64,000 nt of DNA from Geosiphon pyriformis. Its lineage: Eukaryota; Glomeromycota; Glomeromycetes; Archaeosporales; Geosiphonaceae. Below the pieces are notes generated by a model that had not been told where the DNA came from, searched no databases, and worked only from the letters and a program-made list of their open reading frames with translations. The translations under genes and the position numbers were made by a program. The first letter of the stretch is position 1. The number at the start of each line of letters is the position of its first letter. Positions 1 through 64,000 of the stretch are shown piece by piece. The stretch is from positions 337,725 to 401,724 of the forward strand of contig JAAOMT010000302.1 of NCBI GenBank assembly GCA_016748015.1, in the 5' to 3' direction.

Positions 1-1340
1 GAAACAGCTGTCTACTTTCTGATTGTAAATATAAGTATTAATGTTGAAGTTTCTAATATAGTGTTCTCTATATTAACAGAACTGCAAATTGTTATCTTAG
101 TCTTAAAATATATGTCATTTTTTAGCTTTATGGTTTTATATTTAAATAATTAAATGACTATTAATACATATATTTTAGAGTTTTATAATTAATATTAAAT
201 AAAAAGATATTATGTTGTTAATTTAATTAAATACAAGAATTTAAAAGTAGTTTGGTTAAAAGTTAAGAGTTATTTGAATGTTTCTGGTAATAATTATGCT
301 AATAAACTGGTTAGAGCTGTTATTTATTTTTTTCTGTTTCTTTCTATAAAAATTTTGAAAAGATATTTGGTTGCTAATAATCTAGTTGTTTCTGATAATA
401 CTTGTTATTATATTTGGGATATTTATAAAGCAATTGCTAGTTTATATTAAAAAGTTAACTCTGGTACTAAGATTGTTACTAGCTCTTTTATTTGTAAAAT
501 TAATTAAATTTAGACATCATTGGTTTAATACTCCAATTTTTACATATTTTTTGATTTTATTAGCAAAGCTATGGCTAATCTCAGAACTTATATAATAAAG
601 ACAGTTTATAAAAAACTTTTAGTTGCTATTTATAAAAGGTTATATGACAAAACATACTTTAATGTTTTATACCTATTTTGTAGAAATGTAAAATTTTTAG
701 ATTATTTATTTATGTATTTAGAAGATGTATTTTAGTAAAAAAAATTAATTTTGAATTATGTTGAATTTTGGTTATCTTTAACTGATAAGAGAATGCTTTT
801 ATTATCTTTTATTTTGTGGTTTTTTTACTTTTGTCTATTTAATATTGGTTTATATATAGTGTTTTGCAAAAATTTTGTTCTAAAAAATTAATTAAAAAAT
901 GTTTTAATAATATATAATAATAATAAAAGATGATTTCTGCTTTAATGAATTTTTTTTGTTAATTGGTTAATTACTATTACCAAAAAATATAATTAGTTAG
1001 AATTAAGTTCAAATTGGAGGCAAAGAAAACCAGATTAGTAAATAATAATAGTATAATCCTTATAGTAATTGTTAGTTTGTGTTCAGATTTATTTAATAAG
1101 ATAATTTGTATGTTTAATATTATTGAATCAATAGTAATTAATTTTAATAGATATATATTTTATATATTTTTTTTTGAAATAGATAATAGTTTATATGTAT
1201 ATATAAATATATAGTGTTATTTAGATTGGCCCAAATAATTGGTTATATATAGTAAATACATAAATTATGTTTAGTTAAAATTACTTAGTCTAAATTTGCA
1301 TACTAAATAGTAATTAGACTATACTTATTAATTAATAAAA
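1..1340 (+). mobile_element. LINE (non-LTR) 3' fragment, decayed
   Basis: This is the 3' part of a LINE ORF2 plus its 3' UTR, cut by the window edge. Bases 1-180 translate to an eroded RNase H block, recognisable against the better copy at 62.4-62.8 kb. Around 650-725 is the eroded C-terminal zinc-finger segment (VLYLFC replacing VLCLLC). Bases 1014-1214 encode the ORF2 C-terminus, alignable with the C-termini at 19,750-20,033 and 60,502-60,762. The conserved 3' tail follows at about 1209-1335 and ends in an A/T-rich run. Many in-frame stops make it non-functional. Confidence 0.8.
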
Positions 1341-1740
1341 AAAAAAACTTTAAATAAAAAAAACTTTTATTTAAAGCCAAAATAAATATTATAAATTAAT
1401 AAATAACTGGTTTTTAACTTTTTTTATTTAAAAAAAGCATTTTTGTATAATATTATTAAGTAGTTCTTATAATTATAAGTATTTTATTGGTAAAAAAAAC
1501 TACTAATTGCTTTAAAAAATATAAAAATTATAGTTTTTTTATTTTTTATTTTAATTATAATTATAAAAATATAAAAAAAAATTATTTTTATTATTAAAAA
1601 ATTAAAAAAATAAATTTAAAACTTTAAATTTAAATTATATATAAAACTAAATTTATTAAAAAATAATAATACAAAATTTTGTTTTTAAAAAAACAATATT
1701 TAATAAATAATAATTGTTAATAAAAATTTTTTTTTTCTTT
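1341..1740. other. AT-rich spacer
   Basis: Almost pure A/T with homopolymer runs. I see no gene, repeat unit or RNA signal. It is probably the decayed tail region of one LINE merging with the 5' UTR of the next. Confidence 0.6.
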
Positions 1741-1799
1741 TATATTCTAAATTTTCAAAAATCATTTTTTGAAAAAGAAGTTTTTTATTTTTTTGTTTT

Positions 1800-3729
1800 T
1801 GTCTTTTTTATTCTATTATCTTTAATATTCTCAAACAAATAATCTTTTTGTAGTAGATCTGGTGGTTGTTTCTAATAATAATATGTCTAAAAAAAAACAT
1901 CCAAAGAAGTTCTTTATAGATTTGTTGGAGATTCTTTTTTTCAAAAAAAAAGAGTTTCTATATACAACATCAAGCATTCCAGTAATGAAAAAAATATTTT
2001 TTTGGTCAAATCTGATTTTAGTAAAAATATATATTTAGATATAAATATTAAATTTGGTAATAGTAATAATAAAAATGTCTTAACAAATGTTGGTGATAGT
2101 TTTTTTTGGTTTAGTAGTAACAACTTATAAAGCAAAAAAAGTTGTTAATAACTTGAAATATAACTTTTCTTTTGGTAAAATTAACTTTAATATAAATAAA
2201 AATAGAAAATCTTTTCTTTTTTCTCTTAACATATTTCTGAAAAAAAGATAAATAGATTTAAAAATAGTAAAAACCCAAGTAAAAGTGGTGGTAAAAAATT
2301 TTTTCATATTAAACATTAATCTTTTAACAATAGAAAAAAAAATTAGCAACAGCAAAAACTTAATTTATTAAAAAAAATTTTTTATTAATTAATAGTTTTG
2401 AAAGAGTCACTACTTTTTTAAAATTTGAAGAGATTATTAGATCTACATTTATATTAGAGAAAAGCATGAAAAAAACTATATTATTGGTCAAAGAGAAGAA
2501 TATTATTGTAAATATTAATCTTAGGAAACAAAAAATTAGGTCAGATTAAACTATAACAATCAAAAAAATTTTTATAAACATACCAAAGGAAATAATTTTT
2601 GCCATAATTGCTAAATATAATTAAATTGTGTTAATCAAATTGCAACTCAATGGGTTGTTACAAAAGACTGTGGTAAAATTTGCCAAATTGGCTTAAGCAG
2701 ATTAATTAACAGCAAAGTGGTTATTTTTAATCAGGAAAGATTTAGTACATATAACTAAGACTGTAGAAGATTGCAAAACTTGGATGTCTAAAAATTATTT
2801 TAAGATGCTTTTGTTTACTTTGTTTGTGAAAACAACTGCTTATAATCTTAATAATATGTTGAAAAAAACTGGTAGAAAAACTTGTATTATTAATTGCTCA
2901 TTTAATATTGGCAATTAAATTTACTGTGCCATAATTGGCTTTGATTTGGATAAAAAACTGGAGTTTGCTTTTTGCACAGAACCAATTTTTGGTGATGTAA
3001 AATTATCTTGGATTAGAATAAATTTGGTTTGGTATGAAAAGTATAGAGAGTTTAAACATTCTGTTTTAGAGTGTAATATACTAAATGTATTTACTATTAA
3101 GTCTTTGAAAACATTTAAAAGAATTGTTTCAAATGCAAATTACTTTAAGTTGGCCAAATTATATGTAAAAAAAAGTGTTTTTATCTTTTATTTTACTGTT
3201 TTTGGTGGCAAATCTTGAGCACAAATGGTTTTATTTGCTGTTTTTTCTAATAATATTTATTTTGGTTCTGGTTCTAAACCTTTTTTTTTGGTATGTTATA
3301 TATTAAAGAGAGTTTCATAATCACTCAGAATAATTTATTTATTAACAATTGCTTGGCTTTCTTAAAACATTTTTTGAAGCTTTTGGCTAATTAAGTATTA
3401 AGTATTGTGTAAAAATTAAGCAGTATTAACTTGGTACTCTTGGTGCTTGTTTCTCAATTTTTTTTTCTGGTGTATTTGTTTTTTCAAATTCAGGATCAAA
3501 TTTAAATATAACTTTAAAAGACTATTTGAATTACTCATCTTTTTTTTTAATTGCAAATAATATGGTTTTAGATTTGGGTTTAAGCAGTTTGGAGGTTCTG
3601 ATTACCAAGATAAGTGGATTGGAATCTAAAATAGTGGCTTTTAAAGTTTTTGTCTATTCAGTTTTGGCAAAATTAGATCAATTGTGTACTAATTTAAGTT
3701 CTTTAATATTTTTTTATCTTAATAACTGA
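1800..3729 (+). pseudogene. LINE ORF1 remnant (RRM-like, CCHC zinc knuckle)
   Basis: Nucleic-acid-binding ORF1 protein of the LINE. The best-preserved piece is 2946-3218, which holds a CCHC knuckle near 3030-3075. There the first two cysteines now read Tyr while His and the last Cys remain (YEKYREFKHSVLEC), as expected from TGT to TAT changes. The segment 3526-3729 is a Leu/Ser-rich stretch of coiled-coil type that ends at the ORF stop. Stops interrupt the frame many times between 1800 and 2940. The family function is RNP formation with the element RNA; this copy is dead. Confidence 0.65.
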
Positions 3730-3738
3730 TTTAGCTTG

Positions 3739-6700
3739 GAAGTTTGCTATGTGTAATGTTTGAAGTCTTAATATTTCTACAAAACAAAAAGATGTTATTT
3801 GTTGACATGTAAGCTTGAATAATATGGTTTTAATTATTACAAAAACAAAATTGAAATCTAATATTAAATCCTAAATATTAAACAAGTTTAATAGAGTGTG
3901 AATTTTTACATCTGGTTTGGATAAAAATTTTTTTGGTGCTAAAGTGGCTATTATTATGAACAATTCTTTGGCTTAACATATTTCTAAAATAGAAAAAATT
4001 TTTAGTTGAATTATTTCAGTAAGACTTCTGTTCAAAGAAAAATTGTCAATTATGATATTAAGTTTGTATGTTAATGCTTCTGCCAAAGTAAAATTTGATT
4101 AGGCATCAAAAATCAATTTTTTTATTATCAAGGCAGTTAACTCTAGTATTTTTGTGATATTGAGTAGGGACTTCAATAAAGATAATTTAAAAAAAAGTGT
4201 AAATTTCAGATTTTGTGTAAATTTAAAATTAATTAACTTATTTTGTAAACATTTATTGGTCAAGGCTTTTACTTAAACCAATTTTAAAGACATTAAGAAG
4301 ATCATTAATTTTATTTTTATAAATTACAATTTGGCATCTGCAATTATTGGTCATAGAGTTGACTTTATGTCTGATTTTTTTGATACTAATTATAAGGCAG
4401 TTTTAGTTGTGATTGGCTTAAATGATCTTTTAAATATTTATCTTAATAATATATATAAACAGATTAATAGAAACAAATGGAAATTTAAGATCAAGAATAC
4501 TAATATTAATAAATAAATACAGTTTAAAAAGTATTTATTAAACAGATTTTTAGAAAAAATAGTGAACTTTAATAATGTAAAAAGTTGTAGTGATTTGAAT
4601 ACAATATAGAAAATTCTGAAAAAAATGGTAGTTAGTTTTACTGATAAAATATTTTTTAAACTTTGGTTTTGTAAGTTTAATTGTTCAAAAAATAAGCAGT
4701 TATCAAAGTTTTTTAAGCTAGAATTATTAGTGTTCAAGATTATAAAAAGTTTGGGTTTAAATCATAATTCAAAAACTGATCATCTTATTAGTACCTAGAC
4801 TATTATTAATGATAAAAAAACCATTAAGATACATGTTATAATCAATAATAGTAATAGTTTAAAAAGAATTCTGTATTATCTGTTAAGAATCAAGAAAAGA
4901 TATCATAAATTCAAATATTATAAGTTTAAGATTGCCAAAAATGATTTTATTAGAAAAACTATAAACAGAAATATGGAAAATTTTTGTTTTAATAAGGAAA
5001 AAATAATTAAAAATATCCTGAATTGGCCATTTTGAAAGATAGTATTTGATTACCTAGTAGTTGATAATGAACTGGTTTTAGAATCACATAAAATCAAATC
5101 TATGATTAATACAATTATAAAAGATTGGACAAGAAAGTATGTAATATTTAGTATTTTGTCTAATTGTTGATCTGATCAATATGCTTCTTTGAGTTATGTA
5201 GATAGTAATGTCTTTTTAAAAGTAATGTGTAATATCAAGTTTGATGAGTTTTTACAAGTTATCAAGAATCTATCTAATAGAAAAACTGGTTTATTTGATA
5301 TTTCTAATAAGCTTTAGAAACATAGTAATAAGTAGATTTGAACAGTTTGTTGAATATTTTTAATGTGTATTTAGTGTTAAATGTAGTTTTTATACAATAA
5401 AAAAGAGCTTAAGTTTTTATAATACCAAAACCATATAATTAAAAAAAGATTTTTATAAATATTAGGCCAATAGCTTTGATTAAAACAACTCAGAAAATCT
5501 TATCTAAAATTTTTTCAAATAGAATTTTTTTGGTCTATAGTAATTTCAATGTCTTGTATAGTAATAATTTTTCAGTTTTAAAAAGCATATCCACCTAAAT
5601 TTTGATCTTTACTGTTGGTTCTATTATTAAAGATATATTAAAAAAGAACAAAAAACTGTGACTAGTTCTTCAGAATATATATAAAGTATATAATTCTGTT
5701 GAGTAATCATTTGAAAAACAGTTTGGTTAAAATCAAAATATGCTCCTGTTTTATTAAGTTTTTAAAAAATATATCCAATAATTAAATCAATTAGATAATA
5801 ACAAATTTTGGGCTTACAAATAGATACACTATTTATAATAAGCTGGATCAAAATAAGGTTTTTTCACTTTTATTGTAAAGAATCTTTTATGATATCTTGT
5901 TCTACAAAATTAAAAAACATAAAAGTTTGTTTGACTACAGACTAAATTTAAAATTTTTTATGCAGACTAACAAGCAAAGTTACAAAAGTAGTATAACATT
6001 CTTCTTAGCAATAAGAGCCTTTATAAATAACACAATTTAAATTGAAAATAACATGTCTGCTATTCAGTGTATTTTGGATATAGCTAGTGAATTTTTTCAA
6101 ATCAATGATATTTTAATTAATATAGATAAAACAGTAATTATATCTATCAATCAAAGAATAAAAGTTTTTTATTTGTTAATTAATAAATTAAACATTTTTA
6201 TAATTAAAAAAGATAAATTTTATAGATACTTAGACATTTTTTATCTACTAATAGTCTTTCAAAATCTAGTCTTATCAAGACTTATTCAAATATTAAGTTT
6301 TTTACAAATTTGGTTTTGAGGAAAACAGTATTTGATAAACAATTTTTTTACTTGGTATTTGTAGTTTTACAACTAATAGTTGTTTGCAGATTGCAGTTTA
6401 ATTATGTTTTTGCTAATGTGTGCAAAAAATGGAAAAAATATTAAGAAAAAAGCTGAAACTCAAGACCAATTTACTTAAAAATTTTTCCAATGAAGTCATT
6501 TTCCATTCAAAGTTATATGGTCTTAAGACTTTTAAACAAATATAAACTGAGAATTTTTTGGCAAATTTGGTAATTTTTGCCAACTTAAAAGACATTCTTG
6601 ACAGATTGTTTAAACATAGAGCTATAAATCTACAAACTGTCAGTTAAATACCTTAACAACATTTTTGTTTTTTAATTATATTGTTAATTAATTCTATAAA

Positions 6701-8384
6701 TTGCTTTTTAATTAATGTAACCAACACTCTAACAATATGTAAGCTCTTTTTAGGCAATGATTTGCTAAATGTTTTCTGAGTTGGTAATAGTGTTACTGTT
6801 GTAGATATTTTGGGCTTGAAACAATATCTAAGTATGGTTTATTGAAAAAATTTGGTATTATTTTTGCAAATTAGCTTCTGAACTGTTATAGCATGTGTTT
6901 TATGTAGAGTAATTTTTACAGATAAAAAAGACTGGATTTTAGAGGACTAATTTCTGGTTGGTTTAGTTTATTAGTCAGGTTTATTAAAAATAGCAATTTG
7001 TTTGATGATTGTGCTCTGGTTTTTTGTTTCACTTCTGATTATTGCTTAACCAACTTTGGTTTTATTGATGAACATCTTTTAAAAAATAAGTCAAATAATA
7101 TATTTGTTTATATAAATAATTCAGTCAAAAGTTTGAGGTCTATAAGTATTTACAATAGTGCTGCTGTTTACTTTTCAGACATTGATAAAAATATAAGAAT
7201 TAGGATATGTAGTCTGCTTTTTTTAATTTTAATGAAACTGTAGACTATTGTTCTTGCTTTAAAATGTGTTTTAGTATCTAGCTTAGTTGTTTTGTTCACA
7301 AATAATTAAGCATTATTAGATATAAGTACTTTCTTTAAAAAAAATACAAGTTCTGATTTTTACAATAAATGTTGAATAAAAAGAAAACATATTTGTTAGA
7401 CTATTGCATTGAAAAATTTATTAGTTGATTGAAACAAGATCAAAGATTATTCTGAAATTATTAACAATAAGTATATTATTTTTTTGTTAATGCTGCTATT
7501 ATATCTGATTTTATGCTATTTGTTAATATGTTATGTCATTTTTTAGCCATTAAAGACAGATCTGTTTTTGGGAACATCTATTATTTCATTAAACATCTTT
7601 TTAAAACCATTAGTTTTGTTGATTGGAATTCTAAATGTGCTAATAATGCTGTAAATAGTACTCTGTATAACATAATTAACATAAATAAAACATTTAGTAT
7701 ATAAGATCCTAATAATTAAGTTTGATTTGGTTTTACCAGTTCTGCTTTTATAACACTTCAATTTTACTTTATGAAAGTTTTATATCACTAATTGTTTATA
7801 GCCAAAAGAAAAAAATTATACAATTCAGATTATCCCAGTGTATTGTGTATTTAATATAAGTTAATTGAGAACTCTAATTACATGTTTTTTTATATTTATA
7901 ATGTTAGTACCAAAAAAAATTTAATTTTAAAAACTATTAAAACATAAACTGATTTGCTAGATACTTATACTGCTAACAGTATGATAATCTAATTTTTGCT
8001 TGAAGTTAAATCTTCAAATTGTTTATATATGTTATTAACCAAAGGCTTTGTAATAAAAGAATAGATAACTAACATAGTATGTTTATTGAGTAGTGGTTCT
8101 AATGGTGTGTTTTTGGTTATCAATTTGGTTTTGAATTTTGCTAAGAATTACAAATCTATTATGTAGTTGTTGACTGCCAAATTAAGAGTACATCATAAAA
8201 AATATGATTTTTTGCCATATAATAGATTTGTAATACTGGTCATATTTGGTTTGGCATAGTTGTGGTTTTTTAGTATGATTTATAATTTTGGTATTAGATT
8301 GAATATTTATGTTTATTTTGATTTGTATCCTTATTTATTTAGTGTATATTTTGGTTTTTTGTGTAATTTTCTTATTGTAAGTAG
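3739..8384 (+). pseudogene. LINE ORF2 remnant (APE endonuclease, RT, RNase H)
   Basis: Starts a few bases after the ORF1 stop. The endonuclease is seen as SRDFN near 4165 (from a GDFN-type motif) and SDFFDTNYK at about 4370-4400, where the expected DH pair of the family reads NY. The RT palm FVDD motif reads FINN near 6020, so both catalytic Asp codons became Asn. RNase H begins near 7105, with its first catalytic Asp also read as Asn (VYINNS). Every key residue change is explained by G-to-A or C-to-T. Not functional. Confidence 0.75.
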
Positions 8385-8520
8385 TTTAGATGTTTAATAT
8401 TGTCTTAATTGGTCTAAATGGCTAATTATATATAGAAAATATATAAGTCATATTTAATATAGAAGCTTGTATGATTCTATAATCTTAGATAGTAGTTGGA
8501 TTGTATTTGTAAAACATATA

Positions 8521-9049
8521 ATAATAAAAAATTGATATTAAACTTAATTAAAATATATAATAAATGTATTTTTTTAATTAAATAACTTTTTTATTTTTTA
8601 TTTTTGTAGTTTTTAATAATTATTATTTTTGTTATTTTAATTTGCAATATTGTTAATTAAAGTTTTTTAAAAAATAAGTTTGTTTTTTTATTATTAAAAA
8701 ATTAATTATTAATAATTATATTATAACTTTTTTCTATTTATTTATTTATTATTAACTTAAATGTTTAATTATATATAAATTTATATATAATTTATATTAA
8801 TGGTTTTTAAACTTTTTATATATATGCAAATAATAAAATATATTACAATTAAATAAGTTGATTTATTAATTATTGTATTAAAAATAAATAAATAAAAAAT
8901 TAAGACTTGTATAAATTATAAAAATTAAATTTGGTTATCAAAAAAGATACATATTTTTATCATATGGTAAAATTAAAGTAGTTTTTCATTTTTGAATTAT
9001 AAAAATTCCAAAAAAAATGGTAAATTAATCAATTATAAAGATCCAAGTT
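8521..9049. other. AT-rich spacer upstream of the host gene
   Basis: Nearly all A/T; no coding potential or repeat unit recognised. Base composition changes sharply at about 9,040-9,060, where the GC-richer gene island begins. Confidence 0.6.
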
Positions 9050-9425
9050 TCCTTAAAGCTGACAGTTTCAGTTCAACTGAATTCATTGGCTGTATAAAGG
9101 GTTAGGTCGGCTTACCCTGTACTTTCAACCACCCAGATCATGTTTGACGTTAGACAACCGATCTGGTCCCTGATACTGGAAAAAAAATGCACCAGCAGTT
9201 GCTTCTTTCGCAAACTATCTTGCCTCTCACTCAAACTTTTGGTAAGAACTCGTTTCGGCCTGTTCTCAACTCCCTTATGCTCATTTCATGACATTTCTTC
9301 TATAATTTAAACCCTATTTCCTCTTTCATCCTCCATTATAGGTATATATAGTAAATTTGGACTCGTTTCCCAGGCTGTGGCTAGGGAAGTTACAGAAGAA
9401 AGAAGTTTAAAGAATCTCTGCGCCC
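9050..9425 (+). promoter_or_regulatory. Promoter and 5' UTR region of the RAMA-PHD-SET gene
   Basis: A GC-richer, CT-tract-rich region directly before the gene. It contains a plausible 5' UTR intron at 9242-9341 (GTAAGA donor, pyrimidine-rich stretch, TATAG acceptor) and a TATA-like run at 9342-9351, just after that acceptor. An in-frame TAA at 9408-9410 shows that the long ORF cannot extend upstream, which fixes ATG 9426 as the first usable start in that frame. The transcription start cannot be placed from sequence alone. Confidence 0.45.
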
Positions 9426-9433
9426 ATGCATAA
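9187..9433 (+). CDS. Possible spliced upstream ORF (48 codons)
   Basis: If the intron 9242-9341 is removed, ATG 9187 opens a 48-codon ORF that ends at TAA 9431-9433. It overlaps the main start codon (ATG 9426-9428) by eight bases in another frame. The splice signals are good, which supports a real leader intron, but translation of the ORF is inference. Its C-terminal part (VTEERSLKNLC) faintly recalls the start of Rtr1/RPAP2-type domains, but the match is too short to use. It could act as a regulatory uORF, or be chance. Confidence 0.3.
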
Positions 9434-12400
9434 CGACAGTGGTGCTGGAAGACCTTTGACCAACGGACGGCAAAGGACACCCGTCAAGCATCAAACTACA
9501 CAAGAAGAGGAAGAATCTAATGGAGGAAACCAGTCAACGACGCTTACTGTAGTTAATGAAATTTGCGAAGTCAATACAGACAACTCTGATAATGGAAGCG
9601 ACTGTCTTCACAGTCTGAACAATCGAAAAAACCTTAATGTGGTTAATGGAGTCGTTAAAGTTGAAAACTTCAACGAGTTGAGTAGTCGTAGAAGATTGAC
9701 TGGCTTGAATGGGAACGCTACCTTTGCAAGAGCAGGACCTTCCAGAGCTGTTAATTCCACGCCTGAATATAATGAAAGCGCAGGAATGAGTCGAAAAGAT
9801 TGCCGCAAATTAATGCCGATTACTAGCCACCAAAAGTCTAGGACAAAATTGATTCATTTGGTCGAGGCTGGCCTTTTGGAGGAGGACGCAGAGGTCATAT
9901 TTAAAGGCTGTCATGGAACTATAACTAACCAGGGAACCATAATTCCTTCCTATTTATTGGCTGGCGAAGAGGTTATCGACGCTTCATCTATCAAGTGGCT
10001 TTCTCAAGAATATGATTCACCCAGCGCTTTTGCAGCGGCTGTAAGCACAGCCGGAAGACCTGACAAAAAGGTGTCAGCTAACGGCTGGTCCTCAATAAAA
10101 ATATTGAGTCCGACCCGAGATTCTTGGGTACCTCTTGATCACTACCGGCAAATGTATGAATTGAAAGTTGAAAATGGTTATGATCCATCACAAGAAAAAT
10201 TTTATGTAAACGATTCATCGATTAAAATGTCTAATTTATCCGACATAGTTTCTCGTAGTGGGACACGGAAAATCATAAGCCATTCTCACGGTTTCAAGAC
10301 ATATCGTCGCAATCCAGCTTTAAATACTAAAATATATAGCAAAAGCGAAATTTCACGGCGTAATTTACGTAAATTATCTTTTGATTCCCAAATGGATCAG
10401 AAGCAAAATACTGATGCTATTGGAAAATCTGAAATGACGTTGAAATCTCGGCGATATCATAATCAATTTCTAAAATCAATTGGTCGAGATTCCTTTCGAA
10501 TGGGTATGCCACTGTATGTAAAATCATCAACGAAATCAGGATGGGATATAGATGAAGGATTCGATTTTTCTAGGAGTTTACTGCAACCAATTAAGCGCAG
10601 TGCAAGTATTACATTAGCCTCTCTAGAAAACATATTGCCTTTGATTAAAAAGCAGATGTTAATATCTAGGGAAGATTTTCCCGTACTACCTTTTGTTTTG
10701 CATCAAACAATTCCCGTGATTTTAGCTAAGGAGTCTTCACTTTTGAATTCTGATATTTGCTTCGCCTGCGGGACCATCGCGAAGTCGGATCAAATGGAAA
10801 GCGAAAAAATGATATACTGCGGTCAATGTGGGGAGGCTTATCATTCATTTTGCGTGCTTAAAAAGGAGAACAATGGGATCTCGCCAAAAACTTCTGTTTG
10901 CACGGAGTTTTGGGAATGCCCCAAGTGTACTGTGTGCATCAGATGCTTCAAATCTATTGCCGAATATTCTGAGGGCTCTAAGAGTCTGCCTGATCAACCC
11001 AATACTATTTTGAGGTGCAGTCAGTGTTGCGTAACAGTACATTTAGTATGTCAGGATAAAATGGATCCTTATGTTGAGGAATCAATGGAGGCAGCAGACG
11101 GACAATGGGTGTGTGAAAAATGCGTTTCTTGTGTTGAATGCGATTCAAACCCAGCAATGCATGCAGCAAAAATCGCTGCTATTGACAAAATACTCAACGT
11201 TGACGATCACTATATGTCGGAATGCGACTTCGACGAAAGTGAATCAAAGTCTAAACTACTTAAAGGACCATGGACTCATGGGTATCGGCTCTGTTCGTTC
11301 TGTAGTAATTTAAAAGAAAAAGGAAACATCTGTCCGATTTGTCGAAAATTGTATGGTGACGACGATTATGATATCCCAATGTTACAATGTGATACATGCC
11401 ACGAATGGATCCATCAAGAATGCGATGAAAACATGACCAAAGAAATGTATGATGCGATGGATGAAGACGAGAGCTTGACTTATTATTGTCCAGTTTGTCT
11501 AGCCGAGGCTAATGATCAATCGCACATCATGGAGGAAAATGGGTTTGAATTTCAAATCCACCAAGATTTGACTTTTAAAAAATCAAATATATTATCAAAA
11601 GCATATAACACTTCCGAACAGTCTATAAGTGATGATGAAATGAAAGATGCATTTCCCAACAGTGATTCTGCAGAGCGGGAAGCTGCAGATGCTTTGATAT
11701 CGATGTTTCAAAACCCCTGTAGTAGGCAGGCTGTGACATTCAAATTCGATGATAGCGAAATTCCTTTGATTGATGATAGTAAAGTCCAGCCTTCTGATGA
11801 TGATCCAATGATGATCGATTCTTCCTTGAAAGTGTTCTCCAATACACAAGAAAGTGTAGTCCTAAATCCGATTAAAGAACCTGATATTAGAACAGATTCG
11901 ATTTTTGATGAACTGGGTGTTGAAAGACTTGTCTTAAGTCCATCTCATTATCATACGACACTTAAAATTGATTCTGTTGTTCAATCTCTTTGTGAAAGCA
12001 AGAAAATTCCAAGTCAAATGAACTGTGTTTTGTGTCATATGGGAGATGAGTTGCAACAATCTGTAACACCTGGGCGGTTAATACCCTTTTGGATTTCAAA
12101 AGAACAAAAGTGGGCTCACACTCTATGCCTGATCTTTTCGAAAGGGGTCAAATTGGATGTGACTAATGGAGGATTAACTGGGGTACAGGAAGTTATCAAA
12201 GAATCTGCTGCAAAGGTTGAATAAAATATCTTCGATATTATAACTTTACAGAGATCGAAATTTATTATAAGCCATGCTTTTTAATCCGTTCTTTATCCTT
12301 TTTTTATGAATAGAAATGCGCGAAATGTAAGAATACTGGGGCTTCCTTAAAATGTGAGGCGAGTTGGCCAGGCTCACTTAAGAGTTGTGTGACCCAATAT

Positions 12401-14245
12401 TGGCACTACCCTTGTATTGCCTCGTCACCAAAATCTTTTGGATATCGGCTAGAAACTCAAAAATTGATTTTACTTTGTGACGCCCATCATGCAAAAACAT
12501 CACAAGAGCTTCCACAAAAAGAAATTTCCCCTAATTTTAATTTGAGAAGAGTTTATGTAAATCCTGAGGATTCCTCCGATTCTATGAAAATTTGGAGCAA
12601 ACCTACAGAATATTCATGGAGGTTCTCGGAAGTCATTCGATATGGGGCACTTATTATTCATTGCCTTGGAGAGTTCTCCGAAGACGGTGACTCAATGGTT
12701 GATCACTCCGTCGATTACCCAATACCAATAGGATTCCGCTTTGATCGACTCTACGTTCAATCCTCAAGTGGAAGAAAATTTAAGATTAGCTGTCAGCTGA
12801 TTGCGATTGACGGAACATTTATTAGCCTTCAAACCAGAAAAAGAAAATACAATGAAGGTCTTTTCGATGAAAATAAAGTTATCATTAAATATGACTGCCC
12901 AAATTCTATACGTTATGGATGGAAAGTTGCAGTTCAAGAAGAAATTAGAGATGTTTCGGAAATTAATAGAAAATATGAGTTGGTTGAGTACACAGAAAAG
13001 TCATCATTACAAGGTAACAGAATTTTTAAATTCGATTAGATAACTTTAAAATGGATTCCGACTGTATATAATTGTATTTAATAATCATGTATCGCGTACA
13101 ATCTTTTCACAGATGTTATTTCCTGGTTGGTTGAAAGATTTTTAATTCGAGAAGAAAATATGGGCGAATCTAATGCACAAACCAAAAACCATTTCTACAA
13201 CTTTCGACCCGATACCTTTTTCGGTTTAAATTATCCATTGATAATCAAACTAATAAAGTCTCTTCCCAACTACGAATTAAGTTTTCAAGCAATGCGCAAA
13301 TTGCAAGAAAGTCGAGAGAACATGAAAGAAATTATTGAATCGGATGACTATACTTCAGCACGTACAGAACATAGTTCAAAACAGACCGTTCGCCAAATAA
13401 GAAGAATAGGCAGTTGCTGTCATATAACTATATTGGAAAAAGAAAACGCTGATTATGATGTTATTTCTGAGCACCAGGAATTATTATCAAATCCTCATGG
13501 ACGTTGTGAGTCCATCATGAATGACTCTAGTCTCATCCAGCAATACACTAGAATGAAGGAAAAACAGTGTGTTAGCCTGCGACCAACATGGGGTAATAAA
13601 GAAACAGACAAGTCGGCGAATGACTATGTCGGACGATCAACTCGTCGTCGTGGCTCAAGTGGTGTCTTGATAATATCTGATAACCTAATAGCACCTACTC
13701 GAGCAACAAGCTCAAAGTCTAAATGTCCCAAAATTCCTCCTACAGACATAGGGGTTTTTGCTACTCGCGCTTTTGAAAAAGACGAAATGATAATGGAGTA
13801 CACGGGTGTTGTTCTCAGTTCTGCTGTGGCAAGACGTCTCGAGTCTAAATATGCTCGCAAGCAATCACAAAATCGTTACATGATGTGGGGGGATATAAAT
13901 TGGGTTATTGATGCCAGTCGAGTTGGTGGTTGTGCTCGATATATACGGGAGGATCGACAACATGTAAGCTTTTAAGTTAAATTTGCAAAAGATTTTGGGC
14001 TTATTTTTAGCTCTGCAATACCTTCAATAAAAGGTTCCAATTTTAATTAACAAATATCAATTAATTGAATATGCCTATCCTCTTCATAACCTTGTAAACA
14101 TCAGGCAAACACCTACGCCAAGCCATTTACGATCAATTCAAAACGTAAAATTGCTTTATTTGCACTTCGAAATATAAAATGCAATGAGGAAATAACGTTT
14201 CATTATGGAATAGAAAAAGATGTGAGCCATATCTATTATGCATGA
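9426..14245 (+). CDS. RAMA-PHD3-ePHD-FYRN-FYRC-SET protein, Trithorax/KMT2-like
   Basis: Four exons 9426-12215, 12314-13013, 13113-13963, 14105-14245; about 1,493 residues. Domains: RAMA about 138-245 (SPSAFA 198-203, NGWSSIKI 219-226, LDHYR 237-241); PHD1 C445-C501, PHD2 C504-C566 and PHD3 C636-C691, all complete C4HC3; extended PHD C867-H988 spanning intron 1; FYRN about 1038-1095; FYRC ending near FFGLNYPLI in exon 3; SET from about 1369. PHD1-3, ePHD, FYR and SET is the order of animal Trithorax/KMT2A-B, nuclear H3K4 methyltransferases. RAMA is a predicted N6-methyladenine reader. Oddities: the SET motif expected as NHSC reads REDR (1442-1445), GE reads GV (1395-1396), and the post-SET cysteines are absent. 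Tyr1481 of the YxY-type motif remains. Enzymatic activity is therefore doubtful. The domain calls are strong. The exact C-terminus is uncertain, because the frame stays open past the TGA at 14243. Confidence 0.88.
12216..12313 (+). other. Intron 1 of the RAMA-PHD-SET gene
   Basis: 98 nt, GT-AG, phase 0. Removing it joins ESAAK to KCAKC and completes the second half of the extended PHD finger (C932, C935, C944, C955, H961, C964, C985, H988). The unspliced frame hits TAA at 12222. Confidence 0.85.
13014..13112 (+). other. Intron 2 of the RAMA-PHD-SET gene
   Basis: 99 nt, donor GTAACA, acceptor TTCACAG, phase 1. Splicing creates a Gly-to-Asp junction codon (GAT) and continues the FYRC region into FFGLNYPLI. 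The unspliced frame stops at 13037-13039. Confidence 0.8.
13964..14104 (+). other. Intron 3 of the RAMA-PHD-SET gene
   Basis: 141 nt, donor GTAAGC after CAT, acceptor ACATCAG, phase 0. It joins RYIREDRQH to ANTYAKPFTI inside the SET domain. I searched the intron for codons of the missing NHSC motif as a micro-exon and found none. Confidence 0.75.
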
Positions 14246-14452
14246 AAAGTTGCTTTAGCTCAAATGGACAATAGGAAACGGCTCTCTCATAACATGGTGA
14301 GTATTTATACTAATATGGACTCATTAAAAGTTGAATTGACTATACTCACTTTCAAATTTATTTTAATACAGCTTGTAACATACTACAGCGCGAAAGACAA
14401 CGGTAATAGCGTATCGCGATATTTTCTCAATTCTGAGTTTTTGTGTATATAG
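14246..14452 (+). other. Open continuation beyond the SET gene stop, with a canonical intron
   Basis: After TGA 14243-14245 the same frame stays open. It runs to a good splice donor (GTGAGT at 14297) and acceptor (TACAG ending 14371), and then on to TAG 14450-14452, all in phase. Around the TGA, the residues at the three C-x-C-x4-C post-SET positions read Tyr, stop and Ala. Either the gene has lost its tail through a stop, or splicing differs here (GTGAGC at 14222 is another possible donor), or this is a spliced 3' UTR. Confidence 0.4.
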
Positions 14453-15084
14453 TTTACCCCTTCCCTTGTTCATCACCCTATTAGTCTTTAATATCCAGCT
14501 TAGTCTTGTAAATAAGAAAAAGGGAATGGATAATGTTTATTCACTTCATCATATTGTCATATTGCAATAGCTTGTTTCTCTACCCAACAAAAAAGTATCA
14601 AAAGTGGCGGAAGTTAAATTCATATATAAAATCTAATGAGCTCTAATTTTTAATTCTTAAATTCTAAAGAATCAGATTTGATCGGCATTCTCTTACGAAA
14701 TGAGAATTAATTAATTATATTATGGCTCTTTTCACTAAGAAAGCATTGATAGTCGACGTTCTGCGATTTTATGCAGTTAATACTTTGAAGAGTGCTAAAC
14801 TAAAAATAAAATTAGAGCTAAATTTGTTACTAAATACATGATAACAACATTATAAGTAAAATATATTTAATGATAATTTATCAATGTTTACTGTTAAATT
14901 TTTAAATTTTTAAATTTTAATTGTTATATATTAGAATAAATATAATTAAAAAATGTAAAATTCTTTTTTTTTTCTTAATTATTTGATTAAAACATATATT
15001 TTAGCAAGAATTTCTTATTTTCTTAAATATTTTTTTTGTTTATTATTTAAATTTGTTTTTTTTTGTTTTTACATTAATAACACA
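14453..15084. other. 3' flank of the host gene, then AT-rich sequence
   Basis: 14453-14800 keeps the richer composition of the gene island and is probably its 3' UTR and flank. I saw no further ORF or RNA gene. From about 14,810 the sequence becomes AT-rich and featureless. Confidence 0.5.
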
Positions 15085-15088
15085 AAAA

Positions 15089-15121
<33 letters not shown>

Positions 15122-15240
15122 TAACATACAAGCCCAAACACAATCTAATACAATATAATCTTTGAAAGTGTCTTAAATTAAGCATAAATTACATGTTTTC
15201 TATATGTAATTAGATATCAGTTCAATTTAAACTAAATTAT
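15085..15240 (-). repeat. Orphan LINE 3' tail with (TTA)n
   Basis: A (TTA)n run at about 15,090-15,121 is followed by sequence that aligns, in reverse orientation, with the conserved LINE 3' UTR (compare 60,757-60,918 reversed). It includes the AATTACATG...ATATGTAATTAG inverted segment. No LINE body is recognisable next to it. Confidence 0.55.
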
Positions 15241-15716
15241 ATTAAATTTATAAGTAAAAATATATCCTAAGAAGACATTTTATGCATAATAACAACTAAG
15301 TTTTATTATTTATAATATTATTACTCAACTATTTAATAGTTTTATTTATATTCTGCTTGACATTAAAAGATTGAAGTTTTTAAAGAAAAATTAATTAGAT
15401 ATATGTTTTATTATTTAACATGTTATTTTATTTAATCTTATTATTATTATTATTATTATTTATTGAATTGAAACCAATACTAAATTTATTTTTTATTTTA
15501 ATCAAGTTGAAACTAACTTTGCACAAATATTTACCAAAAACAAACATTTGATTTTTAATTTTATAAACTGTATTCCTAAGTTTATTATGTATTATAAAAA
15601 GAATATTTAACAAAAATATAATTAAAACAATTAATAAACCAATAAGTTCATAATAAATTTGATCAAAAAAACTAAATTCAAGATTTAAAATTTTATCAAA
15701 TTTAAATTTTAATATC

Positions 15717-15755
<39 letters not shown>

Positions 15756-15905
15756 TAGAAATTTTTTACCAAATATAATATTTGTATAAAGTATTAGTTT
15801 TTATAATAATAAAATTTAAAAACTTATAAAATTTAAAATATTACAATAGTAAAATATTAATAATAATAAAATTTAGAAAAACAAAAAATAAAACAAATAT
15901 AATTA
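15241..15905. other. AT-rich stretch with trinucleotide repeats
   Basis: Contains (TTA)n at about 15,437-15,463 and (AAT)n at about 15,719-15,755. In this window such runs end LINE copies, so these may mark other eroded LINE ends. I cannot align the flanks with confidence. No gene seen. Confidence 0.5.
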
Positions 15906-18205
15906 TTAATTTAAAAAATTAAAAAATGTTGTTTTTTGTCTTTTTAATTTTATGATTATGATCAGAGCAAAGAGTAAAAAAGCTGTATCTGATATTTTTT
16001 CAGAGATATTTAATAAAATTTCAATCAGAAAAGCTTTTTCTGTTATAGAAGCAACTAAGCAGAATGTTTTAGAAGTCTTTCTTTTACTTAATAATTGTAA
16101 AAAGCTGCTTTTGATAGCTACTAAAGCAACTTTTTCATCTTTGGCTAGTTTTTTATCAGTTAAAGTTTCTTTAAAGATACACATCTGAGTTAGTTCTAAT
16201 GTTGTCTTTATTCTTTTCAAAAGCCCAAAAGTTTTTAATAACAGACCAGTTAACAAGCTGGTTTTTTTATCATAACTTCAACATTAGATGCTGCCAGCAC
16301 TTCTTCTTTAAAAAAAATAGTCAAAAAGACCAAAAATTCAGAAAAGTGAAAACAGTTGCTTTCTTCTGTTATTGTTACACCAAATTTTTTTGTGGTTCCA
16401 ACTGAGATCTTAGATGAGATTTTTATTGTTTTATCTGACACATTATCTAAGATAGACCAAGATCAATTATTGATTGTGTTGCCAAATATAGTGTCTTTTG
16501 GCAAATTATTATTGTTTCTGGAAGCAAAACAATTATCTCCTATTAAGTTATCTGTTTTTGAAAACTGGACTGATTAGATGGAAACTAAATTATTTCTTTT
16601 GGTTTCTGGTATTATTACTAGTGATGCTTGGAAGATTATTATTGGTTGTCAAAAGTTTGCTGGGTGAGTGGCTTCTACTCTAATGTCTGGTGCTATTTTC
16701 AAGATCAAATTGGCTCATATTAAGACTGTTTTTAGTCTATACATAGTTTTTTGAGTGCAAAGTCTGTTTTTAAAGACAATATAAAGCTTTTTTATGTATA
16801 GTTTGCTTTTCAAAGTTCTCTAAATACTGCATTTTTGGTTGAGCTTACAAGCTCTGTTTGTCTTGCTACTCTTAAAATTGCCAAGTTTTTGGTGGTTTCT
16901 GAGTCTGGTTTTTTTTCTGCTGTTGTTGCACTGCATGATGTGTCTTTGGATGTGTCTGCTGCTGATATTAAGTTAGCTCTTAGTGTTTTTGGTAAAGTTT
17001 CTCATGTTATACTGAAGCCTGCTGATGTTTGGCAATATGTGGTTGTTTACTTTAAAAAATTGGATACTGCTGCTTCTGCTTTCATTTACTGGTTAATTTT
17101 GGTGGACAAAGATAGTGTTTGTATTCTTTTCTTTATTAATCAAAATAAGACAATTTTATTTTATAATCAGTTTAAGGCCAAGTTGGTCAATCTCTCTTCT
17201 GGTTGTACTGCCTTTGAGATTAGTAATATAATCTTTCAGATTGGTAGCCAGACTTGTTTTATTCCTTATTTGTCTAATTCTGGTCATTGTTTTTGGTTTG
17301 CTTTGATTATATTTAGTTCCCAAGTTGATTTGGACTTTGTAGTTATTAAAACTGGTACCTTAAGAAAGTGCTATATTTGGTAGAAAACTTTTGGTTGTCA
17401 ACACTGCTTTAGGTATCAAGAAGTGAACTATTTAGCTGTAGACTGCGAAATTTCTCTGTTTCCTCCCCTTAAAGCTCACAAAGTGTCTAAAACACATTTT
17501 GTAAGTAGTGTTTCTTATGCAAAGACTTCTGTTTTTCTAGATTTTTCTGAGTTTTCTCCCTTGGCAGCTTCTATTTCTCCTTCTGTAGTTGTTGGTAATC
17601 TCTTGGTGTCTTCTCGGTTGGCTTCTTTGGAGTCTGATTTAGTCAAGCTTTCTGTTTTGGTTAAGTCTATTGTTAAACCAGTTAGTTCTTTGGTCAAATT
17701 GTTTGAACAATTTATTAATAAAGATTTGGTCTCAAACAGTAAACTTGGCCTTAAAGTCAATGAAATTATGATGCATATGGGTTTCTTTAGTAAAATTGTT
17801 GGTAAGTTGGAAAGAGAAGTAGTTTTTTTAAAAAAAGAATGTTGCATAGAAAATGTTGATATGTCTGGTAATTCAAAGCACTTAGTTGGTTTAGATAATA
17901 TGATGTTTTCTAACTTGATGTCTCTTTGGGAACATGAATCTGTTGATGTTAAAGCTAATGCCTTGAAAACAGCCAAATGACTAGTTGAATTAGTTTTTTG
18001 TAATGCTATTTTGTTTTTTGTTATTTAAAAGATGTCATCTTTGGGTAAGTTTTTTTCTGATGTATCAATATAGTATAGTTTGAACTGGCTCAAGTAGCTG
18101 GTTATATATAGAAAATACATGAACTATATTTAGTTGTGGAACTCTTAATTTGTTCTTAATTTCTAGATAGTAGTTAGACTTTATTTATTAAACTCTAATA
18201 AAAAA
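15906..18205 (+). mobile_element. LINE copy with ORF1 only (half-LINE)
   Basis: A forward element that holds an ORF1 region and passes straight into the conserved LINE 3' tail (18,064-18,205) without any ORF2 sequence. Its 5' end matches the fragment at 34,360-34,440, and the middle matches 45,041-46,300. It is less decayed than most copies, with long open segments at 16,835-17,383 and 17,423-17,980. Confidence 0.7.
16310..17980 (+). pseudogene. LINE ORF1 (RRM-like domains, zinc knuckle, coiled-coil tail)
   Basis: RNA-binding ORF1 protein of the LINE. Segment 16,835-17,383 reads as tandem RRM-like folds (beta-alpha patterns around DIKLALSVFGKVSHVIL). A CCHC knuckle sits at 17,405-17,446; its second Cys and its His both read Tyr (CFRYQEVNYLAVDC). 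Segment 17,423-17,980 continues into a Ser/Pro-rich part and a heptad-like Leu/Val/Lys-rich tail. A TAG at about 17,382 replaces a knuckle codon. Stops between 16,310 and 16,835 and the broken knuckle indicate loss of function. Confidence 0.65.
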
Positions 18206-19504
18206 AATAAAAAAATTAATTAATAATTTTAAAAACAATATAACCAAAAAAAAATTAATTAATTAATTTTAAAGATATTTCTTAAAATAATAATTTTAAT
18301 ACTGTTTTTTTTAATTAATACAAACCAATTATTAAAAACAACAAAAAAAAGTTTTTAAAATTAACAATAATATATTATTACAAGTTAACAGAATTTAATA
18401 TAACTAAGATAACAATACCAAAAATACCAAAAACATTTTTAATATTATCAAAAAATATGCTAAAAAAATATTATAAAATACAATAAAAATAAAAATAAAA
18501 TCAGAAGTTATTACAATAGATTTGTAATTTTAAATATAATTAAAAAAAACCATTAATAAAAACTATAAAAACAGTAACCAAAAAAGTTTTGAAAGTAAAA
18601 TTTACATAAAACAACTTAATATTGTTTTTTAAAATTGATTTAAATTCAATAAAGCCAAACAATAAATAAATAAAAAATTACTCAAAGCCAATTTAATCTT
18701 AAATATAATATTAAATACTAAAATAAAAATCATCTATTTAGAAAATTTTTAATAATTAAAAATTGTTTTTTAGATATTATTAGAAATAGTATTAAAAAAC
18801 AAAAAAAAATTAATTTAATTTTTATTTAATTAGCTTAATTTTTAAGCTTAAATAACTTAATAAGTTGTTTTACTTTTAAAATTAGTAATAATTTATTAAA
18901 AAATATTATATTTAGCAATATAATTAATAAATAATTTTAATTTATTTTGGAAAATATATTATTATTATTATTATTATTATCTATATAAAAAAAAACTGGT
19001 TACTATTAAGAAAATTTTTTACAAGATTTTATTTAAAACCACAAAAAAATTTAATTTAACAATAGTAAACACAAGTAATTATTGCTGTTTTTTTAAGTTT
19101 TTGGTTTTTTTAGTTATTTATAAAGTAATAATAATAATAGTAGTAATAAAAACAAAAAAAACCAATTTGTTAACTAATTTATTATTGAAAACTTTAAGAT
19201 TTAAAAAAAATAAAAACAATATTAGTACTAATTTAAGTATGTTTTTTAAAATAAAACTTTAATTGAAAAAAAACTATTAATTAAAAGTAAAAAAAATGCT
19301 ACAAAAATTGCTAAAAACAGCTTTTTATTATTAATATTTAAGAAAATATTGCCAAAACATTTTGCTTAGCTGCTTTAATAACAAAAAAACTTTTTTTTAT
19401 TAAAACTTTATTAATTATTATAAAAAAAGTAATATTTAAAACTTTTTTTATTTTTTGTTTTAGTCATAATAAAATTTAAAAAAAAAATTATTATTTTATT
19501 TTAT
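18206..19504. other. AT-rich, decayed sequence
   Basis: A/C-rich on the + strand, as seen for reverse LINEs here, so it may be a very old reverse LINE. It includes a (TTA)n run at about 18,957-18,980. No domain could be recognised. Confidence 0.45.
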
Positions 19505-19610
19505 TAACAAATACAATCCAATTATCTAATATATAGAAACAAACTAAGTAATTCTAACTAAATATAATTTATATGCTTACTATATATAATTGGTCACTTA
19601 ATTTTTGTAA
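19505..19610 (-). repeat. Second LINE 3' tail (older copy)
   Basis: Reverse-oriented copy of the conserved LINE 3' UTR, lying just outside the tail of the next LINE (19,633-19,749). Two tails in tandem suggest that one LINE inserted into or next to the tail of an older one. Confidence 0.6.
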
Positions 19611-19632
19611 AATTTTTTTTTTTTATTAAAAC

Positions 19633-20033
19633 TTAATAAATAAAACCCAACTGCTATCTAGTACATAGAACCAGACTAAATGGCCCAAACTAAATATAAC
19701 TCATGCATTTGCTACATATGGCTAGCCACTTAGACCAGACAAGACAATACTATACACCTATATGAACACAAACATTACCACCCAAACCAGAATAAAAAAG
19801 ACAGAGCCTTTGATGACCAAAACTAACAGCAAAAGACTCAACAATATTAAGGATCCTGACCACACCATCTGAAAATTTAAACACTAAACTACAAGACAAA
19901 CTTGACACAACACCCCCATTTCCAACCAAACCAGTCTTCTCTATATCAACTTTGAATTTAGATCTTAGCAGCCAAGTCTTGAAACAATGCAGCTTCATCA
20001 GATATCTCACAAAATCAACAACAGCAAAAGCAG
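19633..20033 (-). mobile_element. LINE, 3' part (continues at 33,017)
   Basis: Reverse strand: ORF2 C-terminus (19,750-20,033) and 3' tail (19,633-19,749). The frame continues exactly at 33,017 once the Gypsy insertion and one GCAG copy are removed (KKAAFAVVDFVRYL across the junction). This piece and 33,017-34,110 are therefore one LINE copy split by the insertion. GCAG occurs at 20,030-20,033 and again at 33,017-33,020. Confidence 0.85.
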
Positions 20034-20240
20034 TGTTACAGATGATTATTTGGAGTCTCAAAGCAAATAACAAATCCATAACTTGGTGCTCAATTAATGT
20101 AAGGATGTTAGTTTCCAAAGGTTTTTGTAATCTGAAGATTTTGTTATCTGAAAATTTTATTATCTAAAGGTTTTGGTTGAGTTCTTTGTATAATAGATAG
20201 AGATTTACTTATTGTCTTCTTAGTAGCCTCCTGGAATTGC
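20034..20240 (-). repeat. LTR of non-autonomous Gypsy, first part
   Basis: Begins TGTTACAG (reverse complement of the LTR 3' end) and matches 32,075-32,256. It is cut at 20,240 by the nested forward Gypsy element and resumes at 29,966. Confidence 0.85.
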
Positions 20241-21093
20241 TATTACTTATAGAATATAGAAAGTATATATTAGTATATAAATTAGCCAATCAGAAGTAAT
20301 TGTAGTAAATGTAGAATTCTAGAATTCCTCTCAAAAGAATTGCAGAATTCCAGAAATTTCAAGATTCTTGTACAAGAAATTGCAAAATTCTAGAATTCCA
20401 GGATTCTTCTCAAAAGAATTACAGGATTCCAAGAATTTCAGGATTCCTGGTGTAAGGAATTGAGGAATTTCAATTATGTATATATAGCAGTAGTGTTAGA
20501 AGTAGAAAAGACAGACCTCTCTGTTTAGATTTGATCTAAGCAATCTTCTATTCACAAATATCAATAAAAATAATTTATTCACTATCTCAATCTACTCTCT
20601 ACTATTAACATTTAATGTTGATAGTAATTGATACTTGACTATACTGAAACAATAGTTTTTGATTATGACTATTAATAGAATACTAACATGCAAATCACCT
20701 TGGCTTATGTTTTTGATTTTTTTTATTTTCTTTTCTTGTTTTATTTTTTTTTGTTATTTGTTAAACTTGATTAAAAGAATTTACACATGGAGGTACTAAC
20801 ATCAGAATAAAGTGACTGGTAAAAGACTCAGAAATAAGAATAGAACACTTGATTGAAGATAGCTTACCAGAAGGATTACTGGCTATTATACTGAGAAAAA
20901 AATTAATGAAACTAAGGTTTTGGGAAGCTATGGATAACACTATTACCATTGAATCTTTGTTCATTATACAAAAGACTCAACAAAAACCTTCAGAAAAACA
21001 CACTTTCAGAAATTACTAACATTAGTATATCAATTGAGCACCAAGTTATGGGTTTGTTATTTGCTTTAAAACCCCAAATAATTATCTGTAACA
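20241..21093 (+). repeat. 5' LTR of Gypsy 1
   Basis: 853 bp, from TATTAC (TGTTAC with G-to-A) to GTAACA. It matches the 3' LTR at 29,212-29,961 and LTRs elsewhere in the window. The central GAATTC-rich array is longer here than in the 3' LTR, which accounts for most of the length difference. Confidence 0.88.
20286..20568 (+). promoter_or_regulatory. LTR promoter: CCAAT box, TTCnnGAA array, TATA, polyA signal
   Basis: CCAAT at 20,286-20,290. Repeated TTCnnGAA units (TTCTAGAA at 20,317-20,324 and 20,388-20,395), including a three-unit heat-shock-element pattern TTCCAGAAATTTC at 20,348-20,360. TATATATAG at 20,479-20,487 and AATAAA at 20,563-20,568. The same order appears in the other LTRs (for example 50,740-51,591 and 59,481-60,282). 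Heat-shock control is inference. Confidence 0.55.
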
Positions 21094-21095
21094 TT

Positions 21096-21111
21096 TGGTG
21101 CTTCCTGTGAG
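21096..21111 (+). other. Primer binding site of Gypsy 1
   Basis: TGGTGCTTCCTGTGAG begins two bases after the LTR and is complementary to a tRNA 3' end finishing in CCA. Conserved in other copies (51,594; 48,214; reverse at 32,058-32,073 and 44,185-44,200). I did not assign the tRNA. Confidence 0.7.
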
Positions 21112-21149
21112 ATATAATTCTACAGAAAACCAGCATCAACAACAATCAT

Positions 21150-23120
21150 CCAAAAGTGGCAAAATCAAAAATCATAGGAACCAACTATTTAGGATTTACC
21201 AAATTCTTGTTTTAACAGTACAGCCAACAGTTAGGATTAAACAATAACTATTTTTTAGCAGAATCAGCCTTCAACTTTTACATTAATGATAAAATCACAG
21301 ACTGCTTAGAAGAAACAGTTAACATTGAATCTGCAAAAAAAAATTTTTATACAAAATTGTTTCAACATACCAGCTTACCAAGAAACTACAGTTCACACCA
21401 ATTATCAGAAAAATCAATCAAACTATTAAAAGATACACTCAACAACAATTCCCTATTACTTATGCAAATAAAGACAAGAGAAGATTGTAAACACCAGCAA
21501 TAACACCAAAACAAATACAACTACCCACTTGAAAGAAAACCAGATTTGAATCACCAACCAATTCATCATATTATTATATACCAAGAAATACTATCAATAT
21601 CTTTTCAGTAAATGTGTCCACATCAAATACAACATCAACCTTTGAACAATTTTTATTCCAAAGTAAACAAAGAAAAGCAGAGTTATTAAGACCATATAGC
21701 GAATATTTTAAAGGATTTAAATTGTGATCACCAACACCATTAGGATTTCAATTACTACCACCTCTACCAGATTTCGGAAATGTGAGTCTTTGGGAATTAA
21801 TAGAATCAGAAGAAGAAGAAGACAATAATTAGGAATTCAACTATCAAAACCTGATTTTGGAAAATCCAGAAGTGGAAACTCTGAACATTCAAACCCAGCA
21901 AACTCAAAACAATCCAAACCCCAAAACAATTAATTAGCAAAACTTACCTCCAGTAATTGTTATTGATCAGCCACTAATTGAACTAATTATTGAACCAATT
22001 TAACAGCAGCCACTTCAGCAACCTATTTAATAACAACTTCAACCACCACCCTCACAACAACAACAACCAATAGTCTATGCTTCAATTGCCAAGATAAAAA
22101 AATTTATTAGTGAAGAGGACGACACCCAAGTATGGCTTAATAATGTAGAAAAAGCCATCACAGCCAATGAATGGAATGATGACAGAGCTTTTTAAGCAAT
22201 TCTTTGTTTCTTATAAGATACCGCTAACTCATGGTATCAAAGCTTAGCTGCCAAATCTCAAACATTCTAGGAATTTAAAATTGCATTCTTGGGATATTTT
22301 AGCAATAATAACAGTATAAATTACCTAGTCAACATCTTCATCATAATTAAACAGAGAAAAACTGAAGCAATTACTACTTATCTGGGATGCTTCTATAGGA
22401 ACTTATGCCAAATTCAAGCAATCCAAGCTGACTATTTTACAGTGCCACAGATCTTGAACCAGTTTATTTGTGGTCTGCACAGTAGCCTTCTTCAATATAT
22501 ACAACCATTACATTCAGCAACACTCCAAAATGCAATCACATAAGCCAGAGATTTTGAGTCAGCTGAATTAGAAGCTAACCATGTCCAAGCTGTAAACCTA
22601 GTCATGAATGGATTATCTGACTTGGATTCCAAATTGAAACAACTTAGTAATTCAATTAATCAGAAATTAGAAAGATACTTAGCTGACAATTGCACAATCT
22701 ATTAGCCATCCCAATGATGTAATAATTCTAGAAATATGAATTGCTCCCAAAATTCATTACATCTGTCACTATTATCCAATCAGCCATGACAGCAACATAT
22801 TTGCCACAATTGTGATAAACAAAGCCATTTGAGAATTGACTGCTGCTTTTATAATAATAATTCATAATTGGGAAATCAATATCAAAACTCTGATCACAGG
22901 TTTCAAACTCCGAATCAGAATACAAATCAAGATCCATACTCATCTCATTACACCCAAATGATACAACAGCCAATTTATTAACCACCCATATATTAAGCTC
23001 CAATTTATCAGCCAACAACACCTATTATTTATTAACTGTAGTCCCAACCTATCTATTAGCCACAGTCTCAAATAATATATCAACCCCAACCAATTTTAAC
23101 ATCACCAGTAAACTCAGTTC
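21150..23120 (+). pseudogene. Gypsy 1 gag (capsid and CCHC knuckle)
   Basis: N-terminal region with many stops. A Pro/Gln-rich linker at about 21,900-22,080 precedes a retrotransposon-gag capsid domain at about 22,080-22,560. An intact CCHC zinc knuckle follows at 22,802-22,843 (CHNCDKQSHLRIDC), then a Gln/Pro/Tyr-rich tail. The longest open piece, 22,289-22,543, lies in the capsid. Stops such as TAG within Gln-rich runs fit CAG-to-TAG. The start codon is not certain. Confidence 0.7.
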
Positions 23121-23419
23121 AGATGACATCAGGAAATTCCAGATTAAAAGTTACTCAAAACTGGAGATCATTAATAGTTGTCTACCAACTGATTCCCAGT
23201 TCTTCAACTCAACCATTAGAATTATGCCAGCAAAGTTTGGGAAATAAGTACACACAAAACCTGAGTTCTCAGAACTATTTAAGTCTTTTAGTAACTCCAG
23301 AAGATGCCTCATCCAGCAAAATAAAACCCAATCAAAGTAAACCATTTACCAGCAACATTCTACCAGCCACCATAACCAATGACAAATTGCTAGCAGCAAT
23401 TTTCTCATTTGAAGTCAAA

Positions 23420-23820
23420 GAACCATCACAAACACCATTGTTCAGTAGAGCTGCGCTCGAGAAAAAACTCATTACTGCTATGTATACTGATGTCAAAGTT
23501 GATGGCCACTCCATCAAACTGATTTTAAACAGTGGATTAGCTGACAGTATCATCACAAGACAACTTATAGATCAATTAGGTCACCAAGTTGATCAAGCTG
23601 CCAGTGCATGAATTATTACTGCTAATGGAGCAACCAAAACTCCGATCGGCAAGATTGATGACTTCTCTATAGAAGTTAATGGCATCATTGTGCCAATCAA
23701 GGTATTAATCATGGAAGCCACCCAATATCAAGCACTTGTTGGTAATAATTGGCTGTTTAAAACCAACACAATGCTTGATTGGAACACACAGGAACTTCAG
23801 CTTAGCCAAAACAGTTGACA
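23420..23820 (+). pseudogene. Gypsy 1 aspartic protease
   Basis: Retropepsin-type fold: the D-S/T-G motif reads LNSGLADSIIT near 23,525-23,560, so the catalytic Asp is Asn through G-to-A. Downstream ITANGATKTPIG and the hydrophobic WLFKTNTMLDW block match the second half of such proteases. An in-frame TGA at about 23,609 breaks it. The catalytic Asp change alone would inactivate it. Confidence 0.7.
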
Positions 23821-24179
23821 CACATGCATACCAACCACATGTGGCTATTTTAAGACTACCAACACACCAGCACCATTCATCGAGTTTAAGAGAGAAGAGA
23901 AGAAACCTATTTGGAAAGCATATCAAGTCTTGTGAGCCAACAATAATCACAACAAATTACCACCAATACCCTCCTGAGATGATAACAAAAAGGAAAAACA
24001 GAAAGAAGAACATATTTGGAATACCAACCAAGCCTGGGAAACTAATAATGACCCAGACAAAGCATCAACTTGGAAGTAGAAAGAGAATAATAAGAGAAAA
24101 GAAAAAGAGAAGAAAGAAGAGCCAGCACTAACCACTACCACTTATGGTTTATATGCTTATACTTTACTACAACTGTTTA

Positions 24180-24530
24180 ACTATTGCCGATCGAAATTAA
24201 TATGTGTTAATTGTGACAAGAAATTGTTGTCAATGGGTGCATGTTGTGGCAACAAAATTCTATTGTCATCCATACATCATAGAACGGTTTAAAAGACCCA
24301 AAAGATAAGAAAAATGGAACAACAAACTCTGCTTAGCATGTGAAACTACTTTGCCCAATAAAAGAATGTAAAATAACATTCCTGAACATGGAGGAACATA
24401 TGACAAGACATGCCAGTATACCATCCTGATAAATAACTGGGTATGTAAAAAAACTCTAATCAATAATGCCTGGAAAAGAACATTGCAATGGTTGAAAGGA
24501 TATTCTCACAACAAACATGAGATCTGGAGA
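24180..24530 (+). pseudogene. Cys/His-rich module between protease and dUTPase
   Basis: Reading + from 24,198: CVNC, then a CC pair, then YCH, CLAC, and EHGGT...TC, spaced like a treble or cross-brace zinc-binding domain. The counterpart in Gypsy 2 (about 54,315-54,570) keeps most positions, with one Cys read as Tyr. I do not recognise a named family. Two TAA or TAG codons interrupt it. Nucleic-acid or protein binding is only a guess. Confidence 0.45.
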
Positions 24531-24923
24531 ATGGTAAGTACAAAAGCAGAAGGCACCACTACTAGCAAGTTATTAGAAATTAAAAATAATCTACTTTCAC
24601 TGCCTGAACCAAAATACATCTCCACTGTTGACATCTTTGGCAACATTGAGAATAATCCAGAAGAATTCCATGAACATTACCAGTGATTAACACCCACTAA
24701 AGAAAAACAGAAGCAGCATTTAGAACAGTTAAATACTGATTTAAACTTCGATAACAACAACAAAAATAACAGTTTCAGTTCTGTCCAAAATAGCAACAAA
24801 GATTATGATGATTCAAACTCCAATCTAAACTCCGAACAATATATTGCACTTCCTAACCTCTCTAAGGAGCAGAAACTAAAATGATTTAGTAACAATAATG
24901 AAGACATCATGCCAGAATGTGTG

Positions 24924-25372
24924 TATAATACTGATGCAGAGTTTGATCTAAGATATTCAGGAAAAAACACCATCAAATTAGAACCACATTTACACATATG
25001 CATTGATCTCAAAATAGCATTGGAAATCTCAGCAACAACAATGGTTCAACTAGCATTTAAGAGTAGCTTAACAAAAAAAAAATCAACATCAAAAAAGGGA
25101 TAATTGACACAGGATATGTAGAAAATATTATTGCTATGCTACAAAATGACTCTGAGAAGGCCTATATTATAGAGCCAAATAAAAAGATAGCACAGGCAAT
25201 ATTTCTACCTCTGGTAAAAATAGCTCAGTTAGTGTCAATAGGAAACAGGGAAAAATTAGGGATCACAGTTAGAGAAATACAGGATTTTGGATCTACAGGT
25301 AGAATAGATATACCAATTAATATGGCAGAGGAAGAAATTGTTGACAAGAGAGAAATTATTTCCATCTGTTAA
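24924..25372 (+). pseudogene. Gypsy 1 dUTPase domain in pol
   Basis: Trimeric dUTPase signature motifs in order: motif 1 AEFDLRYSG (about 24,936), motif 2 as FKSSLTKK (about 25,048; SRSSLAKK in Gypsy 2), motif 3 GIIDTGYVENI (about 25,100), motif 4 KIAQAIFLPL (about 25,186), motif 5 FGSTGR (about 25,285-25,302). The family hydrolyses dUTP to dUMP and so limits uracil in DNA. A frame break at the A-run near 25,080 separates motifs 2 and 3. It lies between the Cys-rich module and RT; a remnant of motif 1 also survives in the non-autonomous element. Confidence 0.82.
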
Positions 25373-25402
25373 TCAATTTTTATTCGACTATATGACTAAT
25401 AC

Positions 25403-26640
25403 ATGGTAGTCATAGAGAAAAAAGTAAAAGATCAAGTTCAGATTTTTGAGGCAAAAACAACATTTAGTGAATCAGAAGAAATTAGATTAGTCAATCTATA
25501 CATACCAGCCAAAAACTACAGTCACATCAAACTTCCCATTTACAATAACACAGGAAATGTCATTAAGATACCAGAAGGAACCATCATTGGATACTTAACC
25601 ACTGAAATTGAAAACCAACTGTCAGACACTATTTCAGACTTTCCACAACTTTGTAGATATGTGAATATTACATCATAAACAATATATAGACAAAATGAAT
25701 ATTATTTGTTTCAACCAGAAAAATTGAAACAAATGAACATGAGAAACTTGAATTCACTACAACATATGCAGCTCAAGATATTACTCAACAATTTCAATGA
25801 CATCTTTGCTAGCAAAAATGAATTTGGCAGAACTGATATCATCCAACATCAAATCAAAACTGGTGATACAATGCCAATTAAACAGAGAGCATACAGAGTA
25901 CTACCAGCCAGCCACAAGATTATTTATCAAGAAATCAATTGGATGCTTAACAATGGGCTAATTCAGCCATCAATGAGCCCATGGTCATCACCAGTGGTAT
26001 TAGTCCATAAGAAAAATAGAAAAATATGCTTTTGTGTGAATTACTGGAAATTGAATAGAGTGACCAAAAGTGATAGCTATCCAACTCCAAAGATACAAAA
26101 ACTCTTCAATGTTTTTGGAGGAAAAAAATGGTTCTCAACTTTAGACTTAGACAGTGGTTATTGGCAAGTAGCCATGAAACCAGAAAACAAAAAGAAAATG
26201 GCTTTCACAACTTGGAAAAGAAATTTTGAATTTGAAGTGATGTTATTTGGCTTGATGAATGCTCTTGCCACATTTCAATGGTTTATGGAAATTGTCTATA
26301 CAGAATTACTGTGGAAATCAGTAGTCATATACTTGAATGACACTAATGTGTTCTCAAAAACATTTGATGATTATCTGCATCATCTTCAACAAGTATTTAA
26401 AAAACTCAGATGAGTAGAATTGAAATTAAATGCAAACAAATACTTTTTTGGCAAAATAGAACTCAAGTTTTTGGAACATGTTGTGAGCAAAGATGGTATC
26501 AAAACGGATCTGGATAAGATTGAGATTGTTAAAAACTTTCTAGTACCAAATAATCTTACAGAATTAAAAGCATTCTTGGAATTTGCTAGATACTATTGCT
26601 GCTTTATCAAAAACTTTTCCAAAATAGCTTAACCACTACA
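25403..26640 (+). pseudogene. Gypsy 1 reverse transcriptase
   Basis: 25,403-25,678 is a linker conserved in Gypsy 2. RT proper runs from about 25,706: IQPSMSPWSSPVVLV, then ICFCVNYWKLN, then WFSTLDLDSGYWQV with the first catalytic Asp present. The palm motif reads YLND instead of YLDD near 26,330, one Asp lost by G-to-A. The connection segment continues at 26,420-26,632 after a TGA. It would be inactive as it stands. Confidence 0.85.
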
Positions 26641-26659
26641 CCAACTCCAAACAAAAACA

Positions 26660-27132
26660 CTAAATATGAATGGATAGAAACTTAACAAGAAGCTTTTGAT
26701 ACATTAAGAAGAAAGCTCATTCAAGCCCCAGTACTAATCTACTCAAATTATAGCAAGCTATTCATAATCACAACCAATGTATCTGGTCAAGCATTGGGAG
26801 CAATATTATCTCAGAAAAGATCAAATAGACAAGAACATCCAGTAGCTTACACCAGTAAAAACTTAAGTCCAGCCAAAAAAAACTATGGAACTCCAGCATT
26901 GGAACACTTAGCAATCTATTGGGCTGTCATCAAATGAAAAGAATACTTGAGTCAAAAGTTTGATGTGTATACTGATTATAAAGAACTGACTTCAATCCAG
27001 AAACAAAAATTTGGAGATGATTGCCATGTTAGATGGAAAATAGAACTTTCACCATTTAATTATACAGTACATTATAAAAAAGAAAAAAAAAATGAAAATG
27101 CCAATGAATTGTCGCAAATAAGACAAATCTAA
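26660..27132 (+). pseudogene. Gypsy 1 RNase H
   Basis: Typical Ty3/Gypsy RNase H after RT: IITTNVSGQALGAIL (first Asp read as Asn), then ALEHLAIYWAV (Glu kept), then FDVYTDYKEL (Asp kept). Interrupted by TAA and TGA codons. Followed directly by the integrase zinc domain. Confidence 0.75.
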
Positions 27133-27329
27133 AAACATTTCAATCCAAAAATATAACAAAAGATGAATACAACTTTAACATTATATAAATACCAAATTGT
27201 TCAAGAAAAAATTATCTTAAAAGGAACAAAGAAACATAAAACAACAATCAAAATATTTTATTAACCATCAAAATATACTTTACTGGAAGAACAAAAAAAA
27301 TCTAAATCAACCAACCAAAGTAATCACAG

Positions 27330-28525
27330 AACCAGAAAAAGAGACAATAATATTCAATATGTATGCAGATCCAACAGCAGAACATTTTCATAAAAAAGCA
27401 ATCATAAAAAGAACCAGAAAAAAATACTATTGGTTATTAATATATCCAGACATCATCCAATATGTTCAAAATTGTGATGCTTGTTAAAGAAAAAAAGAAA
27501 CAAAACTCAGTGAACCATTGAAACCAATCAAAGTAGAACAACCATTTGATTGTATTGGAATTGACTTAGTCAGACCATTAACAATCACCAGCAGAGACAA
27601 CAGATATATTGCAGTAGCCATGAATTATTTCACAAAATGGCCAGAAGCAAAAGCCATTCAAAGAGCAAATGCAAAATCCATTGCCAAATTTGTTCATTAA
27701 GATTTGATCTGTCAACACAGATGTCCAAAAGAACTACTATTAGATCAAAGAACTCACTTTGTAAATAGAACATTGGCAGAATTAAGTCAAAGATTTGGGA
27801 TAAAAAGACCATTATCATTACCATACCATCCACAAACAAATGGGTTAGTAGAAAGATTTAATAGAACATTGTGTGAAACAATTGCCAAAATCAGCCAAAA
27901 AAACCAGAACAAATGGGATTTGATTATATCATCAATATTATTTGCTTATCGGACAATGAAGCAAGATACTATATAAGCAATACCATTCAAATTAGTATAC
28001 AGTAGAACAGCAACATTACCAGTTGAGATAGAAGTCAAGACATATCCAACAGAACTAATAACAGAAGAAAATTTTCAAAAAACATTGTTGAAAAGAACAT
28101 ATGACTTAATGAAAACACTAAAAAACACATGGTGAAGAGCAGCTAATAATATCCAAAAGTTACAAAAAAAACAAAAAAAAAGACATGATAACCAACTACC
28201 AGAAAAACCAGTTGAATTCAAGATTAGAAACAAAGTATTTCTATATTATACTAAAGTGAAAAAACAATGAAGTGAAAAATTTGACCCCAAATGGGATGGA
28301 CTATTTTACATAGAAAAATTTTTTGGAAATGGAGCTTATAAATTAAGATTGAACAACAAAATCTTAACCAAAGCAGCACATAGTGATTAACTGAAACAAT
28401 ATCACCATATAGTATTATCATCTATCAGTAATATTCCACAATTAAGAGTACAAAAAATACTAGTCAAACCAGATGAAATTCTACAAGATCTAGAACCAAT
28501 TATAATCATTGAATCAAACACATAA
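27330..28525 (+). pseudogene. Gypsy 1 integrase
   Basis: H2C2 zinc domain: AEHFHKKA and CDAC near 27,375-27,486. Catalytic core: GIDLVRPL (Asp), LLLDQRTHFVN (Asp), GLVERFN (Glu), all three DDE residues present, at about 27,558-27,860. The C-terminal part continues to about 28,525. Stops at about 27,485 (TAA), 27,699 and others break it. Confidence 0.82.
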
Positions 28526-28583
28526 AATTAAACAACCAAGAAGTATATAAAGACATAGTATATGCAACAAAAGACAGCAGAAA

Positions 28584-29197
28584 ATGAAGATTACTGACAG
28601 TATTCACTTACTAGCACAACAACTTTTTCAACTGATCCAACAACAGAAAATGGAAATTACAATCAACCAACAAACTATCAGATACACAAATACCAGAAAA
28701 AGACCATAAGAGAAAATATGGAGAAAAACAGAAAACATTGTTGACAAAATAATTACAAAAATAAAATTGGCAATAAAAACACAACCACAAGTCACCCAAT
28801 ATCAAGAGTTGACTATAGAAACTTGGAATTGGTGGATACAACAATTTCCAAAAAAACTTTTGTTACTTTCATTTGGGACAACACTTAAACATTTAGGGCT
28901 TATACACAAATAAAACAAAACAATTATTTGACACAACAATACTATAACAACTGGAACAATTTGATAATACAAGCAAGAGCCATTTATTGGTTACATACTG
29001 GATTTTAAGATCGACCAGAAATTTTACTCAATTCTGAAATGAACTTCATTACCATTAACCAAATAAAAAAAATAACCAATGTTTAATTTGAAGAATTATA
29101 GAACAAGATAGTACAAGTAATTCTTGAAAAAGAAATTCAAGAAATACTCAAAGATAGAGAATTAGAATTAGAAGATTTCAATGGAGCTCAATATTAA
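28584..29197 (+). pseudogene. Post-integrase ORF of Gypsy 1, unknown function
   Basis: ATG 28,584 opens a frame (MKITDSIHLL) that runs to TAA 29,195-29,197, just before the PPT, with one frameshift and several stops. Gypsy 2 has the same ORF at 58,835-59,467 (210 codons in a single frame, stops included, start ATG read as ATA). Both share the core W-N-W-W-x-QQFPK and a C-terminus ending AQY. No transmembrane segment or known domain is visible, so it does not look like an envelope gene. Confidence 0.55.
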
Positions 29198-29211
29198 AAA
29201 AGAAAAAATAA
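29198..29211 (+). other. Polypurine tract of Gypsy 1
   Basis: A-rich purine run (AAAAGAAAAAATAA) directly before the 3' LTR. Equivalent runs precede the LTRs at 59,481 and, reversed, at 30,768. Confidence 0.6.
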
Positions 29212-29961
29212 TATTACTTATAGAATATAGAAAGTATATATTAGCATATAAATTAGCCAATCAGAAGTAACTGTAGTAAATGTGGAATTCCAGGATTCTT
29301 GGTATGAGAAATTGAGGAATTGAGAAATTTCAATTATATATATATAACAGTAGTGTTAGAAGTAAAAAAAACAGACTTCTTTGTTTAGATTTGATCTAAG
29401 CAACCTTCCATTCACAAATATCAATAAAAATAATTTATTAACTATCTTAATTCACTCTCTACTATCAACACTTAATGTTAATAGTAATTGATATTTGACT
29501 ACACTGGAACAATAGTTCTTGATCATGGCTATTGATGGAATACTAATGTGCAAATTGCCTTGGCTTATGTTTCTAATTTTCTTTATTTTCTTTATTTTCT
29601 TTTCTTGCTTTATTTTTTTTGTTATTTGTTAAACTTGATTAAAAAAATTTACATGCAGAGGTACTGACATCAGGATAAAGTGACTGGTAAAAGACCCAGA
29701 AATAAGAGTAAAACACTTGATTAAGGATAGCTTACCAGAAGGATTAATAGCCATTACACTGAAAAAAAAATTGATAAAACTGAGATTTTGGAAAGCTATA
29801 GATAACATTATTACTATAAAATCTCTGTCCATTATACAAAAAACTCAACAAAAACCTTCAGAAAAACACACCTTTAGAAATTATCAACATTAGTATATCA
29901 ATTAAACACCAAGTTATGGATTTGTTATTTGCTTTGAGACCCCAAATAATCATCTGTAACA
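29212..29961 (+). repeat. 3' LTR of Gypsy 1
   Basis: 750 bp, TATTAC...GTAACA, matching the 5' LTR but with a shorter GAATTC array. Followed by TTAC, the second copy of the target duplication. Confidence 0.88.
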
Positions 29962-29965
29962 TTAC

Positions 29966-30767
29966 AATTCCATCGAATTTCTTTTTTAGTGTGATGGCTG
30001 GTAATCTAACAAGGATGCCCTTCTGGTAAGCTATCCTGAAATTATTAATGCTATATTCTTCCTTTGGGGTCTTTTACCAGACTTATCCTTGACATCAATA
30101 ACTTAGTACTTTTACTCTTTTTAATCAATTTGGTCAACAACAAAATAACAAAGCAAAATAAAATAAAGAAGATAAAAGAAAATAAAGAAATAAGCCAAGG
30201 CAATAAATGTTAGTATCCTATCAATAGCTGTGATCAAGAGCTATTGTTCCAGTATAGTTAAGTATCAATTGCTATCAATATGGAGTGTTGATAGTAGAGA
30301 GTAGATTGTAATAGTAAATAATTATTTATTGATATTTTTGAATGGAAGAGTGTTTTAGATCAAATCTAAACTAAGAAGTCTTTAACTAAAGAATTCTAAT
30401 AATTATGACTTATGAGTCTAATTGACTCTGAAAGTCCTACTAACTCTGGAAGTCTTCTTAACTTTAAGCCTAATTAACTAATTTTCTAGCTTCTGATACT
30501 ACTGCTATATATATATAAATTTTATTGTACAAAATTCTTTGAATTTCTCAATTCTCTAGTCAAAAATCCTGAAATTCTTGGAATCCTGCAATTCTTTTAA
30601 GAGGAATTCTGGAATTCTGCAATTCTGCAATTCCTTATACAAGAATCCTAAAATTCCTGAAATCCTGCAATTCCTTTGAAAAAAATTCTGGAATTTTATA
30701 TTTACTATGTCTACTTTTGATTGGCTAATTTATATGCTAATATATTTTCTATATTCTATCAGTAACA
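29966..30767 (-). repeat. LTR of non-autonomous Gypsy, second part
   Basis: Continuation of 20,034-20,240 after the nested Gypsy 1. Ends AGTAACA at 30,767 (reverse complement of the LTR start). Its GAATTC-rich array lies at about 30,530-30,700. Together the two parts make about 1,009 bp. Confidence 0.85.
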
Positions 30768-30867
30768 TTATTTTTTCTTTTAATATTAAGCTCTTGCGAA
30801 ATCTTTTAAATTTCTCTTTTGTATCAATGTTGTTGCTGTAATTTCTATTGCTATTTTTTTTCTAATT

Positions 30868-31362
30868 TTATATGTGACTGGAGTTTTTAACTATAGTAGT
30901 CTGTCCAGAATATCCAAATTTTAATCTTGCATCTGTATTATGTATATGTTCAGACATAATGTTCTTATTATTATTACTGAATTGAGTCACTTCTTGTTCT
31001 ATTGTAAGATCTAGAAGCATGATATATTGTTTGGTGTTTGAAGCAAAGTTTGAATTGTTGTTGGTGGAGTTTAAATTGTTATTGTTATTAGCAGAGTTTG
31101 AATTGTTGTTATCATCAGTGGAGTTTGAATCATTGTTATTATTAGTGGAGTTTGAATTGTTGTTGTTATCAGTGGAGTTTGAATCATTGTTGTCATTAGC
31201 AGAGTTTGAATCATTGCTGTTATTTAGTGGAGTTTGAATTATTACTGTCATCAGCAGAGTTTGAATTGGGATTAAGTTCCAATTCTGATTTTCATTTGTT
31301 CTTGCTAATTGGCTCTTCTTCAAATATATAACATATGAAAATGGATTGTGACTATGTTCCAA
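30868..31362 (-). pseudogene. Asn/Ser-rich pol fragment with start of dUTPase
   Basis: A 164-codon open frame on the reverse strand. Its centre is a nine-residue repeat of Asn/Ser/Asp/Thr (SNSTDNNND type). The end reads NTDARLKFGYSGQ, the motif 1 region of the dUTPase seen in Gypsy 1 at 24,927, and then stops. It corresponds to the acidic/Asn-rich linker before dUTPase in the full elements, expanded by repeat growth. Confidence 0.6.
31048..31262 (-). repeat. 27-bp coding tandem repeat
   Basis: About seven to eight imperfect units beginning GAGTTTGAAT on the + strand, each 27 bp, with one slightly longer unit. Being a multiple of three, it keeps frame and encodes Asn/Ser/Asp-rich nonapeptides on the reverse strand. 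Confidence 0.75.
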
Positions 31363-31552
31363 TATTCTGACTTAGAGCCATCAAGTGAGTTTTGCTGATT
31401 TATTGGAATTTATTGGACTTCAAATGTTTAGGTTTTTGAATAATTCCCAGAATTTGAATTGCTAAAAATTTAATGAGTTTTATCGATGGTAAGTTTCTTT
31501 GTATGATAGCAGAGTTAGAATTATTGGGTTTTAAATGTTTGGCTTTTTGAAC

Positions 31553-31955
31553 AATTAGATCTTAAATAATCAGAGTTTTAATAAGTTTTTAACAAATTTA
31601 TTAAAGGTAAGTTTCAAATATTCAGGGTTTTAATGATCAGGTTTTGAATAATCAGAGTTTTAATTTAATGAGTTTTAACAAGTTTATCAACAGTAATTTT
31701 TGAATGTTTAGGGTTTTTAATAATCAGGTCTTGAATAATTGGAGTTTTAATTTTAATGAGTTTTAACAGATTTATCAAAGATAAGTTTTAAATGTTTGGG
31801 GTTTTAATGATTGGGTTTTGAATAATTGGAGTTTTAATTTAATGAGTTTTAATGAATTTATTAATGGTAATTTTTGAATGTTTGTGGTTTTTAATAATCA
31901 GGTCTTAAATAATCAGAGTTTTAATTTAACAAGTTTTTACAAAGATAATAGTAAA
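31553..31955. repeat. About 87-bp tandem repeat, alternating subtypes
   Basis: Four full and one partial unit, each holding AATAATCAG/AATAATTGG followed by AGTTTTAATTTAATGAGTTTTAA. Every second unit is more alike (GTAATTTTTGAATG versus AAGTTT[C/T]AAAT), so the higher-order period is about 174 bp. Units start near 31,553, 31,639, 31,727, 31,814 and 31,900. Confidence 0.75.
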
Positions 31956-32057
31956 ATAAGGATTTCACAAATCCTAAATGATTTTCTTTTGTTTTCTCTT
32001 GGTCTGCCACTTTCCTGCATGGTTGTTGTTAGTGCTGGTTTTCTGTTGGATTATACC

Positions 32058-32073
32058 TCACAGGGAGCACCAA
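32058..32073 (-). other. Primer binding site of the non-autonomous Gypsy
   Basis: Reverse complement reads TGGTGCTCCCTGTGAG, two bases inside the LTR, one base different from Gypsy 1. Confidence 0.65.
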
Positions 32074-32074
32074 A

Positions 32075-33016
32075 TGTTACAGATGATTATTTGGAGTCTC
32101 AAAGCAAATAACAAATTCGTAACTTGATGCTCAATTAATATAATAATGGGTGTTGGTTTTCAAAGATTTCTATAATCTAAAGGTTTTGGTTGAGTTCTTT
32201 GTATAATAGACAGAAATTCACTTGTTGTCTTCTCAGTAGCCTCCCAGAATTGCAATTCCATCAAATTTTTTTCTTAGTGTAATGGCCAGTAATCTGGCAA
32301 AGATGCCTTTCTGGTAAGCTATCCTGAAATTATCAATACTATACTCTTTCTTTGGGGTCTTTTACCAAACTTATCCTTAATGTTAATAACTTAGTACTTT
32401 AATCTTTTAATTAATTTAGTGAACAACAAAAAAAAAAATAACATAAAGAAAATAAAAGAAAATAAAAAAATATAAAAAATAAAATAAGAAATAAGTGTCT
32501 TGTCAATAGTTGTGATCAAAAGCTATTGTGCCAGCAGGTTAAGTAGTGGATAATAACATGGATTTGAAAATAATGAATAATTTCATTAATATAAAAGTAA
32601 TTTCACTTCAAGTTATAGTATTCTATCTTTTGAAGAAAGGGTATTTAATAATTATGACTTTCGAGTCTAATTGACTCTAAGAGTCCTACTGACTTTCAGT
32701 CTTCTTTACTCTGGGAATCTATTTGACTAATTTTCTAGCTTCTGATATTACTGTTATATATACATAAATTTCATTGTATGAGATTCTTTGAATTCCTCAA
32801 TTCTCTAGCCAAGAATTCTGGAATTCCTGGAATTCTGCAATTCTTTTAAGAGGAATTCTGGAATTCTGAAATCCTGCAATTCCTTATATAAGAATCCTGA
32901 AATTCCTGAAATCCTGCAATTCCTCTAAGAAGAATTCTAGAATTCCACATTTATTATGTCTACTTCTGATTGGCTAATTTATATGTTAATATATTTTCTA
33001 TATTCTATGAGTAACA
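32075..33016 (-). repeat. 5' LTR of non-autonomous Gypsy
   Basis: 942 bp; reverse complement starts TGTTACTCATAG and ends GTAACA. This intact copy defines the family LTR ends (TGTTAC...GTAACA) and so the boundaries of the others. Confidence 0.88.
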
Positions 33017-34110
33017 GCAGCTTTTTTTCTACACTCAAAAATCCCAATGGTCTCAGCTAACTAATCTTTAAGCACAAATTTTTTGCACACAACAGCATAA
33101 GTTCCAGAGTCCAACAAACAAGAAAAGAGTGTTTTCAAAATAACAGAAGATGAAAACAGACCAAGAACACTAACCATAGCAGCTCAATGCATGGAGACTT
33201 CTGCCAAAATCTTACTCTGAACACCAACATCTTGACCACAAGTGAAAATGTAATCCAATAATTCTACCTTACCACACAACAAGCACAGCACGCCAGGATA
33301 ACCTTTATTATATAATCTCTTTCTAACAGTCACAAGCAATTGCTCATGAACTGCTTTTATTAAGTAAGAGCAAAGACTGGATGACTTCCAACTCATAGAA
33401 CCAGCAAACAAGTATGAGTCTAAATGCCAGATTCTTGTAGTAAAGTTCCAATCAATATCCATAACAATCAAACTGGGAACCACATTATGACCAGGACCAG
33501 CCTTTCATTGAGCATAACAAACAGACTGGAAAATATCTTTGACAAAATGGCAAGCATTGCCAGAAACAACAGTGTCCTCAGTTATTAAAAAATGTTTACA
33601 CACACCCATTGGCAAATAAAAAAGAAAATCAGCAGTCACACCAGTAGCAGCATCCACTCTATCATTACTTAAACCCCAGAATGACTCTTAATCTTGACCC
33701 AACTAACTGTAAGATCTTTATTTCTAATCAAATTAAAAATATGCTTCCTCTCAATTCAGTATTGGTTGCAGAAATCAGGTACTGCCAATGCCACCTCTAA
33801 TATACATGTATTAATAGCTGCTTGACTGTCGAAATATAAATCTAAGAAACAAAAAGATAGCACACACTCCAGAAACAAAGCAACAGCCTGCAATTCAGCC
33901 ATAGTAGAAGAGACAAGATCATGCACTCCTACATTAATGCTTATGTCTAATGCCAAAAAATATGCAGCAGCATTACTAACCACACTATTAGAGCCAACAT
34001 TTCTCAATGAACCATCTGAATAAACTTCAAACAAACTAGACTAAATCTTATATAAACCATCTTACACCTTAACAAACTTATTAGAATCCAAAATACTCGA
34101 CCCAAAATTT
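33017..34110 (-). mobile_element. LINE, 5' part (continues from 20,033)
   Basis: ORF2 C-terminal half on the reverse strand: RNase H at 33,756-34,034 with the catalytic pattern kept (VYSDGS, AELQAV, YFDSQAA), then the C-terminal zinc finger near 33,260-33,300 (VLCLLCGKVELLDYIFTC). The element is 5'-truncated at about 34,110. Several stops of CAG or TGG origin. Same copy as 19,633-20,033. Confidence 0.85.
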
Positions 34111-34359
34111 TTTTAATAATAAAAATAAATTAAAAATAATTACAAAAAGCCAAAAAATAAAAATATTAACTTTAATAAAAAACAAAATTTTTTAATTTTT
34201 TAAAGATAAATTATATAAAAAACAAAATAAATAAACATAAATAAATTAACCTAAAATTATTAAATATTTTTTGCTAATAATATAATTTAGCATACAACTC
34301 TTTTTATATAAATTTATAATTATATATTAAACAAAAATTATGTATAATTTATATATAAT
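34111..34359. other. AT-rich spacer
   Basis: Nothing recognisable; possibly the 5' UTR of the forward LINE that begins near 34,360. Confidence 0.5.
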
Positions 34360-34440
34360 TAAAAAAAATTCTTTTTTTTTCTTATTTTTATAACTATAAT
34401 TAAAACAAAGAGTAAAATAGTTTTAAAAATTATTTTTTTT
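34360..34440 (+). mobile_element. LINE ORF1, 5' scrap (continues at 45,041)
   Basis: TTTTATAACTATAATTAAAA and the following AAAGAGTAAAA align with the ORF1 start region at 15,946-15,975 of the ORF1-only LINE. The matching remainder is found after the decayed Gypsy at 45,041. About 300 bp of LINE between the two pieces is missing, so the junction has also suffered a deletion. Confidence 0.5.
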
Positions 34441-35004
34441 TTAATAATTAATAAAGTTTTAAAGATTTTGGTTAAGTTTTTTGTATAATAAACAGAGATT
34501 TAATGATAATTAATTAACAATATTTGATGTTTAACTTTTTAGTATAATAACCAGTTTAATTTAATAAATGTATTTTTTTGATAAGTAATTTTTACTATTT
34601 AATCTATGCTCTATCTTAATATTTTTTATCAAGTAATTTTTAATATTGTAATCTTAGTGTTTTTTTAATTAATTTTAATAAACACAATAAACAAAATAAA
34701 AAAAATAAAAAAATTAGTATTTTGTTAATAATTGTAATTAAAAACTATTGTTTTAATATGATTAAGTAATAATAATAATATAAATTAAATAATAATTAAT
34801 GATTTTATTAATAAGTAAATAATTTTATTTTAAGTAATAAAAAATAGAAAAGATTAAGTCTTGGATTTTTGTTGGTTTTTTTATTTTATTTTAACTATTA
34901 TATATATATAATCTTTATTATATAAAATTTTTTAAAATCTTTAAATTTTTTTATGAAAATTTCTGGAATTTTGGAATTTTTTTATTATTATGCCTATTTC
35001 TAAT
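34441..35004 (-). repeat. Truncated 3' LTR of the old Gypsy
   Basis: Matches the 44,203-45,040 LTR from the GATTTTGGTTAAGTTTTTTG part onward. It lacks about 100 bp at the outer end. At the inner end the LTR joins post-integrase ORF sequence directly, so the last LTR bases, the PPT and the end of that ORF are deleted. Confidence 0.6.
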
Positions 35005-38000
35005 TTTTCAAATTAAACATTGGTAATTTTTTTTACTAATTAATTGTTACTGTATTTATTACTAAATATAGTAGTATTTTTAAATAATTTTAAAATTCTG
35101 TTTGTAATTAGTAGATAGCTCTTATATATATAATTAAGTTATATTTTTTCATAAATTATTTTATTTGTTATAATATAATTAAATCAAATATTTGCTTGGT
35201 TTTATTAATATACAAGTTTTGAATATTTAACTGTTTTTTTAAGTAGTAATAATAAAAGTTCTTAAAAAATTGTGTTTATTGATTTCAATTTTTTTTTGGT
35301 TATTTTTTAGTATACTGCAGTTATTATTAAATCTTTTAATATTGTTTTTACTTTTTTCATTATTTTATCTATTATATTTTTGAATAATAGATGTACTTAA
35401 TACTATAAATTATTCTAAAATTTTTGTTTTTTTTCTGTGTCTTTGTATTAAATAGATTATTAATTGTAATTTTTATATTTAACTTCTAATATTTTATAAA
35501 CTAAAACAATTATTGTGTTAGAAAATGAATATTGTCAGTAATTTTTATTTTTTATTTTTTTTTTGTTATATATACTGGTCTTTATATAATTTTGGTTGGT
35601 TTGATTTATATGTTTGCTTTAATAATTATAATTAATTCCAAATTTTGTGGAATTTTATCTGATTTAATTAATATTCTTTGTATTTTAATTGTAGAATATT
35701 ATTGATAAATAATAATATTTGGTTGTAATATAATTTAAGTTAATTATTATGTATTATTTTGGTTAAAATTTTATTATTCTATTTTAATTTATATGTTTTA
35801 TTTTCTAGAATTTTTTTAATATGAAATAGATTGTTTTATTTGAGATTAAATTTTCTATTTTATTGTTTTTTTGTTTTTATGTAATTTAAAAGTACTTTGT
35901 CTTTAATTTTGAATTTAATTGGTTTATTTGGTAATTAATTATTATGTTGTTTTTTTTGTAATTTTTAAATATTATTAACTGTTTTTTTTTGTTTATTTTT
36001 TAGTGTTCTTATTAAGTTATATGTTTTTTGTAACAATATTGCTTAAAAATTAGCTTTTGTTATTAGTTTAACTAAATATATCTGAATATTTATCTTAATT
36101 AATAGTGTTGTTATTCTACTATAAATTAATTTAAATAGTATTGCTTAAATTATATCTTGTTTTATTGTTTGATAAGCAAATAATACTAATACTATAAACA
36201 AATTTTATTTATTTTGATTTTTTTGGCTGATTTTGGCTATTACTTTACACAATATTTTGTTAAATTTTTTGACTAAGTCATTTATTTAAAAATAATATAA
36301 TGATAAAAATGAGTTTTTTATCCCAAATTTTTGACTTAATTCTGTTAGAATTCTGTTTACAAAGTAAGTTTTCTGGTCTAATAATAATTTTTTTAAATAT
36401 TTATGATGACAAATTAGTTTTTGGTGCACAAATTCTGCTATTGTTTTTGTATTGGCTCTTTGAATGGCTTTAATTTTTGGCTATTTGGTCAAATAATCTA
36501 TTACTACTACTATATATTTATTGCTTTTGCTGGTAATTATTAATAATTTTATTAAATTAATTTTAATCCAATTAAATAGTTGTTTTATTTTAATTAGTTT
36601 TAGTAATTTACTAAATTTTTTTTTTTTTTTTTTAATAAACATCACAATTTTAAATATATTAAATAATATTTAAATATATTAATAGCCAGTAGTATTATTT
36701 TCTGAAATGTGGCTTCTTTATAAAAATATTTTGCTATTAATTTTAAGTATATGTTAAATAGTATTGTTTTTTTTCTGGTTTTGTGATTATTTTAAGTGAC
36801 TAATTTAATTTTTTTTTGTTTTTCTAATATAGTATATTTTAGTAAATAATAAAATATTTTAATTGTTGTTTTATATTGTTTTGTTTATTTTAAGATAATT
36901 TTTCTTTAAACTGTTGAGTATTAATATAATATTAAAGTTGTTGATATTTTTGTATATTTATTTTTTGACTTATTTTTGTTGTTAAAATATTTTTAAATTC
37001 GTTTTATTTTGGATAAACTATTAATATTTCTATTTTTTTTTTTATAATATACTGTATAATTAAATAGTGATAATTCTATTTTTTATCTTGTATAGTAATT
37101 GTTTTCAAATTTTTGCTTTTAAATTAATGTCAATTTTTTGTAATCTGTATAGATATTAAATTTTTGACTTAAATATTTTTTCTATTTTATTATAGTTCAA
37201 TAAATAATTAAGTATTCTAATATTAAAGTATTATAATTTTTTTTGGCTAAACTTAAACTTTGGCTAATATATATCATTAAATATTCTTATTTATTAAATT
37301 TTTTTTATAATAGAACTGTTTTTAATGTTTGGTCTAATATAGTTGTTGTAATAATAAATGGTTTATTATGATTTAAATAAATTAATAGTAGAATTTGAAC
37401 AAGTTTTTTTCTTAATATATTAAAAGTTTTTGTTATTATTTAGTTTATTTATATTTTGTGTTTTTTGTTTAAAGTTAATAAAGTAGTTAAGCCAGTTTAA
37501 AAAAGTTGTGAATAAAATAGCAGTAGTATTTAACAAATTTCAGAAATATTCTTAGTTCTATAAGATTTATTAATACTAAAAAATTTTTAACTTTCTCAAT
37601 TTTGTCTAAATCTGTTTTAATATTATCTTTATTAATAATATGTTCAAAAAATTTGAGCTTTGTTTTTTTAAAAAAACATTTAGTTATATTTAACTTTAAT
37701 TTGGCTTTTTTTAATCTTTTAAATACTTGTTGAAAATAATGGAGATAATTATTAAATGTTTAGAAAAATACATTTATGTTATTTAAATATACAATTATTA
37801 ATTTCTATAGTATTTTTATATAAACAATTTTTATTAACTATTAGAAAGTAATTAATATATTAATTAAGTCAAAAGACATAATATTAAATTTAAAGTTATT
37901 TTTTTTGTGATAAATGCTGTTTTTTTTATTATTTAAGTTTATGACTATTTGTTAATAATCATTATCTAAGTTCAATATTAAAAACTATTTTTTTTTGCCA

Positions 38001-38081
38001 AAAACATTAAATAATTTCTAAATATATAATTTAAGTAGTTGTTATACTAAATAATACTATTAAGTTTTCTGTAGTTTATAC
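35005..38081 (-). pseudogene. Old Gypsy: post-integrase ORF, integrase, RNase H, RT (part)
   Basis: Reverse reading aligns with Gypsy 1: the post-integrase ORF at about 35.0-35.6 kb, integrase core at about 36.2-36.6 kb (VNRILTELSQKFGIK type), RNase H at about 37.0-37.4 kb, RT palm at about 37.8 kb with the YLDD site reading YLNN. Stops are dense. Only comparison with the other copies reveals it. Confidence 0.6.
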
Positions 38082-38801
38082 TATTATAAATAATTATTTG
38101 AAGTGTTAAAACAAATAACAAATTTATAATTTGGTATTCAATAGCTGTTAATAATAATAGTTCTGAAGATTTTGAAGTTTAAAAATTTTGGTTGAGTTTT
38201 TTGTATAATAGACAGAGATTTAATTAATAGTTTTTTTTGTGAATTTTTTTTTTTAATGTAATAACCAATTTATTTTGGCAGTTATGCTCTTTTGATAAGC
38301 TATTTTTAAGTTTTTTACTCTTGTTTTTAGATTTTTTACCAAACTATTCTTGACATCAATAACTCAGTACTTAATCTTTTTAATTAATTAATAACAATAA
38401 AAAAATAAAAATAAAAAAAAATAAAAAATTAGCATCTTATTAATAGCTATAATCAAGAGCTATTGGTTCAGTATAATTAAATATTGGATTCTATCAATAT
38501 AAATAGTTAATAATATGAAAGTAATTAATATTTTTTAATTAAGTAATGATAACATAGATTTAAATTATAATAAATATTTTATTGATATGAATATAATTTC
38601 ACTTCAAGTTATAAAAAACTATTTTTTAAAATATTTTAAAGTATCTGTATTACTTTTTTTTGCTTTTAATACTCTCACTATATATATATAATTTGTGTTA
38701 TACAAGATTCCTTGAAATTTTGGAATTTTTTTTTCTATTATGCTTATTTCTGATTGGTTATTTTATCTATTTATTATAATTCTTAATTTCTATAAATAAC
38801 A
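38082..38801 (-). repeat. Solo LTR 1 inside the old RT
   Basis: 720 bp of the family LTR alone, flanked by ATAC (38,078-38,081) and ACAC (38,802-38,805). Removing it with one flank copy restores the RT reading CFCVNYRKL on the reverse strand, as in Gypsy 1. It is therefore a genuine insertion later reduced to a solo LTR. Confidence 0.8.
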
Positions 38802-41800
38802 ACACAAAAACAGATTTTTTTATTTTTTTTTCTAATCAGTATTACTAATAATAACTATAGACTTATGAATAGTTGAATTAAATCATGATTTAATATTTAA
38901 TTGATTTTTTAATAAATAAATTCATGACTGGCAGATAATACTTAATATGCTTTCTATTTAATTAATATTATATTTTTTGTTTTTATTTATTGCTAAATAA
39001 TATCAGTTTTTTTAAATTTGTTTTGGCTTACAAAAATTTCTGCAAAATTATTAAACAATAGTTTAATTTGTATTTATTAAAATAAATTCAGATTTTTTAA
39101 GTTTATTTTTTTCAACTATTTTGGTTGTAATAAATAATATTTTGTTTTTTACAAATAGTTTATAATATAATATTCACATATTTACAAAGTTATAAAAAGT
39201 CTAAAATAGTAGTTGGTAGTTGATTTTTTACTTTAATATTTAAGTATTCAATATTAAATTAACTGATATTTCTATTGAATTTTTTATTATGTTGTAGATT
39301 AAAATTTTAATGTGTTTGTAGTAAATACAGATTAGTAATACTAATTTTTTTTAACTTATAAATAATTAATTTTACTTTAAAAATTTGTAGTTGATTTTTA
39401 AATTTTCTGGCTATTTTTAATATATATTAGTCATATAATAAAATAAAAATTAATTAATTAATAGAAATAATTTTTCTCTGATTACTTGGTTTTTTTATTA
39501 TATTTATTAATATGTTATTTTTCTCAATTAATTTAAACTTATTAATTTCTTTTGTTATTATCTCTAATTTTTTTTTTGTTTTTACTAATACTAACTAAGC
39601 TATTTTAACTAAAAATACAAATATTGTCTGTGCTATTTTTTTATTGAGTTTAATAATATATGTTTTTTTTTATTTATTTTGTAGTATTGTAATAATATTT
39701 TTTACATATTCTATATTATTTATTTTTTTCTTATATTAATTATTTTTTTTATTAAATTAAATTTAAAAGTTAATTAATCTATTATTATTGTTAAAATTTT
39801 TAATGCTATTTTTAAATCTATGTAAATACATAAGTTAAATTTCAACATAATAGTATTTTTTTGAATATCTTAGATCAAATTCTATATTAGTATTATATAT
39901 ATTCTAATATAGTATTTTCATTATTGTTACTAAACTATTTAAGTTTTTACTTTATTAAAAGATTTGGAAATATAATATATTATTCTGAATTTAAATTAGA
40001 ATTGAAATTATTGTTTTTATTATTATTGTAAATGATATTAAAATTATTATTATTATTATTATTAGAGTTAAAATCAGAATTGATTTCTGATTTCAATTTT
40101 TATACATATCTGTTAATTGGTTTTTTTTTAGATATTAAATAAATTATATAAGATAATAAATTATAAACAATATTATAATTATCACAATATTTGAAATAAT
40201 ATATAATTAGACAATATTTATATAGTTTTGTATTTAAATATTTCAGTTATTGTTTTTGTTTTTCTTATATAAAGACAAATTCTTGGTAATATTCCTAAAA
40301 TGTTTTTGAATTATTTATAAATAGATTATTCATTTTTTTAATAATTACAGAAGTATTTTTAATAACATGTATTTTTTTAATAGTTGTATTTTTTTATTTT
40401 ATTGTAGTTATTTTCTAGATTTTATTTTCATTATATAAATATATATTAAGTTGATTAATTGTTTAACTATAAGTAACAATAAATAAAATTTCTTTGTATG
40501 TTTAATTGTTAATTAAGATAATATATTATCAAAATTTATTATATGTTTTTTTTTATCAGAAATATTATTCCATAATTTTTTATTAAATAAAGTTTTTTTA
40601 CATATAAAACATGATATGTTATTTTATTTGTTTTATTATTTTAGTTATTAAAATTGTTTTAATACATATAAGTAATAATAATACTTAATTGCAGTTGATT
40701 ATACTTTATATTTTTTATATAAATATTTATAAATAATAGTTTCTTGTTATAATTAACACTAATTAATTTTGGTGAACAATAAGATTGATTTCTTTAATTT
40801 GTTGATACATAAACAAAAATTGATGCTTATGGCTCTTTTTCAGCTTTTTTTTGTCTTTTTTTTCTATGTAAGTACAAAAGTAATTTATTGTAATTTTTTT
40901 CTATTCAAAAAACTTAATAGACTTTTTAAGTAAGTTTTTTCTTTTTTTTAATTTAATTAATAGCTAATTGTTAATAATAGTTTTAAAATGTTTACAGATA
41001 GTAAGTATTCAATTATGTTGACTATCAAATATTAGTTAAAGCTTTTAAGTATTTTAATTAAGTATAATATTAATCTTGGATAGCCAATTATTATTAATAA
41101 GTGTTTAATATTATATAATTTCTATAATAAGAACTCTAATAGGTGTAATAATAATATTAACTTCAAAAAAAAAGTTGTTAATTTTGTTAATTAAAGTTTT
41201 TATTGCTTTATTAATAGTAATAATACATATATTGACAATTTTGTTAATTTACCAATTTAATTGGTTTATAAATTGCTTTGTAATAATTCTATCTGTTAAA
41301 TTACTATCAAATATAAGTTTAATAAATTGGCTATTAATTTTGACATTAATATATATAGCCATAATTAGTTTTTCTGTATTGAGAATGATTCTACTAAATA
41401 TAGAATTGGAAGCATCTTCTTTTAAGATAAAAAATAATAATATAGTAAGTAAATTGTCTTTAGTAATAATAGCAAATAAAATATTATTAAATTTATTAAG
41501 TTGAATAGTTTTTAGTTTATTGAATGGAGCATTTTTTGGTGTAGTTAAAAGGCTTAAATAGCTTTGAGAATTCGAGTTTTACAAATATCTACTTTTTGAA
41601 TTCCTTGGATGTAATTTTAAAAACTGGCTCTAATTATTGAAAATTAATTAATGTATCATTATAATTAATTTCTAATTTTGTTATGTGTACATTATTTGTG
41701 GTTTTTGAATTTTGGCTGGTGTTAAAATTTGGAAGTACAACTGTAATTATTAGAATAATATTCAAAATAGAGACTAATAAATAATTAAAAACTATAGTAT

Positions 41801-42723
41801 TTAATATATTGATAATATATATATAAATTGCTATATTACTTGTTAATATTATGATTAATATTAATATTGTTTTTGATGTTACATCAATTTTAGAGTTTAA
41901 AACCAGTAATTAAAATTTTTATATTAATTTTTTAATTATTGGTTATTTATTTTAAATTGGTAATTTTCTTATATATGTCTTTGTTTTTTATAGTAATGAC
42001 TATACAGATCTTTAATTATTATAACTAATTTTATGTAAAACATATTTGATTTTAAAAATAATTTTCTTGAATATTATAATATTGCAAAAAAGCTTGCTTA
42101 AAGACATTAAAGTTTTATGAGTTATTAACCAAGCTTTAATATTATAAATTAGTAGTATTTTAAAGAAAGTATAAAATAACTTGAAAAACTTAAATGTTAT
42201 CTCAACTATTAGCTCTAATGACTTTGGCTATATTATTTAGCCAAGCTTGAACATTATTTTTTTGCCAGTAAACTTTTCTAATTTGGCAATTAATATGTAA
42301 ATTATTAGTGTTAAAAATATATTTATAAGTTGTTAAAGTTGATAAAAAACAGCTATTAAAACTATAAATAGTAGATTAATCTGATAATTTGGAAGTAAGT
42401 TTTGTGAAATAATTAGAATAAAGTTTAAATTGTTTGGATTTATTAAATTTGAACAGTCAAAGTTTAAATAATTTTAGAAGTTTAAATTTTTGGTGTATTT
42501 AAAATCGAATTTTTATTGTTGTTTTTTTGATTATTATTAATTTTTTTTTTAAATTGGTATTTTTTCTATTATTAGTAAATTTAAAATTAGATTATAATAG
42601 TAGTAATTAAAGTTTTAATAGAATAATTAGTCACAATTTAAATTTTTTAAAATAATTACTATAAATTTTTAAGAGTTTAGATTTCTCTTAATTGTTTGAA
42701 AATAATACTTAAGCTTTAAGTAT
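38802..42723 (-). pseudogene. Old Gypsy: RT start, dUTPase, protease, gag (part)
   Basis: Continues the reverse reading from ILIRKKNKKICFCV (RT start) through the linker (QLCKYVNIILQTI at about 39.15 kb), the dUTPase zone, the protease (41,175-41,504 is its antisense shadow), the gag zinc/capsid zone and the middle of gag, which ends at the second solo LTR. No frame is open for long. Confidence 0.55.
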
Positions 42724-43654
42724 TGTTACAGATAATTATTTGGGATGTTGGTACAAATAACAAATCTGTAATTTGGTGTTTAATAACTGATAATAGTGAT
42801 AATATCTGAAGATTTTGGTAATCTGAAGATTTTGGTTGAGTTTTTTGTATAATAAACAGAGATTTAATAATTGTTTTAGTATTCTTCTAGAAGTTTATTC
42901 CATAAATTTTTTTCTTCAGCATGGTGGTTAATTTATTCTGACAGTTGTGTTTTTCTGGTAAGCTATTCTCAATTTTATGAATTCTCTATTCTTGTTTTAC
43001 AGGTTTTTTATTAGGCTATTCTTAACATCAAAATTACTTAGTGCTTAATTTCTTTAATCAGTTAATAAGTTAACAAAACAAAATAAAAAAATAAAATAAA
43101 ATAAAAATAAAAAAAACAAAAGAAAATGAAAAGAAAAATAAAAAATTAGTATTTTGTTAATAGCCATAATTAAAAGCTATTAGTTCAATATAGTTAAGTA
43201 TTAGATTTTATTAATATAAAGTGTTGATAGAATAAAAACAATTAATATTTTTTAATTATATGACAATAATATAGATTTAAGTGATAATTGATATTTTATT
43301 AATATGTGATTTAATTTTATTTCAAATTGTAAAAAACTACTTTTTGAAAGAAGAGATATAAGATAATTAATAGATTGTGGTTATTAATTCTGAAATAAAT
43401 TCTGTCTTTTTTGTTTCTAATATTTTTGCTATATATATATAATTAATATTATATAAGATTTCTTAAATTTTTTTAATTTTTCTAGCCAAAAATCCTGGAA
43501 TTTTTGGAATTTTATAATTTTTTAAGAGGAATTCTGTAATTTTTAAAATCTTGTAATTTCTTGAAAAAAATCCTGAAATTTCTTTCTTATTATGTTTATC
43601 TCTAATTGGCTATTTTATATCTTTATTATAAATTTCTAAATTTTTTAAGTAATA
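42724..43654 (-). repeat. Solo LTR 2 inside the old gag
   Basis: 931 bp of family LTR flanked by GTAT (42,720-42,723) and GTGT (43,655-43,658), a 4-bp duplication with one G-to-A change. Gag sequence continues across it on the reverse strand. Confidence 0.75.
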
Positions 43655-44184
43655 GTGTCTTTGTAATAAATAATAATATAAATCTAATTAATATATTAAT
43701 AATGCTTCTGAGTATATAGTAATATAACAGATTAATAGATAAAATAACTTTTTATTTTTTTCAAATAAATAATTGAATTTGCTTTAGTGTTTTTGTAAAT
43801 ATTTGTAGTTTGCTTTTTTTTTGTTTATAAAAATAATTAAAAATTTCTGTCAAATATAGTTTTTAATTTCATAATTTATTTCAGTAAATAGCAAAACAAA
43901 ATTATAATTTTAAAATAAACTAATAGGTTATAGTAATTTACTATAAAAGTTTTTATTAGCAGATTTAAAATTCTCTTAATTTTTTAAATAATATATAATT
44001 CTTTTGTTAACATAAAAATTGAAAACTGATTTGGCTGGCCAATAATTATTTGTCAATTCAAAATAAGTTTGGTAGTGTTAAAATAAAAATTTTGTAAATT
44101 TTAAATAATTTTCTTCTATAATTTTTTGGTTTGCTACTTTTCTAAATAATTGTTAATAGTGCTTTGTTCTTTGCTAAATTATAT
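43655..44184 (-). pseudogene. Old Gypsy gag N-terminus
   Basis: Reverse reading aligns with the N-terminal gag of the copies at 48,350-48,691 and 51,650-52,020 (W-to-stop, Asn/Phe-rich pattern FNF..NK.I). Heavily interrupted. Confidence 0.5.
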
Positions 44185-44200
44185 CTTACAAAAAACACCA
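44185..44200 (-). other. Primer binding site of the old Gypsy
   Basis: Reverse complement TGGTGTTTTTTGTAAG; C-to-T decayed form of the family PBS at the same two-base spacing from the LTR. Confidence 0.55.
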
Positions 44201-44202
44201 AA

Positions 44203-45040
44203 TATTATCAATAATTATTTAGGTATTGGAATAATAACAAACTCATAATTTGGTTTTAGATTAATAATTATAATAATAAGTTCTAAAGGTTTTTGTAATC
44301 TGAAAATTTTAGTTAAGTTTTTTATATAATAAATAAAAATTTAATAATAACTAGTTAATAACACTTGGTATTTAACTTTTCAACATAAAAATTAATTTAT
44401 TTTGGTAAATATATTTTTGTAATAAGTAATTTTTATTATTCAACCTATACTTTGTTTTGGTATTTTTTATCAAATAATTTTTAATATTGTAATTTTAATG
44501 CTTTTTTTAATTAATTTTAGTAAACACAACAAACAAAATTAAAAAAATTAAAAAAATTAAAAAATTAAAATTTTGTTAATAGTCATAATTAAGAGTTATT
44601 GTTCTAATATAATTAAATATTAATTATTATTAACATAAATTGTTAATGTGGCAAGAAATAGTAATTAATTTAATTAAGTAAAAATAATAATACAAATTAA
44701 GTAATAATTAATAATTTTATTAATAAGTAAAAAATTCTATGTCAAATAATAGCAAATTAACTTTTAAAATAAATAAAAAGTAGAAAAAATTAAGTTTTGA
44801 ATTCTTGTTTTTTTTTTTTTTTACTTTTATTGCTATATATATATAATTTTTATTATACAAAATTTCTTGAAATTCATAAAATTTTTTTTATGAAAATTTT
44901 GAAAATTCTAAAATTTTGTAATTTTTACTAAAAATATTTCTGAAATTTTAGTTAAAAAAAATTCTGAAATTCTTATTTTATTATGTTTATTTTTAATTGA
45001 TTATTTATTTAACTTATTATTTTTTATTATAAAAATAATA
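44203..45040 (-). repeat. 5' LTR of the old Gypsy
   Basis: About 838 bp; the inner end TATTAT corresponds to TGTTAC. The outer end near 45,040 is less certain. The GAATTC array has decayed to AAATTT-like runs. Confidence 0.65.
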
Positions 45041-46500
45041 TTATTTTTATTATTAATATTAATACTATTATTTTATAAATAACCAAAAAAACTAAAGAAT
45101 TAAAAAAACAACAACAGTTTTTTGTGTTTGCTATTGTTATACCAAACTCTTTTGCAATTCCAAATAAGATTTTAAATAAGAGTTTTTAGTTACAATTAGC
45201 TTTTTTTTTAATATAAATAATAACAATAATAGTATATTTTCTAAGATAAACTAAGATTAATTATTGGTTGTATTGTTAAATAAAGTGTTTTTTAATAGAT
45301 TATTGTCAATTTTAGAAACAAAAAAACCTATTTGGTTATTTGATCTTAAAAATTAAACAGATTAAATAAAAACTAAATTAATCTCTGCTTTTTTGTTTTT
45401 TGGTATTGTCTTTAATAATACTTAGAAAATAATTTTTAGTTGTTAAAAGTTCTTTAAATAAATAACTTATATTCTAATTTTTGGTGCTATTTTTAAAATT
45501 AAACTGGTCTTAATTATTTTTTGTTTTATTTGTTGTCTGGTTTTGTTAAACTTAAATTAATTTCTAAAGATAATATTAAGTTGTTTTGTATAAATTTTGC
45601 ATTTGAGATTTTTTGATTGCTTTTATTAATATTGTTATTAGTAATTCTTTTTTTTTAATTTTACTTAAGATTGCAAAATCTTTTGTGATAGCTTTTAATT
45701 CTTTTTTTTTATTTCTGTTGTATTCTATAATGATTTTTTTTGGCATATTTTTTAATAATATTAAAAATGTTTTTAGTGTTTTTAATATAGTTATTTTAGT
45801 AAAATTAAAGCCTATTAACTTGTAACAATATGCCATAATAATTTTTAAGAACTTCTTTTCTGCTGCTGCTGTTTTTGTTAATTGGTTTGTGTTAGTAAAA
45901 AAAAACAGTATTCAGATTTTTTTTCTTAATCAAAAAAAGATTATTATTTTAAGAGATTTTTTTAAAGCCAAATTGATTAAATTTTTTTGTTATGTATTGT
46001 TTTTAAAATTAATAATATGATTTTTTAAATTGGTAGTTATATCTGTTTTATTTTCTATTTTTCTAATTTTTATTATTATTAATACTTTACTGTTATTATT
46101 TTTAAGTTTAATAAAATACTAAACTTATTATAGTAAAAATTGATATTTTGTACAAATATTATATTTAATAAAAAACTTTTGAATGCTGTTGTTATTACAA
46201 ATATCAAAGTTTGAATTATTTGTTTGCTAAATACAAAGTGTTTTCATTTTTTCTAAGTTATTTTCTAAGTTTATTATTGGCTTTAAGTTTTTTGTGTTTT
46301 TTTTTGCTAATAAAAAATTTTATGCTAAAATATCTATTTTTAGCTTTTTTGTTCTAATATAGTGTTGTTTTAACTGGTTTAAATGACTAATTACATATAA
46401 AAAATACATGATTTTATATCTAGTTTAGATTATTTAGTTTAATATATTGTATTAGTATATGTTTAAGTCTCATTTATTAAATATAATAAAAAAATATATA
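45041..46500 (+). mobile_element. LINE ORF1 remnant and 3' tail
   Basis: Aligns with 16,310-17,450 of the ORF1-only LINE (for example TTGTTATACCAAACTC at about 45,135), then passes directly into the LINE 3' tail at 46,356-46,495. It has no ORF2. Together with 34,360-34,440 it is a second ORF1-only copy, split by the old Gypsy. Strongly decayed. Confidence 0.65.
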
Positions 46501-47403
46501 TATAATTATTTATTTATGTTAATTAAAACTATTTATATTATAATAATAAATTTTTTATTGGTTATTATATTCAAAAATTTTACATAAAAAATGCTTAAAT
46601 TATATATTATTAAAAATAATATTTATATGTTTATAATATATAAATAACTTAATTATGTATTATAATTTTAATTATTATTTATAATAAATTAATTTTAATT
46701 TGTTTTTAATTATTTTTATTAAGTTTTTTTGAGTTTTTTTATATTTATATTTATTTTTGTATTTAGTATTCAATTTTTTTTAATATAATTTTTTTACTTT
46801 TTATTTTATTGTTTTTATTATATATACAGCTTTTTTTAATAATTATAATATTAGATTTAATTTATATTTTGTTATATTAATTAATATTTATTTATAATTA
46901 GTTTATATTTTTTAATATTAATTCAAATTTTTATAAAATTAAATATTTTTTAAGAATATAAGTTTTTTTTGTATAGTTTTTTTATATTTAAATATATAAA
47001 TTAAATTTTTTATCTTATTATATTTTGAATTATTAATATTAAAATAATTTTGTTATACAGTTTTTTTTAATAATTTATATAATAATTTTATTATATAAGT
47101 TTTACTTTTGAATACTGCTTTATTTATTAGTTTAAATTTTATATTTTTATTAAAATATTATATTAATATTGTTTATTTTAACTTTTTAAAAATTTTACAT
47201 AATTTTAAAAATTTTTATTTTAAACATTAATATTATATAATTTTTTATTATATAAAATATTATTATAGTTATTAAACAAAATTTAATTATAAAACTAAAT
47301 TAAATTTACCAATTTATTAACTTTTACATTATTTAATATTTTTTTATTTAATCTATTATTAAACTTTTTTAATAATATTATTATTAATTTTTTTTTAATA
47401 TAT
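46501..47403. other. AT-rich sequence without recognised content
   Basis: Long T-rich runs, no alignable domain. Could be an extremely old transposon. Confidence 0.5.
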
Positions 47404-48692
47404 TGTTACTTATAGAAAATTAGAAATTATAATAAGTAGATAAAATAGCCAATTAGAAATAGGTGTAGTAAAAAGAGGAATTACAAGATTCCAAAATTTT
47501 AGGATTCTTTTCAAAAAATTGTAGAATTGCAAATTTTTAGAATTTTAGAATTTTTTTAAAAAAATTAAAGAAATTTAAAAAATTTTGTTATAATAAAAAT
47601 TATGTATATATAGTAGTAGTATCAAAAACAAAAAAAATAGTTAATCAGATTAGTTTAAAACAATAATACTTTTTCCTTTAAAAGATAGTTTTCTATAACT
47701 TAAAGTGAAATCATATTCATATCAATAAAATTATCTATTATTATCCAATTTATATTATTATTACTTAATTAAGAAATATTAATTATTTTTATACTATCAA
47801 CAATTCATATTGATAAAATTCAATATTTAACTATACTGGATTAATAGCTCTTAATTATAGTTATTAATGGAATACTAATTTCTTATTTTTTTATTTTTAT
47901 TTTTTTTGTTGTTTACTAATTGATTAAAAAAATTAAGCACTGAATAATTAATGTTAAGAATAGCCTGGTAAAAAATTCAGAAACAAGAGTAAAAAACTTA
48001 AAGATAACTTATCAAAAAAGCACAACTGCCAAAATAAACTGGCCACTATACTGGAAAAAAAAATTTATGAAAAAAAACCATCAATTAAATTTTTGTCTAT
48101 TATACAAAAAACTTAACCAAAACCTTCAAAAACTATTATCATCAATAGCTATTGAGCACCAAGTTACAGATTTGTTATTTGTTCTAACATTTCAAATAAT
48201 TATTTATAATATTTGGTGTTTTTTATAAGATATAATCTAACAAAAAACCAACACCATTATCCAGAACAATAGCAGAATTAGAAGTAATAGGGACAAATCA
48301 CTTGGAATTCATAAAAGTTTTATTTTAATATTATTAAACTCACTTTGAATTGACAAGTAACTATTGGTCAACAGAATTAGCTTTTAATTTTTACATCAAC
48401 AAAAAAATTAAATTCTATTTGAAAAACCAAAGAAATCCAAAAGCCACTTTTAAAAATTTCTATAGTAAATTACTTCAAAGCACCACACTTCTACAAAATT
48501 ATTTGTTTATCTCATTAATTATAGAAATAAATAAAAAAATTAAGAGTTATACTTATAAAAATTTTTTTATTATCTTTACAAACAAAAATAAAGAAAAATT
48601 ACAAACTTCAGCAAGAATACCAAAAAAATACAACTGCTTACTTGGTTTTTATTATTTTGACAAGAAAATTGTTTACAAGTCTAACTTTTAAC
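47404..48692 (+). mobile_element. Gypsy 5' fragment (LTR, PBS, gag start)
   Basis: LTR 47,404-48,211 starts with an intact TGTTACTTATAG. The PBS starts at 48,214 (TGGTGTTTTTTATAAG). The gag N-terminus follows, with an open stretch at 48,350-48,691 (SNYWSTELAFNFYINKKI type). The element breaks at about 48,692 against a reverse LINE; the rest is missing. Confidence 0.78.
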
Positions 48693-49266
48693 TTAAAAAA
48701 ATGTTGTAAAAAATTAGCTAAAGTCTAGTTTAGAGTCTGCAAATCTAAAAAATAATAATTAAAAAAACAGCTGAAAACTTTTTTTGTATTCACAAATATG
48801 ACAATTGAAGCCATTAAATTTTTAACTTGCAATTATTCAAAAGATTTTAAATTATATAGCAGCAAATAATACAAGACTTCATTAAAAAAGTTTTTAAGAA
48901 ACTTAACTTTTTGTCTTGAATTTTTTTTAATTAAAATATTCTATTTGTAATAAACATTAGTTAAAACAAAACTAAACTATGTATAATAACTGATTATAAA
49001 CTGCAAAACAGCATAAATTAGGTAATAAAACTACTTATTCGAAATTGTTTTCTTCAAAATCACATTTGCAAAAAATTTAATATTTGAATAAGTTTTGGCC
49101 AGACTAGACTTAAAAAAACTCTCAATAAAGAAAAAAATTCTTAAGTAATAATACAATTTGCTCTTTTTTGCTATTAATATAAAATATTTATTAATACTTA
49201 GTAAAACATTTTTCATCTTATGGTTAATAAAAATAACTATTGTCTTATTATTATTAATCAAAATAT

Positions 49267-49969
49267 TGTTACAAATTAAAGTAACAAACTAATAGATAAC
49301 AAAAAAAAACAGAATTGTAAGTAATAAAAATAATTAAAGAAAATTTAATTTCAAAGAATAAATTGAATAAATATGGATTCAATATACAAGATCAGTCTTA
49401 TAAAATATTTTAGTTGCTATTTTTTTAAAAGATAACCAGAAAATCTAAAAGTAAAAGAATAGTTCATACTGTTAACAAATAATAACATATTAGTATAATT
49501 CTATGCCTTATATTAGCACTCTTAAAATTTGATATTAGGTATTAGATGTACTTTTCAGTCATATTTTATTCAATAATTTTCAAATGCTACAATTATAAAA
49601 ATCAAGAAAAGTGTAGGTAAATGTTAATAAGTAATCTTTTATTTTAAGATTTTCAGATATTTGAAAGTAAGAAAAGAGAAATTAGAAAAATTAAGATAAA
49701 ATTATTATTTTATTTCTTTGCTTTTATTGATTTGTATATGTTTTTCTATAGCTAAAAGATTTATTGTTTATATAACTATTAAATATAATCAATAATTAAG
49801 TTAATAACTAGGTTAATAATCAGGTTAATAATTAAGTTAATAATTAGGTCAATGATCAAATCATTAATCAGGTCAATGATTACTATCTAAAAATAGAGTG
49901 GCTAATTATATAATATTAGTAGCTAATATATGTAATAATTAATAAAATATATAAGTTTTAATTGTAATA
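49267..49969. repeat. Solo LTR-like insertion of a different family
   Basis: 703 bp with TGTTAC...GTAATA ends (GTAACA with C-to-T) and a 4-bp duplication ATAT (49,263-49,266; 49,970-49,973). LINE sequence aligns on both sides. Its interior lacks the GAATTC array, the TATA region and other marks of the main LTR family. Confidence 0.65.
49795..49882. repeat. 12-bp minisatellite
   Basis: About seven units of the type ATCAGGTTAATA with T/C and A/G variants, inside the solo LTR of the second family. Confidence 0.75.
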
Positions 49970-50739
49970 ATATCATTGATTTCAAAAAATTTATTGGCAA
50001 TATTTAAAATATATTAAGTTAAAACTTGGCTGCTTTCTATTTAAATAGTCTTCTTAATAAATGTTTCAACTGCAAAAAACAAAGTTTTTTCTCTTATCTT
50101 TTCTATTTTATTAGTTTTGGCTACAAATTTTGTATCAATTTGGTAATTACACAATTGTTTATGTTTTTTAACTTTACATAATAGCAGATAATAAAAAATT
50201 TTTCAGAGAAAAAATGAAAAAATTTTGCTTTGGTCTAATCTATTATGTACACAATAACTTTTTAAAAAATTAAAATCAGTCATAATTCTGTTGATTTTAT
50301 TTTAATATATGTTGTTAAAAAAACTAATAAAACATTTACATATCTTAATATATCTTAAACTGTTTTTTAAATAATATCAGTTAACCAAATTATATGTTTT
50401 ATGTATGTTTTGTAAAATTAACCATAATTTTCTATTTTTTTTCAAAGTATTTTTGACAATTAAGCCAATTGTAAATACCAAAAACCAAAAACCAAATTAA
50501 TATACTCTTTAGCACTGAAAAATTATTTCTATGAAAAACTTCAGATTTGTTGTACACAAAAAAAATCTGGTTTAAAAAAATCTTTAACAGAATTTTTTTG
50601 GCTGTTTTTATTAATGCTATTAGTCTAATATTGGTTAATATACTATTCTATTTGTAAGACTTTGGAATCATAGAAATCCACATTTTTTTTTTAAAATAGA
50701 AACTGTATCAATATTTAAATAACAATTTAATAAAACCAG

Positions 50740-51591
50740 TATTATTTATAGAATATAAAAACTGTATATTAATATACAAATTAGCCAATTAGAATAAAAC
50801 ATAGTAGAAATAAAATTCCAGAATTTTTTTTAAAGGAATTGCAGAATTGCAAAATTACAGAATTCCAATATAAGAAATTGCAGGATTCCAGAATTCCAAT
50901 ATAAAGAATTACAGAATTTCTGGAATTACAAGATTTTTGGCTAGAAAATTAAGGAATTTAAGAAATATTATATAACAAAATTTATGTATATATAGCAGTA
51001 GTATTAAAAGGAAAAAAAAATTCTTAGTTTAGAACCACAAAGTTTCAACATTTCATATCAATAAAAAACTTATTTTAATCATAATCTATTGTCTACTATT
51101 AACATTTCATGTTGATAGCAATTAATACTTAAACATATTGGACCAATAACTCTTGATTACAGCTATTGATGGGATACTAACTTTTCTTGCTTTGGCTTTT
51201 ATCTTTATCTTTTTTTCTTTGCATTTCTTTTGTTTGTATTGTTTATTATTGACTAATTGATTAAAGAGTAATATGTGGAGTTATCAACATCAAAGTGATT
51301 GATAAAAGATCCAAGAATAAAGGTAGAATACTCAAAAATTGAGGATAGCTTACCAGAAGAATTACTAGCCATTATGCTAAGAAAAAAATTTGATGGAATT
51401 GCAATTTTAAGAAGTAACAAATAAAACAATACTTGAATCTCGATTTATTATACAAAGAACTTAACCAAAATCTTCAGATATGAAAACCTTCAGATATGAA
51501 AACTTTTAGATACCACCAACTATATTACTTATTAAGCATCAAGTTATGAGTTTGTTATTTGATTTGAGACCAAATATACTCACCTATAACA
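50740..51591 (+). repeat. 5' LTR of Gypsy 2
   Basis: 852 bp, TATTAT...ATAACA. Carries the CCAAT box (reading CCAATTAG), the GAATTC/TTCnnGAA array at about 50,810-50,960 and TATATATAG at about 50,986. Confidence 0.85.
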
Positions 51592-51593
51592 TT

Positions 51594-51609
51594 TGGTGCT
51601 TTCTGTGAG
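51594..51609 (+). other. Primer binding site of Gypsy 2
   Basis: TGGTGCTTTCTGTGAG, two bases after the LTR; differs from Gypsy 1 by one C-to-T. Confidence 0.65.
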
Positions 51610-51639
51610 GTATAATTCAGCAAAAAACTATTATTTGAA

Positions 51640-53560
51640 ACAGTGGCAGAATCAAAAAAAATAGGAACAAACTATTTGAGATTTGCAAAATTTTTATTTC
51701 AACAATACCAAAATCATTTTGGATTAACAAATAATAGTTGGCCAATAGAATCAGCTTTCAATTGTTACATTAACAAACAAATTGTATACTATTTAGAAGG
51801 TTAAGAAAATCTAAAATTTGCTTTCAACAATTTCTTTAGTGAACTACTTCAACACACCACACTATTACAAAATTACCTATTTGCACCACAAATTACAGAA
51901 ATAAACAAGGAAATTGAAAAATATACCAAACAAAGATTTTCTATTACCTTTACAGACAAAAAAAAGAGAGATTGCAAACACCAGCAGAAACACTAAAACA
52001 AATACAATTATTTACTTAAAAGAAACCAAGAATCAATTTATCTATACACTTTTCTTACCATCACACATCTAAAAATACTATTAACATAACATCAGCAGAA
52101 ACATTTACTGCAAACACAAAACCACTATTATCCAGAGTTTTATTTTAAAGTAACAAAAAAAAGCTAAACTATTGGAAATCTACAGTAATTATTTTAAAAG
52201 ATTTAATTCATAATTAACTATACTATTAAAATGTTAATCACCACCATTGCAACCAGATTTTGGACTCACTAGTCCTTGAAAAATAACCAATTTTGAAAAA
52301 GAAGAAGATAACAATTAAAGAATTGATAACCAAAACCTGGAAATTCAAACTCCATGTGTTTAAACCCAGCAAAACCAGAACAATCCAAACTCTGCTTGTA
52401 TTATTTTTTAAAACTTATCTCTAGTAATCATAATCAATTTACCACCAGTTGTCCCAATTATTAAACAACAATAACAGCTGCAGCCACCACCTTAGCAACA
52501 ACTTCAACAGCCACTATAATTACTTTAACAATAACCACAAATTGTGCCAATAACATATGTACCAATTGCCAAATTAAAAAAGTTTACTAACAAAAAGAAT
52601 GATGCCCAAGCTTGACTAAATAATGTTACCAAAGTGATTATGACTAATAATTAAAATAATGCTAAAGCTTTTCAGGCAATTTCATATTTCTTACAAAATA
52701 CAGCTGACTTGTGGTACCAAAGCTTAGCACAAAAACCCCAAAATTTCAATAATTTCAAAGTTGAATTTTAGAGATATTTTAGTAATAACAACAGCATCAA
52801 CCAATTGGCAAATACCTTTACCACCATCAAATAAGGAGAAACTGAAGCTATTACTACATATTTGGGATGTTTTTATCATAATCTGCACTAAATTCAAGCC
52901 ATTAATGCTGATTATTTCACTGTGGTGCAAATCTTAAATCAGTTTATTCATGGATTATGCAGTAGTATTCTATAATATTACATCCAATAATACTACAAGC
53001 AGCAATCACCCATACCAGAGACTTTAAATCAGCTGAACTTGAAGCCAATCACACTCAAGCTGTTAATCTAGTAATAAACAGATCATTTGAATTGAATTCT
53101 AAGTTAAAACAATTCAGTAATTCTATTAATCAAAAATTAGAGAGATACTTAACTAATAATTAAGCCATTTATTAACTTCCGCAATAATACAATAATCAAG
53201 AAAACTTAAATTATTTCTAAAATCAATTGCATTTTTCATTATCAACTAATCAATAGTGACAGCCAGAAATACATACCTGTTATAATTATGGTAAACAAAA
53301 TCACATTAGAATTGACTGCTATTTTAATAGTAATCTATGATCAGGAAGTCAATATAAAAATTCTGATTGTCTATACACAACTCTGAATTATCAACCAAAT
53401 CAGAATTACTATCAATCCCATTACTCATCCATGATGCAACAAATATACTTATCTTTAGTATATTAAACTCTAGCACCTGTAATATATTAGCTACAGTCAC
53501 AAATAATCTATTAACCCCAATCTATTTTAACACAGCCACAAAACCCAGTTCAGATGTCAT
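51640..53560 (+). pseudogene. Gypsy 2 gag
   Basis: Aligns throughout with gag of Gypsy 1. The capsid domain lies at about 52,560-53,000. The zinc knuckle at 53,278-53,319 reads CYNYGKQNHIRIDC, so one Cys is Tyr. The Gln/Pro/Tyr-rich tail follows. Many CAA/CAG-derived stops. Confidence 0.7.
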
Positions 53561-53869
53561 CTGGAAACCAAAGGCCGAGAATTACACATATACATCAAAA
53601 CTGGAGATTGGTAATGGTAATGCACCAACTAATTTTCAGTTTATTAAGTCAATCATTAGGATCTTGTCAATGGAGTTTGGAAACTGAATACAACCAAAAT
53701 CCAAATTTTCAGAACTATTTAAGTCTTCTGGTTACCTCAGAAGACACCAAACTTAGCAAACAGGAACCCAATCAAACCCAACTATGCACCAACAACATAT
53801 TTCTAACAATTATTACTAAAAATAAATCACTTATCACTATTTTTTTTTTTGAACTAAAAGAATCAGTTG

Positions 53870-54075
53870 AAATGCTGTTATTTAGTAGAACTACTCTGAA
53901 TTTAAAACCCATCACTACAATATATACAGATGCCAAAGTTGATAGTCAGTTCATCAAACTAATCCTAAACAGTAGATTAGCTAGCAGTATTATCACATAA
54001 CAATTTATAAACCAATTAGGTTGCTGAGTTAATTGTGCTGCCAATGCCAGAATCATTACTAGCAATCTGTAAACA
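53870..54075 (+). pseudogene. Gypsy 2 protease, half deleted
   Basis: The catalytic motif reads LNSRLASSIIT (Asp to Asn, Gly to Arg). After IITSN the sequence jumps to the post-protease linker, lacking roughly 235 bp that Gypsy 1 retains (GKIDDF to LDWNTQEL). The deletion removes the second half of the fold. Confidence 0.65.
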
Positions 54076-54309
54076 CTTCAAAAATCCTATACCAGCACCA
54101 TTAATAGAATTTAAGGAAGAAAAAAAAAACTTATTTGGGAAGCCTACCAGATCTTATGAGCTAATACTGACTACAACAAATTACCACTGATACTCTCTTA
54201 AAAAAGGGAAAAAAGAAAATAAGTCATAAAAAAACACCACTACTAGTGAAACTACCAGTAACTAAAAAAAATTATACTCAATTGACACCAGACTAGAACC
54301 TCCTTATAT

Positions 54310-54990
54310 TCCACTCAAATGTAAAGATTACAAGAAAAAGCTCTCTTCTATAAGAGCTTAGATTGCACCTAACAAATATTACTGAACCAAAACCTATTAT
54401 TACTGTAAGCTGTGCCATAGAAAATGCTATGGCTATTCAAAATAACAGAGCAAGTAGAACAATGAACTATGTCTTGCTTGTAAAGAAACACTACTTGACA
54501 AGAAAATATGAAATAACATTCCTAGATAAAGAGAAATATACAATATGTCATGCAAATATATAATTCTTATAAGCAACTGGATAAGTCATGGGACACTTAT
54601 CAGTACAGTCTGACATTAAAAAATATCATACTTGAATGGTTATCTACATGACAAAGATGAAATTTGGCAAATAGCAAATGTCAAAGTAGAAGATATTTTG
54701 CTTAGTAAAATCTTGAAAATAAAATATAATCTACCAGAACCAATTAACATTATTGTTTTCAATTCAAACATATTTCTCAAAATTGAAACAGACCTAGAGA
54801 AATTCTATGAACATTACCAAAACCTGGCACCTACTAAAGAAAAGCAAGAGCAATATTTGGAACAACTAAATACAAGGCCATATAGACATTGTCTACAATC
54901 TACCTTTACACTTAATCTATATGATCTCAGAAGAAAAAGAACCAATCAGCAAATGTGCTGTAAAATCGGAATTGAAATTCAATCCTAATT
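54310..54990 (+). pseudogene. Gypsy 2 Cys/His-rich module and linker
   Basis: Counterpart of 24,180-24,530: C-x2-Y (Tyr for Cys), CKLC, CLAC and a later C, interrupted by stops. The linker that follows (54,632-54,988) is open for 118 codons and aligns with 24,483-24,686. No family recognised. Confidence 0.45.
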
Positions 54991-55145
54991 CAAACTCTGA
55001 CAATGATAATAATAATCATGACTTCAGCTCTATTCAATATAGCAATAATAACAGCAAAAATTCAAACTCAGAACAATACATTACACTCTCTGATCTTTCA
55101 AAAAAGCAAGAACTTAAATAGTTTAGCAATAATAATAAAAATATT

Positions 55146-55631
55146 ATGCCAAAACATGTACATAATACTGATGTAGAATTTGATCTTAGATATTCCAGAA
55201 AAAATGCTATTAAATTGAAACCACATTTATGCACCTGTATTGATCTAAAAATATCACTGAAAATTCCAGTGATCACATTGATTCAACTAGCATCTAGAAG
55301 TAGTTTAGCAAAGAAAGAAATCAACATCAGAGGAAGAATAATTAATACAGGATATGTAGAAAATATTATTGCAATACTACAAAATAATTCGAAAAAAGAA
55401 TATATTATTAAACCAAATAAAAAGATAGCACAGACAATATTCTTACCTTTGGTAAAAGTAGCTCAGTTAATGTTAGTGGAAACAAGAAAAAAATTAGGAA
55501 TTACAGCCAGAGAAAAAAATAGATTCGGATCCACAAGTAGAATAGATATACCAGTTAATATGGCAGAGGAAAAAATTGTTGACAAAAGAAATTATTTCCA
55601 CCTATCAATCAATTTCTATTCCACTATATGA
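55146..55631 (+). pseudogene. Gypsy 2 dUTPase domain
   Basis: Open for 161 codons with all five motifs in one frame: VEFDLRYSR, SRSSLAKK, RIINTGYVENI, KIAQTIFLPL, FGSTSR (55,525-55,542). Motif 3 has Asn where the family has the catalytic Asp, and motif 5 has Ser for Gly, both explained by G-to-A. This copy proves the reading frame that Gypsy 1 has lost at an A-run. Confidence 0.85.
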
Positions 55632-55639
55632 CCAGTATT

Positions 55640-56961
55640 TAGTAATTATTAAGAGAAAAGTGAGAAATCAAACCCAAATTTTTAAAGCAAAAGCCACTAT
55701 TTGTGAATCAGAAAAGATTGTTATTACTAATCTCTATATACTGGCTAAAAGCCACAAGCACATCAAAATCCTTGTCTACAATACAACTAGAGATTTTATC
55801 GAAATACTAAAAGAAACCACTATTGGATACTTAAGCACTAAAGTTGAAAACCAACCACCAAGCATTATTCCAGACTTTTTACAACTATGTGAATATGTGG
55901 ATATCATATTACAAGCAATATATGGATGAGAAGAATGTTATTTGCTCCAATCAGAACAATTGGAACAAATAAACTTGGGAAATCTAAACTCACTCTAACA
56001 AATACAACTCAAGATATTGCTTAACAATTTCACTAATATCTTTGCCAGTGAAAATGAATTTGGCAGAACTGATATTATTTAGCACTAGATTAAAACTGAA
56101 AATACAATGCCAATTAAACAAAGAGCATACAAAGTATTACTAACAAGCCATGAAATTATCTAACAGAAAATCAACCAGATGTTAGACAATGGGTTAATTC
56201 AATTATCAATGAGTCTATGATTATTACCAGTGGTACTAATTTGTAAGAAGAATGAAAAAATATACTTTTGTGTAAATTATAGAAAATTCAATAGTATTAC
56301 TCATGAAGACAGCTATCTAATTTCACAGATCCAGAAATTATTTAACACTTTTGGGGAAAAAAAATAATTTTCAACATTAGATTTAAACAGTAATTACTGA
56401 CAAGTAGCTATAAAACCAGAAGACAAAGAGAAAACTGCATTCACCACAAGAGAAGAGAATTTCGAATTTGAAGTGATGTTATTTGATTTAACTAATACAC
56501 CAGCCATCTTTCAATGGCTCATGGAAATCATTTATATAGGACTATTATGGAAATCAATAATCGTATATCTGGATGACACCAATGTGTTCTCAAAAACATT
56601 CAATAATTATCTTCATTATTTACAGCAGGTGTTTGAAAGATTAAAAAAAGCTGGATTAAAACTGAATGCAACCAAATGCTTTTTTGGCAAAACAGAACTG
56701 AAATTTTTAAAACATGTTATAAACAAAAATGACATTAAAATAGACCCAAATAAGATTAAAATAGTAAAAAACTTTTTAGTACCAACAAACTTGATGAAAC
56801 TACAAGCATTCTTGGAATTCACTGGATATTACCACTGCTTTATCCAGAACTTCTTTAAACTGGCTCAACCACTTCACCAACTCCAAACTAAAAATGTAAA
56901 ATATGAATGGACTAAAGCTCAACAAGAAGCTTTTAACATTCTAAGAAGAAAGCTTATTTAA
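55640..56961 (+). pseudogene. Gypsy 2 reverse transcriptase
   Basis: Linker 55,640-55,929, then RT. The N-terminal half has stops. From 56,473 a 162-codon open frame covers the palm with intact YLDDTNVFS and the connection domain. The first catalytic region reads STLDLNSNY, with Asp kept in LDL. The gene is broken upstream. Confidence 0.82.
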
Positions 56962-57340
56962 GCATTAATACTAATCTATTTAGATTACAGCAAACCATTT
57001 ATTATTACCACTGATGCATCTGGTCAAGCATTGGAAGCCATACTATTTCAGAGAAGATTGAATGGACAAGAACATCCAATAGCATATATTAGCCAAAGCT
57101 TGAATCCAGTAGAAAAAAACTATAGAACACTAGCACTAAAACACTTAGCTATCTATTGGGCAGTCATCAAATGAAAAGAGTATTTAACCCAAAAGTTTGA
57201 AATATACACTGATCACAATGTATTGACATCAATCCAGAAGCAAGAATTTGGAGATAACTGCTATGTCAAATAGAAAATAGAATTTTTACCATTTAAATAT
57301 ACTGTATATTATAAAAAAAAAAAAAAACAGAAATGTTGAC
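56962..57340 (+). pseudogene. Gypsy 2 RNase H
   Basis: IITTDASGQALEAIL keeps the first Asp that Gypsy 1 has lost. ALKHLAIYWAV has Lys for the catalytic Glu (G-to-A); EIYTDHNVL keeps Asp. Ends in an A-run near 57,315. Confidence 0.7.
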
Positions 57341-57589
57341 AATTTGTTATAAATAAAACAAAACTAAAAACATTTCAACCCAAAAATATAACAAAAAATG
57401 AATACACAAAAATATCAACAACTCTAATACTATATTAATATCCAACAGTTCAAGGAGAAATTATCTCAAAAGAAATGAAACAACATAAAACAACAATCAA
57501 AATACTTTGTTATGTACTAAAATATACTATATTAGAAAAACAGAAAAGATTCAAATTAATCACTTAAAGTAATTACAGAACCAGAGAAA

Positions 57590-58780
57590 GAAACAATACT
57601 ATACAACATGTACTCAGATCTGATAGCAGAATATTTTCATAAAGAAGCAACTATGAAAAGAACCAGAAAAAAATATTATTGGTCATTAATGTATCCAAAC
57701 ATTATTTAATATATTCAAAATTGTGATGCTTGTCAAAAAAAAGAGGAACAAGATCCAATAAATCACTAAGACTAATCAGAATGGAACAACCATTTGATAG
57801 AATTGAAATTGACTTAGTAAAACCATTAACAATAACCAGCAGAGGCAATTATTATATAGCAGTTGTCATAGATTATTTCACAAAATAGCCAGAAGTAAAA
57901 GCAATTCAAAGAGCAGATGCAAAATTCATAGCCAAATTTGTTTATCAAAATTTGATTTGCCAACATGGATGTCCCAAAGAGTTGTTATCAGACCAAAAAA
58001 CCCACTTTGTAAACAGAATATTGGCAGAATTAAGTCAAAGATTTAGAATTAAGAGACTATTATTATCACTATATCATCCACAAAAAAATGGTTTAGTTGA
58101 AAGGTTTAACAGAACATTGTGTAAAGCAATCACCAAATCAGTCAAGAAAACCAGAATAAATGGAATTTGTTTATATCATTAGTATTATTTGTTTATCAGA
58201 CAATGAAGCAAGATACCATACAAGCAACACTATTTAAACTTGTTTATAATAGAACAGCAACACTACTAGTCAAGATAGAAGTTAATATGTATCTAACTAA
58301 ACCAATAACAGAAGCCAATTTCCAAAGAATATTATTAAGAAGAAAATACAAATTAATAGAAACATTGGAGAACAAAAGACAAAGAGCAGCTAATAACATT
58401 CAAAAATCACAAAAAAAACAGAAAAAATAACATAATAACCAATTACCAAATAAACCAGCTAAATTCAAGATTGAAGACAAAGTACTTTTACATTATACTA
58501 AAGTAGAAAAACAATGGAGTAGAAAATTTGATTCCAAATAGGACAAACCATTTTACATAGAAAAAATTCTAGGAAATAGAACTTATAAATTAAGATAGAA
58601 TACCAAAATTTTAGCTAAAACAGTACATAAAAATTGATTGAAACTATATTATCATACAATATCATCATTTACTAGTAATATTTCACAACTGGAAGTACAA
58701 TAAATATTAGTCTAACCAAATAAAATTCTACAAAATCTAAAACCAATCATAGTTATCAATACAAACACATTAAATTAATT
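57590..58780 (+). pseudogene. Gypsy 2 integrase
   Basis: Zinc domain CDAC near 57,725. Core residues IDLVKPL, LLSDQKTHFVN and GLVERFN are all present. Open pieces 57,952-58,182 and 58,167-58,430 overlap through a frameshift near 58,150. Stops upstream. Confidence 0.78.
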
Positions 58781-58834
58781 AAACAGAATAGTATATAAAA
58801 ACATGATAGACACATCCAAAAGCAACAATAAAAA

Positions 58835-59467
58835 ATAGAAATTACTGACAACATTTATTCACTTATACAACAACTATTCTAATTAATTCAATAAACAAAT
58901 CTGGAAATCACATTTAGCCAACAAATTATTTGGTACAGAGATAATAAAAAAAAAACCAAATACCAAGTAAACAAAAAATTGGAAAACACTATAAACAAGA
59001 TAATAGCAAAAGTAAAGTTATTAATAAAAACATCAGAAACAGTTATACTATATCAAGAAGTAATCAAAAAAACTTGAAATTGGTGGCTACAACAATTTCC
59101 AAAAAACTTTTGTTATTATTACTTGAGACAAACCATAAATATTCAGAACTTATACACCAATAAAACAAAATAGTTATTCGATACAACAATATTACAACAA
59201 CTAAAACAAATTGTGGGAAAGAACAATCTGTTCACACAAGCATGAGCCATGTATCAACTACACACAAGATTTCAAGAGTAACCAGCAATATTATTTAATT
59301 CCATAATAAATACAATTACTATCAACCAATTGGATAAAATAACTAATGTCCAATTTGAAAAATTACAGATCAAAATAACTCAAGTAATTCTCAAAAAAAA
59401 AGTTTAGGAGTTAATCAAAGAAGAAGAATTAGGAAATATAGGAGATCTTAATAAAGCTCAATATTAA
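58835..59467 (+). pseudogene. Post-integrase ORF of Gypsy 2
   Basis: 210 codons in one frame to TAA 59,465-59,467, with internal stops and the start codon read as ATA. Homologous to 28,584-29,197; the shared core is WWLQQFPKN and the end is AQY. Persistence of one frame over this length in an otherwise damaged copy supports a real gene. Function unknown. Confidence 0.55.
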
Positions 59468-59480
59468 AAAGAGAAGATAA

Positions 59481-60282
59481 TATTACTCATAAAATATAAG
59501 AACTATATATTAATATACAAATTAACCAATCAAAATAAAATACAGTAAAAGTGAAATTTCAGAATTTCTCTTAGAGAAATTGCAAGATTCTAAAATTACA
59601 GAATTCCAGTATAAGGAATTGTAAGATTCTAGGAATTCTTAGATTCTTGGCTAAAAAATTGAGGAATTTAAGGAATTTCATATAACAAAATTTATGTATA
59701 TATAGCAGTAGCATTAGAAGGAAAAAAAATTCTTAGTTTAGAACCACAAAGTTTCAACATCCTATATCAATAAAGACTTATTTCAATCATAATTTATTGC
59801 CTACTATCAACATAAAGTGTTGATAGCAATTAATACTTAAATACACTGGACCAATAGCTCTTAATCATGATTATTGATGAAATACTAACTTTTTTTGTTT
59901 TGGCTCTTATTTTTATCTTTTTTTTTTGTATTTTTTTTGTTTGTGTTGTTTATTATTAACTAATTGATTAAAGAGTAACATACAAAATTATTAACATCAA
60001 AGTAACTGGTAAAAGACCCAAAAATAAGAATAGAACACTTAAAAATTGAGAATAGCTTACCAAAAGAATTACCAGCCATCACACTCAGAAAGAAATTTGA
60101 TGGAATTGTAATTCTGAAAAGCAACAGATAAAACAATACTTAAATTTCTGTTTATTATATAAAAGACTCAACCAAAACCTTCAGATATAAAAACTTTTAA
60201 ATACCACCAATCATATCACTTATTAAGCACCAAGTTATGGATTTATTATTTGATTTGAGACTTCAAATAATCACTTGTAACA
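59481..60282 (+). repeat. 3' LTR of Gypsy 2
   Basis: 802 bp, TATTACTCATAA...GTAACA, preceded by a purine run (AAAAAGAGAAGATAA). Array and TATA as in the 5' LTR. Confidence 0.85.
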
Positions 60283-60874
60283 TCAAAAAAAGATTTTAGC
60301 TGAGGTCTTTATGTATTAAATTGCTTTGGTGAGTGTTTGTAATTTGTTTTCTTTTGCTGTTTTACAAATGCTTTCTTATTATTTATCAAATGCTGGTACT
60401 TATACAATTATGTGCAAAAATTTGTGCTAAAGAATTAGTGTGCAGAGACTGTTAGGATTTTTGATGATAAAAAAGAGGCCATCTTTACTATTGTTGATTT
60501 TGTGAGATATTTGGTGAAGTTGTATCATTTTAGGATCTGGCTGATAAGATCTAAGTTTAGGGTTAAGATAGAAAAGGTTGGGTTGGTTAAAGATGTCAAT
60601 ATGGTATTAGACTTGTTATATGGATTGGTGTTAATGCTGTCAAATAGAGTGGTCAAGATGCTTGATATTATTGAGTCTTTTGCTGTTAGTTTTGGCCATC
60701 ATAAGCCATGTCTTTTTTTTTCTGGTTTAGATTGTAATGTAAGTATTAGTATAAGTGTATAGTATTGCTTTGTTTGGCCTAAGTGGCTAGTTACATATAG
60801 TAAGTATGTAAATTGTGTCTAGTTTAAACCACTTAATTTGGTTTTATATACTAGATAGCAATTAGATTTCACTC

Positions 60875-60918
<44 letters not shown>
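60283..60918 (+). mobile_element. LINE 3' fragment with (AAT)n end
   Basis: Forward ORF2 C-terminus (open at 60,502-60,762, IVDFVRYLVKLYHFRIW type), the conserved 3' UTR (60,757-60,874) and a (AAT)n terminus of about 14 units (60,875-60,918). It is the clearest example of the family 3' end. Confidence 0.8.
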
Positions 60919-60920
<2 letters not shown>

Positions 60921-61229
60921 TATTTATTGTATATTTATAAATATTATTACATATAAATTATTATTGTTAATATTTAAAAACAAAGATTATAACATAAAAA
61001 ATTAGACAAATTTACATTAATTAAAAACTGCTAAAACAAAAAATATTTGTTTAATAATTTTCAATAAATAGTTAAATTTATACAATAAACAAAACTATAA
61101 TTTGAAAACTTTTTTTTTTATATTAAATATACAAAATATTAAAATAATTTATATTATAAAATTACTTATAAACTATTATTAAAAATTTTTTTATAATATT
61201 TTTTTTTTATTTTTTTATTATGCATTTTA
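60919..61229. other. AT-rich spacer between two LINE tails
   Basis: No feature recognised. It separates forward and reverse LINE tails that face each other. Confidence 0.5.
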
Positions 61230-64000
61230 CAAGTAAAGCCTAACTACTGTCTAGTATACAGAGCCAAACTAAGAGGCCCAAACTAAATACAGCTCATGTA
61301 CTTACTACATGTGGCTAGCCACTCAGGCCAGACAAGGCAACACTACACACCTATAATGACTCGAGGACTGAAATCCAAACCAGAAAAGAAAAGTTTAGGC
61401 CTACAACAGCCAAAACTAACAGAAAAAAAACCCAAAACACCAAGCATTTGAACCACACCATCAGACAATACAGATGTTTTACAACATGACAAACCTGATA
61501 TTATCTCATCATTCCCAACTGAACCAGCCTTTTTTATGCTTACCCTATAACTAGATTTTACTAGTCAGACTCTACTATGGTGTAGCTTAACAACACTTCT
61601 TACAAAATTGACAACAATACCAACAGCCACCTTCCTGACTTTAAAAACCTCAACAGTCTCTGAGCACTAATCATTCATGACAAATCTCTTATACAGAGCT
61701 GAATACAAGCCAACATCTGAGGAACAATAACTGAAAAACTGCAGAACAGTAGAAGAAAATGAGACATAAAAACCCACTAAAAAAACCTAAGACATAGTGG
61801 CCTCAGCAAAAATTTTATCTCAAACATCAGCATCCATGGCACAAAAAAACACATGATTGGGCAACTCCATCTCCCTACACAATAAGCACAGCACACCAAA
61901 GTAACTCTTATCATACAACTTTTTTCGAACAGCCACAGGAAGTTGATAGTGCACAGCCTTCATCAAATACGACTGCAGCACAGAAGACTTCCAGCTAATA
62001 GACCCAGCAAGCATGTGTGAGTTAGGGTGTCACACTTTTGAGGTAGCACTCCAGTTTACACATTCAATCAAACTACTCTGAATCACATTATGGCCAGATC
62101 CAGCCTCCCAATGTGTCCAGCACACAAACCTAAACAGATCCCTAACAAAATGGCAGGCATTGCCAGACATGACCATATTCTTAGCAATTAAAAGCCATTC
62201 CCACACCCCAATGGACAAGAAAAACCGAAAACATGCAGCAGCACCAGCAGCAGCATCAGCTTTAATGTTGCCACAAACACCAAAATAATCTTTAACTTTG
62301 ACCCAGCTTATGCTCAAATCTTTCTCTCTAATCAAATCAAAAATGTAACGACTCTTCACCCAGCATGAAACTTAGAAATCAGGCACTAGATGAGACAACT
62401 TGGAGACACACGTGTCAATGACAGCTTGGCTATCAAGATGTACTGTCACCGCACTAGAAAATGGAACACATTTCAATGCCAAAGCAACAGCCTGCAACTC
62501 GGCCAAAGTGGAAGACATCAAACCATAGACCCTAACACTAATACTATGGTCAATAGCAGAAAAATATGCAGCAGCACCACCAGCAACACTAGAAGAGCCA
62601 AAATTTTTCAGCAAACCATCTGTAAAAATCTCAAAAGAATCAGACCATAACTTGTGTAAACTACTATGCAAATCAGAAAACTCCTTAGAAACCAGAATGT
62701 CCAAACCAGAAAGTTGATTGGCTCTAGCCAGACCAGATGACAAAGCATTATCATCATGCAAAAACCCAGATGTGAAATTGAACCAATAAGGGACAGACCC
62801 TCTTGGGTCAAGTCTTTTCTACCAATAAAAAGTCTTCCAATTCATCACAAAACCCTTCTTGTCAAGCAATTTGTCTCCAAAGGCAACACCAAATTGCTTC
62901 AAAAAATAAACAAAACCAAAGTAAAAAGCATTTTCCAGCACCAATAACATATAAAAATTACCAGAATCACAAAAAGTGCAAGACAGATTATTTGCCAGAG
63001 ACAGCTCATTACCCAAAAAAATTTTAACCACACCAGCCAAAAAATTGTTCACAGGATTAACACACAACTTGACAGGAAACTGCAAGAGATCTAAAGGAGC
63101 CCAACCCAGAACCTGCAAATTCAGGAATCTATGATTAAACAAATGCCCCAAAATGCCTGAAGCATTAGAAAACGTGATCACAGCAGCCAATTTGCTCTCA
63201 GCCTGTATTTGCTTGAAAGATTTCAGGCCATACAATAAGGGATGATGCAAAGCTACATCAGGAAAGTCACAAAAAAAATCAGCTTTAAGCTTAAGGCTTT
63301 TTTTGACCAAGGCATCCCATTTGTGGTACACATTCAAAAAAACAAAGCTAAATTGAATACAGTAGTTGATAATGAGCTGTAAGACAGCTAACACTAAATA
63401 CAAGAACTGCTTATCTGTAATAGTCTTCCTGAGCATTATATTGGCAAAAAAATGAACATCTGAATGAGTCTTAGCCAAACTAGGCTTAGACAAGCCCTCT
63501 GTTGACAAAAAAATCCCCAAATATCTGTGTGTTTTGCCTCTTTTGGCAATAAAAATTGGCTGCCCATTAATATCCAGAGAAGCAACCTTAACACCCTAAT
63601 TAATAAAAATGACCACAGTTTTTTCACTATTGATAGAAATATCATTAATCAAAAAGAATTCACTAGCAATATCCAAGGCATACTGCATTGATGCTTGGCA
63701 ATCTCCGATCTAAATGGTGTCATCAACAAATGTCCCAGCCACAAAAAAGGAAGACATCCCACCACTACTCTTAACTCTGTCTAATTTAGCCACAAACTTA
63801 GTATTAATCTGGTACTTACATAAATGCTCATGCTTTTTAACTTCACACAATAGTGAATTATAAAAAATCTTCCAAAAAAGGGGTAAAAAAACCTCACCCT
63901 GATCCAAACTATCATGTACTTTATAATTATTTGAGAGGCCAAAATCAGTTATTACTCTGTTAATCTTATCCTTGTGAATACTACTAAAAAACTTAATAAA
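61230..64000 (-). mobile_element. LINE, best-preserved copy, cut by window edge
   Basis: Reverse element: the 3' tail at 61,230-61,342, then ORF2 up to the window end. It is markedly less AT-rich than the other copies and is the reference for reading them. The 5' half lies outside the window. Confidence 0.85.
61343..64000 (-). pseudogene. LINE ORF2 (RT, RNase H, zinc finger), partial
   Basis: From the right edge: RT with DQGEVF and an intact FVDD palm motif at about 63,715-63,730; the thumb and connection region in an open frame of 233 codons at 62,819-63,520; RNase H at 62,372-62,761 (FTDGLL, AELQAV, HLDSQAVI, all catalytic acids present); an APE/RNase-linked segment at 62,030-62,359; the C-terminal zinc finger VLCLLCREMELPNHVFFC at about 61,850-61,900; C-terminus ending at 61,343. 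At least six in-frame stops, each one C-to-T or G-to-A from Gln or Trp. Recently inactivated. Confidence 0.82.

Follow-up and report, generated by a model that had tools for sequence, protein, structure and literature searches.

KMT2A and KMT2B (MLL1 and MLL2) and Drosophila Trithorax share a common domain order, namely PHD1-3, extended PHD, FYRN, FYRC and SET (for MLL1, see PMC8022399). A 2008 survey centred on Ascomycota gives the signature of the TRX subfamily as PHD fingers, FYRN and FYRC, a Set1-type SET domain and an adjoining post-SET cysteine cluster, and lists no fungal member (PMC2474616). A DNA-binding module lies N-terminal of the PHD array, which in MLL1 is a CXXC domain.

The prediction that RAMA domains read N6-methyladenine (6mA) in DNA is said to go back to Iyer and colleagues in 2016. 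In AMT1-encoding eukaryotes the mark reportedly accumulates downstream of transcription start sites, alongside nucleosomes with H3K4me3. In one structural study, MPND, which combines a RAMA and an MPN domain, binds double-stranded DNA independently of sequence and of 6mA and also binds histones; the same paper describes backbone contacts without specific base contacts for the RAMA domain of CcrM, and cites an earlier pull-down study in which MPND RAMA may prefer 6mA (PMC9963953). The missing 6mA reader is presented as an open question in a 2025 survey (PMC12695648) and a 2026 review, the latter stating that none is known in fungi (PMC13297926). The term 'RAMA' is absent from the main texts of these two papers and of PMC8298701, no title among the RAMA-domain papers found concerns fungi, and no literature was found joining 'adenine methylase-associated' with 'fungi'; the fusion described here could be mentioned in Iyer 2016 or in the Rhizopus 6mA paper.

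The window (the whole stretch of 64,000 nucleotides analysed) contains a four-exon gene at 9426-14245 on the forward strand, predicted to encode 1493 amino acids by our own in silico splice model:

9426..12215, + strand: coding exon 1, residues 1-930, a single open frame with the N-terminal region, RAMA, PHD1-3 and the first half of the extended PHD (splice model)
12216..12313, + strand: intron 1, 98 bases, GT..AG; joining its flanks brings the extended PHD above the Pfam cutoff
12314..13013, + strand: coding exon 2, second half of the extended PHD and FYRN (splice model, Pfam scans)
13014..13112, + strand: intron 2, 99 bases, GT..AG, placed by frame and splice sites alone
13113..13963, + strand: coding exon 3, FYRC-like stretch and first two thirds of SET (splice model, Pfam scan)
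13964..14104, + strand: intron 3, 141 bases, GT..AG; with its flanks joined, SET matches across profile positions 2-105 of 105
14105..14245, + strand: coding exon 4, end of SET and stop codon, without a post-SET cysteine cluster

An in-frame stop lies six codons 5' of the ATG at 9426, where the coding sequence begins; the start at 9837 given in the first-pass annotation is too far downstream, while its residue numbering already assumes 9426. Exon 1 lies within an uninterrupted frame of 932 codons, and in 1000 first-order Markov sequences matched to the observed length and composition the longest open run did not exceed 183 codons. Since RAMA and PHD1-3 share this one open frame, their fusion is independent of the splice model; together with the Pfam scans, the frame bears out the earlier claim of a RAMA domain joined in frame to a Trithorax/KMT2-type architecture. 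GC content peaks at the first codon position in all eight segments measured. One locus of the RAMA-PHD-SET gene was found in the genome, and a scan of exon 1 against viral contigs returned no relative. The neighbourhood of the gene is AT-rich, with retrotransposon remnants.

The protein has the order RAMA, three PHD fingers, extended PHD, probable FYRN, weak FYRC and SET:

9828..10169, + strand: RAMA domain, residues 135-248 (Pfam PF18755; fold match to 7ydt, 7ydw and 6pbd)
10749..10931, + strand: PHD1, residues 442-502 (Pfam PHD_4)
10932..11141, + strand: PHD2, residues ~503-572 (cysteine spacing, limits set by eye; Pfam PHD)
11331..11498, + strand: PHD3, residues 636-691, a relative of MLL1 PHD3
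12096..12487, + strand: extended PHD, residues 891-988, split by intron 1 (PF13771, 33.1 bits; PF13832, 32.2 bits)
12635..12760, + strand: FYRN-like stretch, residues 1038-1079, under the Pfam cutoff
13181..13276, + strand: FYRC-like stretch, residues 1187-1218, weak
13748..14209, + strand: SET domain, residues 1376-1482, split by intron 3 (PF00856)
13946..13963, + strand: residues 1442-1447, where alignment with Set1 and MLL1 places the lost SAM-binding NH(S/C)C motif

The RAMA domain occupies the place of CXXC in MLL1. Scanned alone, a 153-amino-acid piece (residues 121-273) matches PF18755 with an E-value of 3.3e-10 and 40.3 bits against a cutoff of 35.2, and the score falls just below the cutoff in longer pieces (34.7 bits in 583 amino acids, 32.0 bits in the full 1493). 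In the shorter pieces the best-scoring stretch covers just the second half of the profile (positions 54-105, residues 187-248), and the full-protein scan has a match over positions 14-105 (residues 135-248). A plain phmmer search of PDB sequences with the RAMA piece yielded two chance matches only (E 1.3). The predicted fold, a low-confidence model, has RAMA structures of MPND and CcrM as its first three PDB matches (7ydt, 7ydw and 6pbd) and thus appears to be the RAMA fold of these proteins. The domain had been proposed at residues 138-245, and both the profile search against Pfam and the structural comparison with MPND agree with that proposal. No MPN domain was found in the full-protein scan; unlike in MPND, RAMA is joined here to PHD fingers and SET.

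Pfam reports three PHD stretches in both the full protein and the 583-amino-acid piece, PHD1 matching PHD_4 with 25.3 bits in the former and with 35.3 bits against a cutoff of 30.6 in the latter. In PHD3, which is specifically like MLL1 PHD3, all four residues of the MLL1 H3K4me3 cage are kept (Tyr643, Tyr648, Met652 and Trp661), so that by sequence this finger has an MLL1-type cage of Tyr, Tyr, Met and Trp and a predicted capacity for H3K4me3. The extended PHD is not listed in the full-protein scan and scores 15.8 bits in exon 2 alone, but joining exons 1 and 2 (194-amino-acid piece) lifts it to 33.1 bits against a cutoff of 29.1, and this supports intron 1. None of the three scans brings FYRN up to its cutoff (E 3.6e-5 to 1.1e-3), and FYRC is weak throughout (E 0.012 to 0.14); the structure predicted for the exon 2 FYR region is too poor for use (mean pLDDT 41.4). 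As regards the TRX signature, three PHD fingers, the extended PHD and SET are found, with FYRN below the cutoff and FYRC weak. In contrast to KMT2A/KMT2B and Trithorax, no bromodomain was found in the full-protein scan, the FYR stretches lie close together, the protein is far shorter, and SET lacks both NH(S/C)C and post-SET.

The SET domain matches PF00856 strongly (E 3.5e-16, 60.0 bits against a cutoff of 22.4, profile positions 2-105 of 105), and its closest solved relatives are Set1 and MLL1. It retains EYxG and a late catalytic-type Tyr. In the alignment with these two proteins, however, REDRQ replaces NH(S/C)C and an Arg stands at the position of MLL1 Asn3906. An alternative splice restoring NHSC was rejected, as none of NH, NY, HSC and HCC occurs in any of the three forward frames between 13900 and 14260. 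No post-SET cysteine cluster adjoins SET, the only cysteines beyond residue 1430 being Cys1437 and Cys1473. A post-SET module in a further exon was likewise considered and rejected: the forward frames hold no CxC..C pattern until 16367, and the four between 16367 and 17941, the nearest 2.1 kb after the stop, are unrelated by eye. By eye only, GRCE at residue 1293 resembles the Win motif, the WDR5-binding element of COMPASS-associated KMT2 proteins. Fourteen SET loci were examined in the genome; six have NH(S/C)C, and it is missing in the RAMA gene and seven others. The canonical Set1, with its motifs whole, is a separate gene elsewhere. Although SET here belongs to the Set1/Trithorax family, the protein differs from fungal Set1/COMPASS in its PHD, FYR-like and RAMA parts. 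The earlier view of it as an H3K4 writer is not supported, given a SET domain without NH(S/C)C and post-SET cysteines and an ordinary Set1 elsewhere in the genome; a link to H3K4 more likely runs through PHD3, judging by its cage.

Genes of the 6mA methyltransferase, AMT1-like and MTA9-like, are present in the genome. A first MT-A70 search gave three places; the AMT1-like gene emerged only once the threshold was relaxed (per-fragment E-values 0.273 and 8.79; 31.1 bits with neighbours), and its identity was assigned by PDB comparison. Two chitin synthase loci and 148 TLD matches were found; some of the TLD fragments share a gene, and their number presumably points to arbuscular mycorrhizal fungi. 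Glomeromycotina typically show TLD expansion and lack FAS; a search for literature on this expansion found nothing, and the type I FAS domain had no match in this genome, but neither did it in the control genomes. The genome appears fungal and is perhaps arbuscular mycorrhizal, in line with the early-diverging fungus considered in the first-pass annotation.

On balance we favour, with some reserve, a Trithorax-type chromatin reader or scaffold, which is what the RAMA protein looks like, rather than an H3K4 writer. RAMA would bind double-stranded DNA, standing in for the CXXC domain with which MLL1 reads DNA, and PHD3 would bind H3K4me2/3 through its conserved cage. With the SAM-binding Asn and the post-SET cysteines both lost, SET would no longer methylate, and any remaining role would be to offer a surface for docking or complex assembly. 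Writing H3K4me3 would fall to the separate canonical Set1. Active promoters would then be recognised by their DNA, possibly with 6mA, and by H3K4me3, and partners tethered there. KMT2E/MLL5 and SET3 likewise have a SET domain beside a PHD reader and are thought to be without methyltransferase activity, although their architecture is different and they are not known to have a RAMA domain or PHD triplet.

The least certain step is the 6mA preference, since 6mA reading by RAMA is unproven and, for MPND, contested. A bivalent reader, with RAMA on 6mA in linker DNA and PHD3 on H3K4me3 of the adjoining nucleosome, in which the Trithorax plan has taken RAMA for CXXC and given up methyltransferase activity, is a tentative proposal, possible but not the expected outcome. 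It would recall the ichthyosporean AMT1 complex, whose p1 subunit carries a PHD domain (PMC12695648); p1 too physically couples the 6mA system to a possible readout of H3K4me3, but it is a partner of the writer, whereas here the joint sits in a Trithorax-type protein. A rival view, of modest probability, is that RAMA is a general anchor on double-stranded DNA or nucleosomes, indifferent to 6mA, in a protein of Trithorax type that reads H3K4me3 and grips DNA generically. The reported behaviour of MPND on DNA and histones and the backbone contacts of CcrM agree with such an anchor, but the earlier pull-down study (all per PMC9963953) and the 6mA writers encoded in the genome speak against it.

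Two further explanations turn on the SET domain. An active H3K4 methyltransferase guided to 6mA-marked DNA by RAMA, its SET working despite the altered motif, perhaps with COMPASS subunits, would suit the strong profile match and the retained EYxG and Tyr, and MLL1 partner subunits are reported to dimethylate H3K4 even with an inactive N3906A SET (PMC3887211); the replaced NH(S/C)C, the missing post-SET and the canonical Set1 in the same genome make it improbable. Less probable again is a decaying gene, whose SET end was lost by drift while Set1 does the work and which is without present function: the divergence of the SET and FYR parts from consensus and the AT-rich surroundings with retrotransposon remnants would fit, but exon 1 stays open across 932 codons, three PHD stretches match with the PHD3 cage whole, and the first codon position keeps the highest GC in every segment measured.

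Under the favoured reader or scaffold model, the RAMA protein is a candidate for the reader of adenine-methylated DNA that is still missing in fungi. Two recombinant domains would allow the reader question to be tested, as RAMA and an intact MLL1-type cage occur in one protein and the same genome carries AMT1-like and MTA9-like genes. Should the organism be a fungus, the gene places a Trithorax-type member in fungi, in contrast to the 2008 survey (PMC2474616). If bivalent reading is true, fungi would have their first 6mA reader, and one protein would directly and physically connect two marks found together downstream of transcription start sites.

Exon 1 of the RAMA-Trithorax gene (9426-12215, +) comprises 930 codons within a 932-codon open frame and starts at the first ATG downstream of an in-frame stop; in 1000 random first-order sequences, composition matched to this frame, the longest open run did not exceed 183 codons. 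Exons 2-4 follow GT..AG introns of 98, 99 and 141 bases in the predicted splice model, giving a predicted product of 1493 aa. The exon 1-2 and exon 3-4 junctions are independently supported, because joining raises the extended PHD score from 15.8 bits (exon 2 alone) to 33.1 bits (cutoff 29.1) and the SET score from 25.4 bits (positions 2-67) to 60.0 bits (positions 2-105). The exon 2-3 junction is based on frame and splice sites only.

The domain order assigned in the first-pass annotation, Trithorax/KMT2, is that of PHDs, extended PHD, FYRN, FYRC and SET in MLL1 (as laid out in PMC8022399). Its three PHD stretches (Pfam), extended PHD and SET are matched; in the FYR portion, FYRN lies under the cutoff (E 3.6e-5 to 1.1e-3) and FYRC is weak (E 0.012 to 0.14) in Pfam scans. 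The two stretches can be aligned, in the same order, with TBRG1, a FYR protein of solved structure, but at E 0.16 only, and the structure model of the FYRN region is too poor to use (pLDDT 41.4). Pfam lists neither a CXXC domain nor a bromodomain. In MLL1, a CXXC domain binding non-methylated CpG DNA lies N-terminal to PHD1 (PMC8022399), whereas here RAMA occupies that place.

The closest solved relatives of the SET domain are Set1 and MLL1. A strong profile match and retention of EYxG and the late Tyr would suit an enzyme that is not dead, but the INH(S/C)C motif is replaced by REDRQ and the post-SET cysteines are also absent. The Asn of this motif, which we take to be MLL1 Asn3906, aligns with Arg1442. 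MLL1 Asn3906 is described as required for SAM binding, the Ala mutant being inactive with assembly retained (PMC3887211). Judged by these residues, the SET domain appears disabled. Set1 of the same genome (contig C294) has its post-SET whole (CLCGAPTC) and also carries NHSC and EEITYDY, which, together with Arg1442 and the missing cysteines, argues against the RAMA-Trithorax protein as an H3K4 writer. A genome-wide SET search gave 15 matches; among 14 loci checked by pattern (an additional locus belonging to Set1 being excluded), NHxC is present in six and missing in eight, the gene studied and seven others. In those seven, an intron or membership of another SET class may account for the missing motif.

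PHD3 matches the MLL1 PHD3 structures 2kyu (E 4.1e-14), 7zey (6.4e-14) and 3lqh (4.4e-12) and appears functional. The MLL1 cage residues Tyr1576, Tyr1581, Met1585 and Trp1594 (PMC8022399) have counterparts in Tyr643, Tyr648, Met652 and Trp661. With this match and these counterparts, H3K4me2/3 binding has better support than any other function predicted for the protein. In MLL1 the bromodomain is reported to assist PHD3 (PMC8022399), whereas Pfam found none to do so here.

The surroundings of the gene are rich in AT and repeats:

16835-17980 (+), two neighbouring frames of 182 and 185 aa, LINE-type element parts by eye, neither hitting a Pfam family at E 0.01
25706-26413 and 56473-56961 (+), fragments of reverse transcriptase, LTR-retrotransposon type by eye
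31055-31268, tandem array with periods of 27/54/81 bases, within an Asn/Ser-rich minus-strand frame (30868-31362)
31528-31943, tandem array with periods of 87/174 bases
55146-55628 (+), dUTPase-domain open frame (E 1.3e-13), followed ~840 bases downstream by a reverse transcriptase frame and possibly in one retroelement with it

The genome (124.7 Mb, 406 contigs) contains two chitin synthase loci and 148 matched TLD-domain fragments across many contigs, which we take to fit an arbuscular mycorrhizal fungus. Some TLD fragments form tight clusters (e.g. on contigs C168, C355 and C368). Four MT-A70 genes are present, the MTA9-like and AMT1-like exons having been joined by eye.

MT-A70 genes of the genome
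METTL3-like: C232, about 636 kb; named by motifs
METTL14-like: C370; named by motifs
MTA9-like: C306; Tetrahymena-type MTA9, E 2.3e-17
AMT1-like: C232, about 495 kb; MT-A70 protein 7f4r, E 4.3e-73, versus METTL3, 2.5e-34

The protein 7f4r is presumably Tetrahymena MTA1. The AMT1-like gene lies ~140 kb from the METTL3-like gene. Arbuscular mycorrhizal fungi are reported to possess AMT1, and 6mA in Rhizophagus irregularis to be reduced, yet at symmetric ApT within genes and associated with transcription (PMC8298701). A survey places Glomeromycota 6mA under 0.3% (PMC11258239), and the mark may therefore be sparse here, if the organism is such a fungus.

None of the four papers returned by a RAMA domain literature search is on fungi by title; the origin paper of the RAMA prediction fell outside its scope. 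According to a 2026 review of DNA methylation in fungi, these organisms have no known canonical 6mA reader (PMC13297926). MPND, a RAMA protein of known structure, is reported not to respond to 6mA (PMC9963953), although the same source cites an earlier study reporting that it may prefer 6mA. Given these conflicting reports, the alternative that RAMA grips DNA generically has to be weighed seriously against 6mA sensing. On its sequence, the RAMA-Trithorax protein is better read as a reader or scaffold than as a writer: RAMA would contact DNA, PHD3 would contact H3K4me3 and the SET domain would be retained for a structural role.
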